Shown one piece after another: positions 1 through 64,000 of a DNA stretch of 64,000 nucleotides. The translations under genes were made by a program, and so were the position numbers. Below the pieces are notes generated by a model. That model was not told where the DNA came from. It made no database searches and saw only the letters and a program-made list of their open reading frames with translations. The stretch covers positions 620,001 through 684,000 of the forward strand of contig NZ_FQLR01000004.1 in NCBI RefSeq assembly GCF_900119895.1, read 5' to 3'. Source of the DNA: Collinsella phocaeensis (lineage in GTDB: Bacteria; Actinomycetota; Coriobacteriia; Coriobacteriales; Coriobacteriaceae). How positions within the stretch are numbered: position 1 is the first letter of the stretch; every line of letters starts with the position of its first letter.

Positions 1-165
1 GTCGAGGGCTCGGTCGAGGAGGTCTTCTCCCAGCCCGAGCTGCTCAAGCAGTCCTACGTCATTCCCGCCCCCGTGACGCGCGTCGCGTCCGCGGCCGGCA
101 TGAATAAAGTCGTGTTCGATGTTGACTCCCTCATCGAGGGCGTCAAAGCAGAAAGGAGCTCATAG
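1..165 (+). CDS. ECF-type ABC transporter ATPase, C-terminal end (partial)
   Basis: The reading frame is open from the window edge to a TAG at 163-165, giving 54 residues. The piece contains EEVFSQPELL, followed by a Pro-rich stretch and TRVA. This is the typical tail after the H-loop in energy-coupling-factor (CbiO/EcfA) ATPases, where a G-x-P-x-EVF-x-PELL motif precedes a short helical end. No nucleotide-binding motif is visible because the gene starts upstream. The stop codon abuts the ATG of the next gene, so the two are probably co-transcribed. If so, an ECF importer feeds the nucleoside/sugar genes that follow. The family call rests on this short tail only. Confidence 0.55.
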   Translation, partial: VEGSVEEVFSQPELLKQSYVIPAPVTRVASAAGMNKVVFDVDSLIEGVKAERSS

Positions 166-867
166 ATGAGCGACGTCATTGTTCAGATCTACGGTATCCG
201 CACCGTCGAGGACGCCAGGATGGTCGTCGGCCACGGCGCCAAGCACATCGGTGTCTCCTATGGTCACATCAACCACACGCCTGGCCAGCTGAGCTGCGAG
301 CAGGCAAAGGAGATCTTCGAGGGCGTGCAGCCCGAGGCCGTCCGCATCGGCCTGACCTGCTCGACCGACATCGATGAGATCTCCGAGGACCTCCGCGCCG
401 CCATGCCCGACGTCCTTCATCTCTCCGGCGACATCGATGGCATCTCCCCCGAGCAGGTCGCCGAGCTCAAACGCCGCTTCCCCGGCCTCGAGATCATGCA
501 GGCCATCCCCGTTCTCGCCGGCGTTCCCCTCGATGAGCAGCCCGTTATGGACTACGTTCGCGCCTACGAGCCCGTATCTGATTTCTTCCTGATCGACACC
601 AAGGCCCCCACCGCCGGTGACATCGGTGCCACCGGGCTCACCCATGACCGCGCCATCGACGCCGCGATCGTCGCTGCGACCGACGTCCGCTGCATCATCG
701 CCGGCGGTCTTGACGAGCACAACGTCACCGAGGCGATCCATGAGACCAAGCCCTACGGTGTCGACTCCTACACCCATACCAACTACGACGACGAGCGCGC
801 CAACACCCTGCACTGCAAGGATGAGGCCAAGGTCATCGCGTTCTGCGAGGCGGCCAGGAATGCCTAG
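166..867 (+). CDS. TrpF-fold protein (phosphoribosylanthranilate isomerase homologue) with altered catalytic Cys
   Basis: This 233-residue protein has the length and motif order of a (beta/alpha)8 PRA isomerase: a first strand VQIYGIRTVEDA, LHLSGD in the middle, FFLIDT at 140-145, and an IIAGGLDEHNV phosphate-binding end near 177. In true TrpF enzymes the first strand reads K-I-C-G and the Cys is the general base; here residue 9 is Tyr. The conserved acid (Asp144) is kept. No tryptophan gene is nearby: it lies between an ECF ATPase and a PfkB kinase in a nucleoside/pentose operon. It probably isomerises or binds another phosphorylated sugar, but the substrate is unknown. The ribosome binding site GAAAGGAG precedes the ATG, which directly follows the upstream stop. 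Confidence 0.7.
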   Translation: MSDVIVQIYGIRTVEDARMVVGHGAKHIGVSYGHINHTPGQLSCEQAKEIFEGVQPEAVRIGLTCSTDIDEISEDLRAAMPDVLHLSGDIDGISPEQVAELKRRFPGLEIMQAIPVLAGVPLDEQPVMDYVRAYEPVSDFFLIDTKAPTAGDIGATGLTHDRAIDAAIVAATDVRCIIAGGLDEHNVTEAIHETKPYGVDSYTHTNYDDERANTLHCKDEAKVIAFCEAARNA

Positions 868-1813
868 AGTCGTCGTCGCGGGTGACGCCAACGTTGACAT
901 TGTGGTCCAGTTCCCCCGCCTCGGCGCGGGCGAGAACGGCGCCACCATCTGGCCCAACCCCGAGGTCGTCGGCGGCGGAACGTCTTCCAACACCGCCGCG
1001 GCCGCGGCCCGGCTCGGACTCGACGTCCTCTTCGTCGGAACGGTCGGAGACGACCCCTACGGCGCCTTCGCCTCCCGCGACCTCGCCGAGCGCGGCGTCG
1101 ACGTCTCCGGGCTCGTGTGCGACCGCGAGCTCAACACCGTCGGCGTGTTCGCCTTCGTCGACGAGGCGGGCGAGCGCTACCTGTGGGGCTGGCCCCGCGA
1201 GAAGCAGTCCTTCAAGGTGATCGACGAGGACCGCGTCGACTTCGAGGCCCTGCGCTCCGCCGACTGGTTCCACTCCTCGGGCATGTCGCTGGTGTACGAC
1301 ACCTCCGCCCGCTCCACGATCACGCGCATGTACCGCGAGGCGCGCGAGGCCGGGGTCCCGACCTCGCTCGACTTGAACCTCCGCGTCGACGACGGCGTGC
1401 TCGACCCCGAGTTCGCGCGCGCCCTCGAGGCCGTCATGCCCTACGTGGACTACCTGCTCGGTTCCGGTCCGGAGGAGTTCGCCTACCTCGGCGAGGGCAC
1501 CTGGCGCGAGAACGCCCGCGCGCTCGCCGTCGACGGTCGCGTCGTGGTCGTGCGCGACGGTGCCAACGGCTCGGTCGCCATCAGCGGCACCGACGTCTTC
1601 GAGGCCCCGGCCTTCAAGGTTGAGGTCGAGGACACCATCGGCGCCGGCGACGTGTACAACGCCGGCTTCATCGCCACGCTGCTGGAGGGCGGGTCCCTCC
1701 AGGAAGCCCTCGAGAAGGGCAACGCCGTCTCTGGTTACACCGTCGCGCGCCAGGGCGCGCGCAACACTCCGACGCCCGATGAGCTCGCGGAGTTCATCGA
1801 TTCGTTCAACTAA
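860..1813 (+). CDS. PfkB-family carbohydrate kinase
   Basis: Predicted ATP-dependent sugar or nucleoside kinase of the ribokinase superfamily, 317 residues. The N-terminal half carries the substrate-binding GGGTSSNTAAAAARLG segment. The C-terminal signature DTIGAGDVYNAGF contains the anion-hole GAGD at 261-264, with Asp264 as the expected catalytic base. I chose the ATG at 860 because the frame open from 617 has no family similarity before it, and because this start overlaps the upstream gene by 8 bp, as expected for translational coupling. It is one of two PfkB kinases in the operon (the other is at 4707), so the two probably act on different substrates, one of which could be ribose released by the nucleoside hydrolase. 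Confidence 0.85.
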   Translation: MPRVVVAGDANVDIVVQFPRLGAGENGATIWPNPEVVGGGTSSNTAAAAARLGLDVLFVGTVGDDPYGAFASRDLAERGVDVSGLVCDRELNTVGVFAFVDEAGERYLWGWPREKQSFKVIDEDRVDFEALRSADWFHSSGMSLVYDTSARSTITRMYREAREAGVPTSLDLNLRVDDGVLDPEFARALEAVMPYVDYLLGSGPEEFAYLGEGTWRENARALAVDGRVVVVRDGANGSVAISGTDVFEAPAFKVEVEDTIGAGDVYNAGFIATLLEGGSLQEALEKGNAVSGYTVARQGARNTPTPDELAEFIDSFN

Positions 1814-1830
1814 GCAAGAAAGGCTACATC

Positions 1831-2811
1831 ATGGAGAAGAAGAAGGTCATTCTCGACTGCGACCCCGGACACGACGACGCGTTCGGTATCATGCTCGCCG
1901 TCCAGCACCTGGACGTCCTGGGCATCACCACCCTCGGCGGTAACTGCACGCTCGAGAACGTCACCCGCAACGCCATCAAGACCCTCGAGGTCCTCGGCAA
2001 GGCCGACGAGATCGGCGTCTATCCCGGACATAGCTGCCCGCTTGCCGTGCCGCTGGTGACCGCCCCGCAGTTCCATGGCGAGACCGGCCTCGACGGCCCG
2101 GTGCTTCCCGAGCCCACCCATGCTCCGCGCGACCAGCACGCTGTCGACTTCATCGTCGACACCGTGATGAGCAACGACGACGTGACCATCATCGCCACCG
2201 GCCCGCTGACCAACATCGCCGCCGCGCTCAACCGCGAGCCGCGCATCGCCGAGCGCGTGAGCGAGATCTGCATCATGGGCGGTTCCGTGACCTTCGGCAA
2301 CTGGACGCCCGCCGCCGAGTTCAACATCTACGTCGACCCCGAGGCCGCCTACCGCGTCTTCAATTGCGGCGCGCACGTCAAGATGACCGGCATCAACTTG
2401 ACCCGTCAGTGCTGTATCGGCATTCCCCACATGGAGAAGTTCCGCGAGATCGGCACCAAGGCCGCTAACTTCGCCGCCGACCTCACCGACTTCTTCATCC
2501 AGCAGGACATCGCCCTGGGCGAGCCCCCGATCGCGTGCATGCACGACGCCTGCGCCGTCGCTTGGATCATCGACCCGTCCCTGATCGTGGCCGCCCCCAT
2601 GCACATCGACGTTGAGCTCAACGGCACGCTGACCCGCGGCATGACCGTCTGCGACTACCGTCACCTGCGCGGCGTCGATCCCAAGGTCGACATCGAGCGC
2701 GACCCGCAGATGACCCTGCGCGGCGAGGGCACCAACGCCGAGGGCGCGCTCGAGCTCGACTTCGACCGCTTCATGGACCTGCTGTACACCACACTCGGGA
2801 ACTACGCCTAA
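1831..2811 (+). CDS. Nucleoside hydrolase (inosine/uridine-preferring family)
   Basis: Cleaves the N-glycosidic bond of ribonucleosides to free base and ribose. The N-terminus shows the Ca2+-binding DCDPGHDDA motif of the IU-NH family (residues 9-17). Further on are ATGPLTNIAAAL and GGSVTFGNWTPAAEFNI, the usual second and third signatures, and a HDACAV motif with the catalytic-region His near the C-terminus. At 326 residues it is a normal, intact length. An AAGAAAGG ribosome binding site precedes the ATG. It is the functional anchor of the operon: the flanking kinases can trap the sugar product. Purine versus pyrimidine preference cannot be read from the sequence. Confidence 0.92.
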   Translation: MEKKKVILDCDPGHDDAFGIMLAVQHLDVLGITTLGGNCTLENVTRNAIKTLEVLGKADEIGVYPGHSCPLAVPLVTAPQFHGETGLDGPVLPEPTHAPRDQHAVDFIVDTVMSNDDVTIIATGPLTNIAAALNREPRIAERVSEICIMGGSVTFGNWTPAAEFNIYVDPEAAYRVFNCGAHVKMTGINLTRQCCIGIPHMEKFREIGTKAANFAADLTDFFIQQDIALGEPPIACMHDACAVAWIIDPSLIVAAPMHIDVELNGTLTRGMTVCDYRHLRGVDPKVDIERDPQMTLRGEGTNAEGALELDFDRFMDLLYTTLGNYA

Positions 2812-3497
2812 TGGTCCTCGCGCAGGGGCGTCCGGGAGGGGCGATGGTGCTGTGGGACTTCGACGGCACCCTCGCCAGCACCAGCGGAGACGTCTGGGGA
2901 TCCCTTGCCTATGCCGCTGCCAAGCGGGATAGGAGGTTCCCCTTCGGATTCGAGGACGATGACGAGAACCTCGCCCTCCCCATGTCCGAGATCTTCGCGA
3001 GCCTCCTGCCCGCGCCCGACTCCGCGGACCTCGCGGGATTCGAACGCGACGTTCGCGTTCACTACCGGTCGATCAGCGCCCATCCGCGCACGGAGCTCTA
3101 TCCGGGCATCAAATCGCTGCTCGTCGAGCTCCGCGCGCGCGGCGTCGCGAACCGCATCGTGACCAACAAGCCCCAGGGCGCCCTTGAGCGCCTGCTGTCG
3201 ATCAAGGGCTGGGCGCCGCTCTTCGACGGATGGGTCTGCGCCGACTCCGGCCCGGACGGGACGGAGCTCACCAAGGAGCAGATGATTCGCATCGCCATCG
3301 AGCGCCAGGGCGCCGATCCGGCGCGCTGCGCGATGGTCGGCGACTCGTGGGGCGACGTCGCCGGGGCCCGCGCCGCGGGCATCGCGAGCATCGGCGTCAC
3401 CTACGGGGACGGGAGCGTCGAGCGCCTGCTCGCCGAGAACCCGGACCGTGTCGCCGAGGAATCGACCGGACTGAGAGAACTACTGTTGGGAGATTGA
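2811..3497 (+). CDS. HAD-family phosphatase (phosphoglycolate phosphatase-like)
   Basis: Haloacid dehalogenase superfamily hydrolase. Motif I is WDFDGTLAST, with the nucleophile and acid/base Asp residues; motif II is the TNKP segment; motif III is MVGDSWGDVAGARAAG with the Mg2+-binding Asp. A cap domain lies between motifs I and II, as in Gph/PgmB-type enzymes. The start at 2811 overlaps the previous stop (TAATG). An internal ATG at 2844, eleven codons later, has a much better ribosome binding site (GGGAGGGG) and may be the main start, giving 217 residues. The substrate is probably a sugar phosphate of this pathway, but that is inference. Confidence 0.85.
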   Translation: MVLAQGRPGGAMVLWDFDGTLASTSGDVWGSLAYAAAKRDRRFPFGFEDDDENLALPMSEIFASLLPAPDSADLAGFERDVRVHYRSISAHPRTELYPGIKSLLVELRARGVANRIVTNKPQGALERLLSIKGWAPLFDGWVCADSGPDGTELTKEQMIRIAIERQGADPARCAMVGDSWGDVAGARAAGIASIGVTYGDGSVERLLAENPDRVAEESTGLRELLLGD

Positions 3498-3500
3498 TTC

Positions 3501-4706
3501 ATGCTCAACGATTTTGATATCCAGATCGCCACGCGATTCGTCTTCGGCCATGCCGCCGAGGAACGCTGCGGCAGCGAGGCCCGCGCCCTCGGCGCCTCCA
3601 AGGTGCTCCTCCATTACGACGGGGGCGACTACCTCGAGGCGAGCGGGCTGCTCGAGCGCCTGCGCGAGAGCCTGCGCTCCGCCGGCGTCGAGTTCGTCGA
3701 GCTCGGCGGCGTGCAGCCCAACCCCCGACTCGAGCTCGTCTACGAGGGCATCGCGCTGTGCCGCGAGTACGGCCTCGAGGCGGTCGTCGCCGTGGGCGGC
3801 GGCTCCGCCATCGATTCCGCCAAGGCAATCGGCCTCGGCGCCGCCTACGACGGCGACGTGTGGGACCTGTTCCTGGGCAAGGCCGAGCCCGTGGCGACCC
3901 TGCCGGTCGTCGCCGTCCTCACCTGCCCCGCCTCCGGTAGCGAGTCGAGCCAGGTCGTGGTCGTCAACAACGAGGCGGAGCACGCCAAGCTCCTGGTGAG
4001 CCATCCGGTGGTCCGTCCCGCCGTCGCCATCATGGATCCCGAGCTGTCCTGCACGCTTCCGGCGCGCCAGACCGCCTGCGGCCTTGTGGACATGTTCTGC
4101 CATGTGTGCGAGCGCTATTTCACCGACGACGCCGACTTCGGCATCCTCGATCGCATGAGCGAGGGCGTCTTGCGCACCATCGTCGAGGTCGGCCCGAAGC
4201 TCATGGAGAACCTGGGCAATTACGTCCTGCGCTCCGAGATCATGTGGGCGGCAACGGTCGCCCAGAACAACTCGCTGGGTATGGGCCGCAACCAAGACTG
4301 GTCGACGCATGCGCTGTCCAACGAGCTGAGCGCTCTGTACGACATCGCCCATGGCGAGACCATCTCTGCCGTCATGGCGTCCTGGATGCGCTATGTTCGC
4401 TCGAGCAACCCCGAGCGCTTCGCCCGATTCGCCCGCAAGGTGTTCGACGTCCGCGACGAGGCGCTGGATATCGATGCGACGGGCTCTGCCGGCATCGACG
4501 CGTGTGAGCGGTTCTTCGCCGGTCTCGGCATGCCTGTCAGCCTCGAGGAGGTCGGCGTCGGCGAGGAGGGCATCGAACCCATGCTCGACAAGATCGAGTT
4601 CTTCGGCGACGACCGCGCCATCGGTTCGGTCCGCCGCCTGACGCGCGAGGACTGCGCGGAGATCTTCCGCATGTCCCTCGTTCGCGACCAGGGGGTCGAT
4701 GCGTAG
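3501..4706 (+). CDS. Iron-containing alcohol dehydrogenase (BdhA/YqhD-like)
   Basis: NAD(P)H-dependent group III alcohol dehydrogenase, 401 residues, normal length. The dinucleotide-binding GGGSAIDSAKAI is at about 99-110. The metal ligands expected in the family are all visible: Asp197 and His201 in GLVDMFCH, His270 in DWSTHALS, and His284 in DIAHGET. Family members reduce aldehydes such as butanal, lactaldehyde or glycolaldehyde, or oxidise polyols. In this operon it may handle an aldehyde or polyol derived from the pentose, a role that is only inferred. It lies 3 bp after the HAD gene, and its stop directly abuts the ATG of the next kinase. Confidence 0.9.
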   Translation: MLNDFDIQIATRFVFGHAAEERCGSEARALGASKVLLHYDGGDYLEASGLLERLRESLRSAGVEFVELGGVQPNPRLELVYEGIALCREYGLEAVVAVGGGSAIDSAKAIGLGAAYDGDVWDLFLGKAEPVATLPVVAVLTCPASGSESSQVVVVNNEAEHAKLLVSHPVVRPAVAIMDPELSCTLPARQTACGLVDMFCHVCERYFTDDADFGILDRMSEGVLRTIVEVGPKLMENLGNYVLRSEIMWAATVAQNNSLGMGRNQDWSTHALSNELSALYDIAHGETISAVMASWMRYVRSSNPERFARFARKVFDVRDEALDIDATGSAGIDACERFFAGLGMPVSLEEVGVGEEGIEPMLDKIEFFGDDRAIGSVRRLTREDCAEIFRMSLVRDQGVDA

Positions 4707-5612
4707 ATGATCGTCAACATCGGCTCGCTTAACATCGACTACGTCTACGATGTCGAGTCTTTCGTCCGCAAGGGCCAGACCATATCCTCCACGCGCCGCA
4801 GCGTCTTCGCGGGCGGCAAGGGCCTGAACCAATCCATCGCGCTCGGCCGAGCCGGCGCGGACGTCGCGCACGCCGGCCTGGTCGGCGACGAGGGCGCTTT
4901 CCTGCGCGACCTCATGCTCGAGTCCGGTGTCGACGTCAGCCGCGTGGGGACCGCCGAGGGCCATTCGAACGGACACGCGATCATCCAGCGCGATAGCGAG
5001 GGCGATAACTGCATCATCCTGCACGGCGGCTCCAACCGCCTCATCGGCGCGGGCCTCATCGATACGACGCTGCTCGCCTTCAAGCCGGAGGACTGGGTGC
5101 TGCTGCAGAACGAGACCAGCTGCGTCTCCAATGCCATCGAGGGCGCCCATGCCCGCGGCATGAAGGTCGTCCTCAACCCGTCCCCGGTCAACGACGCGCT
5201 GCTCGCATGCCCGCTCGAGCTCGTCGACTGCTTCATCCTGAACGAGGGCGAGGCCGCGGCGATCGCCGGCATTGACGGCGCCGCCGACGAGCTGCTCGCC
5301 GCGATGCTCGACCGCTTCCCGGATGCCGAGATCGTTCTCACGGTGGGTGCCGACGGCGCGTACTACGCCCGCAAGGGCGGCGAGCCGATCTTCCAGCCCG
5401 CCTTCGCGGTCGATGCGGTGGACACCACCGCCGCCGGCGATACGTTCACCGGCTACTACCTCGCCGAGCGCGCGGCGGGATCCGATCCGAGCCGCGCCCT
5501 GCTCGTCGCCTCGGCGGCGTCGTCGATCGCCGTCTCCCGTCCCGGCGCGGCGCCCTCGATCCCGCTTCGCCGCGAGGTCGAGGCGAAGCTCGCGGGGCTG
5601 GGCCTGGCCTAG
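4707..5612 (+). CDS. Ribokinase-like PfkB sugar kinase
   Basis: Second PfkB kinase of the operon, 301 residues. It has the ribokinase N-terminal order NIGSLNIDYVY, then AGGKGLNQSIALGRAGA (the sugar-binding GGKGxNQ motif typical of RbsK), ILNEGEA in the middle, and DTTAAGDTFTGYYLAE at the end. The usual GAGD reads AAGD here (242-245); the catalytic Asp245 is retained and this substitution occurs in functional ribokinases. The GGKGxNQ motif makes ribose the most likely substrate, giving ribose 5-phosphate from the nucleoside hydrolase product. It starts with the ATG immediately after the TAG of the dehydrogenase. Confidence 0.85.
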   Translation: MIVNIGSLNIDYVYDVESFVRKGQTISSTRRSVFAGGKGLNQSIALGRAGADVAHAGLVGDEGAFLRDLMLESGVDVSRVGTAEGHSNGHAIIQRDSEGDNCIILHGGSNRLIGAGLIDTTLLAFKPEDWVLLQNETSCVSNAIEGAHARGMKVVLNPSPVNDALLACPLELVDCFILNEGEAAAIAGIDGAADELLAAMLDRFPDAEIVLTVGADGAYYARKGGEPIFQPAFAVDAVDTTAAGDTFTGYYLAERAAGSDPSRALLVASAASSIAVSRPGAAPSIPLRREVEAKLAGLGLA

Positions 5613-5728
5613 CTTCGCGGTCGCGGTCGCGGGCGCGCCCCGAAGGATCGCTTACCTAGGTTTCATGTGCGGCCGAAAGCCGCCTGAATACATACTGCCC
5701 TGTCATCAAATATGAAAGGAGAGATTGC

Positions 5729-7162
5729 ATGGCAGAAGAGAAGCAGAACGGCATTCCCGTTCCCGAGGAGGGGACTCCGGAATGGCTCGAGCTGAACAAG
5801 ATGGCGAAGGTCGCCGTCCCCATTGTTCTGGCCATCTTCACGCTGGGCGTCCTGATGCAGCAGGCGTTCGGCATGATCTACGTCAACATCGGCGATGAGC
5901 TCGGCCAGGCCAACCTCGCGCCCCTCATCACCTCGATCCCGGGCATCGCACTCGGCATCGTCTGCGTCATCTACGGCTCGCTCGGTGACTTCCTGTTGCT
6001 TCGCAAGATGATCGTCATCGGCACCGCCGTCTTCGTCGCGGGCTCCGTGCTCGGCCTCTTCGGCCGCCTGAGCATCTGGATCGTCATCCTCGCCCGCCTC
6101 ATCCAGTCCGTCGGCTGGCAGGTCTCCGGCTCCATCTTCCTGGTTCTGGTGTCCAAGTACATAGCCAAGAAGGACCGCGTGATCTGGTACGGCGTCTTCG
6201 TTGCGGTCTTCCGCTTCGCCGCCGCCCTCGGCGTCTTCCTCGCCGGCTACATGACCCTCATCGACTGGCGCATCCTGTTCGGCGTCGGCATCGTCGCCGC
6301 TCCGCTGATCCCCATCCTTGCCAAGAACCTGCCCGACAACCACGCCGCCGGTGCGACCATCGACGTCATGGGCTTCACTCTCATCGGCCTGTTCGCGGCT
6401 TCCGTGACCATGTACTTCACGGATATGACCACCTTCTGGTTCATCGCCTGCATCGTGACCCTGATTGCCTTCATCGTCTACATCAACAAGGCCGAGAACC
6501 CCTTCATCACGCCTAAGATGCTGACCAACCCGGCCTTCGCCATGACCATGATCGTCATCTTCGTCGGCTACTTCTTCAGCTACACCCTGAACGCCGGCAT
6601 CAACAACATCGGCATGAACGTCTTCGGCCTCGACTCCTCCCAGGTTTCCAACCTGCTCGTCTGGTCGATCATCCTCGCCGGCGTCATGGGCTTCGTCGCC
6701 GGCCCGATCATCCGCAAGATCGGCCGCAAGGCTTCCGTCATCCTTGCGCTCGCCTGCATGGGCGGCGGCCTGATCGCGGTCGCCTTCGCCATCCCGCACG
6801 GTGAGGTTCTGGCGCTCGCCGCGGCCCCCTGCATCTACTACTTCGGCACCTCGTTCTTCTATCAGCCCATCGTCGACACCGCGACCCTGACGGTCACCGC
6901 CGAGGAGTCCGGTCGCGCGCTCGGCTTTAACGACCTGATCCAGGCCATCACCGGCTCCGTGGGCGTTGCCCTCTTCGGCCAGCTCATGGCCAACGGTGCC
7001 ATGGGCGATGCCAGCATCGCCGGCACCGCTTCCGGTCTCGCCTCCAGCTACGCCAACGTCTTCCTCATCGGCGGCGTCATCATCCTGGGCGCCATGGTTA
7101 TCTTCATGCTCTCCATGAAGATGATCTACAGCCGCTCCCGTGCTGCTGAGGATGAGGCGTAA
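5729..7162 (+). CDS. Major facilitator superfamily transporter
   Basis: Integral membrane transporter of 477 residues with about 13-14 hydrophobic segments, a count that points to the 14-helix DHA2-like drug:H+ branch rather than 12-helix sugar porters. An RKM basic loop follows the second helix pair, where the MFS signature loop is expected. A soluble N-terminus of about 30 residues is rich in Glu and Pro. The start has a strong AAAGGAGAG site. It is separated from the sugar genes by 116 bp, so it may have its own promoter, but it ends the block before a clear terminator. The transported compound, possibly a nucleoside, base or fermentation product, is not determinable. Confidence 0.85.
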   Translation: MAEEKQNGIPVPEEGTPEWLELNKMAKVAVPIVLAIFTLGVLMQQAFGMIYVNIGDELGQANLAPLITSIPGIALGIVCVIYGSLGDFLLLRKMIVIGTAVFVAGSVLGLFGRLSIWIVILARLIQSVGWQVSGSIFLVLVSKYIAKKDRVIWYGVFVAVFRFAAALGVFLAGYMTLIDWRILFGVGIVAAPLIPILAKNLPDNHAAGATIDVMGFTLIGLFAASVTMYFTDMTTFWFIACIVTLIAFIVYINKAENPFITPKMLTNPAFAMTMIVIFVGYFFSYTLNAGINNIGMNVFGLDSSQVSNLLVWSIILAGVMGFVAGPIIRKIGRKASVILALACMGGGLIAVAFAIPHGEVLALAAAPCIYYFGTSFFYQPIVDTATLTVTAEESGRALGFNDLIQAITGSVGVALFGQLMANGAMGDASIAGTASGLASSYANVFLIGGVIILGAMVIFMLSMKMIYSRSRAAEDEA

Positions 7163-7210
7163 TAGCCAAAGCGGTCCTCATGGGGTTTGCCAATAAGACC
7201 TCTCTCTCCG

Positions 7211-7241
7211 CCCCGGTCGCGTTCTCGCGGCCGGGGTTTTT
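7211..7241 (+). terminator. Rho-independent terminator after the MFS gene
   Basis: An 11-bp GC-rich stem (CCCCGGTCGCG pairing with CGCGGCCGGGG, one G-T pair) closes a TTCT loop and is followed by a run of five T. It lies about 50 bp after the stop of the MFS gene and ends the nucleoside operon. Confidence 0.9.
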
Positions 7242-7340
7242 GATTGTTCAGTCGTGCGGGCCCCTCGATGGGGTAGAGTGCCGACTCGAAACATGTAGGT
7301 TGCGGTCGCGAGTCTGCCGCGACGATTAAGGAGCCGCTAG

Positions 7341-8294
7341 ATGATCTACTCGCTCGCCCCCATGGAGGGCATCACGGGATACGTGTTCCGCCGTGTCCAC
7401 GCCGAGTGCTTCGGCGCGCTCGACCGATACTACACGCCGTTCCTCCCGCCTCCCCGCGTGGGCTCGACCTTCGGCGGCAAGAACTTCAAGGAGATCGACC
7501 CGGCGAACAACGAGGGGCTGAACGTCGTCCCGCAGCTGCTCACCAAGAACGCCGACGAGTTCGTGTGGGCGGCGCAGCTGCTCGCCGAGATGGGCTACAC
7601 GGAGGTCAACCTCAACCTGGGGTGCCCCTCGGGGACCGTCGTCGCCAAGGGCAGGGGCTCCGGCCTGCTGCGCGACCCGGACGCGCTCGAGGCGTTCCTG
7701 CGCGACATCTGCGAGCGCTCGCCGCTGCCCGTCTCGGTCAAAACGCGCCTCGGCCTTGAGGACGACGGCGAGTACGCGCGCATCCTCGCCGTCTACTGCC
7801 GTCTTCCCTTGGCCGAGCTCATCGTGCACCCGCGCGTGCAGAAGGACCGCTATCAGGGGTCGCCGCGCTGGGAGCCTTACGGCGCCACGCTGGCGGCGGC
7901 GCCGTTTCCCGTCGCGTACAACGGCGACGTCTTCGATACCGCCGACCGCGATGGGTTGCTGGCGGCCTTCCCTGCGACGCGCCATGTGATGCTGGGTCGC
8001 GGCCTGCTCGCCAACCCCGCCCTCGCGCGCATGATGGCCGGCGGGCCGCCGGCGACCCGTGAGGAGCTCGAGCGGTTCCACGACGCCCTGTTCCATGCGT
8101 ACGAGGAGGTCGTCGGCGGCAACGCCGTGTTCCGCATGAAAGAGTGGTGGTTCTACGCCAAGTGCGCGTTCGCCGATCCCTTGGCGGTGCATCGCGCCGT
8201 TCGGAAGGTCCGCCGCGCCGGCGAGTACGAGGATGCCGTCCGCACGATCTTCTCGGGGATGGAGCTCGCGGAGGAGGCACGGTTCCACGGCTAG
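7341..8294 (+). CDS. tRNA-dihydrouridine synthase family protein
   Basis: FMN-dependent enzyme that reduces uridine to dihydrouridine in the tRNA D-loop. The N-terminal SLAPMEGITGYVFRR is the family start. The catalytic Cys95 sits in NLNLGCPSG. The substrate/FMN segment SVKTRLGLED and the motif HPRVQKDRYQG follow, and the phosphate-binding part reads YNGDVFDT and MLGRGLLANP. At 317 residues it is an ordinary Dus length. It starts at an ATG after AAGGAG and appears to be a single-gene unit between a terminator and the GTPase gene. The exact tRNA position modified is not inferable. Confidence 0.92.
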   Translation: MIYSLAPMEGITGYVFRRVHAECFGALDRYYTPFLPPPRVGSTFGGKNFKEIDPANNEGLNVVPQLLTKNADEFVWAAQLLAEMGYTEVNLNLGCPSGTVVAKGRGSGLLRDPDALEAFLRDICERSPLPVSVKTRLGLEDDGEYARILAVYCRLPLAELIVHPRVQKDRYQGSPRWEPYGATLAAAPFPVAYNGDVFDTADRDGLLAAFPATRHVMLGRGLLANPALARMMAGGPPATREELERFHDALFHAYEEVVGGNAVFRMKEWWFYAKCAFADPLAVHRAVRKVRRAGEYEDAVRTIFSGMELAEEARFHG

Positions 8295-8333
8295 GCCGTC
8301 GGCCTCCGTCCGGCGCGCCGCCCGACGCGGACA

Positions 8334-8376
8334 CCTCGACTCGGCGCTCGAATCGGTACCCGCCCCCAACCTGAGG
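8334..8376. repeat. Degenerate CCTCGA/CTGAGG intergenic motif, copy 1
   Basis: A 43-bp segment opening with CCTCGACTCGG and closing with CCAACCTGAGG. A similar segment occurs after the GIY-YIG gene (14889-14931), and a shorter related one lies before trmO (10952-10981). The ends are complementary over 5-6 bp. Similarity is moderate, and a common origin is a suggestion only. Confidence 0.35.
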
Positions 8377-8456
8377 TCCGGGCGGAGCTCGCGCAGGCGG
8401 TGCGGGCACTACAATGGGAAGCTGCCCGCACCGCCGCCCGAACGATCGGAGTCTCC

Positions 8457-10517
8457 ATGCCCCAAGCCGTCATCGGTCTTGTCGCCCACGTCGACGCAGG
8501 GAAGACCACGCTCGCCGAGGCGCTGCTCTACCGTGCCGGCGCCATCCGCCGCCAGGGGCGCGTGGATAAGGGGGATGCGCATCTCGATACCGATGCGATG
8601 GAGCGCGAGCGCGGCATCACCATCTTCTCCAAGCAGACCTATCTGGACTGGGCGGGCGCCCACCTCATGCTGCTGGACACGCCTGGGCACGTCGACTTCT
8701 CCGCCGAGGCCGAGCGGACCCTGCAGGCGCTGGATTACGCGGTGCTCATCGTCGGGGCGAACGACGGCATCGAGGGTCACACCGAGACGCTCTGGGGCCT
8801 GCTCGACCGCTACCGCGTGCCGACCTTCCTCTTCGTGAACAAGCTCGACCTCGCCGGGGGCGAGCTCGCGCCCCTGATGGCGGAGCTGCGCGGACGGCTG
8901 TCGGCGGCAATCGTGGACGGCGGCGCGCTCGCCGACCTGGCGGGTCACACGGCGGCGTCGCCGGAGGGCGACGGCGCGACCGCGCATGGCGTTACCTGCT
9001 CGAGCGAGCTGCTGGAGGACGTCGCCGCCGCCGACGAGGCCGCGCTCGACGAGTACCTCGCGTGCGGCACGGTCGGTGCGGGCACGGTCCGCCGCCTCGT
9101 CGCCGAGCGCAAGCTGTTTCCCTGCTTCGCCGGGTCCGCCCTGCGCGGCGAGGGGATCGAGGGGCTGCTCGACGGCATCACCGCGCTCATCGAGGAGAAG
9201 GCGTGGCCGGAGGCGTTCGCGGCGCGCGTCTACCGCGTGAGCCGCGGCGCCCATGGCGAGCGCCTCGCATGGCTCAAGGTCACGGGCGGCACCCTGCGCG
9301 CCAAGGAGCAGCTGTCCGGCTTCGACGGGGGAGTCCCCTGGACCGAGAAGGTGGACCAGGTGCGCATCTACGACGCCGATTCGTTCCAGATCGTCCGCGA
9401 GGTCCCCGCCGGCCGCGTGTGCGCGGTGTCCGGCCTCACGCACGTGCGCCCGGGCAGCGCGCTCGGGGCGGAGGGGCGCGGTGCGGACCCCGCGCTCGTG
9501 CCGGTCCTCTCCTTTCGCGTGGAGGCCCCGGGCACCGACGCGACCGTTCTCGTCCGCGCCCTGCGCGAGCTCGCCGACGAGGACCCCCTGCTCGGCGTGG
9601 CGTGGCACGAGCAGCTGCAGGAGGTGCACGTGCAGCTCATGGGGGAGGTCCAGCGCGAGGTGGTGGCCCGCCGCCTGGCGGACCGCTTCGGCATCGCCGC
9701 CGAGTTCGGCGCGGGCGGCATCCTCTACCGCGAGACGGTGACCGCGCCCGCGCGGGGCGTCGGGCATTTCGAGCCGCTGCGGCACTACGCCGAGGTCCAG
9801 CTGCTGATCGAGCCGGCCGAGCGCGGGGCGGGCATCATGGCCGGCACGCGCGCCCTGGAGGACGATCTCGACCGCAACTGGCAGCGGCTCATCCTCACGC
9901 ACGTGCTGGAGCGCGAGCACCCGGGCGTGCTCGCGGGCGCCCCGCTCACGGACGTGCGCATCACCCTGCTCGGCGGGCGCGCCCACCTCAAGCACACCGA
10001 GGGCGGGGATTTCCGCCAGGCGACCTACCGCGCCATCCGGCAAGCGCTCATGACGGCCCGCGCCGCCGGCTCCTGCGAGCTGCTCGAGCCGTGGTACCGC
10101 TTCCGCCTGGCCGTCCCTGCTGGCAAGGTCGGTCGTGCCCTGGCGGACCTGCAGCGCATGGGCGCGACGTTCGACCCGCCCGAGGTGCGCGGCGAGCGGG
10201 CGAGGATCGCCGGCGAGGCTCCGGCTTCCGAGATCGGGTCCTACGCGCTCGAGGTGAGTGCATATTCCGGCGGGCAGGGGAGCCTGGCTCTCGAGTACGC
10301 GGGGTACCGTCCGTGCCACGATGCCGAGCGGGTCATCTCCGAGGCGGCGTATGACCCGCTGGCGGACCTGTCCAACACGCCGGACTCCGTCTTCTGCAGC
10401 CACGGCGCCGGCTATGCCGTGCGGTGGGACGAGGTGCCCACGCAGGCGCATGTCCAGGTCGACCTGGACCGCTTGCGGCCGTGGCGCGCCGCGGACGAGG
10501 GCTTCTTCTCGGGATAG
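8457..10517 (+). CDS. TetM/TetO-like ribosomal protection GTPase (EF-G paralogue)
   Basis: Translational GTPase of 686 residues with the layout of tetracycline ribosomal protection proteins: G1 AHVDAGKTT (10-18), a switch region with RVDKGDAHLDTDAMERERGIT, G3 DTPGHVDF (74-81), G4 NKLD (128-131), then EF-G-like domains II-V. It is slightly longer than TetM/O (about 640 residues), and switch I reads KGDAHLD where TetM-like proteins usually have KGTTRTD. Such chromosomal homologues in gut Firmicutes and Coriobacteria are often uncharacterised, so true tetracycline resistance is uncertain. The ATG at 8457 was chosen because the G domain begins immediately after it. A TACAAT at 8412-8417 is a possible -10 element. 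Confidence 0.85.
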   Translation: MPQAVIGLVAHVDAGKTTLAEALLYRAGAIRRQGRVDKGDAHLDTDAMERERGITIFSKQTYLDWAGAHLMLLDTPGHVDFSAEAERTLQALDYAVLIVGANDGIEGHTETLWGLLDRYRVPTFLFVNKLDLAGGELAPLMAELRGRLSAAIVDGGALADLAGHTAASPEGDGATAHGVTCSSELLEDVAAADEAALDEYLACGTVGAGTVRRLVAERKLFPCFAGSALRGEGIEGLLDGITALIEEKAWPEAFAARVYRVSRGAHGERLAWLKVTGGTLRAKEQLSGFDGGVPWTEKVDQVRIYDADSFQIVREVPAGRVCAVSGLTHVRPGSALGAEGRGADPALVPVLSFRVEAPGTDATVLVRALRELADEDPLLGVAWHEQLQEVHVQLMGEVQREVVARRLADRFGIAAEFGAGGILYRETVTAPARGVGHFEPLRHYAEVQLLIEPAERGAGIMAGTRALEDDLDRNWQRLILTHVLEREHPGVLAGAPLTDVRITLLGGRAHLKHTEGGDFRQATYRAIRQALMTARAAGSCELLEPWYRFRLAVPAGKVGRALADLQRMGATFDPPEVRGERARIAGEAPASEIGSYALEVSAYSGGQGSLALEYAGYRPCHDAERVISEAAYDPLADLSNTPDSVFCSHGAGYAVRWDEVPTQAHVQVDLDRLRPWRAADEGFFSG

Positions 10518-10621
10518 CGGCCTCGGGCCGTCCCGGGGCTTCGCTCCGTCGTCCGTCTCGCAGCCGGCCGATGGGGATCGGCGCCGCGGGCGGCTTCCGG
10601 GCGGTTAGACGAATTAATCCA

Positions 10622-10846
10622 TGACCCCCTGCTGAATTGGACAATATGGCAAATATATAGGTCTGACCGACGGAGATCGCCCCATGAGGGCGTCCGAAGC
10701 GCGCTCGAGGTGCGCGCGAGCGGGCTAAAAAGTACGCGTTCTCATGGCTGTGCGCATCTTCTGATAAGCTACGGGAATGGAAGGACCGTGTGCCCGCGCA
10801 AACGACTTATATAATTGCCATATTTGTCCAAGAAAGCAGGGGGTTA
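10622..10846. mobile_element. Short inverted-repeat element (MITE-like), copy 1
   Basis: A 225-bp segment whose ends form an imperfect inverted repeat of about 36 bp. The left end starts TGACCCCCTGCT and continues through TTGGACAATATGGCA. The right end, read inward on the other strand, starts TAACCCCCTGCT and continues through TTGGACAAATATGGCA. The same left/right asymmetry (TGA versus TAA) is seen in the element at 15616-15821. The interior holds no credible gene. It lies between the TetM-like gene and trmO. This is probably a non-autonomous transposable element; no target duplication could be defined. Confidence 0.65.
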
Positions 10847-10951
10847 AGCAAAAAAGCGATGTAGCTCATCGCGAAAACGGGGCGTTCCGATGAGGGGCGG
10901 CGGGCTGCCCGTTCGCGGCTGCGGGCACGGCGCGCCGATCGGGCCGGAGGT

Positions 10952-10981
10952 CTCAATTCGGTGCCTGTCCCCGATTTGAGG
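10952..10981 (-). repeat. Degenerate CCTC...GAG intergenic motif, copy 3
   Basis: A 30-bp segment immediately before trmO. On the minus strand it opens with CCTCAAATCGGGG and closes with GAATTGAG, resembling the segments at 8334-8376 and 14889-14931. It could also be a small hairpin in the trmO leader. Confidence 0.3.
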
Positions 10982-11014
10982 AGAGGGGCCGCGGCGCGTG
11001 GTACACTGCGCAGC

Positions 11015-11818
11015 ATGAGACCGATCGCACGCATACATACGGACCTGCCGCAGAAGTTCGGCATCCCGCGCAACAGCTTTCTCGCGCCCCACCTGCAAGG
11101 GTGCATCGTCTTCGAGCCCGAGTTCGCGCTGCCGCAGGCGGTGGCGGGGCTCGAGGAGTTCAGCCATCTGTGGCTGATCTGGGCATTCGAGAACGGGACG
11201 CCCGGCGGCACCGCGGCAGACATAGCCTCGGACAGCGCCGCTGCCGACAAGAGCGGAACGGCCCGCGCATGGTCGCCCACGGTGCGCCCGCCGCGCCTCG
11301 GCGGCGCCGAGCGCCGCGGCGTGTTCGCGACGCGGAGCCCCTTCCGCCCGAACCCTTTGGGCCTCACGTGCGTGAAGCTCGACCGCATCGAGCTGACCGA
11401 CGCCGGCCCGCAGATCCACGTGCTCGCCGCGGACCTGCGCGACGGCACGCCCATCTACGACATCAAGCCCTACATCCCCTTCGCGGACTGCCATCCCGAC
11501 GCCACGGGCGGCTGGATCGAGCGCGCCCCGTGGCACGAGCTCGAGGTCGAGTTCCCCGACGGCCTGCGTGCGCACGTCCCCGAGGCGAAGCTTCCCGGGC
11601 TCATCGAGGTCCTGCAGCAGGATCCGCGCCGCGCCGGCAGCAAGCATGAGCCCGAGCGCGTGTACCACCTCGCCTACGCCGCCCTGGACGTGGCGTTCAC
11701 CGTGGACGGCGACGCCCTGCGCGTCGTGGGCGTGGACCCGGCGGATGCGAAGTACGAGGCCTCCGCTCCCTTCTTGAGGCGGATCGTCTCGCCCGGCGTT
11801 ATGGGGAAGCTACCCTAG
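11015..11818 (+). CDS. trmO: TrmO/TsaA-family tRNA methyltransferase (m6t6A37)
   Basis: SAM-dependent enzyme that N6-methylates t6A at position 37 of certain tRNAs. The beta-barrel TsaA domain (UPF0066) covers the first 165 residues and shows EEFSHLWLIWAF, GVFATRSPFRPNPLGLT (the family signature around the active site) and IYDIKPYIPFADC. The C-terminal extension with AKLPGLIEVLQQDPR and a VYHLAYAALDVAF strand matches longer TrmO proteins, total 267 residues. The ATG at 11015 follows a GAGAGGGG site. It stands alone between the inverted-repeat element and the decayed peptidase gene. Confidence 0.88.
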   Translation: MRPIARIHTDLPQKFGIPRNSFLAPHLQGCIVFEPEFALPQAVAGLEEFSHLWLIWAFENGTPGGTAADIASDSAAADKSGTARAWSPTVRPPRLGGAERRGVFATRSPFRPNPLGLTCVKLDRIELTDAGPQIHVLAADLRDGTPIYDIKPYIPFADCHPDATGGWIERAPWHELEVEFPDGLRAHVPEAKLPGLIEVLQQDPRRAGSKHEPERVYHLAYAALDVAFTVDGDALRVVGVDPADAKYEASAPFLRRIVSPGVMGKLP

Positions 11819-11820
11819 GC

Positions 11821-12590
11821 CGCTCGGGGTTCACGGCCCTCGCGCAGGACGATGGCGCTGGAGAACCCGTTCATCGATAGGGATTCGTCGGTGTAGCTGA
11901 TGGTGTAGTCGGCCTCGGTGGGGTCGGTGTGGCGGTACGGCACGGGAACCTTGAACGAGGCGCCGTCGAAGACGGAGGTCACCTCCAGGAACTCGCGGTC
12001 CTGCGTGTCGGGCACGGACCGGGCGGAGATCGCGTCCCCGTCGTGCAGGACGGTGCCGTCCGGGGCGTGCACGGTATACAGGTCCTCATCGAAGGAGACC
12101 GTCTCGGCCGCGGTGTCGAAGGTGGGGCATGGGCCGTGATGGCCTTTGGACATGCTTGGATCTCATCCAGGATAATGAGCGTTTTGCCTGGGACAATCTC
12201 CATGTTGAGTTGGAGCGATAACGAGGCGAAGGCCCAGCAGTTCTCGGTCTCGTGCTGGTTGAGCATGCCGCCGATGCGGTTGGTCTCGCGCAGGTCGAAC
12301 GACGAGGGCAGCTCGGCGGCGCGCAGGGCGCTGTGCACGGCGAGCGAGTCGGCGAGGTAGGAGAGGTCGAGCGGGGAGGGGGCGAGCTCGCCGTCGTAGG
12401 TGCCGTCCAGGTAGGCGGCGTAGTCCTCGCTGAGGTCGGAGACGCTGACGACGGGCGCGGCGGCGCCGGTCGCGGCGTTGGCGGGCGCCGCGGCGAAGCC
12501 GGCGAGCGTGGCGGCGAGCAGGGACAGCGCGCCGGCGACGGCGGGCGCTGCGGGCCTGCGCCGACGGGCGGCGGCGCCTCTGAGGTCGCT
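11821..12590 (-). pseudogene. Mosaic remnant: C1 cysteine peptidase start, AAA-ATPase scrap and secreted-protein tail
   Basis: On the minus strand, a signal-peptide-like core (LSLLAATLAGFAAAPANA) is followed by about 80 residues ending in LPSSFDLRE and ENCWAFASLS, the propeptide junction and catalytic-Cys region of papain-like C1 peptidases. It then changes abruptly at about 12214-12135 into VPGKTLIILDEIQACPKAIT, the Walker B region of AAA/DUF4143 ATPases. After a frame change, a third unrelated piece (about 11821-12150) continues with VHAPDGTVLHDGDAIS and ends in SMNGFSSAIVLREG. No ordinary start codon precedes the signal peptide. This is gene debris joined by recombination, not a working gene. 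Confidence 0.7.
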
Positions 12591-12640
12591 GTCGAGACGG
12601 TTACCGCGGGCGGCGCGGCGCGGGCGGTAACCGTCTCGAC
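12591..12640. repeat. Perfect 17-bp inverted repeat
   Basis: GTCGAGACGGTTACCGC at 12591-12607 is exactly repeated in inverted form at 12624-12640, with a 16-bp GC-only spacer. It sits where the start codon of the decayed peptidase gene would be expected. There is no T-run on either side, so it is not a simple terminator. It may be an operator, a recombination site or the scar of an insertion. Confidence 0.7.
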
Positions 12641-13172
12641 GCGGTGTGAACGGTCGCGCGGCTCGGGCGGATGTGCTCGCCGTCAGGCAGGGGGCCGGTC
12701 CGGCTCCTTGCGGCCGATGTGGGCGCGAGCGCAACCACGCACCATGATACCGTGCCGGCTTCAGGGTCCGTGCTGCCGTCGGCTTCGGGGGAACGAAACG
12801 CGAGGCAGGGGGAACGAGGCCACCGCCGTACCGTCGATGTGGCGCGTGGGCCACGGGGTGGGAAAAACGCGCCCGCTGCGGCGTGCGCGGCACGCATCTG
12901 TACGTATCGGACCTGCGCTGAGGCGCCATCTGGCGCGCTTCTTCACGGCTGCCGCGCGGTAGCGGCGACACGGGGCGCTACCATCGGCGCTTCCCCTGCT
13001 GGCTCGCGAGGTAGAACGGGAGGAAGACGATCGCGGCGGCGACGAATGACGCCATCTTGAGCACGTCTTTCGCGACGGTCCCGCAGAGGAGCAACAGGCG
13101 CGCCGGGCGCCCGCCGTGTCCGCGCGGGGCCGTAGGATGTCGCTCCGAGGACGGAGGACATCGGAGGTGGCC
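12641..13172. other. Intergenic stretch without a supported gene
   Basis: About 530 bp of GC-rich DNA between the decayed peptidase gene and a small hypothetical gene. Several open frames run through it in both directions, but none has a ribosome binding site or recognisable composition. A 25-residue hydrophobic frame on the minus strand (12978-13055) could be the end of a lost membrane protein. Confidence 0.5.
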
Positions 13173-13499
13173 ATGACTGTGCGCAAACGCGCCTCGCTCG
13201 CCGGACGCTGCGGCATTCCGCTGGAGCGCGACCGCGTCTACGTGGGCGTCGATACCGCTCTCGACGGCGGCGCCCTCGAGCCGGCGGCCGCCCGGCCCGT
13301 GCGCATCCGCTGGCCCGACGGCCGCTCACGGGAGATCCAGAGCATCTACGACCGGCGGGAGTTCGGGCGCGCGGCCTTCGGCAACCTGTGCGTTCGCTGG
13401 GCGGTCTGCGTCGCCCGCCGACGGCGCGAGCTGTTTTGGGAGCATGGGGATTTCTTCGTGGCGAAGCGCAGCGGCCTGGCGGAGCGGCGGGCGACCTGA
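13173..13499 (+). CDS. Small conserved-looking hypothetical protein
   Basis: A 108-residue basic protein that I do not recognise. Its frame has an excellent ribosome binding site (ATCGGAGGTGG) just before the ATG at 13173. Content includes VYVGVDTALDGGALEP near the middle, an RIRWPDGRSREIQSIYDRREFG segment with alternating charge, and a C-terminal AFGNLCVRW...ELFWEHGDFFVAKR. This looks like a small mixed alpha/beta domain rather than a membrane protein. Aromatic-rich, non-repetitive composition supports a real gene. It ends in TGA. Confidence 0.55.
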   Translation: MTVRKRASLAGRCGIPLERDRVYVGVDTALDGGALEPAAARPVRIRWPDGRSREIQSIYDRREFGRAAFGNLCVRWAVCVARRRRELFWEHGDFFVAKRSGLAERRAT

Positions 13500-13853
13500 C
13501 GGCATCTGGTGCCCGGACGTTGTCTCCGGGCTCGTCGCAACCCCTGGAGCATGTCGAACCTCCAGGCCTCGTCTCGGCGCTTCGCCTCATCGGCATGCCG
13601 CCGCGTCCACGCAGATGTCGACATCGTTCTCGCCGTGGCGACCGAGAGCTGTCGGCCGGCCGGCCAGGCGCGCGCCGCGATGGCGAAGTATCGCCACGCG
13701 CCCGGCGCGGGCGATGCGGTATCGTTGACGCCATGCGCACGGTGCGGGCCGTGCGTGCGAGGAAAGGTGCGCTATGGGGTCGCGGGCCACGCGATGCCCT
13801 GCGGCTGCGCCGGCCGTTCGGATGGGCAGCGGTTGCGGAAGGGGGAGCGCCCT
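13500..13853. other. Intergenic stretch upstream of the GIY-YIG/AlkD gene
   Basis: The frame of the downstream gene stays open here back to 13509, but the translated part (Arg/Ala/Cys-rich) has no family similarity and no ribosome binding site, so it is treated as non-coding. No terminator, repeat or RNA structure was recognised. Confidence 0.5.
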
Positions 13854-14888
13854 GTGAGCGCCCTTGAGCACTACATGTACGTGTTGGAATGCGGCGACGG
13901 CAGCCTGTACACGGGCTACGCCGTCGACGTGGAGGCGCGTCTCTTCGCCCATCGGGCGGGGCGCGGCGCGAAGTACACCCGGTCCCATGCGCCGGTGCGG
14001 CTGGCGGCGCAGGCGAGGTTCTTTTCCAAAGCCCGCGCCATGAGTGCGGAGGCGCTGTTCAAGCGCTTGCCGCGCGACCGGAAGGACGCCCTGCTCGCGC
14101 AGGCCATGGGCGAGCCCTTCGAGGAGGTGCTCCGCCGCGAGCTGCCCGGATTCGGGAGCGACACCGCGGAGGAGTTCGTCTGCCGGTCCCTGGCGGGCGG
14201 CATCGACGCCGGGTACCGCGATTTCATGGCGCGCCTCATGCCCACCGTCGACCCGGTGCGCGTGGTCGGCGTGCGCACGCCCGTCCTGCGCGCAATTGCT
14301 CGCGAGCTCGCGCGGCGACCCGATGCCCCCTCGTACCTGCGCGCGCTGCCGCATCGCCTGTTCGAGGAGATGCAGGTCCACGCGTTCGCCATCGGCCTCG
14401 AACGCGACTACGACGCCGCCCTTGCACTCTACGATCGCTTCCTGCCGCATGTGGACAACTGGGCCACGTGCGATCAGCTTCCCGTCAAGGTGCTGGCGAA
14501 AGATCCGGGTCGCACGTTGCAGAGGGTCGGGGAGTGGCTCGCCTCCGGGGACTGCTATACCGTGCGGTTCGGCATCGGTGTGCTCATGCGCCTCTATCTG
14601 GACGAGCGATTCGAACGGCGGTTTCTGGACGAGGCCGCGGCGGCGCGCCTGCCGGGTGCGCCCGAGCGCCCGGACCCGGAATCGCCCGCGTACTACGTGG
14701 ATATGATGCGCGCCTGGTATTTCGCTGAGGCGCTCGCTCGGCAGGAGGCCGCGGCGCTGCCCTATCTGCTTGCGCGCGGGGAGGGTGCTCTGCTGGACGA
14801 GTGGACCCGGCGCAAAGCGATCCAGAAGGCGATCGAGAGCCGCCGTATAGCGCCTGAGCTGAAAGCGCGGTTGCGCCAGGCCCGTTGA
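13854..14888 (+). CDS. GIY-YIG nuclease domain fused to AlkD-like DNA alkylation repair domain
   Basis: A 344-residue two-domain protein. Residues 1-80 form a complete YhbQ/UPF0213-type GIY-YIG domain: YMYVLECGDGSLYTGYA, then RLFAHRAGRGAKYTR with the conserved Arg, and KRLPRDRKDALL. From about residue 95 it is a HEAT-repeat DNA alkylation repair protein with GVRTPVLRAIAREL, LPHRLFEEMQVHAF, FLPHVDNWATCDQ, RFGIGVLMRLYLDE, MMRAWYFAEALA and KAIQKAIESRRI in the usual order. Family members excise alkylated bases; the nuclease domain could act on the resulting site. The GTG at 13854 was chosen for the GGAAGGGGGAG site and because the nuclease domain starts there. Both domains look intact. Confidence 0.85.
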   Translation: MSALEHYMYVLECGDGSLYTGYAVDVEARLFAHRAGRGAKYTRSHAPVRLAAQARFFSKARAMSAEALFKRLPRDRKDALLAQAMGEPFEEVLRRELPGFGSDTAEEFVCRSLAGGIDAGYRDFMARLMPTVDPVRVVGVRTPVLRAIARELARRPDAPSYLRALPHRLFEEMQVHAFAIGLERDYDAALALYDRFLPHVDNWATCDQLPVKVLAKDPGRTLQRVGEWLASGDCYTVRFGIGVLMRLYLDERFERRFLDEAAAARLPGAPERPDPESPAYYVDMMRAWYFAEALARQEAAALPYLLARGEGALLDEWTRRKAIQKAIESRRIAPELKARLRQAR

Positions 14889-14931
14889 CCTCGATTCGGG
14901 GCCGCGATTTGGGGCGGGCGCCAAGCTGAGG
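14889..14931. repeat. Degenerate CCTCGA/CTGAGG intergenic motif, copy 2
   Basis: A 43-bp segment starting at the stop codon of the repair gene, opening CCTCGATTCGG and closing CCAAGCTGAGG, similar to 8334-8376. The outer GACCTC and GAGGTC are complementary, so it could fold as a weak hairpin. Confidence 0.35.
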
Positions 14932-15023
14932 TCGGAAGGGGACCCGCAGCGCATCATCCCCCATTGAGAGCCGGGCGCCGATCTGAGGTTCGGCGCTCCG
15001 CGGCCTTGTGCCCGCATGCGCGA

Positions 15024-15051
15024 TTGTGGAGTTTCAAATTGCTACTAAAAT
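15024..15051 (+). promoter_or_regulatory. Possible sigma-70 promoter of the DUF2871 gene
   Basis: TTGTGG at 15024-15029 and TAAAAT at 15046-15051 are separated by 16 bp, in a locally AT-rich patch about 52 bp before the start codon. The match is partial, with no other support. Confidence 0.35.
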
Positions 15052-15102
15052 AGGTCTATTATGCGAGGGGAACGAGCAAATCCGCCGAAAGGAGCCGACG
15101 AC

Positions 15103-15519
15103 ATGAAGAAGTATGCGAACAGCGCGCTAGTCTACGCGATCCTCGCCATGGTGGGCGGGGTGTTCTACCGCGAGTTCACCAAGTTCAACGGATTTACGGG
15201 GACGACATCGCTGGGGTTCGTGCACGCGCACTACTTCGCGCTCGGAATGATCGGCTTCCTGCTGCTTCTGCTGCTCGAGAAGGACCTTTCCTTCACCGAC
15301 CGCTCCGTGGGCCGTGCCGTGGCCGCCTACCATGTGGGTCTCAACGTGACCGCGGGGATGCTCGTCGTTCGCGGCGTCACCCAGGTTCTCGACATCGCCC
15401 TTACCCGCGGCGCAAGTGCAGCCATCTCGGGCATCGCGGGCCTCGGGCACATCGTGCTCGGCGTAAGCATCGTGCTGATCCTTCTGGGCGTGAAGCGCGC
15501 GGTCGCCGCTGCGGAGTAG
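15103..15519 (+). CDS. DUF2871-family four-helix membrane protein
   Basis: A 138-residue integral membrane protein with four hydrophobic segments at about 7-22, 42-58, 78-92 and 112-128. The first ends in GGVFYREFTKFNGFTG and the second is preceded by LGFVHAHYFALGM, both hallmarks of the DUF2871 family. The function is unknown; the conserved His pair near the second helix could bind a metal or cofactor, but that is speculation. The ATG at 15103 is preceded by GAAAGGAG; the more upstream ATG at 15061 lacks one. Confidence 0.8.
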   Translation: MKKYANSALVYAILAMVGGVFYREFTKFNGFTGTTSLGFVHAHYFALGMIGFLLLLLLEKDLSFTDRSVGRAVAAYHVGLNVTAGMLVVRGVTQVLDIALTRGASAAISGIAGLGHIVLGVSIVLILLGVKRAVAAAE

Positions 15520-15615
15520 CGCACGGCAGCCGTTCGGCATTCGCCGTGGAGTCTCGTGCCCGGAGGCGTGCCTTGCGCACCCGGTCGAGCCGAGTCCGGC
15601 TTCGACTATATGCTA

Positions 15616-15821
15616 TGACCCCCTATTGTTTTGGACAAAAGTGCCAGAAAATGACGGTGATAGGGGGTTATACATATCATGAATAGGACGAAATCAAGCT
15701 TCGACGCCTGCGATTCGCTTCAAATCGGCATCAAAACTGAATAACGGACACACTGTTCGCTTGTTTTGTCCGAACTCCGTCGTCACTATCTGGCACTTTT
15801 GTCCAATAATACAGGGGGTTA
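15616..15821. mobile_element. Short inverted-repeat element (MITE-like), copy 2
   Basis: A 206-bp segment bounded by TGACCCCCTATTG and, inverted, TAACCCCCTGTAT. Both ends continue into the identical 16-bp stretch TTGGACAAAAGTGCCA. It has the same TGA-left/TAA-right end pair as the element at 10622-10846, but its interior sequence is different and AT-richer. An extra copy of the TAACCCCCT end lies inside (15663-15671, inverted), so the element may be composite. It contains no gene and sits just downstream of purC, between its terminator and the DUF2871 gene. Confidence 0.65.
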
Positions 15822-15877
15822 TCGATTAAATACAGATAACCGACCCCTCTGTCACGTTATCGAACTCAATTGTATGC

Positions 15878-15910
15878 AAAAAACGGGGCCCCGCATGCAG
15901 CGGGGCCCCG
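15878..15910 (-). terminator. Rho-independent terminator of purC
   Basis: On the minus strand a perfect 11-bp stem CGGGGCCCCGC/GCGGGGCCCCG with a 5-nt loop is followed by six T. It lies about 35 bp after the purC stop. Confidence 0.93.
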
Positions 15911-15943
15911 TGAAGCGAAGCGATGCCGTCGCTGTCTGCGCCC

Positions 15944-16630
15944 TTAGGCGAAGAACAGCTCGGAGAGGGTCATCGGGTCGACGTACTCGCCGTCCTTGTA
16001 GACGCGCATGTTGCCGGAGGCGATCTCGTCGATCAGGATGACGTTGCCGTCGGCGTCGTAGCCGAACTCGAACTTGATGTCGTAGAGCATGAGGCCCTTC
16101 TCGGCCAGGTCGTCGGCGACGATCTTGGTGATCTGCTTGGTCATCTCCTTGAGGGAGTCGTACTGCTCGGCGGTCATGACGCCCAGGTCGACGAGGCCGT
16201 CCTTGGTGACCAACGGGTCGCCCAGCTCGTCGTTCTTGAAGGTGGTCTCGACGTAGGACGGCAGGTCGTCGCCCTCGTTGCAGTACTGCTTGTAGCGGCG
16301 GTAGAAGGAGCCCACGGCCTTGTTGCGGCAGATGACCTCGAGGCCCTCGCCGAAGACCTTGGCGGGCAGGACTTCCATGGTGGTGTCGTCGAGGTTGGCG
16401 GACACGTAGTGGGTCTTGATGCCGGCGGCGTTGATCTTCTCGAAGAAGTAGATGGACATGCGCAGGTTGACGTCGCCCACGCCCTCGATGGTGAGGCCGA
16501 CGGAGTTCTCGCCCGGATCGAAGACGCCGTCCTTGCCGGTGCAGTCGTCCTTGAACTTGAGCAGGTAGTTACCGTTCTCGAGCGCGAAAACGTCCTTGGT
16601 CTTGCCGGAATACACGAGTTCCTGGGTCAT
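15944..16630 (-). CDS. purC: Phosphoribosylaminoimidazole-succinocarboxamide synthase
   Basis: Joins CAIR and aspartate with ATP to make SAICAR in de novo purine synthesis. The protein has 228 residues, the normal short bacterial form. The N-terminal [10 protein letters not shown] is the ATP-grasp-like start, followed by [22 protein letters not shown] and [25 protein letters not shown], the two classical PurC signatures. A GAAAGGAC site precedes the ATG. It is transcribed alone on the minus strand, unusual only in that no other pur gene adjoins it, and a strong terminator follows. Confidence 0.96.
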
Positions 16631-16817
16631 TGCGGTAGTCCTTTCGTACGCAGCCCGCTATCGCTGACGGTGAGAGTGTACCCCAACGCATGGCCGCTTC
16701 GCGACCCGCGCTTCCGACAAGATGGATTTGTGGCACGATTTCTATACCGGGGGAACGGGGCGAGGAGGCTCGCTTCGCTTCCGAGGTGCACGGAGGCCCG
16801 TGCAGAAGGGAGCCGAG

Positions 16818-17936
16818 ATGCCGATTCGCGAGGTGACGTCGGACAAGAAACGCTATCTCGACCTGCTCCTGCTGGCGGACGAGCGGGAGGACATGATCGA
16901 CCGCTATCTGGAGCGCGGGGCCATGTTCCTGCTCGAGTTTGACAGCGAGGCGGTGGGCGAGTGCGTCGTCACGGACGAGGGGGACCGCCTGCTCGAGTTC
17001 AGGAACCTCGCGGTCGCCCCCGCATGGCAGGGCCGGGGGCTCGGCCGCGCGCTGGTCGCCCACGTCGAGCGCCGCTTCGCAGCCACCCACGACGTCCTGC
17101 AGGTCGGGACCGGCGATGTGCCCTCCACGGTCGGGTTCTACGAGCGCTGCGGCTTCGTGCGCTCGCATCGGGTGAGGGATTTCTTCACCCGCCATTACGA
17201 CCACCCGATCGTCGAGGACGGCGTCCTGCTCACGGACATGGTGTACCTAAGGAAGTCGGTCGTGCCGCGATCGCGAGCCGAGCTCCTGGATGCGGACCGT
17301 GCTCGCGACATTGCGACCTGCGGCCGCCCGCTCTGCCCGTCCCGGCGCCGCGGGGACCGTGCCGCCGCGCAGCTCGAGGCCGCGGGCGCGCACGAGCCTA
17401 CCCCCACGCCGTACTTCGTGCTCGAGCGCCTCATGCCGCGCCTGGGACTGGAGGCGAGCTCGCGCTTGCTGGACGTCGGGTGCGGGGCGGGCCGCGTGCT
17501 GGCGTATTGCGTCGAGGCGCGGCTCGCCTGCCGGGTGACCGGGGTGGAGCTGGACGACGACCTGGCGCGCACCGCCGCCGCGTGGTCGCGCGGGCTCCGC
17601 GGCGTCGAGGTCGTCGCCGGCAGCGCCCTGGATATGCCGTTGGGGGACTTCACCCATTTCTACCTGTTCAACCCGTTCGACAACGCGGTGCTCGTCGCGT
17701 TCCTCGAGGCGCTCGAGCGCCAGGCGACGCACGCGGTGACGTTGGCGCACATGTCCGACAACGGCGAGAGCTACACGTATTGGGGGAGGCCGGGCTGGAC
17801 GCTGCTCGAAGAGGGGGCGTTTCGGGAATACCCCGACGAATCCGGGTCGGAGACCGCGCGCTTTCAGGTGTTCGGATGCGACCAGCATTATTCGATCTGG
17901 CGGTTCGACCCCCTTGCAGCCCGGGCTGGGCGATAG
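16818..17936 (+). CDS. GNAT acetyltransferase fused to a class I SAM methyltransferase-like domain
   Basis: A 372-residue two-domain protein. The first about 155 residues are a GNAT domain: LEFRNLAVAPAWQGRGLGRAL contains the acetyl-CoA-binding Q/RxxGxG/A motif, and GFYERCGFVRSHRVRDFF is the family's C-terminal strand-helix. After a charged linker, residues 205-365 carry the methyltransferase motif I LLDVGCGAGRVLAYC and the acidic GVELDD at the next strand; the catalytic-site region FYLFNPFDNAVL follows. Substrates are unknown. The ATG at 16818 has a GAAGGGAG site and lies exactly at the GNAT start. One protein may modify the same small molecule twice; this is inference. Confidence 0.8.
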   Translation: MPIREVTSDKKRYLDLLLLADEREDMIDRYLERGAMFLLEFDSEAVGECVVTDEGDRLLEFRNLAVAPAWQGRGLGRALVAHVERRFAATHDVLQVGTGDVPSTVGFYERCGFVRSHRVRDFFTRHYDHPIVEDGVLLTDMVYLRKSVVPRSRAELLDADRARDIATCGRPLCPSRRRGDRAAAQLEAAGAHEPTPTPYFVLERLMPRLGLEASSRLLDVGCGAGRVLAYCVEARLACRVTGVELDDDLARTAAAWSRGLRGVEVVAGSALDMPLGDFTHFYLFNPFDNAVLVAFLEALERQATHAVTLAHMSDNGESYTYWGRPGWTLLEEGAFREYPDESGSETARFQVFGCDQHYSIWRFDPLAARAGR

Positions 17937-18295
17937 GGCGCACCTCCGATCGAGGCCGGGGGCGGTGCCCGTGCGGCGGGCCGGCCGCGGTGGGGCCGTT
18001 CGCCGCTTCGCGCCGCGGCGCGCGGCGGCGAGTCGCTTCTGCCGCTCGGCGCCGCAAGGGGTCGGGCCTCTTGGGGCCACGGGCCTCAGCGGCCCTCTGC
18101 GCGCTTCGCCTTTGCACTTTCGGTGCTTCGCGCGTCGCTTCGCGGCGTGAGGGAAGCGGGCGCGTGATATGTATAGTGTGCGTTATGCACGCAAATTCTC
18201 ACAACCTCTCATTCCTGTGTGACACCGGATCGGCCGCGCGCCTGTCCGGCCATGCGCCGTCCCCGCCCGCTGCAAGAAAGGAACGACACCTCGGC
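17937..18295. other. Intergenic stretch before the SulP remnant
   Basis: About 360 bp, very GC-rich in its first two thirds and with no recognisable gene or hairpin terminator. Near 18165-18190 it becomes less GC-rich, with a TATAGT-like box, and may contain the promoter of the downstream gene. Confidence 0.4.
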
Positions 18296-19261
18296 ATGAA
18301 GCGCGACAAGCTCAAACCCATTTTGTTCAGCATCATCAAGCGTTCCGGCCCCGGGGAGCTGTGCGCTCAGTTCGCGCGCGACATCGTGGCGGGCATCGTG
18401 GTCACCGTCGTGGCGCTGCCGCTCTCCATCGCGCTGGCCATCGCTTCGGGCGTCGGCCCCGAGCAGGGGCTCTACACCGCCATCGTCGCCGGCTTCGTCA
18501 TCGCGCTGTTCGGCGGCATCCCCGCCACGGGCGCCATCGCGCGCACCGCCGCCAACGTCAAGAGCGGCGGCCGCACGCCGGTCGCCGGGATGGTGCACGC
18601 CGTGGTCCTGCTGCTCGTGCTCGTCTTCCTCATGCCGTACGCCGCGCTCATCCCCATGCCCACGATCGCGGCGATTCTGCTGCAGGTCGCCTACAACATG
18701 TCGGGCTGGCGCAACGTGCTGCACGTCTGCCGCACCGCGTCGCGCGGCGCCGTCGCCGTCATGCTCGTCACCCTCGGCCTCACCGTGGCGTTCGACCTGG
18801 TCACCGCCATCGGGGTCGGCATGCTCATCACGATGGTGCTCCTCATGAAGATGCTCTCCGAGGAAACCGAGGTCCGCGGCTGGCGCTACTTCGGCGACAT
18901 GGATTCCGAGGTCACGCACATGCGCGAGCTGCCGCGCAGCGTCCGCGTGTACGAGATCAACGGCCCGATGTTCTTCGGCATGACCGACCGGCTGATGGAC
19001 ATCTCGGTGAAGGGCTTCACCCGTTGCCTCATCATCCGGATGCGCGGCGTGCCGTCGCTGGACTCCTCCGCCATGAAGGCGCCCGAGGACCTGTGCGCGG
19101 ACTGCGCCGAGCACGGGGTGCAGCTCATCATCTCCCATGCGAACGAGCAGCCGCTGCGCACGATGGAGCGTGCCGGCTTCGTGGACCGCGTGGGGCGCGA
19201 GCATTTCCGCGCGAACATCGACGACGCGATCGCGCACATGCGCGAGCTTCTGGGGGAGTAG
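18296..19261 (+). pseudogene. SulP-family anion transporter with large in-frame internal deletion
   Basis: The frame encodes 321 residues; SulP transporters normally have about 500-560. The N-terminus, through GVGPEQGLYTAIVAGFVIAL (to residue 71), is the usual first two helices. The very next residues, FGGIPATGAIARTAANVKSGG, belong to the region after about helix 8. The helices carrying the QIGGPTGAF substrate motif and the TALLAAIESLLSA motif are missing. After the junction the helices, and the STAS domain with YEINGPMFFG and MRGVPSLDSSAM, are intact. The join is in frame, so a protein may be made, but it lacks most of the transport core. The ATG follows AAGAAAGGAA. Real deletion versus assembly collapse cannot be told from sequence alone. 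Confidence 0.75.
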
Positions 19262-19381
19262 GGCTGCCGTCCGCGCTCCGGCGGAGGCGGGTCGTCCTGA
19301 TGAAATGCTATCAATAATGTGTCTTATTTGAGACGGGAGATATTCCCGAGCGCTCTCGCGCGGCTGCCGAATGCTTGCCGC

Positions 19382-19387
19382 TATACT
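19382..19387 (+). promoter_or_regulatory. Possible -10 element of the rubredoxin gene
   Basis: TATACT lies 37 bp before the start codon. No convincing -35 box was seen at the matching distance. Confidence 0.35.
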
Positions 19388-19423
19388 AGAGCCATCGTTT
19401 ATCGCCTGTGAAAGGAGCCTGCC

Positions 19424-19561
19424 ATGGCTGAGAAGACCTACAAGTTCGTGTGCGTCGTTTGCGGCTACGAGGTCGAGGTCGACACCCCCGAGCTGCCCGA
19501 GGATTACGTCTGCCCGCTGTGCGGCGTCGGTCCGGACCAGTTCGAGCTCGTCGAGGAGTAG
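19424..19561 (+). CDS. Rubredoxin-like iron-binding protein
   Basis: A 45-residue protein with one mononuclear iron site: [12 protein letters not shown] gives the first Cys-x2-Cys and [14 protein letters not shown] the second, as in rubredoxins. It is shorter than classical rubredoxins (52-54 residues) and lacks the usual PGTxW segment between the cysteine pairs, so it fits the minimal rubredoxin-like or rubrerythrin C-terminal type. A one-electron carrier in oxidative-stress or redox metabolism is likely. A GAAAGGAG site precedes the ATG. It was below usual gene-finder length limits and stands alone. Confidence 0.85.
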
Positions 19562-19670
19562 GCTTCTCGCCTGCATGCGCGCAAGACATACGCTGAGCCG
19601 CGGGGCGCTTCCGTTCGGGGGCGCCCCGTTTGCGTTCCCGGCGGAAGCGCGCGACGTGCCCGCACCCGGC

Positions 19671-19762
19671 GTGCCAAAAGGGACGTACCCTAACGGCACG
19701 GCTAAACGTTCGGCGTGCCGTTAGGGTACGTCCCTCTTGGCGAGGGCCTGTCCCTTTTGGCT
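19671..19762. repeat. 73-bp palindromic repeat, copy 1, with extension
   Basis: Left arm GTGCCAAAAGGGACGTACCC (continuing TAACGGCAC) at 19671-19699, a 15-bp asymmetric centre, and an almost exact inverted right arm at 19715-19743. A further CCTGTCCCTTTTGGC extension reaches 19762. Within each arm GTGCC/GGCAC and GGG/CCC can pair, so each arm is itself a nested hairpin. Other copies are at 23976-24022 (opposite orientation, left arm missing) and 51473-51545 (opposite orientation, full). Confidence 0.8.
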
Positions 19763-19892
19763 CGCGCCGGCGGCATGGTTTCCATGTGGCGGCGCGCAAC
19801 CTGCACATCGCTTCCGGGCTGATTGGATAGAGTGTTCAGCAACTGTGTCTGCGCGGCCGCATGCGGAGCGCACGTCCAAGAGGAAGAACCAT

Positions 19893-22792
<2,900 letters not shown>

Positions 22793-22793
<1 letters not shown>

Positions 22794-23929
22794 TGGCCGA
22801 GCTTCTGACGACGACCCCCGAAGAGCTCGACGCGCTTGCCGAGCGCCTCGAGCAGGTCGAGGCCTATCTCCATCTGGACGAGAAGCGCGAGCGCGCGGCG
22901 GACCTTGAGCGCAGGAGCGCTGAGCCCGGCTTCTGGGACGACGGCGACGCGGCGCGCGAGCTGCTCGCCGAGCTCTCGCGCTGCCGCGGCGACGTCCAGA
23001 CCTTCGAGGACGCCCGTGCGGAGCTCTCCGACGCCCGCGCCGCGCTCGAGCTCTCCGACGAGCTCGGCGGCGACGAGGAGCTCGTCGAGGAGGCGGCCCA
23101 GGCGGCCGCGCGCGTGGCCCGCGCCATCGACGAGATGGAGCTCTCCAGCTGGTTCACGGGCGAGTTCGACCACGGCGACGCCATCGTCACAATCAAGCCG
23201 GGGCAGGGTGGCCTGGAGGCCCAGGACTGGACCTTCATGCTGTTCAAGATGTACATGAAGTACTGCGCCCGCCGCGGGTGGAAGGTCACCGTCAACGACT
23301 GTCCCGCCGCGGAGGGCATCGGCATCGACCGCGCCACGTTCACCGTCGAGGGCGCCGACGCGTTCGGCATGCTCCGCGCCGAGGCCGGCGTGCACCGCCT
23401 GGTGCGCATCTCTCCCACGGATGCGAAGAAGCGCCGCCAGACCACGTTCGCCGGCGTCGAGGTCATCCCTGTGCTGCCCGACGACATCGACATCGAGGTC
23501 TCCTCCGACGACATCCGCGTGGACGTCTACCATGCGAGCGGTCCGGGCGGCCAGGGCGTGAACACGACGGATTCCGCGGTGCGCGTGACGCACCTTCCCA
23601 CGGGCATCGTCGTCACCTGCCAAAACGAGCGCTCCCAGATCCAGAACAAGGCCGCGTGCATGCAGATCCTGAAGGCGCGCCTCTACGAGCTCGAGCTCCA
23701 GAAGCGCGCGGAGACGCTCGACGAGATCCGCGGCCCCAAGACCGAGATCGGGTTCGGCAACCAGATTCGAAGCTACGTGCTGTATCCGTACCAGATGGTG
23801 AAGGACCTGCGCTGCGGTCACGAGACGAGCAACGTCGACGCCGTCCTGGAGGACGGAGACCTCGATCCGTTCATCGTCGCCTACCATCGCTGGGCCACCG
23901 GCAACGCCGACGCCGAGCTGGCCGAGTAG
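22793..23929 (+). CDS. prfB: Peptide chain release factor 2
   Basis: Class I release factor, 378 residues, read from a single uninterrupted frame, so there is no programmed +1 frameshift as in many bacteria. The peptidyl-hydrolysis motif GGQ is at 252-254 within HASGPGGQGVNTTDSAVRVTH. The RF2 insert GQGGLEAQDWTF is present, as is the C-terminal IRSYVLYPYQMVKDLR. The stop-codon recognition tripeptide, normally Ser-Pro-Phe in RF2, reads Ser-Pro-Thr (207-209, bases 23411-23419). TGA stops are used in this window (for example 13499, 14888, 42452), so a working RF2 is needed. The start overlaps the secA stop as TAATG. Confidence 0.95.
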
Positions 23930-23975
23930 CCGGGCCACCTGCCGCAGCGCCTGTCGGTCCCGCGGGGACGCCTGT

Positions 23976-24022
23976 GCGAAAAGGGACAGGCCCTTGCCAA
24001 GAGGGACGTACCCTAATGGCAC
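23976..24022 (-). repeat. Palindromic repeat, copy 2 (partial)
   Basis: Reads AAAAGGGACAGGCCCTTGCC, then AGAGGGACGTACCCTAATGG and CAC. This is the reverse complement of the right arm plus extension of the element at 19671-19762, with two substitutions; the left arm is absent. It lies between prfB and the YitT gene. Confidence 0.75.
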
Positions 24023-24111
24023 GCTCGGCTGGGCGGGCGGGCCCGGCCGACTGTGAGATAATGTCGGCCTGTGCGCACATTCGCTACGAGACGGGGGAAA
24101 GGAAGTCGGGC

Positions 24112-25002
24112 GTGTCCAAGAGAATCGAGATCAGGAAGATCATCCAGTCGCAGCTGGTGCGCGACATCCCGATGGTCATGTTCGGGTGCGCCGTCGCGGC
24201 GTTCGCCGTCGATATGTTCATGGTGCCCCACGGCCTCGCCGCCGGCGGCCTCACGGGCCTCGCGACCATCTTCCAGGAGCTTGCCGCCCGTTCCGGGTTC
24301 AGCCTGCCGGTCGGCCTGCAGACCATCGTCATGAACGCCATCCTGCTGCTGTTCGTCATCAGGACCGGAGGGGCCCTCTACGCCGTCCAGACCATCATGG
24401 GCTTCGTGCTCTTCGGCTTCTTCACCGACCTGTTCGCCCCGTTCGTGGTGCCCCTGGCGGGCCACGACCTCATGCTGCCCGCGCTCTGGGGCGGCATCAT
24501 CTCGGGCCTCGGCTACGGCCTGGTGTTCCGCTGCGGCGTGAACACCGGCGGCTCCGACACCATTGCCCAGATCATCTCACGCAAGACCTCGCTGCCCGTG
24601 GGGTCGACGGTCATGGCGATCGACGTCGCGGTCTGCGCCGCCTCCGCCCCCGTCTTCTCGTTCGAGAACGCCCTGTACGCGGCGCTGTCGATGGTCGTTA
24701 TGGGCTACGTGGTCGACATGGTGGTCGACGGCGCCGACCGCCAGCGCGCCGCCTTCGTGATCAGCGAGGAGCACGCGGCGATCGCGGACGACGTGATGTA
24801 CGAGATGGGGCGCGGCGTCACGGAGCTCTCCGCGCGCGGCGTCTGGAGCGGCAAGGACCGCCCGATGCTCCTCATCATCCTCGGCAAGCGCGAGGTCTCG
24901 ATCCTGAAGACGATCGTGGCCGAGCACGATCCCGAGGCGATCATGTTCTTCACCGACGTGACGGAGGCGATCGGCGAGGGCTTCAAGGAGCTGGGGGCCT
25001 AG
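24112..25002 (+). CDS. YitT-family membrane protein
   Basis: A 296-residue protein with about five or six membrane segments in the first 200 residues (YitT_membrane, formerly DUF161), including MVPHGLAAGGLTGLATI and RCGVNTGGSDTIAQII, both characteristic. A cytoplasmic DUF2179 domain follows from about residue 215 (RAAFVISEEHAAIADDVM to the end). The molecular function is unproven; family members have been suggested to transport small solutes. The GTG at 24112 was chosen for its GGGGGAAAGGAAG site; an ATG at 24061 upstream has none. A GATAAT at 24057-24062 may be the -10 box. Confidence 0.85.
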   Translation: MSKRIEIRKIIQSQLVRDIPMVMFGCAVAAFAVDMFMVPHGLAAGGLTGLATIFQELAARSGFSLPVGLQTIVMNAILLLFVIRTGGALYAVQTIMGFVLFGFFTDLFAPFVVPLAGHDLMLPALWGGIISGLGYGLVFRCGVNTGGSDTIAQIISRKTSLPVGSTVMAIDVAVCAASAPVFSFENALYAALSMVVMGYVVDMVVDGADRQRAAFVISEEHAAIADDVMYEMGRGVTELSARGVWSGKDRPMLLIILGKREVSILKTIVAEHDPEAIMFFTDVTEAIGEGFKELGA

Positions 25003-25065
25003 CGCCCGATGGCTCCCGGCAGCGGGTATCATAGGGCGAACGCCAACGACCGCCGGGAGCGACAC

Positions 25066-26634
25066 ATGGATATCAGCAAAGACGACAGGCTCGAGGCCGA
25101 GGGGGCCGAGACGCCGTGTTCCGAGAGCGCGGGGCCGATCGAGGACCGCCGCATCGACGACGCCGGCTGCGGCGCTACGGCGCGCGGGTGCGCCGGCATG
25201 CCTTCCGCTTCGGCAAAAGACGCCGAGGACGCGCGCGAGGCGCCTTCTGAGAGCGATGCCGGCGCGGACGGGGAGGCCGCCGCTTCGCCCTCGGCCGCCC
25301 CGCTTCGGGAGGATGGTCCCGCCGACGGCCTGTCTGCGGATGAGGAGGCGACGGTGCGGATCGACCATGCCGCGACCGCGACCCCGGCGTACGCCGATGC
25401 ATGCGCGCAGACCTCCGAGGCGCTTCAGGACCTTCTCGAGCACAACCTTGCGATGACCTCGCTCACATCCGTCCTGCCGCGCCAGGACGCGCCGCTGTAC
25501 CGCGCCGGCCGAGACGGCTCCACGCAGGCCATGCCGCGCGTGCCCGAAGCGGATCTGCCCAGATCCGCCGACGACGACCCCGCGCCGCGGCGCCCGCGCG
25601 TGTCCCGGCGCGCCGCGCTCGTCCTCGCCGTCGTCGCGCTCGCCGCCTGCGCCGTGGGCGCGTTCTTCGCCTTCGGCGGCCCCGCGCTGCTCTCGCGGGT
25701 GACCGAGGTCGATGTCGAGCGCGTTCTTGCGGCCGACTCCTCCTTCATGGATGGGTTCGCATCGAATGACTACGTGGCCCCTTCCGCATACGAGCTGTCC
25801 GACGTGCGCATCACCCAGACCCAGACGGACGCGGACGGTGCGGTGGTGGTCGATGCGACGGCGACCCTCGCGAACGAGAGCTTCTCGAGCGATTGCCTGG
25901 TGATCCTCAAGTTCGCGCGCGCCCAGGACGCCGACCGCATCCCCGATCTCGCAGGCGCTCAGCGCATCGAGGGCGAGACGTGGGTCGGTGCCGTCGTCCA
26001 GAGCTCAGCCGCCACGCGCGCCATCGCGCCCGTCACGTCCGACCCCGATTTTCCACAGGGCCTCGACGTGACGTTCGACGCTGAGGCCCAGACGTGCTCC
26101 TTCGAGGACACGACGACCGACGAGTTGTGGTTCGGCGTGCGCGCGACGACCGTTCCCTACACGTATTCGTTCGACGGGGAGTCCTGGTCGCGGGTCGCGG
26201 GCGACGCGTCGTCCTCGTTCGCGCTGAACGCCGACGCCCTGGCCGGGGCCTACGCCCCGAGCGGATCGGGCGCGGGGGCCTTCTCGACCTTCACGGTGCG
26301 CGGCGTGGACGCCGGCGCCGCAACGTTCACCATCGAGTACAAGGCGACAAGCGGCGGCCTCGCCCCGCAGACCGTGACGGGCGTCATCGAGTGCTCCTTC
26401 ACGATCGAGCCGGACGGCGACAGCTCGCTGCGCCAGCCCGACGGCTATGTCTACGCGTTCACGGGCGAGGGCGCGAGCTCGGGCGGCGCCGGCTCGTCCA
26501 AGATCGAGGGCGCGATCGGCCTGGACGGCACCCTCGTCGTTGACGCGACGGTGGACTACACGCGCTCCGCCTTCCTGTTCGGCTCCGCCTCCGACGAGCA
26601 GCTCGCGATCTCCGGCACCCTGGCGCACGAATAG
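25066..26634 (+). CDS. Membrane-anchored hypothetical protein with large extracytoplasmic domain
   Basis: I do not recognise a family. The 522-residue protein begins with about 180 hydrophilic, acidic, low-complexity residues. One transmembrane helix (ALVLAVVALAACAVGAFFAF, about 185-204) is preceded by an Arg-rich stop-transfer PRRPRVSRR. About 310 residues of Ser/Thr/Asp-rich sequence with alternating beta-like patterns follow. This is type II topology with a long cytoplasmic tail, as in some surface proteins and regulators that sense the cell envelope. The ATG is preceded by CGGGAGCG. No partner gene is adjacent, and the next 800 bp are non-coding. Confidence 0.65.
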   Translation: MDISKDDRLEAEGAETPCSESAGPIEDRRIDDAGCGATARGCAGMPSASAKDAEDAREAPSESDAGADGEAAASPSAAPLREDGPADGLSADEEATVRIDHAATATPAYADACAQTSEALQDLLEHNLAMTSLTSVLPRQDAPLYRAGRDGSTQAMPRVPEADLPRSADDDPAPRRPRVSRRAALVLAVVALAACAVGAFFAFGGPALLSRVTEVDVERVLAADSSFMDGFASNDYVAPSAYELSDVRITQTQTDADGAVVVDATATLANESFSSDCLVILKFARAQDADRIPDLAGAQRIEGETWVGAVVQSSAATRAIAPVTSDPDFPQGLDVTFDAEAQTCSFEDTTTDELWFGVRATTVPYTYSFDGESWSRVAGDASSSFALNADALAGAYAPSGSGAGAFSTFTVRGVDAGAATFTIEYKATSGGLAPQTVTGVIECSFTIEPDGDSSLRQPDGYVYAFTGEGASSGGAGSSKIEGAIGLDGTLVVDATVDYTRSAFLFGSASDEQLAISGTLAHE

Positions 26635-26773
26635 GGGAGCGGGCTCGCTTCGACGCGGGCCGTCGGTGCCGCCTGCCGCGGACGGGTTGGCCCTTGGGTC
26701 TTGGCGCATGTGGGGGAGCGGGCCTTGCGCGGCGCCATGCCCGCACCTCACCCCGCTGCGGGCGGCTCGTCTC

Positions 26774-27117
26774 CCACGGCACAGCGCGCATGCATGGCGA
26801 GAAGCGGCCCTCGCCTTCCCAACGCAGATTGAGGGGAGGGTGGCGCCCGTGATCTCGACGGGAAGCGGCCGCAAGGCTCCCCAGTTGCGCGTTGGGGAGC
26901 GGAGCGCCCATTATCTAGATATGAGACGGCCTTAAGCTTCCCCATCTGAAGCACGGGGAAAGCAACGCCCTGAATCAAGGCGGCAAACGGCCCTAAACTT
27001 CTTCAGTTTCGAGTTGGGGCACATGCCGCCAGTTTTCTCGATGGGAAGCGGCCAAAGCTTCCCCGACGTCGCACGGGGGCACGTGGCGCCCACGGTCTCG
27101 ACGGGAGACGGCGGCGG
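26774..27117. repeat. 61-bp tandem repeat array, locus A (about six units)
   Basis: Units are 26774-26836, 26837-26897, 26898-26958, 26959-27019, 27020-27079 and a partial at 27080-27117; the middle three are exactly 61 bp and the next is 60. Units share a core like CTCGACGGGAAGCGGCC followed by AAGCTTCCCC, and end in GGGG. Each GCTYCCC can pair across a loop of 8-12 bp with the GGGGAGC-like start of the next unit; at 26875-26900 the stem is a perfect 8 bp. Units diverge by 30-40 percent but keep spacing. The array lies between an unknown membrane protein gene and the transketolase genes. Single-copy stretches between 26635 and 26773 hold nothing recognised. Confidence 0.8.
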
Positions 27118-27419
27118 ATGCGTCCGCTAGAACACGCTGCTTTCGCCCCCCCCGAAGCCCGGCCGCCGTTCACCTCGCGCCCGGGGTCCGGTCGCCCGTG
27201 CCTTCGTGCGCCTTGCGGCCTTGGCCGCCCGTCATCCGACATCGAGTCGTGTACATTTTACAGACCGGCCGACGTGCGTGCTAAAGCGTTTATTCGACAG
27301 CGTGAGCTGGGCCGTTCGCCCGCGAGCGGGGGTCGTTCGGCGCTCCTTCGCCGAATATGCGCCCACGGCGGCTGCTATAGTGGAGCGGTACCGTCACATT
27401 CCTTAAGGAAGGACCGTTC

Positions 27420-28316
27420 ATGACACGAGATCAGCTCAGGAGCGCGTGCGCACGCCCTGACGGCGAGATCGCCCTCATCGCCAACAGCATGCGCCGCAAC
27501 ATCATCACCATGCTCGAGGCTTCCGGCACCGGCCATCCGGGCGGCTCGCTGTCCGCCGCGGACATCATGGCCACCCTCTACTTCTCCGGCGTGATGGGCT
27601 ACGACCCGTCCGACCCGGAGTGCGCCGAGCGCGACCGCTTCGTGCTCTCCAAGGGCCATATCGCCCCGGCGCTCTACGCCGTGCTCGCCGAGGTCGGGTA
27701 CCTGCCCGTCGAGGAGCTCGTCACCCTGCGCAAGCTCGGCAGCCGTCTCCAGGGCCATCCGGACTGCAACCTCTGCCCCGGCGTCGAGGTCTGCACCGGC
27801 TCCCTCGGCCAGGGTCTCTCCATCGCCGCGGGCCTCGCGCTCGGCGCGAAGCTCGACGCCGCCGACGGCGCCGCATGCGGCCGCGTGTTCGCCCTTACCG
27901 GCGACGGTGAGCTGCAGGAGGGCCAGAACTGGGAGGCGATCATGTTCGCCGCCCACCGCAAGCTCGACAATCTCGTCGTCATCGTGGACAACAACAACCT
28001 CCAGATCGACGGCTTCGTGACCGACGTGTGCGACGTCTCGCCCGTCGCCGCCAAGTTCGAGGCCTTCGGCTGGCATGCCATCGCGTGCGACGGCCACGAC
28101 GTCGCGTCCGTCCGCGCCGCGCTCGAGGCCGCCGTGGCCTTCGAGGGCGCCCCGGTGGCGATCGTCGCCAAGACGGTCAAGGGCAAGGGCGTCTCCTTCA
28201 TGGAGAACCTCGCCAGCTGGCACGGCAACGCTCCGTCCGCCGAGCAGGCGGCCGCCGCGTGTGCAGAGATCGATGCGGCCCGCGAGGAGCTTCTCGCCGC
28301 CGTGAAGGAGGCGTAA
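27420..28316 (+). CDS. Transketolase, N-terminal (thiamine-diphosphate-binding) subunit
   Basis: First half of a split transketolase, 298 residues. The substrate/ThDP region reads GTGHPGGSLSAADIMA, then SKGHIAPALYAVLAE, GSLGQGLSIAAGLALG, and the Mg-ThDP motif ALTGDGELQEGQNWEA with IVDNNNLQIDG. Together with the next gene it makes the alpha2beta2 enzyme that exchanges two-carbon units in the non-oxidative pentose phosphate pathway, linking ribose 5-phosphate to glycolysis. That matches the ribose-producing cassette at the window start, though the genes are 20 kb apart. The ATG follows AAGGAAGGA; TATAGT at 27375 is a possible -10. Confidence 0.93.
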   Translation: MTRDQLRSACARPDGEIALIANSMRRNIITMLEASGTGHPGGSLSAADIMATLYFSGVMGYDPSDPECAERDRFVLSKGHIAPALYAVLAEVGYLPVEELVTLRKLGSRLQGHPDCNLCPGVEVCTGSLGQGLSIAAGLALGAKLDAADGAACGRVFALTGDGELQEGQNWEAIMFAAHRKLDNLVVIVDNNNLQIDGFVTDVCDVSPVAAKFEAFGWHAIACDGHDVASVRAALEAAVAFEGAPVAIVAKTVKGKGVSFMENLASWHGNAPSAEQAAAACAEIDAAREELLAAVKEA

Positions 28317-28321
28317 GAGCT

Positions 28322-29248
28322 ATGGCAAAGGCAACGCGTGCCGCATTCGGCGAGACCCTCGTCGAGCTGGTCGACGAGGGCATGGACATCATGGCGGTCG
28401 ACGCCGACCTCGCCGGCTCCACCACCACCGCCAAGCTCGGCAAGGCCTATCCCGACCGCCTGGTCGACGTGGGCATCGCCGAGCAGAACATGATCGGCGT
28501 GGCATCGGGCCTCGCCCTCACCGGCCGCACCGTGTTCACCGGCTCCTTCGCCGTCTTCGGCGCGGGCCGCTGCTGGGAGCAGATCCGCAACACCGTGTGC
28601 ACCTCGCACCTCGATGTCAAGGTCTGCCCGACGCACGCCGGCATCACCGTGGGCCCCGACGGCGAGACCCATCAGGCGCTCGAGGACATCGCCCTGATGC
28701 GCACGCTCCCCGGCATGCGCGTGCTCGTCCCGGCCGACTTCGCCTCCGCCAAGGCGGCGATCCGCCTCGCGGCCAAGACCCCGGGCCCGTTCTACGTCCG
28801 CATGGGCCGCGAACCGCTGCCCGAGGTGTACGAGGAGGGCCTCGAGGTCGAGGAGGGCTTCGCGCGCGTGCTGCGCGAGGGAGCCGACGTCTCCATCATG
28901 GCGTGCGGCGTCGAGGTCGCCCATGCGCTCACGGCCGCCGAGAAGCTCGCCGAGGCGGGCATCTCCGCCGAGGTCGTCGATGTCATGAGCGTGAAGCCCC
29001 TGGGCGAGGACGTCATCGTGGCGTCTGCCGCCAAGACCGGCTGCGTGGTGACCGTCGAGGAGCACAGCGTGTACGGCGGCATGGGTTCGGCCGTGGCCGA
29101 GCTGCTGTCCGAGAAGCACCCGGTCCGCGTGAGCCGCCTCGGCATGACCGGCTTCGGCGAGTCCGGCAGCGCCGCCGAGCTGCTCGCCAAGTTCGGCCTC
29201 GACGCCGACGGCATCGCCGCCCGCGTCCACGAGGTCCTCGGCCGCTAA
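28322..29248 (+). CDS. Transketolase, C-terminal subunit
   Basis: Second half of the split transketolase, 308 residues, starting 5 bp after the N-terminal subunit. It has the pyrimidine-binding fold with the catalytic Glu in DVGIAEQNMIGVASGLAL, then PTHAGITVGPDGETHQALEDIALM and the transketolase C-terminal domain from about residue 190 (VVTVEEHSVYGGMGSAVAE). GGAGG at the end of the upstream gene provides the ribosome binding site. Both halves are intact and clearly co-translated. After its stop the DNA is non-coding up to rplE. Confidence 0.93.
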   Translation: MAKATRAAFGETLVELVDEGMDIMAVDADLAGSTTTAKLGKAYPDRLVDVGIAEQNMIGVASGLALTGRTVFTGSFAVFGAGRCWEQIRNTVCTSHLDVKVCPTHAGITVGPDGETHQALEDIALMRTLPGMRVLVPADFASAKAAIRLAAKTPGPFYVRMGREPLPEVYEEGLEVEEGFARVLREGADVSIMACGVEVAHALTAAEKLAEAGISAEVVDVMSVKPLGEDVIVASAAKTGCVVTVEEHSVYGGMGSAVAELLSEKHPVRVSRLGMTGFGESGSAAELLAKFGLDADGIAARVHEVLGR

Positions 29249-29641
29249 CGCTACCAAGAGCACGCTTCGGCGCGCGCCCGCATCGCGGATGCGCGACGGG
29301 CCCGCGCCTTCAGGTCGATTTCGCCTCCCGTCCCCCGTGCCCGATAGGGCGCAGGGGATGGGAGGTTCTCTATGCGGCCGCCGGGGCGGGCCCCGCGGGC
29401 ACGTGGCCGCATGAAATGTGGATTTCCGCAGCATCCAAGCTTCTTCTGGCATCTTGCGCGACATGCGCGTATCATACCGAAACGTATTGCCCGGCTCCTG
29501 TCGGTACATCGTCATGTCGATTCGCCATTATCGGCATGGTCGCGACAGGAGGCACGAGGACAGCGCACCGCGCGGCCAGGCATTCGGCCCATGTGCGGTA
29601 GCGCCCCCGCCCCGTGCTTAAAACCCCAAGAAGGAGTGAAC
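29249..29641. other. Intergenic gap where the spc cluster normally continues upstream of rplE
   Basis: 393 bp between transketolase and rplE. In most bacteria rplN and rplX precede rplE with almost no gap; neither they nor fragments of them are seen here. A moderately AT-rich patch near 29455-29530 may contain the rplE promoter. No terminator with a clear T-run was found after the transketolase genes. Confidence 0.5.
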
Positions 29642-30199
29642 ATGGCTGAGGAGAAGTACGTGCCCCGTCTCAAGACCAAGTACAACGAGACGGTCAAGCA
29701 GCAGCTTCAGGACAAGTTCCAGTACGAGAACGTCATGATGATCCCGAAGATGGAGAAGATCGTCGTGAACATGGGTGTCGGCGAGGCCGCCACCGATTCC
29801 AAGGCCATCGAGGGCGCCGTGCGCGACCTCCGCGTCATCACCGGCCAGCAGCCCATGGTGACCCGTGCCCGCAAGTCCATCGCCACCTTCCACCTGCGTG
29901 CCGGCATGCCGATCGGCGCCAAGGTCACCCTGCGCGGCGACCGCATGTGGGAGTTCTTCGATCGCCTGACCTCCGTCGCGATCCCCCGTATCCGCGACTT
30001 CCGCGGCATCTCCGCCAAGAGCTTCGACGGCCGCGGCAACTTCTCCATGGGCGTCACCGAGCAGCTCATCTTCCCCGAGGTCGACTTCGACTCCGTTGAC
30101 CGCACCCGCGGCATGGACATCACCATCGTCACCACCGCCAAGACCGACGAAGAGGCCAAGGCCCTTCTCGACGCCTTCGGCTTCCCGTTCAAGAAATAG
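29642..30199 (+). CDS. rplE: 50S ribosomal protein L5
   Basis: Binds 5S rRNA in the large-subunit central protuberance. It has 185 residues, with the family motifs [44 protein letters not shown] and [14 protein letters not shown]. The ATG follows AAGGAGTG. Unusually, it is the first gene of the ribosomal block rather than following rplN-rplX. Confidence 0.97.
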
Positions 30200-30286
30200 G
30201 TATCACAGCTCCGGTTACGCGGGCGGCGCCCAAAGGGGGTTCCGCCCGCGCGGAGCGAACATAGAAAGCTATGTGAGGAGGAATAA

Positions 30287-30472
30287 GTGGCTAAGACATC
30301 GATGATCGTCAAGTGCAATCGCAAGCAGAAGTTCTCGACCCGCGAGTACACGCGCTGCCAGCGCTGCGGCCGTCCGCACTCTGTGTACCGCAAGTTCGGC
30401 CTGTGCCGTGTCTGCTTCCGCGAGCTCGCACTCAAGGGCGAACTTCCCGGCATCAAGAAGGCCAGCTGGTAA
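30287..30472 (+). CDS. rpsZ: 30S ribosomal protein S14 type Z
   Basis: A 61-residue zinc-binding S14 with two Cys-x2-Cys pairs (CQRC and CRVC) around the typical [14 protein letters not shown]. This is the short Zn-containing paralogue. The start is GTG after GAGGAGGA. It lies between rplE and rpsH, as expected for the spc operon. Confidence 0.97.
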
Positions 30473-30604
30473 GTCACTGCCAGCGCGTGCGGGACGCGTG
30501 CGAGCGCGCCGCCACGCACGGAAGTGGTGCCAAGTTAGGCTCGGCCGCTACGGGCGGACGAGAACCCACGGGCACCGGTTCATCAAGAACGAAGGAGAAT
30601 CTGC

Positions 30605-31003
30605 ATGAACGTCACCGACCCGATCGCAGACATGCTTACGCGTATTCGTAACGCGAACTCTGCGAACAAGGCCACGGTCTCCATGCCGAGCAGCAAGAAG
30701 CTCGTGGAGATCGCTCGCGTCATCTACGAGGAGGGCTACATCGAGGGCTACGAGGTGGAGGACACCGCGCCCCAGAAGACCCTTCACATCACCCTTAAGT
30801 ACGGTCCCAAGAAGGCCAAGGTCATCAACGGCATCAAGCGTTATTCCAAGCCCGGCCTGCGCAAGTATGCCGGCGTTGCCGACCTTCCCCGCGTCCGCGG
30901 CGGCCTCGGTACCGCGATCGTCTCCACCAGCCAGGGCGTTATGGCCGACCGCGATGCTCGCAAGAAGGGCATCGGCGGCGAGGTCGTCGCTCTCGTCTGG
31001 TAG
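30605..31003 (+). CDS. rpsH: 30S ribosomal protein S8
   Basis: A 132-residue S8 that binds helix 21 of 16S rRNA and, in some bacteria, represses the spc operon. Motifs are [14 protein letters not shown] at the start, [12 protein letters not shown], and the C-terminal [31 protein letters not shown] site precedes the ATG. Confidence 0.97.
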
Positions 31004-31036
31004 TACGTTCGGCGCGTAGAAGGAAAGGATACACCC

Positions 31037-31573
31037 GTGTCTCGTATCGGTAATAAGCCTGTCCAGATTCCCGCCGGAGTCGAAGTGGCAGTCAACGGCA
31101 CCCATGTTGCCGTCAAGGGCCCCAAGGGCAACCTTGAGCACACGTTCTATGAGAAGCTCACCATCTCCGTGGCCGACGGCGTTCTGACCGTCTCCCGCCC
31201 GGACGACGACCGTGAGACCCGCGCCCAGCACGGCCTCTGCCGTGCGCTCATCGCCAACATGGTCGAGGGCGTCTCCGAGGGCTACACCAAGGCTCTCGAG
31301 CTGGCCGGCGTCGGCTACCGCGTCGCCCTCAAGGGCACCGCGCTCGACCTCTCCCTCGGCTACTCCCACCCCGTGGTGTACGAGGCCCCCGAGGGCATCA
31401 CCTTCGAGGTGCCCGACAACACCCACATCAACGTCAAGGGCATCGACAAGCAGCAGGTCGGCCAGGTCGCCGCTGAGATTCGCGCCAAGCGTCCGCCCGA
31501 GCCTTACAAGGGCAAGGGTATCCACTACGTCGGCGAGCACATCCGTCGCAAGCTCGGTAAGGCCGCCAAGTAG
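31037..31573 (+). CDS. rplF: 50S ribosomal protein L6
   Basis: A 178-residue protein with two similar L6 domains: SRIGNKPVQIPAGVEV at the start, ELAGVGYRVALKG at the domain junction, and PEPYKGKGIHYVGEHIRRK as the C-terminal signature. The start codon is GTG after a GGAAAGGA site. Confidence 0.97.
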   Translation: MSRIGNKPVQIPAGVEVAVNGTHVAVKGPKGNLEHTFYEKLTISVADGVLTVSRPDDDRETRAQHGLCRALIANMVEGVSEGYTKALELAGVGYRVALKGTALDLSLGYSHPVVYEAPEGITFEVPDNTHINVKGIDKQQVGQVAAEIRAKRPPEPYKGKGIHYVGEHIRRKLGKAAK

Positions 31574-31644
31574 TCGAGGTCTCTCGCGTCATCTCAAGTC
31601 CATCACCCCGTTAGGTGGTGGCACAAACTTCTAAGGAGTTTCGC

Positions 31645-32007
31645 ATGAATAAGCAGAAGGCGAAGAGGGAAGGCCTCAAGCGTCGTCAGCGTCGCGTCCG
31701 CGGCAAGATCTTCGGCACCGCCGAGCGCCCGCGTCTCCGCGTCGTCCGTTCCAACGCCAACATCTACGCCATGATCGTCGACGACACCAAGGGCATCACC
31801 CTGGTTTCCGCCTCGACGCTCGAGAAGGAGTTCGAGGGCACCGCTACGTCCAACAAGGACGCTGCCCAGAAGGTCGGCGAGCTCGTAGGCAAGCGCGCCA
31901 TCGAGGCCGGCATCGAGGCCGTCTCCTTCGACCGTGGCGGCCACATCTATCATGGCCGCGTCAAGGCCCTCGCCGACGGCGCCCGTGCCGCCGGTCTGAA
32001 GTTCTAG
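31645..32007 (+). CDS. rplR: 50S ribosomal protein L18
   Basis: A 120-residue 5S rRNA-binding protein with the basic N-terminus [30 protein letters not shown] and the C-terminal [20 protein letters not shown]. The ATG at 31645 follows TAAGGAG; an upstream in-frame GTG at 31615 lacks a site. Confidence 0.97.
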
Positions 32008-32021
32008 GAGGTATGTAGCAC

Positions 32022-32546
32022 ATGGCTCGTAACCAAAAGCAGCAGCGCGAGGCCTCCGAGTTCGAGGAGCGCGTCGTCTTCATCAACCGTGTCGCCAAGA
32101 CCGTCAAGGGCGGTCGCCGCATGTCCCTCGTGGCTCTCGTCGTCGTCGGCGACGGCAAGGGCAACGTCGGTCTCGGCATGGGCAAGTCCGCCGAGGTGCC
32201 CCTGGCCATCTCCAAGGCCACCATCGACGCCAAGAAGAACATGTTCCACGTGCCGGTGACCGAAGAGGGCACCATCCCGCACGAGGTCATCGGTCACTTC
32301 GGTGCCGGTCGCATCATCATCAAGCCCGCTGTCGAGGGTACCGGCGTCATCGCCGGCGGTGCCGTCCGTCCGCTCTTCGAGCTCGCCGGCATCAAGAACG
32401 TCCTGTCCAAGTCCCTGGGTACCGACAACGGCCTCAACATCATCAAGGCCGCTGCCGAGGGCCTCAAGGAGCTTTCCAGCCCTGAGGACGTCGCGGCTCG
32501 CCGTGGCCTCACCGTTTCCCAGATGTTTGTCGGGAAGGAGCAGTAG
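32022..32546 (+). CDS. rpsE: 30S ribosomal protein S5
   Basis: A 174-residue S5 (translation fidelity) with [20 protein letters not shown], the glycine loop [16 protein letters not shown] and [18 protein letters not shown]. It starts 14 bp after rplR with a GGAGGTATG-type site. Confidence 0.97.
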
Positions 32547-32548
32547 GC

Positions 32549-32731
32549 ATGGCTAAGACCATCAAGATTCAGCAGGTCCGCAGCATCAACGGCTGCAAGG
32601 AGGACCAGAAGAGGACCGTCCGCGCCCTCGGTCTGCATCGCATCCGTGAGGTTCGCGAGATCGCCGACAACGAGAGCGTCCGCGGCATGATCTTCAAGGT
32701 CAAGCACCTTGTCGAGATTGTAGAGGAGTAG
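32549..32731 (+). CDS. rpmD: 50S ribosomal protein L30
   Basis: A 60-residue L30 with IKIQQVRSINGCKEDQKRTV, LGLHRIRE and the C-terminal VRGMIFKVKHLVEIVEE. The start is 2 bp after the rpsE stop, and GGGAAGGAG lies at the end of rpsE. Confidence 0.96.
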   Translation: MAKTIKIQQVRSINGCKEDQKRTVRALGLHRIREVREIADNESVRGMIFKVKHLVEIVEE

Positions 32732-32733
32732 CA

Positions 32734-33183
32734 ATGCAGCTTCACGATCTTACCCCCGCTCAGGGTTCCACCCATAGCCGTAAGCGCGTCGGCCGCGGCA
32801 ACTCCGGCAAGGGCGGCACCTACGCCGGTCGCGGCCTGAACGGCCAGGGCTCCCGCTCCGGCGGCACCAAGGGTGCCGGCTTCGAGGGCGGCCAGACCCC
32901 GCTCGCGATGCGCCTGCCCAAGCTCCCCGGCTTCCGCAACCCCCGTCGCATCGAGTACACCGCCGTCAACGTCGCCACCCTCGAGGCCAAGTTCGAGGAC
33001 GGCGCCGTCGTCAACGGTGAGAGCCTCAAGGCCGCTCGCATCATCAAGAGCGAGTTCACGCCCGTCAAGGTTCTCGGTGACGGCGAGCTCACCAAGAAGC
33101 TCACGGTCCAGGTCGACAAGGTCTCCGCTTCCGCGCAGGCCAAGATCGAGGCCGCCGGCGGAAAGGTCGAGCTTCCGTGCTAA
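32734..33183 (+). CDS. rplO: 50S ribosomal protein L15
   Basis: A 149-residue L15 with the glycine/arginine-rich N-terminus (HSRKRVGRGNSGKGGTYAGR) and GFEGGQTPLAMRLPKLPGF. Its end overlaps the secY start by 7 bp. Confidence 0.97.
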   Translation: MQLHDLTPAQGSTHSRKRVGRGNSGKGGTYAGRGLNGQGSRSGGTKGAGFEGGQTPLAMRLPKLPGFRNPRRIEYTAVNVATLEAKFEDGAVVNGESLKAARIIKSEFTPVKVLGDGELTKKLTVQVDKVSASAQAKIEAAGGKVELPC

Positions 33184-34466
33184 CTGGTCTTAAAAACGCA
33201 TTCCGTATCAAGGAGCTGCGCGGCAAGATCATGTTTACCATCGCCATGCTCGTGCTGTACCGCATCGGTGCGCACGTACCTGTGCCCGGCATTCCCTTCC
33301 AGGGGATGCTGGGCCTTTTCGAGTCGACCTCCAACGAGGTCGCCTCGGGGGCCATGGCGCTGCTGAACCTCTTCTCCGGCGGTGCTCTTTCGTACGTCTC
33401 GGTGTTCTCGCTCGGCATCATGCCCTACATCACGAGCTCGATCATCCTGCAGATGCTCCAGGCCGTCGTGCCCAGCCTGCATGAGCTCGCGCGCGAGGGC
33501 GAGGTCGGCCAGCAGAAGATCACCCAGTACTCGCGTTATCTCACGCTCGCTCTTGCCATCCTCAACGGCATCGGCTACCTGTTCCTGTTCAAGAGCTTCG
33601 GCATCGACTTCAACGGCGCCGGCGCGCCCGAGATCATCTTCGACATCATGATCGTCGGCACGCTCGTCGCGGGCGCGATGCTCATCATGTGGATCGGTGA
33701 GCTCATCACGCAGCGCGGCATCGGCAACGGCATGAGCCTGATCATCTTCGCCAACATCATGGCGGGCCTTCCCCAGGCGATCTTCTCCTCCGTTGCGGGC
33801 GGCAACACCGGCGACGCGATCCTCACGGCGGTCATCTTCGTCATCATCCTGGCGATCATCCCGCTGATCGTGTTCATCGAGCGCGGCCAGCGCCGCATCC
33901 CGGTGTCCTACGCCAAGCGCGTCGTGGGTCGCCGCATCATGGGCGGCCAGTCCACCTACCTGCCGATCAAGGTCAACACCGCCGGCGTGATCCCCATCAT
34001 CTTCGCCAGCGCGCTGCTGTACTTCCCGGCGCAGATCGCGGTCTTCTTCCCCGGCGTCGGCTGGGTCCAGGCTGTCGCCGGCGCCCTTTCGAGCGGTTGG
34101 CTCAACTGGATCCTCAACGTGGTCCTCATCGTGTTCTTCGCGTACTTCTACACCTCCATGGTGTTCAATCCGGACGACACGGCCGAGAACCTCAAGAAGC
34201 AGGGTGGCTTCATCCCCGGCGTTCGACCCGGCCGCAACACGGCCCTCTACATCAAGAACGCCCTCAACAAGATCACCCTTCCCTCCGCCGTGTTCCTGGC
34301 GCTGATCGCCATCGTGCCCTCCATCGTGTTCTCCTTCACGGGCAATACGCTGGTCCAGGCCTTCGGCGGCACCTCCGTCCTGATCATGGTGGGCGTCGTG
34401 CTGGACACCATCTCCAAGGTGGAGAGCCAGCTCAAGATGTACGACTACGACGGTTTCTTCAAGTAG
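33177..34466 (+). CDS. secY: Preprotein translocase channel SecY
   Basis: Ten-helix pore of the Sec translocon, 429 residues, the partner of the SecA encoded at 19893. Signatures: RIGAHVPVPGIPF near the start, LGIMPYITSSIILQ, the cytoplasmic loop ERGQRRIPVSYAKR, and GGFIPGVRPGRNT before helix 9. The start is GTG at 33177, inside the end of rplO. Confidence 0.97.
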   Translation: MLTGLKNAFRIKELRGKIMFTIAMLVLYRIGAHVPVPGIPFQGMLGLFESTSNEVASGAMALLNLFSGGALSYVSVFSLGIMPYITSSIILQMLQAVVPSLHELAREGEVGQQKITQYSRYLTLALAILNGIGYLFLFKSFGIDFNGAGAPEIIFDIMIVGTLVAGAMLIMWIGELITQRGIGNGMSLIIFANIMAGLPQAIFSSVAGGNTGDAILTAVIFVIILAIIPLIVFIERGQRRIPVSYAKRVVGRRIMGGQSTYLPIKVNTAGVIPIIFASALLYFPAQIAVFFPGVGWVQAVAGALSSGWLNWILNVVLIVFFAYFYTSMVFNPDDTAENLKKQGGFIPGVRPGRNTALYIKNALNKITLPSAVFLALIAIVPSIVFSFTGNTLVQAFGGTSVLIMVGVVLDTISKVESQLKMYDYDGFFK

Positions 34467-34488
34467 GCAACTCTGTAAGGAGTCACGT

Positions 34489-35115
34489 ATGAACCTCGTT
34501 CTTTTGGGAGCCCCGGGTGCCGGCAAGGGCACGCAGGCCCAGCGCCTCGTCGCCGAGTTCGGCGTCGCCCACATCTCCACGGGCGATCTGCTCCGCGCCG
34601 CCGTCGCCGCTCAGTCCGAGTTCGGCGTCGCGGCCAAGAAGTACATGGACGCCGGCGAGCTCGTCCCCGACCAGCTCGTCATCGACCTCGTCAAGGAGCG
34701 CCTCGCCGCCGATGACGCCCAGAAGGGCTTCATCCTCGACGGGTTCCCCCGCAACACCATGCAGGCCGTGACGCTCGACTCCGAGCTGTCCGCCATGGGC
34801 CGCGAGCTGGATTGCGCGCTTCTGGTCGACGTGCCGGCCGAGGTCATCATCGGCCGCCTGTCCTCCCGCCGCACCTGCCGCTCCTGCGGCTACACCGGCA
34901 CCGCCTCCGACGAGACGTGCCCGAGCTGCGCAGGCGAGATGTACCAGCGCGACGACGACAAGCCCGAGACCATCAAGAACCGTCTCGACGTGTACGAGAA
35001 GAACACCGCTCCGCTCGTCGAGTACTATCGCGGCCAGGGCATCCTGAAGATCGTCGACGGCGACCGTGCCGCCGACGAGGTCTACGCTGAGACGAAGGAA
35101 GTCCTCGGTCTATGA
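34489..35115 (+). CDS. adk: Adenylate kinase
   Basis: Interconverts ATP + AMP and 2 ADP. The 208-residue long form has the P-loop GAPGAGKGTQ at 7-16, HISTGDLLRAAV for AMP and FILDGFPRN. The lid carries a zinc site with two Cys-x2-Cys pairs (CRSCGYTG, CPSCAG), as in many Gram-positive enzymes. An AAGGAG site precedes the ATG. The stop overlaps map as ATGA. Confidence 0.97.
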   Translation: MNLVLLGAPGAGKGTQAQRLVAEFGVAHISTGDLLRAAVAAQSEFGVAAKKYMDAGELVPDQLVIDLVKERLAADDAQKGFILDGFPRNTMQAVTLDSELSAMGRELDCALLVDVPAEVIIGRLSSRRTCRSCGYTGTASDETCPSCAGEMYQRDDDKPETIKNRLDVYEKNTAPLVEYYRGQGILKIVDGDRAADEVYAETKEVLGL

Positions 35116-35900
35116 TCAAGATCAAGTCTGCACAAGAGATCGAGCAGATGAAGAAGGCTGGAGCGCTGTCCAAGATGGCGCTCCGCCGCGTTGGCGCCAT
35201 GGTTCGCCCCGGCGTCTCCACCTTCGAGCTCGACCAGCTCGCCGAGCAGATCATCCGCATGCACGGCGGCATCCCTGCCTTCAAGGGCTACGGCGGCTTC
35301 CCCGGATCGATCTGCGCGTCGCTGAACGAGCAGGTCGTCCACGGCATCCCCAACCCCGACGTGATCCTGCGCGACGGAGACATCATCTCCATCGACACGG
35401 GCGCCATCGTCGACGGATGGGTGGGGGATAACGCCTGGACGTTCTTCTGCGGCACCCCCTCGCCTGAGGCCAAGGCCTTGTGCGAGGTCACGCTCGACTG
35501 CCTCAAGGCGGGCATCGAGCAGGCGGTGCCCGGCAACCGCCTCGGTGACATCGGCCATGCGGTGCAGAGCCTCGCCGAGTCCCACGGGTACGGCGTCCTG
35601 CGCGACTACGTCGGTCATGGCATCGGCCGCGCCATGCACGAGGACCCCAACGTGCCGAACTACGGCAAGAAGGGGAGGGGCGTCCGCCTCGAGGCGGGTA
35701 TGGTTATCGCCATCGAGCCGATGATCACGCTGGGAACCAACCACGTCACGGTCGGTTCCGACGGCTGGGTCGTTTCGACGAACGACCACCTGCCCGCCGC
35801 CCACTACGAGAACACGGTCGCCATCACCGAGGACGGCCCCGTGATTCTCACCGTCGACGAGCGCGGCGCCTGGTGCCCGCTTTCCGGCGGTTCTCTCTAG
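35112..35900 (+). CDS. map: Type I methionine aminopeptidase
   Basis: Removes the N-terminal Met from nascent proteins. It has 262 residues; metal ligands are visible in SIDTGAIVDGWVGDNAWTF (two Asp), YVGHGIGRAMHEDPNVPN (His), AIEPMI (Glu) and ENTVAITEDG (Glu). It follows adk by a 4-bp overlap, the usual spc-operon ending. Downstream the ribosomal cluster is interrupted by the AT-rich island. Confidence 0.97.
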   Translation: MIKIKSAQEIEQMKKAGALSKMALRRVGAMVRPGVSTFELDQLAEQIIRMHGGIPAFKGYGGFPGSICASLNEQVVHGIPNPDVILRDGDIISIDTGAIVDGWVGDNAWTFFCGTPSPEAKALCEVTLDCLKAGIEQAVPGNRLGDIGHAVQSLAESHGYGVLRDYVGHGIGRAMHEDPNVPNYGKKGRGVRLEAGMVIAIEPMITLGTNHVTVGSDGWVVSTNDHLPAAHYENTVAITEDGPVILTVDERGAWCPLSGGSL

Positions 35901-35908
35901 ATTAACGT

Positions 35909-35941
35909 GGAGGTCACGTGGGAGTATCCGACGTGACCTCC
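35909..35941. terminator. Hairpin after map, possible terminator or attenuator
   Basis: A perfect 11-bp stem GGAGGTCACGT/ACGTGACCTCC with an 11-nt loop begins 9 bp after the map stop. There is no T-run on either strand, so intrinsic termination is not certain. It marks the left edge of the AT-rich island. Confidence 0.5.
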
Positions 35942-35944
35942 CCG

Positions 35945-36319
35945 TTATAGATAGCTTAGGATGTTGGTAAGCCTCTGGACTTTTCCAAGTGGGAGTTTGT
36001 TTTTGGTTTCTCGTGCAATTTCTAGCAGCTCCTGAGTCGGTAATTCAACGATTTTAGATAAGCTTTCTAGCGGTATTGCCTCGCTTCTCAAACACATGCG
36101 CAGCTTAGCTTGAATATCGGGCTCTATATCTACAATGGATTCACTAGAAAGCATGTTTCTCATATTCATCAATTGAAGCAGAATGATGCTCTGCTCAAAT
36201 TCTGTTAGCTGGATGATGTAATCTTCTCGTCCAGGTACATTGCAATGAAGTGACCAATATCCGCCTTTATGCATTTCTCTCCAAGCTATCGGTTTAAAAC
36301 TGTTGGTGAACATATCCAT
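35945..36319 (-). CDS. Hypothetical protein in AT-rich island
   Basis: A 124-residue protein that I do not recognise, encoded against the direction of the ribosomal genes and with clearly lower GC than its neighbours. It has no signal peptide or membrane helix. It contains WREMHKGGYWSLHCNVPGRE near the start and a helical Leu/Ile/Glu-rich second half (ELPTQELLEIARETKNKLP), which could be a cytoplasmic regulatory or immunity-type protein; that is only an impression. Its start codon lies 3 bp after the stop of the secreted-protein gene, so the two are probably one transcriptional unit. Confidence 0.55.
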   Translation of the reverse strand: MDMFTNSFKPIAWREMHKGGYWSLHCNVPGREDYIIQLTEFEQSIILLQLMNMRNMLSSESIVDIEPDIQAKLRMCLRSEAIPLESLSKIVELPTQELLEIARETKNKLPLGKVQRLTNILSYL

Positions 36320-36322
36320 CTG

Positions 36323-36812
36323 TTAGAAAAACATGGTAATCTCAGCGTCATCAACGACAATTGCATACGTGCGACCATCGTCTGCGGCTGCCAAGCCAGT
36401 AAGCTTGACAGTGTAAGAATTACCTTTTGAAACGTTGAAGGAAACGTTTCCGTCTAGACGACCGACTTTTCTACCACTTAAGACTTTAGTCTGGGTGTGA
36501 TTGGTCTTATTGTTTATACACAACAGTGAGCCATTGAAGTTGTATGCGTAGGAAAATGTTGGCTGAACAGCCCAATAAATGTTTCCCCTTCCTGTATGAG
36601 TGATAATAGAAATATCGCCGTCGCCATAGAATGTCGAGTATGGGGAAATTCCACCCCTATCGCCCAAGATCTTTAGGTTCATCTCGGATACATTGGTTGG
36701 CATGGCCAGCGTTAATGCTGTCAGTCGATTGGGAGGCAAGTGCGAGCGAGGGAGTGAGTAGCATAATTAAAGAAGTGAAAATGACAAGTGAAGAACCGAT
36801 CGCTTTTTTCAT
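36323..36812 (-). pseudogene. Small secreted protein gene with a frameshift after the signal peptide
   Basis: On the minus strand, an ATG at 36812-36810 with an excellent AAAGGAG site starts a signal peptide (MKKAIGSSLVIFTSLIMLL, then TPSLALA) that runs into a stop at 36657 after 51 codons. The following 110 or so residues, with LKILGDRGGISPYSTFYGDG, SYAYNFNGSLLCINN and SYTVKLTGLAAADDGRTYAIVV, are open in another frame through 36323. A 1- or 2-base indel near 36690-36710 would join them into one secreted beta-rich protein of about 160 residues. The gene is AT-rich and foreign-looking. It could be a true pseudogene or a sequencing error. Confidence 0.65.
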
Positions 36813-37090
36813 TCTGTCTCCTTTGACGCGAATGTACCGAGAGCTCCTTTCTTTACATCAAAATCTGACACCTACACTTTAAAGTCGTAAAGTTCGTACT
36901 TCATATCAAGTATTATTTTGCAAATTGTAGGAAATAGGAAAAATAGATTGGTGAGTCCTACATATCTATTCAAATACCCTATCCATGTCAGGCGTTACTA
37001 AAATGTGGAGCATGTAAGAAGTCGTGCCCCACACAAGAGATCTTTGCTATCATTCGCTGTTGCTGTCGTTTTTGAGAGAAAGATGATGCC
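36813..37090. other. Right side of the AT-rich island, infA leader
   Basis: About 280 bp of AT-rich non-coding DNA between the divergent secreted-protein gene and infA. It must hold the promoters for both directions if the hairpin after map stops read-through, but no box is convincing. Confidence 0.4.
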
Positions 37091-37309
37091 GTGAAGAAGG
37101 AAGACGCAATCGAACTCGAGGGCACGGTTACCGAGCCTTTGCCCAACGCCATGTTCCGCGTTGAGCTCGAGAACGGTCATTCGGTCCTCTGCTCCATCTC
37201 GGGCAAGATCCGCATGAACTACATCCGCATTCTTCCGGGCGATAAGGTCGTGGTGGAGCTCTCCCCGTACGATCTCACGCGCGGTCGCATCACCTATCGC
37301 TACAAGTAG
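37091..37309 (+). CDS. infA: Translation initiation factor IF-1
   Basis: A 72-residue S1/OB-fold protein that occupies the ribosomal A site during initiation. It has [28 protein letters not shown] and the C-terminal [13 protein letters not shown]. The start is GTG after GAGAAAGATG. Normally it follows map closely; here 1.2 kb of AT-rich DNA intervenes. Confidence 0.97.
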
Positions 37310-37466
37310 CGACACATCCATACCGCACTGCACACGATCGTAGGAATGCTCAGCCTGCGGTCGCGTCTGCATGTGTATGGCCAGCCTTCAGTATTAACGC
37401 CTGCGGCTGGGCGAGTAGATAACATTCCGCTGTATTGTAGTTTGAGCACTACCGAGAGGAAGAACG

Positions 37467-37580
37467 ATGAAGGTACGTCCTTCGGTCAAGAAGATGTGCG
37501 ATAAGTGCAAGATCATCCGCCGCCACGGCAAGGTCCTCGTCATCTGCGAGAACCCGCGCCACAAGCAGCGCCAGGGCTAA
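37467..37580 (+). CDS. rpmJ: 50S ribosomal protein L36
   Basis: A 37-residue zinc-type L36: [15 protein letters not shown] has the first Cys pair, followed by a third Cys in [15 protein letters not shown], with the conserved His as fourth ligand. The ATG follows GAGAGGAAG. It is too short for the usual gene-length cutoffs. Confidence 0.95.
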
Positions 37581-37594
37581 GAGAGGAGATCCAA

Positions 37595-37969
37595 GTGGCC
37601 CGTATTAACGGTGTCGACCTTCCGCGCGAGAAGCGCGTCGAGATCGGTCTGACCTACATCTACGGCATCGGCCGCACTACCGCTACCAAGATCTGCAACG
37701 AGTGCAACATCAACGTTGACACCCGTGTCCGTGACCTCACGGACGACGAGATCGATGCGATTCGTAAGTATATCGACGAGCAGCAGCTCATGGTCGAGGG
37801 CGACCTCCGCCGTGAGCGTAACCAGAACGTCAAGCGCCTCATGGACATCGGCTGCAACCGCGGCCTCCGTCACCGCAAGGGCCTCCCGGTCCGCGGCCAG
37901 CGCACCCACACCAACGCTCGCACCCGCAAGGGTCCGAAGCGTCAGATCGGTGCTAAGAAGAAGAAGTAG
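37595..37969 (+). CDS. rpsM: 30S ribosomal protein S13
   Basis: A 124-residue S13 that contacts the P-site tRNA. Motifs: [33 protein letters not shown], and the basic C-terminal [15 protein letters not shown]. The GTG at 37595 follows GAGAGGAG; the upstream frame from 37505 is inside rpmJ. Confidence 0.97.
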
Positions 37970-37984
37970 GGAGTTTGACGCATA

Positions 37985-38392
37985 ATGGCAACTGCTAAGA
38001 ACAAGCGCGGCGCCGCTACCCGCATCAAGCGTTCCGACCGCAAGAACATCTCCGTGGGCCAGGCTCACATCCGTTCCACGTTCAACAACACCATCGTTTC
38101 GATCACCGACGCCCAGGGCAACGTCATCGCCTGGAAGTCTGCCGGCACCGTGGGTTTCAAGGGCTCCCGTAAGTCCACCCCGTTCGCCGCTCAGATGGCC
38201 GCCGAGGCCTGCGCCAAGATCGCCATGGAGCACGGCATGCACAAGGTCGCCGTCTTCGTGAAGGGCCCGGGCTCCGGTCGCGAGACCGCCATCCGCTCCC
38301 TCCAGGCCGCCGGCCTCGAGGTCTCGAGCATCCAGGACAAGACCCCCATCCCGCACAACGGCTGCCGCCCCAAGAAGCGTCGCCGCGTGTAA
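37985..38392 (+). CDS. rpsK: 30S ribosomal protein S11
   Basis: A 135-residue S11 with [20 protein letters not shown] and the C-terminal [20 protein letters not shown]. The ATG lies 15 bp after rpsM. Confidence 0.97.
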
Positions 38393-38413
38393 CTCTGAAA
38401 GGATCGATAAACT

Positions 38414-39010
38414 ATGGCAATCGATAGGACTCCGGTTCTCAAGCGCTGCCGTCAGCTCGGGATCGATCCCGCTGAGCTCGGTTACAGCAGCAAGAAGGAA
38501 TCTATCCGTCAGCCCAAGCGCCGTCGCAAGGAATCCGAGTACGGCATGCAGCTGCGTGAGAAGCAGAAGGTCAAGTTCATCTACGGCGTTCTGGAGAAGC
38601 AGTTCCACAGCTACTTCGTCCGCGCCCGCAAGATGAACGGCGTCACCGGCGAGAACCTCATGGTTCTCCTCGAGAGCCGTCTCGACAACGTGGTCTTCCG
38701 CCTCGGCTTCGCCCGCACCCGCAAGGAGGCGCGTCAGTCCGTGCGCCACGGCCACTTCACCGTGAACGGCAAGCGCGTCGACATCCCGTCCTACCTCGTC
38801 AAGCCCGGCGACGTCGTCGCCGTGGGCGAGAAGTTCCGCGATCTTCTCCCCATCAAGGAGGCCCTCATCTCCTCCGAGCGCTTCGAGGTCCCCGGCTGGC
38901 TCGAGGTTGATATCGAGAAGCTGTCCGGCAACGTGCTCTCCCTGCCGAGCCGTGAGCAGATCAGCGGTGATATCAACGAGCAGCTCATCGTCGAGCTCTA
39001 CTCTAAGTAG
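38414..39010 (+). CDS. rpsD: 30S ribosomal protein S4
   Basis: A 198-residue primary 16S rRNA-binding protein, the alpha-operon repressor in E. coli. The S4 RNA-binding domain is seen in LESRLDNVVFRLGFARTRKEARQ and VNGKRVDIPSYLVKPGD. It lacks the N-terminal zinc Cys cluster, so it is the Cys-free (C-) type. Confidence 0.97.
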   Translation: MAIDRTPVLKRCRQLGIDPAELGYSSKKESIRQPKRRRKESEYGMQLREKQKVKFIYGVLEKQFHSYFVRARKMNGVTGENLMVLLESRLDNVVFRLGFARTRKEARQSVRHGHFTVNGKRVDIPSYLVKPGDVVAVGEKFRDLLPIKEALISSERFEVPGWLEVDIEKLSGNVLSLPSREQISGDINEQLIVELYSK

Positions 39011-39042
39011 TCCATCCGGGCTGCTGAAGCTGGAGGTAATAC

Positions 39043-39984
39043 ATGTCAGAATTCATTAGGCCCCAGGTTCAGGTCGAAGAGATCAACGAGACGTCCGCCC
39101 GCGTGTCCGTCGAGCCGCTCGAGCGCGGCTACGGCGACACGCTGGGCAACTCGCTCCGTCGCGTCCTGCTCTCCTCCCTGGAGGGCGCCGCTGTCGAGGC
39201 TATCCAGATCGACGGTGCGCAGCACGAGTTCATGACCATCCCCAACATGGTTGAGGATGTCACGGACATCGTCCTGAACGTCAAGGGTCTGGTGTTCACG
39301 TCGCTCGGCACCACCGACGAGGGTACCGCCACCATCTCGGTGGACGGCCCCTGCGAGGTCACCGGTGCCGACTTCTTCATCCCGTCGGAGTTCGAGCTCG
39401 TGAACCCCGAGCAGCACATCGCCACGCTCAACGAGGGCGGTCATCTCACGATGAGCATGCGCATCGGGTACGGTCGCGGTTACGTCTCCTATGAGGCCAA
39501 CAAGCGCGACAACGACCCGATCGGTGTCATCCACGTCGACTCGCTGTACTCGCCCGTGCGTCGCTGCGCCAAGCTCGTCGAGGCGTGTCGCGTCGGTCAG
39601 CACACCGACTACGATCGCCTCGTCCTCGAGATCGAGACCAACGGCGCCGTGTCTCCGCGCGATGCCGTCGTGCAGGCCGCCAATATCATCAATCAGCATA
39701 TGGCGGCCTTCATGAACCTCGCCGACGCTCCGGAGGAAGAGGAGGAGATCTCGATCTTCGCCCCTGAGACCACCAGCGACAATGCTGAGCTCGACAAGCA
39801 GATCGAGGACCTCGATCTCTCCGTGCGTTCCTACAACTGCCTGAAGCGCGCGAGCATCCACTCCGTGCGTCAGCTCGTGGAGTTCTCGGAGAACGACCTG
39901 CTCAATATTCGCAACTTCGGTGTGAAGTCCATTGAGGAAGTCAAGGACAAGCTTGAGTCCATGGGCCTGAGCCTCAAGGCTTAA
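39043..39984 (+). CDS. rpoA: RNA polymerase alpha subunit
   Basis: A 313-residue assembly subunit. Residues 1-230 form the dimerisation domain (VEPLERGYGDTLGNSLRRVLLSS, then MVEDVTDIVLNVKGL). A Glu/Asp-rich linker follows, and the C-terminal domain from about 245 (LSVRSYNCLKRASIHSVRQL, NLRNFG-like DLLNIRNFGVKSIEEVKDKL) binds UP elements and activators. Intact. Confidence 0.98.
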   Translation: MSEFIRPQVQVEEINETSARVSVEPLERGYGDTLGNSLRRVLLSSLEGAAVEAIQIDGAQHEFMTIPNMVEDVTDIVLNVKGLVFTSLGTTDEGTATISVDGPCEVTGADFFIPSEFELVNPEQHIATLNEGGHLTMSMRIGYGRGYVSYEANKRDNDPIGVIHVDSLYSPVRRCAKLVEACRVGQHTDYDRLVLEIETNGAVSPRDAVVQAANIINQHMAAFMNLADAPEEEEEISIFAPETTSDNAELDKQIEDLDLSVRSYNCLKRASIHSVRQLVEFSENDLLNIRNFGVKSIEEVKDKLESMGLSLKA

Positions 39985-40014
39985 GGGACCGTGTAATAGA
40001 GGAGATACGCTACT

Positions 40015-40503
40015 ATGCGCCACAACAGGAAGAAGGGCCTGAAGCTCGGTACCGACGCTTCGCACACCAAGGCCATGAAGAAGAGCCTCGCCAAGGCTCT
40101 GTTCGAGAACGACCGCATCAAGACGACGCTTCCGCGTGCGAAGGCGCTCCGCTCCTATGCTGAGCCCATCGTCACTTGGGCCAAGAAGGGCGACATCCAC
40201 TCCCGTCGCCTGGCCATCGCCAAGCTCGGCGATAAGGATCTGGTCGCTGAGGTCTTCGAGAAGGCCGCTCAGGGCATGTGGGCCGACCGCAACGGCGGTT
40301 ACACCCGCATCATGAAGCTCGGCACCCGCAAGGGCGACAACGCCGAGATGTGCATCATCGAGCTCGTCACCGAGCCCTGCACCCCGAAGGCCAAGAAGGC
40401 TGCTCCCGCCAAGGCTGCCGCCAAGAAGGTCGAGAAGGTCGAGGAGGCTCCTGTCGAGGAGACCGTCGAGGCCGAGGCTGAGACCGAGGAGGCCGCTGAG
40501 TAG
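40015..40503 (+). CDS. rplQ: 50S ribosomal protein L17
   Basis: A 162-residue L17 with MRHNRKKGLKLGTDASHTKAM, the typical start, and RIMKLGTRKGDNAEMCIIELV. The last about 45 residues are a Lys/Ala then Glu/Val/Ala-rich tail, making it longer than the 115-125-residue form of many bacteria but normal for actinobacteria. It is the last gene of the alpha operon. Confidence 0.97.
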   Translation: MRHNRKKGLKLGTDASHTKAMKKSLAKALFENDRIKTTLPRAKALRSYAEPIVTWAKKGDIHSRRLAIAKLGDKDLVAEVFEKAAQGMWADRNGGYTRIMKLGTRKGDNAEMCIIELVTEPCTPKAKKAAPAKAAAKKVEKVEEAPVEETVEAEAETEEAAE

Positions 40504-40535
40504 CATTCGCTACGATGCGCTTTCGCTGTTTCATC

Positions 40536-40567
40536 AAGGGACGTGCCCTGCGGCACGTCCCTTTTTT
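40536..40567 (+). terminator. Rho-independent terminator after rplQ
   Basis: A perfect 12-bp stem AAGGGACGTGCC/GGCACGTCCCTT with a CTGC loop runs into six T. It lies about 30 bp after the rplQ stop. Confidence 0.95.
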
Positions 40568-40718
40568 GGTTGAATAGGTTTCTGAATCCACGGGGATTGC
40601 CGTGACCGCCCGTGCGTCAAGGGCGATCAGCCCGGCGGTTCGCGCGCGAGTCGCGCGTGGGGACGAGGCGCCCCGCCTGTGGCGAACGTTTGAGATATGC
40701 CCGAGGAGGGGAGGCTGA

Positions 40719-42452
40719 ATGCTCGAGGTCCAGCAGGTCCATATGCGGTATCCAGGCGCCGATACGCCGGTGCTGCGCGGGGTCGACCTTTCGATAGCGC
40801 CTAGCGAGACGGTGGTGCTCGCAGGCGCGAACGGCTCGGGCAAGTCGACCCTTGCGAGCCTCATGTGCGGCATGCGGGTGCTTCCGGCTGCGGGGGGTGC
40901 TCAAGGGGCGCGCGCGTCCCTCGGCGCCTCTTCTTCTGCGTCCGGTCGCATTCTGGTGGACGGGAGCGACCCGGCTTCGGGAGATGCCGACCGGCGCGAG
41001 GTCCGGCGCCTCGTGGGCTTTGTCCGCCAGAATCCGTATGACCAACTTGTCTCGACCGTCGTGGACGATGAGGTCGCATTCGGCCCGCGCAATCTGGGAC
41101 TCGATGACGCCCAGGTCTCAGCGCGCGTCGACGAGGCCCTGGCGGCTCTCGAAATCACCCATCTTCGCGGGAGGGCCACGTCCGCCCTCTCCGGCGGCGA
41201 GCAGCAGCGCGTCGCGCTCGCGGGGGTCCTCGCGATGCACCCGCGCTATCTTGTGCTCGATGAAGTCACGTCCATGCTCGACGCGGCGGCGCGCCCCGCC
41301 CTGAGGTCCCTCGTCGCGCGCCTCGCGGCGGAGCGCTCCGTGGGCATCGTGCTCATCAGCCACGATCCGCTCGAGGCCCTGGCTGCCGACCGCGTGGCGG
41401 TGCTGGAGCGCGGGCGCATCGTGTGGGATGGAACCCCAAGCGGGCTGCTGGTCGATGAGTCGACCCTGTGGGACCGGACGTTTGTCGCACACCCTGCCAT
41501 CGAAGCCCTGAGGGACGTTTTACGGGCTGTTCCAGATATGAATGGGCGCAAGGAGCCGCGAGCGGTCCTCGAGGCCTTCACGGAGCGCGTGGCGTCTGGT
41601 GCCGTCGATGTGAAGACCGCCCGCGGGGTGCTCGCGTGCCTGGAGCCGCATGCGGACCGGGCGCCGACATGCGCACCCGCCGGCGCGCCCGCGGACGACG
41701 CCGCGTTGTCGCTCGAGGACGTCTCGTTTGCGTACGAACCGTCGCATCCCGTGCTCTCGCATGTCGATGGCTCCTTCCGTCCCGGAGAGGTCGTGCTGCT
41801 CGCGGGCAGGTCGGGGTCGGGTAAATCGACGCTCGCCTGCGTGGCCGCCGGTTTGTACGAACCCGACGCCGGCGCGGTGCGATGCGCCGGCTCGGCCGTG
41901 CGTCCCGGGGATGTCGCGCTCGCGTTCCAGCGTCCGGAGGACCAGCTGTTCCTGGATACGGTGGCCGATGAGGTCGCCTTCGCGCCCCGCAACGCCGGCT
42001 GTTCCGAGGACGAGGTCGCTCGTCGCGTTGACCGCGCCTGCGCGCTCGCCGGCGTCGATCGGGGGCTGCTCGACCGGTATCCGTTCGATCTCTCGGGCGG
42101 GCAGGCGCGTCGCGTCGCGATCGCGTCGGTGCTTTCGCTCGAGCCGCGCGCCCTTGTGCTCGACGAGCCCACCGCCGGTCTCGACGCCCGGGGCCGCGCC
42201 GATGCGCACGCCCTGGTGCGCGCGCTCGCCGAAGAGGGCCGGCCAGTCATCGTCATCAGCCACGACATCGAGGAGTGGATCGATGCCGTCGACCGCGTCG
42301 CGCTCTTCGCGGACGGATGCGTCGTGAGGGAGGCGCCCGCCCGCGAGATCTCGGGGGACGCCGGGGCCTTCGCGTCGTGCGGGCTGGAGCCGCCCTGCGC
42401 ACCTGCCCTTGCGGCATCGCTGCGCCGCGCGCTCGGGGGCGATGCGCGATGA
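40719..42452 (+). CDS. ECF transporter energising ATPase, two ATPase domains fused
   Basis: A 577-residue protein carrying two complete CbiO/EcfA-type ABC domains in tandem. The first has Walker A GANGSGKST, signature LSGGEQQRVAL, Walker B YLVLDEVTSMLD and H-loop ISHD. The second (from about residue 330) has GRSGSGKST, LSGGQARRVAI, ALVLDEPTAGLD and ISHD. In many bacteria these are separate ecfA1 and ecfA2 genes at the same place after rplQ. It drives vitamin or cofactor uptake with EcfT and exchangeable S components; no S component is nearby. The ATG follows GAGGGGAGG, and the stop overlaps ecfT as ATGA. Confidence 0.9.
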   Translation: MLEVQQVHMRYPGADTPVLRGVDLSIAPSETVVLAGANGSGKSTLASLMCGMRVLPAAGGAQGARASLGASSSASGRILVDGSDPASGDADRREVRRLVGFVRQNPYDQLVSTVVDDEVAFGPRNLGLDDAQVSARVDEALAALEITHLRGRATSALSGGEQQRVALAGVLAMHPRYLVLDEVTSMLDAAARPALRSLVARLAAERSVGIVLISHDPLEALAADRVAVLERGRIVWDGTPSGLLVDESTLWDRTFVAHPAIEALRDVLRAVPDMNGRKEPRAVLEAFTERVASGAVDVKTARGVLACLEPHADRAPTCAPAGAPADDAALSLEDVSFAYEPSHPVLSHVDGSFRPGEVVLLAGRSGSGKSTLACVAAGLYEPDAGAVRCAGSAVRPGDVALAFQRPEDQLFLDTVADEVAFAPRNAGCSEDEVARRVDRACALAGVDRGLLDRYPFDLSGGQARRVAIASVLSLEPRALVLDEPTAGLDARGRADAHALVRALAEEGRPVIVISHDIEEWIDAVDRVALFADGCVVREAPAREISGDAGAFASCGLEPPCAPALAASLRRALGGDAR

Positions 42453-43249
42453 GGTCTCCATCCGTGTTCGGGTCGTTCGTCGCGGCCGATACCGCGGCCG
42501 CGCGCGTCGATGCGCGGGTCAAGCTCGTGCTGCTGCTCGCTGCGACGGTGGGCGCGTTCCTGGCCGGAAGCATGCTTCAGCTCGCATGCTGGTACGTTGC
42601 GCTGGCGGTCGCCATGCGCGCCGCGCGCATCGATGTCCGGGCCGTCGCCCGACTCATGCGGCCCGTCGCGCTCATCTTGGCGTTTACCCTCGTCGCGAAC
42701 GCGCTCGCCCTCGACGGGCACGGCGATATCTCGATTGTCGGTCCGATCGGCATCGATACCGCCGGAGCGCTTCGCGGGGCGATGGCGGTGCTGCGCATCG
42801 GCATGCTCGTGGGCGCAGCCCTGGTCGTGTCGGCATCGACGACGCCGCCGGAGCTCTCGGCGGCGGTCGTGCGCCTCATGCGCCCCCTGGTGCGCCTCGG
42901 CGTGCCCGTGGCCGATATCGGGCTCGTGCTGTCCCTCGCGCTCCGCTTCATCCCCATCGTGAGCGAGGAGCTTTCCCGCATCCAGCTCGCGCAGCGGGGG
43001 AGGGGCGTCCGCTTCGATGAAGGCGGCGTCGTCGACCGCGTGCGCGCATGGGCGAGCGTTCTCACGCCGCTCGTCGTCTCGCTGTTCCGCCGGGCCGACC
43101 GGCTCGGCGAGTCGATGGCGGCGCGCTGCTACGCCGACGGCGCGATGGCGAGCTGGCCGGCGCGCGCGCTGCCGCGCCGCGACGTCGCGGTCCTCGTGCT
43201 CGGCCTGGGGGTCTGCGTCGCCCTCACCTGCGTCGGCGCGTTGTTGTAA
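42449..43249 (+). CDS. ecfT: ECF transporter transmembrane subunit EcfT
   Basis: A 266-residue membrane protein with about five helices, which couples the ATPase dimer to S components. The N-terminus SVFGSFVAADTAAARVDARVK is the usual amphipathic start. The coupling region contains the Ala-Gln-Arg-Gly motif (IQLAQRGRGVRF) and a second Ala-Ala-Arg motif (ESMAARCYADG), the family's two ATPase-contact signatures. It overlaps the ATPase gene by 4 bp. Confidence 0.9.
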   Translation: MRSPSVFGSFVAADTAAARVDARVKLVLLLAATVGAFLAGSMLQLACWYVALAVAMRAARIDVRAVARLMRPVALILAFTLVANALALDGHGDISIVGPIGIDTAGALRGAMAVLRIGMLVGAALVVSASTTPPELSAAVVRLMRPLVRLGVPVADIGLVLSLALRFIPIVSEELSRIQLAQRGRGVRFDEGGVVDRVRAWASVLTPLVVSLFRRADRLGESMAARCYADGAMASWPARALPRRDVAVLVLGLGVCVALTCVGALL

Positions 43250-43337
43250 GCTACCGAGTGCTGGCGCCCGTCCAGCCCGGCCCCCGGAGGGCCGGAGACC
43301 CGCATCGAGATGTTCCGCGCCCGAAAGGGGAGCCGCC

Positions 43338-44159
43338 ATGGCCGATACCGTGTTCTGTGAGCCCGACCCGCTTGACGGGACCCTCGTCTTCAAGATCGCC
43401 TACGACGGCGCGGCGTTCTCCGGGTTCGCCGAGCAGCCGGGCCAGCGCACGGTGGCCGGCGAGGTGCGCCGCGCGCTCGAGACGTTCCTGCGCCGCGAGA
43501 TCGACCTCACCTGCGCCGGTCGCACGGACGCGGGCGTGCACGCGGTGGCTCAGTACGTGAGCCTTCCGGTGACGGCAGGCGAGCTCGAGGTCACGGGACG
43601 GCGCTGGATGCGCGCCCTGGCCGCCTTGCTGCCGCGCGACATCGCCGCCAAGGGCGTGTTCCATGCCGCGCCCGGATTCTCCGCGCGCTTCGATGCGCGT
43701 TCCCGCACCTACACCTACCGCATCGCGACGGGCGACGCCCCGCCGCTGCTCACGCGCCACGTCACCTGGTGGCACCGCTTCGACTTGGACGTCGACGCCA
43801 TGGAGGACGCCGCGCGCCGCATGCTCGGCGAGCGGGATTTCAAGAGCTTCTGCAAGACCTCTTCGGCGGAGGGGAGGCCCACGTGCCGCAACGTGATGGA
43901 GGTCTCCTTCGCGCGCGAGCGAAACCTCGGCGAAGAGAGCATCGCCTTCACGATCCGCGGCAACGCCTTTCTGCATTCCATGGTGCGCACCATCGTGGGG
44001 ACGCTCGTCGAGGTGGGGTCGCATCGGCGCGACCCGGCGTGGGTGGACGACGTGCTCGCGGCCTGCGACCGTGCGGCGGCGGGTCCCACGGCGCCTGCGT
44101 GCGGGCTGTGCTTCATGGATGTCGAGTACGACGAGGGCGCGCTTACGCCGCTGCTGTAG
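43338..44159 (+). CDS. truA: tRNA pseudouridine synthase A (positions 38-40)
   Basis: A 273-residue enzyme. The catalytic Asp lies in CAGRTDAGVHAVAQ; other motifs are FKIAYDGAAFSGFAEQ at the N-terminus, FSARFDARSRTYTYRI, and the C-terminal FLHSMVRTIVGTLVEVG. The ATG follows GAAAGGGGAG. The neighbourhood rplQ-ecfA-ecfT-truA is widely conserved. Confidence 0.96.
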   Translation: MADTVFCEPDPLDGTLVFKIAYDGAAFSGFAEQPGQRTVAGEVRRALETFLRREIDLTCAGRTDAGVHAVAQYVSLPVTAGELEVTGRRWMRALAALLPRDIAAKGVFHAAPGFSARFDARSRTYTYRIATGDAPPLLTRHVTWWHRFDLDVDAMEDAARRMLGERDFKSFCKTSSAEGRPTCRNVMEVSFARERNLGEESIAFTIRGNAFLHSMVRTIVGTLVEVGSHRRDPAWVDDVLAACDRAAAGPTAPACGLCFMDVEYDEGALTPLL

Positions 44160-44233
44160 GGCGCGGGGTGGGCCGAGCGCGCCGTTGTCCGCTTGCCGCA
44201 CCGGGCGCTTCCTTATCCGATATCGCGATGGGG

Positions 44234-44355
44234 AAAGCAGGGCCCGTAATCCCGTCGAAAAGCGGCTTTAAGCTTCTCTAATTTTACGATGGGGCACCAG
44301 GGGCCCATCATTCCGCCGAGAGACGTCTCCGGTCTTTCCCAATGGGAGGTTGAGG
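44234..44355. repeat. 61-bp tandem repeat, locus B (two units)
   Basis: Two units of exactly 61 bp (44234-44294, 44295-44355), each following a GGGG and sharing CCCGTCGAAAAGCGGC with AAGCTTCTC or the matching CCGCCGAGAGACG with TCTTTCCC. They align position by position with the array at 26774-27117. Location: between truA and a glycosyltransferase-like gene. The rest of this 440-bp gap shows nothing else recognised. Confidence 0.75.
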
Positions 44356-44599
44356 CAGGCAGCGTCTCCGTGTCCGAGCATCCGCCCGTCCCGGCGTCCC
44401 GAACGGAGGGACGGCTGCGGACGCCCCGCCGGTCAAACGCGGTCCATCCCCACCTTCGCGCGGGCCTCGGGCCCATATTTGAAGTCCATTTGGATATCGT
44501 CTGTACTCCTCGCGCATGAGCGCGGGAAGGGGCGCTGCGGATACCTGAGGGGTGATAAGATGCAATCGATTTTGTGGCCGATCGGGGAGAGGATTCGGA

Positions 44600-45685
44600 A
44601 TGGCGCATCGAGGGGCACGGCTTCCGCGCACGTCCGTCGTTCTGGCGGCCGGTGACGATGAGCTGCATCTTGAGCGTGCCGTCGAGAGCGTCCTGTCCCA
44701 GAAGGCCGATTTCGAACTCGTGATCGCCGACTGCGGCACGACCGGAAGGGTCGCTGCGCTGATCGACAGGTTCCATGAACGGGATATCCGCGTCGAGACG
44801 GTCCGCCTCGAGGACTCCTCGGTTCCGCGTGCGCTTACCGCCGCCCTTGCCGTCACCCGCGGCAGCCACGTCCTCATCATGGGGCAAAACGATTGGCTCG
44901 CCCCGGGCATGCTGTCCGAGCTCTCCGCTTTCGCCGGGGACAACGATCTCGATCTTGCGGTTCCCGCGCGCTCCAAGGACCTGTGCCTTCGCAAGGGGGA
45001 GCCTCCGCGCTGCCGTGCGCTGTCCCTTCCCACGGAGTGCTGGGGACCCGAGGCGCCTGAGTGCGAGGGGCAGGGGCTCGATGAGGCGCGCGAGGCCGTC
45101 GCCGCGCTGTACGGCCTTGGATTGCTCGAAGGCGCATTCGGCCTGCTCGTGAGAAGGTCGCTCGCGCTTCCTGCGGCGCAATCCTTCAAGAGTCTTGTGA
45201 GTCCTGTCGAGTACATGGTGCGATGCCTGCGCGACGTGCGCCGCGTCGGCGTGCTGGATAGCGCTCCCTACCACAGCTTCTGCGGCTATCCGCCTGCCGC
45301 GATGCCCTGCGAGCCCGGGCGCTTCGCCTGCTTGGAGCGCGAGCACGCGAGCGTCCTGTCGCTTTGCCGCGCATGGGGCGTGGCGTCCGATTCCACCGCC
45401 TTGCAGGCGGTTCACTACCGCCATGTGATCGGCTGCATCGGCTGCATCGATAACATGAGCATCGGAGCGGGCAGGCTGACGTCTGCCGAGCGCATCTCCC
45501 GGATCGATGCGATGCTCGCCGCCCCCGCGGTCGCCGAGTCGCTCGATGCCGTTTCGGGTGCCGCGCGGGATTTTGGCCTTATGTATCGCCCTATGCTCGG
45601 CGGCAACGCGGTGGCTTGCGCGATGTTCTGCCGTCTGCGCGAGCTGGGGCGCGCGAGCCACGTTTCCATGGCGCCCGTGCTCTAG
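44600..45685 (+). CDS. Glycosyltransferase-like (family 2 fold) protein of unknown role
   Basis: A 361-residue protein. The first about 110 residues resemble a GT-A nucleotide-sugar domain: TSVVLAAGDDELHLERAVESVL, then ELVIADCGTTGRVAALIDRF, ITAALAVTRGSHVLIMGQND in place of the usual DxD (here QND), and WLAPGMLSEL. The catalytic DxD is not obvious, so activity is uncertain. The rest, with LLEGAFGLLVRRSLAL and an FCGYPPA segment, is unfamiliar. The ATG at 44600 has a GGGAGAGG site; a GTG at 44552 is an alternative. It is isolated, with no polysaccharide genes adjacent. Confidence 0.5.
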   Translation: MAHRGARLPRTSVVLAAGDDELHLERAVESVLSQKADFELVIADCGTTGRVAALIDRFHERDIRVETVRLEDSSVPRALTAALAVTRGSHVLIMGQNDWLAPGMLSELSAFAGDNDLDLAVPARSKDLCLRKGEPPRCRALSLPTECWGPEAPECEGQGLDEAREAVAALYGLGLLEGAFGLLVRRSLALPAAQSFKSLVSPVEYMVRCLRDVRRVGVLDSAPYHSFCGYPPAAMPCEPGRFACLEREHASVLSLCRAWGVASDSTALQAVHYRHVIGCIGCIDNMSIGAGRLTSAERISRIDAMLAAPAVAESLDAVSGAARDFGLMYRPMLGGNAVACAMFCRLRELGRASHVSMAPVL

Positions 45686-46018
45686 AGTTCGCGCCTGCGG
45701 CATTGCAGCGGGTGCATGCTGGGTTTCGCCGCTGCCCGGACCATCGCGTCCCTCATGCCCCCTTGCGTCTCCGACTTTGATGCCTTATGGCTCGCGCATC
45801 GTCCCCTATGTGCCCGCGCGTGTCCGATCCGAGCAATCTTGCGTTGCCGACGCTCCGCCTTCTCGGGACTGGTCAAAAAACGCGTCGAGTCGGTACTTGA
45901 GGGGGACTAAAAGCTTATACATTTTGGTTTTGCGGCGGCATCTGGGGTCCGTAGATGCAGTTTCAAGCGGATCGGATGCTTGCAACGCATCGACATCGCA
46001 TTGCGCCTATCGCGTCAC

Positions 46019-47414
46019 GAAAAGTGGTGTAGGGCCGTTCCCCCGGGGTCGCAGCCCCGCCCCGTATGCTACGCCGCCCTCCTCTTCCTGTCGAACGCCT
46101 CCTCCACCAGCCTGAGCACCCTCTCCTCGCCGCCGGGTTCCTCGGGCAGGGGTTCGCGCTCGTAGCCGGGCTCCAGGCTCCTCCTGTCGATGAAGTTGCG
46201 CCGCACGCCCAGGCGTCGTTCTGGTCGCAGCACACCGCCCCGACCAGGCGCACGAGGGACTCCGCCGACGGGAACACCTGGACCACCCTCGTGCGCCGCT
46301 TGATCTCGCAGTTCATGCGCTCCTGGACGTTGTTCGTCCTCACCCAGTGCCGGTGCTCCCGGGGGAACGCGAGGTAGGCGAGGGCCGCGGGCGCGGCCTC
46401 CTCGAGGAGCTCGGCGCCGCGCTCGTCCACGGCGGCGAGCAGGTCGACGGCGCGGCGGTAGCCCGCCCTCACGAGCGCCGGGTCCGCCTCGGCGAAGGCG
46501 GCCTTGAGGGCCGCGACGGCGGCCGAGCCGTCGCCCTTCCTGCGGCAGCGCTCCAGCACGTTGCGCTCGAGGTGCGCGATGCAGCGCTGCCAGGCGGCGC
46601 CGGGCAGGGACTCGCGGACGGCCCGGACGAGGCCCTCGTGGGCGTCCGAGACGACGAGGCGCACGCCCGAGAGCCCGCGGGACCTGAGCGACAGCAGGAA
46701 GCCGCGCCAGGAGAGGTAGGACTCGGTGTCGATGCACTCTATGCCCACGACGCGCCTGCGCGCCGAGCCCGAGCAGGCCACCGCGGTGACGAGCGCCACC
46801 GACCTCGGCGCGCCGGCCTCGCGGCACGGCACGTAGGTGGCGTCGAGCCACAGGTACGGCCACTCCTCGGAGGAGAGGTCCGCGCCCCGCAGCTCCGCCA
46901 CCTCGCCGTCGAGCCCCTCGCACAGCCGCGACACGCGGGACCGGCCCATCGACTCGAGGCCCAGGTCGGAGGCGACGGCCTCGACCTTCCTGGTCGAGAT
47001 GCCCGCCGCCCACATGTCGCACACGGCCGAGGCGAGGGCCGTGTCCGTCCGCGACCAGCGCGCGACCACGTCCTCGGGGAAGTACGTCCCCTCCCTGAGC
47101 TTGGGGATCCTGAGCGTCACCCGCCCGACGCAGGTGTCGAGCGAGCGCTCGCGGTAGCCGTTGCGCGGCACCCCGAGCTCGGACGCCTGCTCGTCCATGA
47201 CCGCGTTCAGCAGCCCCTCCAGCAGGGACCTCAGCGCGGCGTTGATGTCGATCGTGCCGTCGGCGCGGACGCCGGCGGCGGCGAGCGCCTCCTCGTGTAC
47301 AGTGTCCATAGCGGTCGTTCCTTTCTCCAGAACCGTCTGTTGTGGTGACTACGATTCTAGGGAACGGCCGCGCCCTTTCGGGCGCCGGCCGGGATGCCGG
47401 CTACACCAATTTTC
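46019..47414 (-). mobile_element. IS256-family insertion sequence
   Basis: About 1.4 kb, the normal family size. The ends form imperfect inverted repeats: GAAAAGTGGTGTAG at 46019-46032 against GAAAATTGGTGTAG read inward from 47414. It contains one transposase gene (frameshifted). No clear 8-9 bp target duplication could be defined next to these ends; CGCGTC occurs on both sides, a few bases outside. Confidence 0.75.
46069..47309 (-). pseudogene. IS256-family (mutator) transposase, frameshifted near the C-terminus
   Basis: The main frame from the ATG at 47309 gives a typical mutator-type DDE transposase: an N-terminal DNA-binding part with GYRERSLDTCVGRVTLRIPKL cut into the usual order, WLDATYVPCRE (first Asp), VVSDAHEGLVRAV (second Asp) and NNVQERMNCEIKRRTRVV (Glu). 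At 46207-46208 two extra bases, or one missing base, shift the frame after DQNDAW. The true continuation RRNFIDRRSLEPGYEREP runs in another frame to a stop at 46069. In the first frame an aberrant 80-residue tail continues to 45963. The catalytic core is intact, so residual activity cannot be excluded. Confidence 0.8.
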
Positions 47415-47494
47415 GGGACGCGTCCATTGCGCCCCGATACCGATCGTCGTCCGACACCCGCAAGTGCCGACTCGACGCGTTTTTTGACCAGTTG

Positions 47495-47958
47495 GGGCAA
47501 GCATCATTAATATATTAACCCACCTTCTTCAATCATTAGTGAGAAGAGGTGCATAGAATGCCGTTTTCGTAAGCCCTATGTGCATATCGAATGGGGCCGA
47601 GAAATTTCCCATCGGCAGATTCATTCGTTGTTGCGTTGGCCGCCCTTTACGGGAGCGTGCTGGTCTGCCGGAATGCGCCGACGGCAATCGGCATGAGGCT
47701 TGTTGGCGCTGCGTATCGAGAAGCGGTCCTTCTATCCGGTCATGAGGTGCGCCCTTCGCGTTGCGTCCCGAAGGGGAGGCTCCCATGTCGATATTCGGGT
47801 TCGTCTTGCTGCTGCATCTTGCATAGATTGGATTGCCACGCGCATAGGAAGGCACTATGCCGAATTGACATTGCTGATCACCGTATGCGAAGTTCTAATG
47901 AATTGATAGCAAACTATGCACTTCGTGTCTGAGAATATCGAGAATTTAGCTCATTTGA
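47495..47958. other. Intergenic stretch between the IS region and argR
   Basis: About 460 bp of mixed composition with AT-rich ends. Open frames of up to 113 codons exist but lack ribosome binding sites and family resemblance. A TTGACA at 47866-47871 has no matching -10 box at the right spacing. Confidence 0.4.
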
Positions 47959-48009
47959 GTCATGCATGTTAAATTGTGGGTATTGAGCGGTCGCTCATCA
48001 CAATGCATG
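47959..48009. promoter_or_regulatory. Nested dyad upstream of argR, possible autoregulatory operator
   Basis: A perfect TGAGCG-GT-CGCTCA palindrome (47983-47996) is nested inside outer arms TCATGCAT...ATTGTG and CACAATGCATGA. The position 58 bp before the argR start suits an operator. The centre does not match the AT-rich E. coli ARG box, so ArgR binding is a guess. Confidence 0.45.
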
Positions 48010-48066
48010 AGTAGAGTGTAGTCCATGGCAAATTGCGGGCTGCGTGCATGGAGGCAGGCGAGGCGA

Positions 48067-48504
48067 ATGGCAAAGAAGCGCAACGGAAGACAGGATGCGA
48101 TCCGCGAGATCGTGCGCAACCGCGACGTACGGACGCAACGGATGCTCGTAGATGCGCTCAAGGCCGCGGGGTACGACTGCACTCAGGCCACCGTCTCGCG
48201 CGACATCGCCGACATGGGTCTGCGCAAGCTTCCCGAGGGCGTGTACGTGCTGGCTGAGGACCAGCATCTGCAGCGTATGGTCTCCGAGCTCGTGTGCGAT
48301 GTGAACCGCGCCGACAACCTGGTGCTCGTCAAAGCCCAGCCGGGCACCGCATCCGGTATCGCCGCGGCGATCGATGCGGCGGAGCTTCCCGATGTGCTTG
48401 GGTCGCTCGCCGGCAACGACACGATTCTCGTCATCACGCAGACGGCTGCCGACGGCGAGCGTCTCGAGCAGATGATCGACAAGCTGCGGAGCCCTCGCCG
48501 ATAG
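48067..48504 (+). CDS. argR: Arginine repressor ArgR
   Basis: Hexameric arginine-responsive regulator of 145 residues. The N-terminal winged helix contains RQDAIREIVRNRDVRTQRMLVDAL and the DNA-contact CTQATVSRDIADMGLRKL. The C-terminal oligomerisation and arginine-binding domain has GTASGIAAAIDAAELPDVLGSLAGNDTILVI with the expected Asp pair. The ATG at 48067 fits the family start; an in-frame ATG at 48025 would add 14 residues. No arginine biosynthesis gene adjoins it. Confidence 0.92.
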   Translation: MAKKRNGRQDAIREIVRNRDVRTQRMLVDALKAAGYDCTQATVSRDIADMGLRKLPEGVYVLAEDQHLQRMVSELVCDVNRADNLVLVKAQPGTASGIAAAIDAAELPDVLGSLAGNDTILVITQTAADGERLEQMIDKLRSPRR

Positions 48505-48623
48505 GGTCTGCGGCTGCGTTCGGTGCCTTGTCGGGGCCGGGTTAAACCCCCGCGCTCCCGCGTTTTGCGCGCTGCGTCGTCGCGGCGCGCGCCCTCGTAG
48601 CTTTGATAAAGCAGCCGGTTGAG

Positions 48624-48677
48624 AGCCCCCATCCCTTGGACGCGGAAACGTTGCGTCCGAGAGATGGGGGGCTTTTT
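48624..48677 (+). terminator. Rho-independent terminator after argR
   Basis: AGCCCCCATC pairs with GATGGGGGGCT (one bulged base) around an inner GGACGC/GCGTCC hairpin, followed by five T. It lies 120 bp after argR. Confidence 0.8.
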
Positions 48678-48728
48678 GTGCGTGTCGGCTGCTTATCGTT
48701 GGCGATCGCCTGCCCGCCCCTGACGTGC

Positions 48729-48756
48729 GTGCCAAGGGGTGCGTTTACTAGGGCAC
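48729..48756. repeat. Short GTGCC...GGCAC hairpin, left of locus C
   Basis: GTGCCAAGGGGTGCGTTTAC followed by TAGGGCAC: 5-bp outer arms like those of the 73-bp palindromic element, but a different middle. A near copy (GTGCCAACGGGGTGCG...GGCAC) lies at 48952-48980, on the other side of the 61-bp array. Confidence 0.55.
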
Positions 48757-48782
48757 GGTCGGCGGCCCGGGCGCTTGGCTGC

Positions 48783-48955
48783 CTTATTCGGCGGGCGGGG
48801 AAGGCCGAGACCCGTTTCCCGCCGCGGAACGGGCGCCATGGTGCCCCACTTGGTAAATGGAGCAGGTCGAGGTCCGTTCCCCGCTTCAGAACGGGTCTGG
48901 CGTACCCCATTCGGGGCATTGGAGAAGGTTCCGTCCATTTCCGCGTCCGGTGTGC
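48783..48955 (-). repeat. 61-bp tandem repeat array, locus C (about three units)
   Basis: On the minus strand, two units of exactly 61 bp (48844-48904 and 48783-48843) and a shortened third (to 48955). They follow GGGG and contain CACCATGGCGCCCGTTCC, GGCGGGAAACGGGTCTCGG and CTTCCCC, aligning with the arrays at 26774 and 44234. It lies between argR and the PBP gene, and is flanked by two direct copies of a GTGCC/GGCAC hairpin. Confidence 0.75.
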
Positions 48956-48980
48956 CAACGGGGTGCGTCTTCAATGGCAC
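48952..48980. repeat. Short GTGCC...GGCAC hairpin, right of locus C
   Basis: Near-identical in layout to 48729-48756 and in the same orientation, so the two form direct repeats of about 28 bp around the 61-bp array. Confidence 0.55.
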
Positions 48981-49013
48981 GGCCGGCTATCCGAGCCCGC
49001 GGCTTGCCATGTG

Positions 49014-49057
49014 AAAAAAGCGGCCGCGACCTGCCCGAAGGCTCGGTCGCGGCCGCT
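49014..49057 (-). terminator. Rho-independent terminator of the PBP gene
   Basis: On the minus strand a perfect 13-bp stem AGCGGCCGCGACC/GGTCGCGGCCGCT with a 13-nt loop ends in six T. It begins 28 bp after the PBP stop. Confidence 0.95.
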
Positions 49058-49084
49058 GCGGATACCGCCATGAGGGATGTTTGC

Positions 49085-51313
49085 CTATGCGGAGGGCGTG
49101 GGCGATGGGTTGGGAGCAGGTGTCTCCGGCTCCGGCTCGGGCTCGGGCTCGGGCTCCGGCTCGGGCTCCGGGGTGGGCGTGCTCGGCTGCGTGGGCGTGT
49201 TCGCGCCGCCGGTGCCGCCGCTCGTGGTGCCGTTGCCGCCCGTCGTCGTGCCTCCCGTCGTCGTGCCTCCCGTCGTGCCGTTCTCGGTCGCGGGGTCGGT
49301 CGCCGCCTCGGTCTCGGGCGACTCGGGGCTCTCGGTCTTCTCCACGGACGCGGACCCGCCGGCGAGCTTCCATTCGGAATTCTTCTTGTAGGTGGGGGCG
49401 GTTCCGGTCGCGAACTCCTCGCGCGCGACGCCCTCGAGCGCGCTGTTCATAAAGGTGCGGAAGATGGGCAGCACGGTGTCTGCGGTGTGCAGGTAGGGGA
49501 TCGCGTCGTTGGTGAGCGAGCGCCCGACCCAGATCGCCACCGAGAGCTGCGGGGTGTAACCGCAGAACCACAGGTCGGTCGTGTCGTTCGCGGTACCGCC
49601 CGTGCCCGTCTTGCCGGCGATCGGCTGGTTGATCGACGGCCTGCCGGACGCGCCGGTGCCGCCGCCGGTCATGACCTGCTCGAGGCAGTCGGTCACCGCT
49701 GCGGCCTCGCCTGCGGTAAGAACCTCGGTGGGATCGTCCTCGTGCTGGTAAAGAATCTCTCCTTCACGGTTGAGGATCTCGCTGATGGCCACCGCGTTGC
49801 GGTGCTTGCCGCCCGCGGCGTAGGTGGCGAAGGCCTCGGCCATCTCGACGGTGGAGCAACCGTAGCCGCCGCCAGTGAGGGTGAGGGAGGCCGCGTAGGG
49901 GTCCATGCCCGCGGCATCGGTGTCGATGCCCAGCTTCTTGGACATGTCGATGATCTTGTCGTTGCCGATGGCGAGCGCGACCTGCACGTAGCCCGTGTTG
50001 GAGGACTTCGCGGTCGCCTGGGCGAGGGTGAGCGTTCCGTAGTCGTAGTTGCCGTAGTTGCGCAGCTGGCCGTCAGCGGGGTAGTACGGGTCGATCGTCA
50101 TCGGGGAGGAGCAGTTGATGGGCAGCGTGGGGCTCATCCCGGCATCGATGGCCGCGGCGAGCGTGATGGCCTTGAAGGCCGAGCCCGTGGAGCGGCGCGA
50201 CGTCGCGTGGTTGATGTGGCTGTCGTCCGCGTCGTAGTTGCGGCCGCCGACCATCGCCTTGATGTAGCCGGTCTTGGGGTCGATGACCGTCATGCCCACG
50301 TTGAGCTCGCCGTCCGAATCGACCGCGTCCATGCGGGAGATGGCGGCGTCCTCGGCGAGGGCCTGCAGGTTGGGGTCGATGGTGGTCTTGACGGTGAGGC
50401 CGCCCTTGAACAGGACGTCGGTGGAGAACTCCTCCTGGAGCAGCGTTTTCACGTAATCGACGAAGTAGGGGTGCGCGTAGGTGCCGTTGACCGTCTGCTC
50501 GGTGAGGTTGAGCGTGATGGGCTCCGCCACCGCGGCGTCGTGCTCCTTCTGCGTGATGGTGCCCTGGCGCAGCATGTTGCCCAGGACCTTGTTGCGACGG
50601 CTTAGCGCGAGGTCGGGGTTGGTGGTGGGGTCGTAGTACCCGGGGGCGTTGGGAAGGCCGATCAGCAGGGCCGCCTCGGCCAGCGTGAGGTCGGAGGCGT
50701 TCTTGCTGAAGTAGGTGACGGACGCGGCCTGGATGCCGTAGGCGCCGTGGCCGTAGTAGATCGTGTTGAGGTACATGGTGAGGATCTCGTCCTTGGAGAA
50801 GATCTTCTCCATCTGCAGGGCGATCCACGCCTCGCGGACCTTGCGCTCGATGGTGTTGTCGAACTGCTCCTCGGAGAGGATGGTGTTGCGGACGAGCTGC
50901 TGAGTGATGGTCGAGGCTCCCTCGGAGCGGCCGGCGAGCTGGTTGAGCACGGCGCGGCCGATGCCGATGATGTCGACGCCCGGATGCGCGTAGAAGCGCT
51001 CGTCCTCGACGTCGACGGTGCCCTTGATGACGTAGGGGGAGATCTGGTCGAACTCGACGCTGTCGCGGTTCTGGACGTAGAGGCTGGCGATCTCGTTGCC
51101 GTTCATGTCCACGATGCTCGTGGGCTCGCTCGTCATGTAGTTGTCGATATCGGTGTAGTCGGGCAGGTCGGACAGCCAGCGGTTGACGTTGACCATCATG
51201 CCGACGCCGAACGCGATGCCGCAGATGAGCAGAAAGCCGAAGACGGAGCCGAGGATGACGGGGACGGCATGCGTCTTGGAGCGACGGCGGGCCTGGCGCT
51301 CGCGTGGACTCAT
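49085..51313 (-). CDS. Class A penicillin-binding protein (PBP1A family)
   Basis: Bifunctional peptidoglycan synthase, 742 residues. A short basic cytoplasmic start and one transmembrane helix (about 18-40) lead into a GT51 glycosyltransferase with catalytic Glu103 in VEDERFYAHPG and GASTITQQLVRN near 132. The transpeptidase domain has the nucleophile Ser378 in TGSAFK (SxxK), SSN at 437-439 and GKTGTGG as the KTG box. The last about 90 residues are low complexity: Thr/Gly-rich TTGG repeats, then Glu-Pro dipeptide repeats, ending Pro-Ser-Ala, probably a wall-spanning or surface tail. Repeats in the DNA (GAGCCC-type) could vary in number. It is a single-gene unit with its own terminator. Confidence 0.95.
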   Translation of the reverse strand: MSPRERQARRRSKTHAVPVILGSVFGFLLICGIAFGVGMMVNVNRWLSDLPDYTDIDNYMTSEPTSIVDMNGNEIASLYVQNRDSVEFDQISPYVIKGTVDVEDERFYAHPGVDIIGIGRAVLNQLAGRSEGASTITQQLVRNTILSEEQFDNTIERKVREAWIALQMEKIFSKDEILTMYLNTIYYGHGAYGIQAASVTYFSKNASDLTLAEAALLIGLPNAPGYYDPTTNPDLALSRRNKVLGNMLRQGTITQKEHDAAVAEPITLNLTEQTVNGTYAHPYFVDYVKTLLQEEFSTDVLFKGGLTVKTTIDPNLQALAEDAAISRMDAVDSDGELNVGMTVIDPKTGYIKAMVGGRNYDADDSHINHATSRRSTGSAFKAITLAAAIDAGMSPTLPINCSSPMTIDPYYPADGQLRNYGNYDYGTLTLAQATAKSSNTGYVQVALAIGNDKIIDMSKKLGIDTDAAGMDPYAASLTLTGGGYGCSTVEMAEAFATYAAGGKHRNAVAISEILNREGEILYQHEDDPTEVLTAGEAAAVTDCLEQVMTGGGTGASGRPSINQPIAGKTGTGGTANDTTDLWFCGYTPQLSVAIWVGRSLTNDAIPYLHTADTVLPIFRTFMNSALEGVAREEFATGTAPTYKKNSEWKLAGGSASVEKTESPESPETEAATDPATENGTTGGTTTGGTTTGGNGTTSGGTGGANTPTQPSTPTPEPEPEPEPEPEPEPETPAPNPSPTPSA

Positions 51314-51472
51314 AGGGTGACCTCCAACCGATCGTGAGCCGATCCGGTGCCGTGCGGGCCCTCTCGGCGTGCATTCTGTACACAGGTGGTTCTACATTAG
51401 CGCAATGGTCTTGAGCTGGAGCTCTCGGCGATCGAGCGCCGCTAAATTCCAGACTGATTGCATACCTGCCCC

Positions 51473-51545
51473 GTGCCAAAAGGGACGTACCCTAACGGCA
51501 CGCCGAACGTTTAGCCGCGCCGCTAGGGTGCGTCCCTCTTGGCAC
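51473..51545 (-). repeat. 73-bp palindromic repeat, copy 3 (full)
   Basis: Left arm GTGCCAAAAGGGACGTACCC (continuing TAACGGCAC), centre GCCGAACGTTTAGCC, and inverted right arm ending CTTGGCAC. The centre is the exact reverse complement of the centre of the copy at 19671, so the element is inserted here in opposite orientation. It lies in the 324-bp gap between the divergent PBP and U32 genes. Confidence 0.8.
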
Positions 51546-51637
51546 GGCTTCCGGGGCGGCCTTGCGCATCGTCGCGGGCCGTATACCATGGATGGTTCGA
51601 TGGAAAGCATGCCGCGCCGCACGAGAGGAGAACCCAC

Positions 51638-53812
51638 ATGAGCCACGCCCTTCCGGAGCTTCTCGCGCCCGCGGGATCGCTGGACGCGCTGCTCGCGGCC
51701 GTCGCGGCGGGCGCCGACGCGGTGTATTGTGGCGTGGGCGCCTTCAACGCGCGCGCCGCGGCCGACGACATCTCCTGGGCGGACTTCGGCCCCGCCTGCG
51801 CCGTGGCCCATGCCCGCGGCGTCCGGGTCTACGTGACTCTCAACGTGTACCTGAGGGAGGGCGAGCTGGACCGCGCCGTCGCCTGCGCACGCCGCGCGGC
51901 GGCCCTCGGCGCGGACGCCTGCATCGTCGCGGACGCCGGGCTCGCCCGGGCGCTCGCGGTCGCGCTGCCGGGCGTCGAGCTCCACCTCTCCACGCAGGCG
52001 GGCGTGACGGGTCCCGCCGGCGTCCGCCTTGTCCGGCGCGAGCTGGGCGTCGAGCGCCTGTGCTGCGCGCGCGAGCTGTCGCTCGACGAGCTGGGCGAGC
52101 TCGCGCGAGCGGGGGGCGAGCCGCTCGGTGGCGCCGCGCCCATCGGCATCGAGGCGTTTTGCCACGGGGCCATCTGCATCTGCTATTCGGGCGCCTGCGC
52201 CGCATCGGCGCTGCGCCGCGGGAGATCCGCCAACCGCGGCGACTGCACGCAGCCGTGCCGCCTGTCCTACGCGCTCGTGGACGAGGCGGGCGCGGACCGC
52301 GCGGAGGTGGTCGGTGACCGCCTGCTCTGCCCGCGCGACTACCTGTCCGTGCGGCACGTCCCCGAGCTCGTGGCAGCCGGCGTGTCGGCCCTGAAGATCG
52401 AGGGGCGGATGAAGAACCCCGACTACGTGCACAACGTCGTCCGGGTGTACCGCGCCGTGCTCGACGCCGTCGCCGCGGGGGCCGAGCTCACCTCGGCCGA
52501 CCTCGACCGGGCGGCCTCGGCGCTCGGCCGCTCGTTCAACCGCGGCTTCACCGACGCGTACCTGCGGGGCCGCTCGGACGCGTCCCTCATGAGCTTCGAG
52601 CGCGCCATCAACCAGGGCGTCCGCGTGGGCGAGCTGGTCGAGCGCCGCCGCGAGGAGGTCGTGGTCCGCTTCGACGCGGCGGTGAGCGCCGGGGATACGC
52701 TGGAAATCCGTTCCACGCCCGGCCCGGATGCCCCGGCTGACGTGCCCAAGCGCTGGCCGCTCGTGCCCTGCCCGCGCGATGCCGCCCCCGGCGAGCTGCT
52801 CGTGGTCCACTGCAAGCGTCGCGTGGAGGTGGGCAGCCCGGTGCACCTCACGGCGAGCGCCGGCGTGCGCGCCGAGGCCGCGGCCGCCGTCGCGCGCCTG
52901 CGGGCGGAGTTCGACGCCCTCGCGCGCGGATTCGAGCCGGCGGCGGGGCCTGGCGAAGGAGGGGTGCTTGGATCCTGCGGCGAGCCCGTTGCTGCGGCCG
53001 TTCCGTCCGGCGGCCGCGCGGAGCCCGAGCCGGTCGGAATCCCCGCCGGGCCCGGATCGCGCCCTCGCCGGATGTCCGTCACCCTCGCCGTGGCGACGCC
53101 CGACGCGGCGCGCCGGGCGCTGGCGGACGCGCGCGTCGACGCCGTCGCGGTGGCGGCGTGGCGCGTGCTCGAGGATGAGGGCGCGTGGTCCGAGCTTATC
53201 GGGCGGCTTGTGGTCATCCTCGACGAGGCGGTGCGGGTCGCGGACGAGGGTCGCATGTCCGCGCTCGCCGCCTCCGCCCGCCGCGCGGTGTGCCGCAACT
53301 ACGGTGCGGTCGAGCTCGCCCGCACCGCCGCGGCGCCCTTCGACGCCGCCGCTCCGCTTACGGCCGCCCACGCTGCGGCCGTCGCCGCGCTGGGCGAGAT
53401 GGGGGCCGGGGTCGTCTGGCTGCCCGACGAGCTGACCGTCCCCGAAGCCGCCCGCGCGGTCGCCGCGAGCCCGCGCGGGGCGCGCTGCGGCCTGCTCGTC
53501 TACGGCGTCCCGCAGCTCATGATCTGCGAGCACTGCCTGCTGACGGCCGAGGGGCCGTGCGCGGGCGCCTGCGCCGCCTGCACCCGTCGCGCGCACGCGC
53601 GCTTCCTGCGCGAGGCCGGCGGGGCGCAGCTGCCCGTCCGCATCGACGCCCTCGGCCGCACGCGGATATTCGACGCGCGCCCGATCGACCGCGTCGGCGA
53701 CCTTAGCGCGCTCGCCGCGGCGGGCCTCACCGACGTGCTGGTCGATGCGTCGCTGCTCGATGAGGTCGAGACCGATGCCGTCCTCGACCGCGTGGCGGAG
53801 GTGCGCGCATGA
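51638..53812 (+). CDS. U32-family peptidase-like protein (RlhA/TrhP type, RNA hydroxylation)
   Basis: A 724-residue U32 protein. The first 400 residues match the family: PELLAPAGSLDALLAAVAAGADAVY, then FCHGAICICYSGACAAS and NRGDCTQPCRLSY, whose Cys residues are expected to bind an iron-sulfur cluster, and LKIEGRMKNPDYVHNVVRVYR. The long C-terminal part (DUF3656-like, with two further Cys clusters CEHC and CAGACAAC) makes it resemble RlhA, which hydroxylates 23S rRNA C2501, more than the short TrhP. The peptidase name is historical; RNA modification using prephenate is known for characterised relatives. The ATG follows GAGAGGAG. Confidence 0.85.
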   Translation: MSHALPELLAPAGSLDALLAAVAAGADAVYCGVGAFNARAAADDISWADFGPACAVAHARGVRVYVTLNVYLREGELDRAVACARRAAALGADACIVADAGLARALAVALPGVELHLSTQAGVTGPAGVRLVRRELGVERLCCARELSLDELGELARAGGEPLGGAAPIGIEAFCHGAICICYSGACAASALRRGRSANRGDCTQPCRLSYALVDEAGADRAEVVGDRLLCPRDYLSVRHVPELVAAGVSALKIEGRMKNPDYVHNVVRVYRAVLDAVAAGAELTSADLDRAASALGRSFNRGFTDAYLRGRSDASLMSFERAINQGVRVGELVERRREEVVVRFDAAVSAGDTLEIRSTPGPDAPADVPKRWPLVPCPRDAAPGELLVVHCKRRVEVGSPVHLTASAGVRAEAAAAVARLRAEFDALARGFEPAAGPGEGGVLGSCGEPVAAAVPSGGRAEPEPVGIPAGPGSRPRRMSVTLAVATPDAARRALADARVDAVAVAAWRVLEDEGAWSELIGRLVVILDEAVRVADEGRMSALAASARRAVCRNYGAVELARTAAAPFDAAAPLTAAHAAAVAALGEMGAGVVWLPDELTVPEAARAVAASPRGARCGLLVYGVPQLMICEHCLLTAEGPCAGACAACTRRAHARFLREAGGAQLPVRIDALGRTRIFDARPIDRVGDLSALAAAGLTDVLVDASLLDEVETDAVLDRVAEVRA

Positions 53813-55800
53813 GGGCGGGCGGGCCCAAGGCCGAACCGGCGCCCGGGCGCTCCATGAAGCGGGGCTCCGCATGCCCGGTGTCGCCTGCATCCGCAACGGA
53901 GGCACCCACCGCGCCGGCGACCGGGGCCGACGGCCATCCGGCCGCGTCGAAGGCGGCCGCAGCTCCCACCTTGGATCGGGATCTCGACGACGGCCGCGTC
54001 GCGCCCTGGGACCGTTCTGCGCCCAGCTCCCTTCCCGCCCGTCTGCGCGCCGCCGCCACCGCCGCCCTCGTGCGCATGCCCGAGTGCGTGCCCTATGCGC
54101 TCATGGCGGCGCTGCTGCTCGCGTTGCTCGCGGCGTGTCTCGTGCCCATGGTTCAGATCGCCGCCTTCGACCACAGCTACGCCGACGACTGGCACTACGG
54201 CGTCGATGCGCACCTCGCGCTCGAGGCGGGCGGCGGCCTTCCGGCGGCGCTCGCCGCCGCCGTGCAGGAGGCGCGCGACACGTTCTTCTCGTGGCAGGGG
54301 ACCTATTCGGCCATCCTGCTCATGGCGCTGCAGCCGGGTGTGTTTTCCGAGGCGCTGTACGGGGCGGGGGCCGTCGCCATCATCGCGGTGCTCGCGGCCT
54401 CGACGTTCTACGCGTGCGGCGTGGCGGTCCGCGAGGTGCTCGGCGCCGATCGTCCGACATGGGTCGCCGCGTCCTGCCTCGTGCTCCTGCTCCAGACCCA
54501 GCTGATCCCGAGCCCCGTGGAAGGGTTCTACTGGTACAACTCCGCCATCTACTACACGTTCTACCACGCGCTGACACTCGTGATGCTCGGCATGGCGGCG
54601 CGCATCGCGCGCGGGTGCACGCGGCGCGGCGAGCTCACGCGCGCCGGCATGCTGCTGCGGGCGGTGCTCCTGTGCGCGCTCGCCCTGTTCGTCGCGGGAG
54701 GCAACTTCGTCACCGGCGTGGTGGCGTGCCTGCTCATGGCCGGCGCCGTCGTCGCCACGGCGTGTCTCGGCCGTCCGCGCCGCGCGCTGGCGCTCGCCCC
54801 GGCGCTGCTGGCCCTGCTCGCCGGGTTCGCGCTGTCCATGGCGGCCCCGGGCAACGCGGAGCGCCAGGCGACGCAGTACCCGGACGACGCCCTGGGCGTG
54901 CTGCCCACGCTGCTGCGCAGCGGGTGCGCTGCGGCCGAGTACGCGGTGCTGTGGACGGGCGGCCTGCTCATCCTCGCGCTCGCCGTCGCGCTCCCATTCA
55001 TGGTGCGCGCCGCGCGCCGCAGCCCCCGCGCGTTCGCGCGCCCCTGGGCCCCGGCGCTCCTCGCGTTCGCGCTGTTCGCCGCCAGCTTCACGCCGGCGTT
55101 CTACTCCATGGGAAACGTCGGGCCGGGCCGCGTGCAGAATATCCGGTACGACCTGTTCGTGCTGCTCGTGTTCGTCTGCGCGCAATGGCTCGTGGGCTGG
55201 TGCGTGCGCCGCCTCGAGCGCTCCGGTGCGCTCGAGGTGCTGCCGGCGGAGGACCCCTGGTGGGACGAGGGCGCATGGCGCACGGGCCCCGATGGGGCCG
55301 AGGCGGCGGGGGAGGCGGCTTGCGCCGCGGGCGCGGCGTGCGACGGCGCCCCCTTGCCCTCCGCCGCGCCCGCGGCGGACCTTGCGGACGAGGCGGGCGC
55401 GGCGTGCGAGGTGCGCGAGCGCGCCGCGGTGCCCGTCCCCGCGGCGTCCCCGAGCGCCGCCGCCTACCTGGGCGCGTGCGCCATCGTGCTCGCGCTCGTC
55501 ACGGTCGCGTTCGCCGTCGACGCGCGCCACGCGAGCGACCTCACGGCGCTTTCCGCGGCGGAGTCGCTGTCCGACGGCACGGCGGCTGAGTACGACCGGC
55601 AGGTGACAGACCGCCTCGCGTACCTCGCCGCCGTGCGGGATCGCGGCGAGACCGAGGTAGAGGTGCCGTACTACAGCGCGAGGCCGCGCGTCCTCTACAT
55701 GGGCGAGATCCGCGACAACATGGGCAACTACATCAACTACCGCCTGGCGCAGTGGTTCGGCTTGGACTCCGTGGTGGGATATTCGTCCCCGATGCAGTAG
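53809..55800 (+). CDS. Large polytopic membrane protein, DUF6056-like
   Basis: A 663-residue protein with about 80 disordered Pro/Ala-rich residues, then roughly ten hydrophobic helices from residue 98 to 475. A variable Ala/Glu-rich loop follows (about 490-555), then a final helix and a C-terminal extracytoplasmic tail with YYSARPRVLYMGEIRDNMG and NYINYRLAQWFGLDSV. The layout (a first loop with DDWHYGVDAH, an EGFYWYNSAIYYTFY motif after helix 4) resembles glucosyltransferase-like or DUF6056 membrane proteins near surface-glycan genes. Function unknown. It overlaps the U32 gene by 4 bp (ATGA), so it is translationally coupled. GC is very high. Confidence 0.6.
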   Translation: MRAGGPKAEPAPGRSMKRGSACPVSPASATEAPTAPATGADGHPAASKAAAAPTLDRDLDDGRVAPWDRSAPSSLPARLRAAATAALVRMPECVPYALMAALLLALLAACLVPMVQIAAFDHSYADDWHYGVDAHLALEAGGGLPAALAAAVQEARDTFFSWQGTYSAILLMALQPGVFSEALYGAGAVAIIAVLAASTFYACGVAVREVLGADRPTWVAASCLVLLLQTQLIPSPVEGFYWYNSAIYYTFYHALTLVMLGMAARIARGCTRRGELTRAGMLLRAVLLCALALFVAGGNFVTGVVACLLMAGAVVATACLGRPRRALALAPALLALLAGFALSMAAPGNAERQATQYPDDALGVLPTLLRSGCAAAEYAVLWTGGLLILALAVALPFMVRAARRSPRAFARPWAPALLAFALFAASFTPAFYSMGNVGPGRVQNIRYDLFVLLVFVCAQWLVGWCVRRLERSGALEVLPAEDPWWDEGAWRTGPDGAEAAGEAACAAGAACDGAPLPSAAPAADLADEAGAACEVRERAAVPVPAASPSAAAYLGACAIVLALVTVAFAVDARHASDLTALSAAESLSDGTAAEYDRQVTDRLAYLAAVRDRGETEVEVPYYSARPRVLYMGEIRDNMGNYINYRLAQWFGLDSVVGYSSPMQ

Positions 55801-56269
55801 AGGGGCGGGTTGGAACCGGCCGGCGACCGCCCTGCACGGTCCCGGTGCCCGGCGATCGCAAAAGCATGGCATGAGGGACGGGATAGATCCGAATTAGGCA
55901 CCTAACTGTCCCTGAAGCCATGCTTTTCGAAAAGAGCCGGTGCGTTGCCGCACGGGGCCGCACGGGGTGCCGGGTGCCGGCCATCGCACTCGCTCCCTTC
56001 GCATGCTTTGATAGAGGGCTTATCGGAACGCGGACAGTTGGCGCATCCACCCGCGACTATTCTGCAGCTCGGTCCGCCGCCGCCTCACGGGGCAAATTGT
56101 TGCGCAACATTCAAATAATTCTCACAGGGAGTGGCAAACCTGCAGCACCGGACCGCTGTGCGCCCGGGTGCGCTGTGTTAGCATTTAGCGGAGAATGGCG
56201 TTACGCATCAAGTCTGCGTTACACTGGGTGCCTGTGGATGGTCGCGAGTTGAAATAGGGGGTGCGGCAC
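55801..56269. other. Leader region of the polysaccharide locus
   Basis: About 470 bp that should contain the locus promoter. It includes a perfect 12-bp palindrome TGTTGCGCAACA (56098-56109) followed by an AT-rich patch, and a TTACACT near 56220. Neither could be tied to a full promoter. LoaP-controlled operons elsewhere carry a leader hairpin in such a place; none stood out. Confidence 0.4.
56098..56109. promoter_or_regulatory. 12-bp palindrome upstream of the polysaccharide locus
   Basis: TGTTGCGCAACA is perfectly symmetric and lies about 160 bp before the first regulator gene, next to an AT-rich stretch. It is a candidate operator for a dimeric regulator. Confidence 0.35.
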
Positions 56270-56989
56270 ATGGCATATGGCTTGCAGGGCTCTGCGCAGA
56301 TCGCATGCGCCGTAGACGCCGCAACCGCGATAACCAACGGGGGGGGGCGCTCCTCAGCTAAGCTAGCTGGAGCCCGCGTTACCCCGAGGTGCGACGCGCC
56401 CGCCGCCGGGCAGACTGCCGCCCTCGCTTCCCGTATTCAAACCGATAACCCCATAGCCGCGCTCTCCGTGCCCCGCGGGCGCGAGGAGGCCTGTGCGCGC
56501 CGCATTCGCGCCGCTGCCGGCTCGTCCGCGTCGGAGGTCTTCGTGCTCGCCCGCGAGTGCGCGCGCAGCCATGCCGGTGCGTGGGAGCTCGTTCGCGAGC
56601 CCGCCTATCCCGGCAGCGTGTTTGCTGCCGTTCGCGACGCCGAGGCTTTCGTCGAGCGCGTCGACACCCCCGCGTTCGCCGCGCTCGGCATCCATCTCAT
56701 CACAACCCAATCAGCGCTCGGCACGCCCGAGCCGCGTTTCCTGTCTCAACGGGAAGCCGACTTCGTGCGCCGCATCGGCGACGCGCGTCATGTGATCCGC
56801 ATGTCGGTGGGCGATGTGGTGGAGGGGCGCCTCGTGGTGCACGAGGGCGCGCTCGTGGGATGCGAGGGGCTGGTCGCCCATGTGGACCGGCATCGTCGCA
56901 GCGCATGGCTGCAGGCGGCCGACCCGGTGCTGCGCGATGCGTCCGGCCGCGGCCTGCGCGTGGGGCTGGAGGTGGTCTCCAAGAGCTAG
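56270..56989 (+). CDS. Divergent NusG/LoaP-like protein, first of a tandem pair
   Basis: A 239-residue protein. After an unconserved, Ala-rich N-terminus of about 60 residues, ALSVPRGREEACARRIRAA resembles the first helix of a NusG N-terminal domain, and the end (MSVGDVVEGRLVVHEGALVGCEGLVAHVDRHRRSAWLQ) is a KOW-type domain aligning with the one in the next gene. The Gly-Trp-Tyr motif that opens the NGN domain of the neighbour is missing. A G9 run (56339-56347, codons 24-26) makes this gene prone to slippage. The ATG at 56270 was chosen for the AGGGGGTG site; a GTG at 56261 is an alternative. Likely a transcription elongation regulator of the cluster. Confidence 0.65.
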   Translation: MAYGLQGSAQIACAVDAATAITNGGGRSSAKLAGARVTPRCDAPAAGQTAALASRIQTDNPIAALSVPRGREEACARRIRAAAGSSASEVFVLARECARSHAGAWELVREPAYPGSVFAAVRDAEAFVERVDTPAFAALGIHLITTQSALGTPEPRFLSQREADFVRRIGDARHVIRMSVGDVVEGRLVVHEGALVGCEGLVAHVDRHRRSAWLQAADPVLRDASGRGLRVGLEVVSKS

Positions 56990-57306
56990 TCGGCTCGGTT
57001 CCCTGCGCAGAGTCCAGAGCAAACGGCTGGATTCCGCGCATGGAACCGGGTGCGCCCGGTGGGGCCCGCATGCGGTTGCATGTCTTGAGTTCGAACATAT
57101 CTTGCATGGTCGGGGCGGTGCCTGGTGTGGGTCCCGAGCGTGCCTGAGGATGAATATGCCAGCTGCGGCCGAGCGTCGGCGGGGCGAAGCCCTGCTGCGA
57201 TGCGCTCGGGAGCGAGCGGGGCGTGCGAAGACCGGCGCGGACGGCTGCCCGTGCGGGTTTCGTGCGTGTCATTCGCGCGGCGCAGCGGCGGAAAGGCAGG
57301 GTCGCC
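56990..57306. other. Gap between the two NusG-like genes
   Basis: A 317-bp gap between genes that would otherwise be adjacent. Apart from a short CCGGG/CCCGG hairpin near 57046, nothing is recognised. No T-rich terminator is present. Confidence 0.4.
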
Positions 57307-57999
57307 ATGGTCGGGTGCGAGGATGCGCAGGCATTGCACGGCGAGTGCGCAAGGCTCGGTGAAGATTCGGATGGTAGCGAGGTTGCGGCAGACGTTCTGG
57401 CGCATGCCACGCCATGCGCGGGGCGGGCCGTCACGGTCTCGGAGCGCCGGTGCGCGCACGGGGCCGGCGGCTGGTACGTGATCCAGGTGCCCACCGGCAA
57501 GGAGGCAGCTCTGTGCTCCGCCATCGAGCGCGTGGCGGGGCCGGGCGAGCTGAGCGAGTGCTTCGTGCCGAGCTTCGAGACGCAGCGCAAGGTGCGCGGC
57601 GCATGGGAGACGGTGCGGGCGGTGCTGTTCCCGGGGTACGTGGTCGCCGTGACGCGGAGCGTGGGCGCGCTCAAGCATCGCCTGCGCGGCGTGTCGGAGT
57701 TCACGCGCCTGCTCACGATGGGGGAGTCCTTCGTGCCGCTGGACGATGCGGACCGCGCGTGGCTCGCCGCATTCACGACCGCGGGCGACCGCGCCATCCC
57801 CATGAGCATGGGCGTGGTGGAGGGAGACCGCATCGTGGTCACCCAGGGCCCGCTCATGGGACATGAGGGGTGGATCACCAGCGTGAACCGCCGCAAGAGC
57901 CTGGCATTCATCCAAGTAGAGATGTTCGGACGCAAGATCGAGACGAGAATCGGCCTAGGGATCGTGCGAAGGAAACCGTGTCCGAACAAGAACGACTAA
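57307..57999 (+). CDS. loaP: NusG-like transcription antiterminator (LoaP type)
   Basis: A 230-residue NusG paralogue. After about 55 unconserved residues the NGN domain begins with GGWYVIQVPTGKEAALC, continues ECFVPSFETQRKVRGAWE and VRAVLFPGYVVAV, and the KOW domain reads SMGVVEGDRIVVTQGPLMGH, then EGWITSVNRRKSLAFIQ. This is the organisation of LoaP/RfaH-like specialised antiterminators that allow transcription through long polysaccharide or secondary-metabolite operons. Location directly before the initiating sugar transferase supports this. The start follows GGAAAGGCAGG. Its end overlaps the next gene by 22 bp. Confidence 0.85.
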   Translation: MVGCEDAQALHGECARLGEDSDGSEVAADVLAHATPCAGRAVTVSERRCAHGAGGWYVIQVPTGKEAALCSAIERVAGPGELSECFVPSFETQRKVRGAWETVRAVLFPGYVVAVTRSVGALKHRLRGVSEFTRLLTMGESFVPLDDADRAWLAAFTTAGDRAIPMSMGVVEGDRIVVTQGPLMGHEGWITSVNRRKSLAFIQVEMFGRKIETRIGLGIVRRKPCPNKND

Positions 58000-58820
58000 A
58001 GAACGCGGGCGTATCCGAGGGGAACGCCGTCGACAATCTGGCTTTACAAACGATGGATGAGCTTGTTACTTCTGGGGATTTAGATTCCGACGAAGTGGAA
58101 AGCGTTATTGCGGGGATACGCGACACCGCCGGCCTCTCCTCGTCGCCCGCCGCGACGGAGATCGCCGCCGACGTGCTGGCGAAGCTCCTGCCCGACGAGG
58201 GCGTGGTGGTCCTGCCGGAGCTGTCCCGCGTGAACGGCGGCTGGGCCTACCGCGCGGTCAAGCGCGCCTTCGACGTGGTGTCCTGCTCCTGCGCGCTCGT
58301 CCTGCTGTCCCCGGTGATGGCCTACGTCGCCGCGCGCATCAAGCTGGAGAGCCCGGGCCCGGTGCTCTACGCGCAGGTGCGCGAGGGCGTCGGCGGGAGG
58401 CCCTTCAAGCTCTACAAGTTCCGCTCGATGTACACGGACGCGGAGGCCCGGGGCGCGCAGTGGGCCGCGGGCGACGACCCCCGCATCACGCCCTTCGGGC
58501 GCGTTCTGCGCAAGTCCAGGCTCGACGAGGTGCCGCAGTTCTGGAACGTCGTGCGCGGGGACATGAGCCTGGTGGGCCCGCGCCCCGAGCGCCCGGTGTT
58601 CTGCCGCGAGTTCGAGAAGCGGATCGAGGGGTGGAGCCGCAGGACCGCGGTGCGCCCCGGCATCACGGGCCTCGCCCAGGTCGAGGGCGGCTACGAGCTG
58701 CTCCCCAAGGAGAAGGCCGCCATCGACATCCGCTACATCGAGACCCGCTCGCTCTGGCTCGACCTGAAGATCATGCTCCGCACGCTCGGTGTGCTCAAGA
58801 CGGGGGAGGGCGCGCGATGA
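57978..58820 (+). CDS. Initiating sugar-1-phosphate transferase (bacterial sugar transferase family)
   Basis: Transfers the first sugar phosphate to undecaprenyl phosphate for exopolysaccharide or capsule. Of 280 residues, the first 75 are a soluble acidic region. One membrane re-entrant helix (VVSCSCALVLLSPVMAYVAAR) precedes the catalytic domain with KLYKFRSMYTDAEARGAQW, LRKSRLDEVPQFWNVVRGDM, SLVGPRPERPVFCREFE and RPGITGLAQVEGGYEL. It lacks the N-terminal multi-helix WbaP part. The GTG at 57978 is inside the end of the antiterminator gene, with GAAGGAAACC as site. It overlaps the next gene as ATGA. Confidence 0.9.
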   Translation: MSEQERLKNAGVSEGNAVDNLALQTMDELVTSGDLDSDEVESVIAGIRDTAGLSSSPAATEIAADVLAKLLPDEGVVVLPELSRVNGGWAYRAVKRAFDVVSCSCALVLLSPVMAYVAARIKLESPGPVLYAQVREGVGGRPFKLYKFRSMYTDAEARGAQWAAGDDPRITPFGRVLRKSRLDEVPQFWNVVRGDMSLVGPRPERPVFCREFEKRIEGWSRRTAVRPGITGLAQVEGGYELLPKEKAAIDIRYIETRSLWLDLKIMLRTLGVLKTGEGAR

Positions 58821-60031
58821 GGATCTTGGTTTCCTGCCAGCACTACTGGCCGGAGCCGTTCAACACCTCGGACGTATGCGAGGAGCTGGTACGTCGCGGC
58901 CATTCGGTCACGGTGATCACCGGGATGCCCAACACGGGCATGGAGGGAAACGACATCCTCCCGGAGTATCGGGGGAGGGGTCAACTTGAAGAGGAGCGTA
59001 ACGGTGTCCGGATAATCCGGGTTCCGCTGCGCCCCCGCAAATCGGGTGCGCTGAACAGGGTCCGCAACTATCTCTCGTTCTGGCATAACGGCAACAAGGC
59101 CGCGCGTCGCTTGAACGACGTGTTCGACGTGGTGCTGGGATATCAGTTCTCCCCGGTCATGCAAGTCGATCCCGGCATAACTTATGCGAAGAGGCACGGC
59201 ATCAAAAATCTGCTGTACTGCTTCGATTTATGGCCCGCTAGCCTACTGGCCGGTGGGTTTGAAGAAGAATCGCTTCCGTTCAGGTGGATGCGCTCAGTGT
59301 CTAGGCGTATTTACTCCGATGCCGATCGAATCGCCGTCACGTCCCCCCTGTTTGATGAGTACTTCAGGAACGAGCTCGGTCTGCATATTCTCGACAGCGC
59401 CTATCTGCCCCAGTACGCGGAATCTACGTTCCTCGGTGCAGCAGAGCCCATTTCTGAGGGTTTTGAGCCCGGCAAGGTGCACTTAACTTTTGCCGGCAAC
59501 GTCGGTCGCGCTCAGTCGGTTGAGACGATTATCGAGGCCGCCGCACGTATGCCTGAGGGTTCCAACATCATATTTCATGTCGTTGGTTCAGGATCGACGC
59601 TCGATTCCTGTAAGGAAAAAGCAAGAGAATTAAAGCTCAAAAACGTTGTTTTCCATGGCAGGAGACCTCTCGAAGAGATGCCCGCCTATTATGCCGCATC
59701 GGACGCGATGCTGGTCACGTTCGCCGATAGCCCGATGGCAACCTATACGCTTCCGCGAAAGGTGACGACGTATCTAGCGGCAGGCAAGCCCGTACTTGCT
59801 GCCCTTTCTGGCGAGACGAAACGAGTGCTGGATGAATCTGGTTGCGGTATCGCGTGCGGCATCGAGGATGCAGAGGGTCTCGCTCGCATTTGCTACGAGT
59901 TCGAGCGGACAGAGCGAAAGGCCGAGATGGGGGCTGCTGCTCGAGCGTACTACATAGACAACTTCACCAAGGAACGTTTCTTCAGCAAGCTCGAAGACCT
60001 TTTGCGTGAACTGACCGAGAAGGGTGAATAA
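58817..60031 (+). CDS. WbuB-type family 4 glycosyltransferase
   Basis: A GT-B glycosyltransferase of 404 residues. The N-terminal domain starts MRILVSCQHYWPEPFNTSDV and contains GHSVTVITGMPNTG; the C-terminal nucleotide-sugar domain has LTFAGNVGRAQSVETIIEAA, VFHGRRPLEEMPAYYAASDA and RKVTTYLAAGKPVLA with the family's Glu-equivalent region. It closely resembles WbuB, the predicted L-FucNAc transferase of several capsule and O-antigen loci, in keeping with the capE-capF-capG genes after it. From about 59180 the base composition is noticeably less GC-rich than the flanking genes, a sign of recent exchange. Confidence 0.88.
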   Translation: MRILVSCQHYWPEPFNTSDVCEELVRRGHSVTVITGMPNTGMEGNDILPEYRGRGQLEEERNGVRIIRVPLRPRKSGALNRVRNYLSFWHNGNKAARRLNDVFDVVLGYQFSPVMQVDPGITYAKRHGIKNLLYCFDLWPASLLAGGFEEESLPFRWMRSVSRRIYSDADRIAVTSPLFDEYFRNELGLHILDSAYLPQYAESTFLGAAEPISEGFEPGKVHLTFAGNVGRAQSVETIIEAAARMPEGSNIIFHVVGSGSTLDSCKEKARELKLKNVVFHGRRPLEEMPAYYAASDAMLVTFADSPMATYTLPRKVTTYLAAGKPVLAALSGETKRVLDESGCGIACGIEDAEGLARICYEFERTERKAEMGAAARAYYIDNFTKERFFSKLEDLLRELTEKGE

Positions 60032-61081
60032 ATGACAGATTTTGCGGGCAAGACCCTCATGATCACGGGCGGCACGGGCAGCTTCGGCAACACCGTGCTC
60101 AAGCACTTCGTCGACACGGACTTCGAGGAGATCCGCATCTTCTCCCGCGACGAGAAGAAACAGGACGACATGCGCCACCGGCTGCAGGAGCGGAGCCCCG
60201 AGCTCGCCTCCAAGGTGCGCTTCTTCATCGGCGACGTGCGCGACGCCCAGTCCGTGCGCGACGCGATGCGCGGCGTGGACTACATCTTCCACGCCGCTGC
60301 CCTGAAGCAGGTCCCCTCCTGCGAGTTCTTCCCCATGGAGGCGGTGCGCACCAACGTCATCGGCACCGACAACGTGCTGCACGCCGCCATCGCCGAGGGC
60401 GTGGAGAAGGTCGTGTGCCTGTCCACCGACAAGGCGGCCTACCCCATCAACGCCATGGGCAAGTCGAAGGCCATGATGGAGTCGATCATCTACGCCAACG
60501 CCCGCAACGGCGCCGGCCGCACCACCATCTGCTGCACCCGCTACGGCAACGTGATGTGCTCGCGCGGCAGCGTCATCCCGCTGTTCATCGACCGGATCCG
60601 CAAGGGCGAGCCGCTCACCGTGACCGACCCCAGCATGACCCGCTTCCTCATGAACCTCGACGAGGCGGTCGACCTGGTGCAGTTCGCCTTCGAGCACGCC
60701 AACCCCGGCGACCTGTTCGTCCAGAAGGCGCCTGCCTCCACGATCGGCGACCTGGCCGAGGCGGTCCAGGAGGTCTTCGGACATGTGGGTACCAAGGTGA
60801 TCGGCACCCGCCACGGCGAGAAGCTCTACGAGACCCTCATGACCTGCGAGGAGCGCCTGCGCGCCGAGGACATGGGGGGCTACTACCGCGTCGCCTGCGA
60901 CTCCCGCGACCTCAACTACGACAGCTTCTTCGTCGACGGCGACGTCAAGACGCAGGCCGACGAGGCCTACACCTCCCACAACACCGAGCGGCTGGACGTC
61001 GCCGGCACGGTCGAGAAGATCAAGACCGCCGAGTACGTGCAGCTGGCCCTCGAGGGCCGCGAGCACGAGGCGGTGCAGTGA
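60032..61081 (+). CDS. capE: UDP-GlcNAc 4,6-dehydratase/5-epimerase (CapE/WbjB-like)
   Basis: First enzyme of UDP-N-acetyl-L-fucosamine synthesis. Of 349 residues, the Rossmann motif is TGGTGSFGNTV near the start, then DYIFHAAALKQVPSCEFFPM and LSTDKAAYPINAMGKSKAMME. The usual catalytic Tyr is Met in MGKSK, exactly as in the inverting CapE/FlaA1-type dehydratases. Other matches are CTRYGNVMCSRGSVIPLFIDR and TRHGEKLYETLMTCEE. It follows the transferase gene without a gap, and overlaps the next by one base. Confidence 0.92.
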   Translation: MTDFAGKTLMITGGTGSFGNTVLKHFVDTDFEEIRIFSRDEKKQDDMRHRLQERSPELASKVRFFIGDVRDAQSVRDAMRGVDYIFHAAALKQVPSCEFFPMEAVRTNVIGTDNVLHAAIAEGVEKVVCLSTDKAAYPINAMGKSKAMMESIIYANARNGAGRTTICCTRYGNVMCSRGSVIPLFIDRIRKGEPLTVTDPSMTRFLMNLDEAVDLVQFAFEHANPGDLFVQKAPASTIGDLAEAVQEVFGHVGTKVIGTRHGEKLYETLMTCEERLRAEDMGGYYRVACDSRDLNYDSFFVDGDVKTQADEAYTSHNTERLDVAGTVEKIKTAEYVQLALEGREHEAVQ

Positions 61082-62298
61082 TGCGCGTCCTGGTCACCGG
61101 CGCCAAGGGGTTCGTCGGCCGCAACCTCTGCTGGGCGCTGAAGAACATCCGGGACGGCAAGGACCGTCGCGAGCGGTTCCAGGCCCTCCTGCCCCTCGAG
61201 GTCATGGAGTGCGACATTGAGACCACGGCGGAGGAGCTGGACGCGATGTGCGCCCGTGCTGACTTCGTGTTCAACCTCGCGGGCGTGAACCGCCCCGAGG
61301 ATCCGGCGGAGTTCATGGCGGGAAACTACGGGTTCGCGAGCGACCTGCTGGCGGCGCTCGAGCGCCGCGGCAACGCCTGCCCGGTCATGCTCGCGAGCTC
61401 CGCGCAGGCGAGCCTCGCGGGGCGCTACGCCGGCTCGGCATACGGCGAGTCCAAGCTGGCGGGGGAGGGCCTCTTCCGTGGGTACTCCGCGCGAACCGGC
61501 GCGCCCGTGCTCATCTACCGCTTCCCCAACCTCTACGGCAAGTGGTGCCGCCCCAACTACAACTCGGCCGTGGCGACGTTCTGCGACGCGATCGCCAACG
61601 GCTGCGAGTACTCCGTGAGTGACCCCTCGGTGGAGCTCGAACTGCTCTACATCGATGACCTCGTCGCCGAGATGCTCTCCGCCCTGCTGGGGGAGGAGCG
61701 CCGCTGCGGGTACGACGGCCTTGTCGAGGTCGAGGGCGCGGACTTCTGCGCCTGCCGTCCCACCGACCGCGCCACGCTCGGCGAGATCGTCCGCTTGCTC
61801 GAGTCCTTCCGCCGCAGCCGCGAGACGCTCTCGGTGCCCGACCTCGCCGACGGCTCCCTCTCCAAGAAGCTCTGGAGCACGTTCGAGAGCTATTACGCCG
61901 AGGGTTCCCGTGCATATCCGCTGAAGGCCAACTGCGACGACCGCGGCTCGTTCACGGAGTTCCTGCGCACCCCGGAGCGCGGGCAGGTCTCCGTCAACGT
62001 GTCGAGGCCCGGCGTCACCAAGGGGAACCACTGGCATCACTCGAAGTGGGAGCGCTTCCTGGTGGTCTCGGGCGAGGCATCCATCAAGCTGAGGAGGGTG
62101 GGGGAGGACGCCGGGGGCGGCCGGTACCCCGTCGACGAGTACGTGGTGAGCGGCTCCGACATGCGCGTCGTGGAGATGATCCCAGGCTACACGCACTCAA
62201 TCACCAACCTTTCGGACACTGATGACCTCGTCACGGTCATGTGGGCTAACGAGCCATTCGATCCGGAGGACCCCGACACGTACTACGAGGAGGTCTAA
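61081..62298 (+). CDS. capF: Bifunctional epimerase/reductase CapF-like (UDP-FucNAc pathway)
   Basis: A 405-residue two-domain enzyme. The N-terminal short-chain dehydrogenase domain has VTGAKGFVGRNLCWAL, NLAGVNRPEDPAEF, YGESKLAGEGLFRGY (YxxxK) and RFPNLYGKWCRPNYNS. The C-terminal cupin from about residue 285 has DDRGSFTEFLRT, GVTKGNHWHHSKWERFLVV (metal-binding His) and PGYTHSITNLS. In CapF the cupin C3-epimerises and the reductase reduces the CapE product to a UDP-6-deoxy-talose derivative. Intact. It overlaps capE by 1 bp. Confidence 0.93.
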   Translation: MRVLVTGAKGFVGRNLCWALKNIRDGKDRRERFQALLPLEVMECDIETTAEELDAMCARADFVFNLAGVNRPEDPAEFMAGNYGFASDLLAALERRGNACPVMLASSAQASLAGRYAGSAYGESKLAGEGLFRGYSARTGAPVLIYRFPNLYGKWCRPNYNSAVATFCDAIANGCEYSVSDPSVELELLYIDDLVAEMLSALLGEERRCGYDGLVEVEGADFCACRPTDRATLGEIVRLLESFRRSRETLSVPDLADGSLSKKLWSTFESYYAEGSRAYPLKANCDDRGSFTEFLRTPERGQVSVNVSRPGVTKGNHWHHSKWERFLVVSGEASIKLRRVGEDAGGGRYPVDEYVVSGSDMRVVEMIPGYTHSITNLSDTDDLVTVMWANEPFDPEDPDTYYEEV

Positions 62299-62302
62299 CC
62301 GT

Positions 62303-63484
62303 ATGACGAAGAAATATTCTCAGATTGCCTTTAGAGGTAATGGCCGGCTCAAGCTGCTGATCATCGTGGGCACCCGCCCGGAGGTCATCCGCCTGTCCGA
62401 GGTCATCAAGAAGTGCCGCAGGCACTTCGACTGCCTGCTTGCGCACACCGGGCAGAACTACGACTACACGCTCAACGGCATCTTCTTCCGCGACCTCGAG
62501 CTTGCGGACCCGGACGTCTACCTGGACGCCGTGGGCGACGGGCTGGGGGAGACTATGGGCAACATCATCGCCCGCTCCTACGATCTGATGCGGGAGGTTG
62601 AGCCCGAGGCCCTGCTCGTGCTCGGTGACACCAACTCCTGCCTGTCCGCCATCGCGGCCAAGCGCCTGCACGTCCCGATCTTCCACATGGAGGCCGGCAA
62701 CCGCTGCAAGGACGAGTGCCTGCCCGAGGAGACCAACCGCCGCATCGTGGACGTGATCTCCGACGTGAACCTCGCCTACTCCGAGCACGCCCGCCGCTAT
62801 CTCAGGGACACGGGCCTTCCCCCAGAGCGCACCTACGTCACGGGCTCGCCCATGGCCGAGGTGCTGCGCGCCAACCTGGCCAAGATCGAGGCGTCCGATA
62901 TCCACGCGCGCCTCGGGCTCGAGCCGAGGGGGTACATGCTGCTCTCCGCGCACCGCGAGGAGAACATCGACACGCCCGAGAACTTCGAGAGCCTCTTCGG
63001 AGCCGTCAACAGGCTCGCCGACATCTACCGGATGCCCATCCTCTACAGCTGCCACCCGCGCAGCCGCAAGCGCTTGGAGGAGACCGGCTTCGAGCTGCAC
63101 CCGCTGGTGCGCATGCACGAGCCCATGGGCTTCCATGACTACAACCGCCTGCAGATGGACGCCTTCTGCGTGGTGTCGGACTCGGGCACCCTGCCCGAGG
63201 AGAGCTCGTTTTTCGCCTCCGTCGGCAGGCCGTTCCCGGCGGTGTGCGTCCGCACCTCCACCGAGCGCCCCGAGGCGCTCGACAAGGCGTGCTTCACGCT
63301 CGCCGGCATCGACGAGCGCGGCCTGGTGAACGCCGTGCGCACAGCCGTGGCGCTGGACGCGGAGGGCTCGCTTCCCCAGGCACCCGTGCCCGACTACTCC
63401 GACGAGAACGTGTCCACCAAGGTCGTGAAGATCATCCAGTCCTACACGGGCATCGTGGACAAGATGGTGTGGAGGAAGCGCTAG
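62303..63484 (+). CDS. capG: UDP-N-acetylglucosamine 2-epimerase family (CapG/WbjD-like)
   Basis: Final C2-epimerase giving UDP-L-FucNAc in this pathway. Of 393 residues, the N-terminus reads LLIIVGTRPEVIRLSEVIK and is followed by HTGQNYDYTL, FHMEAGNRCKDECLPEETNR, SAHREENIDTPENF, YSCHPRSRKRLEE and DSGTLPEESSFF, the standard non-hydrolysing epimerase motifs with the catalytic Asp, Glu and His residues. Its position directly after capE and capF distinguishes it from housekeeping WecB. The ATG at 62303 follows GAGGAGGTC. Confidence 0.92.
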   Translation: MTKKYSQIAFRGNGRLKLLIIVGTRPEVIRLSEVIKKCRRHFDCLLAHTGQNYDYTLNGIFFRDLELADPDVYLDAVGDGLGETMGNIIARSYDLMREVEPEALLVLGDTNSCLSAIAAKRLHVPIFHMEAGNRCKDECLPEETNRRIVDVISDVNLAYSEHARRYLRDTGLPPERTYVTGSPMAEVLRANLAKIEASDIHARLGLEPRGYMLLSAHREENIDTPENFESLFGAVNRLADIYRMPILYSCHPRSRKRLEETGFELHPLVRMHEPMGFHDYNRLQMDAFCVVSDSGTLPEESSFFASVGRPFPAVCVRTSTERPEALDKACFTLAGIDERGLVNAVRTAVALDAEGSLPQAPVPDYSDENVSTKVVKIIQSYTGIVDKMVWRKR

Positions 63485-63486
63485 CC

Positions 63487-64000
63487 ATGGCGGTTTACGC
63501 ACACATCAACTCCGTGCCGAACGGCTCGACCGGCGGCATAATGATGAGGCGTCATCGCGAGCTTCTGGAGGCGGGGCATGAGTCCCATGCGTTCTGGGGG
63601 CGCGGTAGGCGCGGGGGCGATGATCGGGAGCATAGGTTCGCGACCGATGCGGAAGTGAATTTCGATGTGTTGCAGACACGCCTCGACGGGAGGGCGGGCT
63701 TCCATTCAAAGGTTGCGACGGGGCGCCTTCTCTCGAAGCTGGATGAGGTACGCCCCGACGTCGTCTGCCTGCACAATCTTCATGGCTACTACCTGAATAT
63801 CGAAATGTTATTCGAGTGGCTTGTTGGGCACGATTGTCATGTTGAATGGACTTTGCACGACTGCTGGGCGTTCACCGGTCATTGCGCGCACTTTACATAT
63901 GCGGAGTGCGAGCAATGGCGGTCTCATTGCGCATATTCGGGGGGCTGCCCTCAACTCGATACCTACCCCAAGACGATATGCGGGCGGAGCTGTTTCAGGA
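63487..64000 (+). CDS. Glycosyltransferase, WcaC-like (partial, cut by window end)
   Basis: 171 residues are visible. The N-terminus AYAHINSVPNGSTGGIMMRR, with HRELLEAGHESHAFWGRGRR, then CLHNLHGYYLNIEMLFEWL and EWTLHDCWAFTGHCAHFTYA with a Cys-rich CEQWRSHCAYSGGCPQL segment, is characteristic of WcaC/colanic-acid-type GT4 enzymes. It starts 2 bp after the epimerase stop, in the same operon. Base composition is lower in GC than capG. The catalytic C-terminal domain lies beyond the window. Confidence 0.85.
   Translation, partial: MAVYAHINSVPNGSTGGIMMRRHRELLEAGHESHAFWGRGRRGGDDREHRFATDAEVNFDVLQTRLDGRAGFHSKVATGRLLSKLDEVRPDVVCLHNLHGYYLNIEMLFEWLVGHDCHVEWTLHDCWAFTGHCAHFTYAECEQWRSHCAYSGGCPQLDTYPKTICGRSCFR

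Follow-up and report, generated by a model that had tools for sequence, protein, structure and literature searches.

A 61-bp tandem repeat with a conserved, dyad-symmetric core upstream of a transketolase gene in Collinsella phocaeensis

We analysed a 64,000-nucleotide stretch of the Collinsella phocaeensis genome (the window), in which a 785-bp gap between two genes contains a tandem repeat that we call array A. Five full units occupy positions 26791 to 27094, and a partial sixth extends to about 27117. Two further arrays of the same family, B and C, lie within the window. Unit scores are given in bits for R2, a model built from 20 units; R1 is an earlier, sequence-only model built from six units, and both were searched against the organism's own genome.

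25009 to 26634, plus strand: upstream neighbour, a gene for a 541-aa protein with no Pfam match, next to the transketolase gene also in sister species G021 and G038
26791 to 26851, plus strand: array A unit 1 (A1), placed by register, R2 36.2 bits
26852 to 26912, plus strand: unit 2 (A2), R2 50.9 bits
26876 to 26883 and 26893 to 26900, plus strand: perfect 8-bp dyad GCTCCCCA/TGGGGAGC in A2, seen in the sequence
26913 to 26973, plus strand: unit 3 (A3), R2 41.1 bits
26974 to 27034, plus strand: unit 4 (A4), R2 39.4 bits
27035 to 27094, plus strand: unit 5 (A5), 60 bp, R2 42.2 bits
27095 to 27117, plus strand: partial unit 6, placed by register, R2 only 7.1 bits
27370 to 27382, plus strand: GGCTGCTATAGTG, downstream of array A, near-identical in G021 and G038 by sequence comparison
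27420 to 28316, plus strand: downstream neighbour, Transketolase_N (PF00456, E 5e-59)
44188 to 44370, plus strand: array B, three units starting at 44188, 44249, and 44310, R2 37.6, 43.7, and 30.7 bits
48767 to 48951, minus strand: array C, three units, R2 35.9, 40.5, and 37.1 bits

A 40-nt register recurs along array A at spacings of 61, 61, 61, and 60. The self-match of the array at lags 61 and 122 is 0.48 to 0.49, a value reached by none of 2000 dinucleotide shuffles (shuffle maximum averaging 0.34). These results confirm the 61-bp tandem repeat described at this locus in a first-pass annotation. Its count of about six units was fair, given five full units and one partial unit with hardly any model score; its perfect 8-bp stem is real, and its estimate of about 11 units in the window is correct (five in A, three in B, and three in C). 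Mutual identity among the units of array A is merely 48 to 68%, and Tandem Repeats Finder at a score of 40 gave no entry there. We set aside coding sequence as an improbable reading: 61 is not a multiple of three, and the listed frames across the array look spurious by eye. A tRNA scan of the window found a single tRNA, far from array A.

Both flanking genes are kept in the sister species G021 and G038, where the upstream protein is 47% and 48% identical, respectively. The orthologous gaps measure only 173 and 216 bp and carry no array, so that array A either originated in this lineage or has disappeared from the others. By eye, four other near relatives have different upstream neighbours or none that we recognised. 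Among the transketolase matches listed, which come mostly from distant species, the best was to an uncultured Coriobacteriaceae MAG (70%); the gap before its transketolase gene also appears by eye to lack the array. The conserved GGCTGCTATAGTG may represent a -10 region or promoter; a simple promoter scan did not list it.

Other repeats occupy this position in some relatives. The genome of G042, another sister species, has a different inverted repeat, CGACCTGTCAGC, in the gap preceding its transketolase gene; this repeat occurs at 5 places in that genome, at none in its control, and at 0 to 1 in each of the other 42 genomes. Upstream of the transketolase gene of G022, we saw by eye another intergenic inverted repeat, TGACGGCTTTGTAC.../...GTGCAAAGCCGTCA, as well as a long GAGCGCCCGC-rich stretch.

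Within its own genome, the 61-bp family comprises 20 units spread over 8 loci, of which three lie inside the window. This is a lower bound: our first look scored 150 of 817 candidates, and faint single units may have been missed. At E<=5, R2 gave 32 matches in the own genome, consisting of the 20 units from which it was built, 8 overlapping matches on the opposite strand, and 4 others (E 1.2 to 2.3) that look like chance and were dropped as coding or unrelated. The loci outside the window, all matched by R2, are as follows.

C1:732297-732479: locus D, three units
C1:1468492-1468675: locus E, three units
C1:325465: locus F, one unit
C1:1033890: locus G, one unit, with tRNA genes on its right side
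C1:767575, minus strand: locus H, one unit, reached through a pattern search (place L154)

The loci lie between genes of every relative orientation: A, B, D, and H between codirectional genes, C between convergent genes, and E, F, and G between divergent genes. Since mechanical open reading frames cross the units at D, F, and H, where we placed gene starts by eye, calling those three loci intergenic is a judgement. Array B follows a truA-like gene for tRNA pseudouridine synthase, and array C is flanked by an ArgR gene (plus strand) and a penicillin-binding-protein gene (minus strand). Terminators around array C were apparent by eye, but the scan found none there and we made no use of them. A Mutator-family transposase gene (PF00872; 45963 to 47309, minus strand) lies between arrays B and C.

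Units of one locus resemble each other more (identity 0.57) than units of different loci do (0.45; permutation p 0.0002). The two most similar units are F and H, at 71%, and we saw no near-identical copy. Several other candidates fell away. Weak R1 matches in the own genome (L013, L014, L017, L018, L020, and L023) were dropped as coding or unrelated, and a DNA search of the genome with array A found one other place, a 19-base match inside a gene that we read as chance. The pattern CCCCA-N3..30-TGGGG occurs at 55 places against 57 in the control and thus shows no general excess. Seven of the places listed have a 9-base gap, two of them new: L154 led to locus H, and L155 looked coding. Five other places that we inspected contained no units.

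Searches of 42 other genomes of the genus, and of 22 more from the same taxonomic family, found no relatives of the repeat; they were run with stricter filters, which lose weak matches. Counting the own genome, R1 at E<=0.01 matched 1 of 43 genomes of the genus, the own one, whereas R2 matched 2 of 42 in the genus at E<=0.1 and 2 of 65 in the family at E<=0.02. In both R2 runs the other match was in G038 (E 0.0185), a GC-rich hairpin that follows a stop codon and precedes a short T-run; by eye it is a terminator, and we rejected it. Viral contigs contained, as a raw count, 8 stretches with the symmetric 16-base pattern and none with the A-type pattern. Among the species searched, then, the repeat was found in one. 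Text searches of the literature for such repeats in this bacterial group returned nothing to the point, and the main text of PMC3733652 nowhere mentions Collinsella, Coriobacter, or Eggerthella.

What the units share is, in outline, the core GG-N8-TTCCCCA-N10-GGGG-N10-CC. In array A, core columns are 0.86 identical and the rest 0.48, a contrast reached by 0 of 5000 column permutations. When the core was defined on loci B to H only, the A units still agreed at 0.89 within it and at 0.49 elsewhere (again 0 of 5000). Across all same-locus pairs, the values are 0.82 and 0.49; arrays B, C, and E show less of a contrast when each is tested alone (152, 175, and 51 of 5000 permutations). Unit spacing is 61 to 62 bp at 12 of 12 junctions despite a total of 308 substitutions between neighbours, which on general grounds would seem to be a smaller number of length changes than one would expect after neutral decay. 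Since the period and the core persist amid drift elsewhere, constraint is supported at the level of sequence.

An alternative hypothesis is that array A is a neutral tandem repeat of the VNTR/MIRU sort, its arrays made by slippage and its shared core due to mere descent. The clustering of units by locus agrees with this idea. We consider it doubtful, since neutral decay should wear all columns alike, whereas drift in array A is strongly uneven, and the period hardly changes. MIRU/VNTR and BOX-type repeats resemble the 61-bp family in having units of tens of base pairs that stand in tandem between genes at several loci; unit-wide dyad symmetry and a conserved core are features of the 61-bp family.

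This symmetry goes beyond what had been noted before: it extends over the entire unit, and its axes follow one another at intervals of 30.5 bp. A locus-weighted unit profile matches its own reverse complement best at a single shift (1.69; next best 1.38), against a permuted maximum of 1.32 (sd 0.05; 0 of 2000 permutations as high), and for the symmetry outside the inner stem 0 of 3000 permutations reached the observed value. Omitting any single locus does not alter the shift, and A, B, C, and D taken singly each give it as the best; E does not. In raw tests on individual arrays, shuffles scored as high in 6 (A), 3 (C), 7 (D), 54 (B), and 252 (E) of 500 cases. The opposite-strand R2 matches mentioned above (8 of 32, E 3e-5 to 3.6) occur in all five arrays. 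With axes at this distance, an array is a run of half-units in alternating inverted orientation, which explains why TCCCC and GGGGA can pair both inside units and across unit borders. The TGGG/CCCA arms of half-units pair in 65 of 100 cells, as a raw count.

Pairing of this kind had earlier been taken as a sign that the array may be a structured RNA, with every unit folding in a transcript and its stems maintained by selection. Some results agree with that proposal. With an outer helix, suggested by unit D2, included in the pairing tests, 72.6% of cells pair compared with 67.7% in shuffles over all units, of which 1 of 500 scored as high; all-unit shuffles were as high in 2 of 500 cases for both-sided cells, 16 of 500 for pair types, and 4 of 500 for a covariation score, and slid registers of the pairing model score lower than the actual one. 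In the conserved sequence of the inner arms, TTCCCCA/TGGGGAA, changes are few: 8 are C-to-T on the 5' side, which leave G-U pairs, and 4 are G-to-A on the 3' side, but this imbalance has a p value of 0.39. Unit A4 folds well and stands alone among the A units in its clearly low fold energy (z of -3.9 to -5.1 on the plus strand and about -3 on the minus strand). For array A as a whole, the fold z values are -2.45 (plus) and -1.52 (minus).

Shuffles over all units, however, ignore relatedness, and the excess vanishes once arms are shuffled within arrays. The outer helix then scores 88 against a mean of 85.7 (1101 of 5000 shuffles as high) and the inner helix 113 against 112.3 (1786 of 5000). Pairs with two-sided change are not in excess even over all units, where 186 of 500 shuffles were as high. 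Arms from neighbouring units pair about as well as arms from the same unit (outer, 0.65 versus 0.63; inner, 0.89 versus 0.82), and outer arms from other loci pair less well (0.53), so that covariation, where present, lies between arrays and not between units. The covarying bases that the first-pass annotation saw in other units thus find no support when relatedness is kept: pairing within a unit equals pairing among arms of the same array.

Other results speak against a folded transcript in the same way. Fold energies of the units (n = 20; mean z -0.55 on the plus strand and -0.71 on the minus strand) resemble those of 60 random 61-mers from the window (-0.47, sd 1.37). RNAalifold gave 7 pairs in the six units and 3 pairs in the 20 units, none changed on both sides, and in a stem search over all column pairs the outer helix had a Z of 3.0 and unrelated stems reached 3.7. 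Rfam gave no match at the gathering score in the window and none at E<=1 in positions 26500 to 27500. In addition, the unit is similar on both strands, and the genes flanking its loci stand in every relative orientation. These data lend no support to selection acting on how each unit folds, and a structured RNA is unlikely; the version in which every unit folds and its stems are maintained seems to us very improbable. The earlier argument that drift with preserved spacing betrays selection on structure holds for its first half, constraint, and fails for RNA structure, given the folds, shuffles, and RNAalifold results. Unit-level covariation, on which that argument leaned, is absent, and copies outside the window do exist, yet among the genomes searched they were found only in the own one. 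Nor does array A have the look of a gene, or of an RNA serving a particular function here. More generally, apparent RNA pairing in diverged tandem repeats can stem from dyad symmetry at the DNA level.

Two earlier suggestions survive, an array of protein-binding sites and a repeat that copies itself. In the first, a putative DNA-binding protein would recognise the dyad TTCCCCA-N10-GGGG, and axes every 30.5 bp, about three helical turns, would align its sites on one face of the helix, with a role in nucleoid organisation or local regulation. The conservation of core sequence and not of fold, the nearly invariant spacing amid so many substitutions, and a symmetry that suits a dimer all point this way. 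As the neighbouring genes share no visible function or orientation, and the related genomes searched hold no copy, we regard it as a modest possibility. A bolder variant, which we think improbable, is a lineage-specific DNA scaffold, with palindromic sites nearly in helical phase every 30.5 bp at eight chromosomal places and a putative protein that would preserve core and period as the remaining sequence diverges.

Repeats that copy themselves invite comparison with REP sequences and BIMEs. In these systems each element is a clear imperfect palindrome with a GT(A/G)G or CGTC tag beside it, and a cognate RAYT gene is flanked by inverted copies of the element. The 61-bp family resembles the BIMEs and tandem REP arrays of E. 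coli, Pseudomonas, and Stenotrophomonas in being intergenic and multilocus, in its alternating inverted elements at fixed spacings, and in its conserved arms, loose spacers, and local tandem clusters. BIMEs are described as regularly spaced REPs of alternating orientation (PMC2817692), and P. fluorescens SBW25 is reported to carry two types of REP in tandem arrays whose fixed spacings alternate (PMC3116915). Regular alternation is present in the 61-bp arrays (axes 30.5 bp apart), weakly so in E. The copies differ from BIMEs in being few, old, and diverged, and perhaps in half-units that pair poorly on their own. They resemble REPINs in that two inverted arms around a spacer make one symmetric unit, but 61-bp units stand head to tail and are not near-identical copies.

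Three marks of a REP system are not seen here. REPs are stated to exceed 100 copies per genome as a rule (PMC2817692), and here there are 20 units at 8 loci. No fixed head tag was found in the units: on either strand and at scattered positions, GTAG occurs in 1, GTGG in 6, and CGTC in 12 of 20, compared with 6.5, 10.0, and 10.0 in shuffled units. Nor was a cognate RAYT gene found: a search of the genome at E<=0.001 gave a single PF01797 gene, and the repeats on either side of it are GGGGACAGGCACY and not the 61-bp unit. On these three grounds, we do not file the repeat as a BIME; the likeness is one of anatomy.

We postulate that array A represents one site of a dyad-symmetric, interspersed and intergenic repeat, an orphan of BIME-like kind that works like a REP/BIME array and spread long ago, a reading to which we give about even credence. 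In its favour are the variety of gene contexts, the unit-wide dyad symmetry with its opposite-strand matches, the clustering of units by locus, the conserved core, the restriction to one lineage among the genomes searched, the orthologous gaps of G021 and G038 that hold no array, and the precedent in SBW25. In this proposal, a short palindromic element would have colonised intergenic sites in this lineage, its spread probably driven by an enzyme that recognised its hairpin or dyad. At five sites, slippage or unequal exchange may then have copied it head to tail, after which the copies would have drifted while TTCCCCA-N10-GGGG was kept, either through binding of a host protein or as a recognition site for as long as copying went on. 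The greater likeness of units within loci suggests that tandem copying was probably local, and the flat similarity over distance in array A, where units do not become less alike with the distance between them, fits old copying. As we saw no near-identical copies, mobility itself is only inferred. The weak symmetry of array E, and of B and E in the raw array tests, argues against the BIME-like reading. Overall, we regard array A as a commonplace sort of element with an uncommon build, an orphan, BIME-like repeat in tandem whose symmetric core is conserved. If the BIME-like reading is true, this would be a repeat of that type without a recognisable partner transposase. Together with the different inverted repeat in the same gap of G042, the 61-bp family hints at fast-changing, species-specific families of palindromic intergenic repeats.

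The own genome contains other palindromic repeats, and the 61-bp family might be a decay product of its RAYT-type repeats (the GGGGACAGGCACY family) or of a second, GTGCCAAAGGGG-like palindrome. Locus F lies 206 bp from a GGGGACAGGCACY-family repeat, H lies between two such repeats in opposite orientation, and D is flanked by the second palindrome. Nothing appears to be shared by eye beyond GGGGA, however, and among the places listed no RAYT-type repeat falls within kilobases of A, B, or C, so we find this origin barely credible. The RAYT/REP-type system and the 61-bp family are both palindromic intergenic repeats, but their sequences differ.

These other repeats are as follows. A Y1_Tnp (IS200-like, RAYT-type) gene at L192:1510-2253 (G000:C1, about 1412.4 kb) is flanked by GGGGACAGGCACY repeats, and the GGGGACAGGCACY motif occurs, with up to one mismatch, at 65 + 41 = 106 places in the genome compared with 3 in the control. 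The second palindromic intergenic repeat, GTGCCAAAGGGG...CCCCTTTGGCAC-like, was seen by eye beside loci D, F, and H (L010, L012, and L154) and stands on both sides of array D. At L188 (G000:C1:763.7 kb), a REPIN-like pair consists of two GGGGACAGGCACC-type repeats that face opposite ways, separated by about 150 bp.
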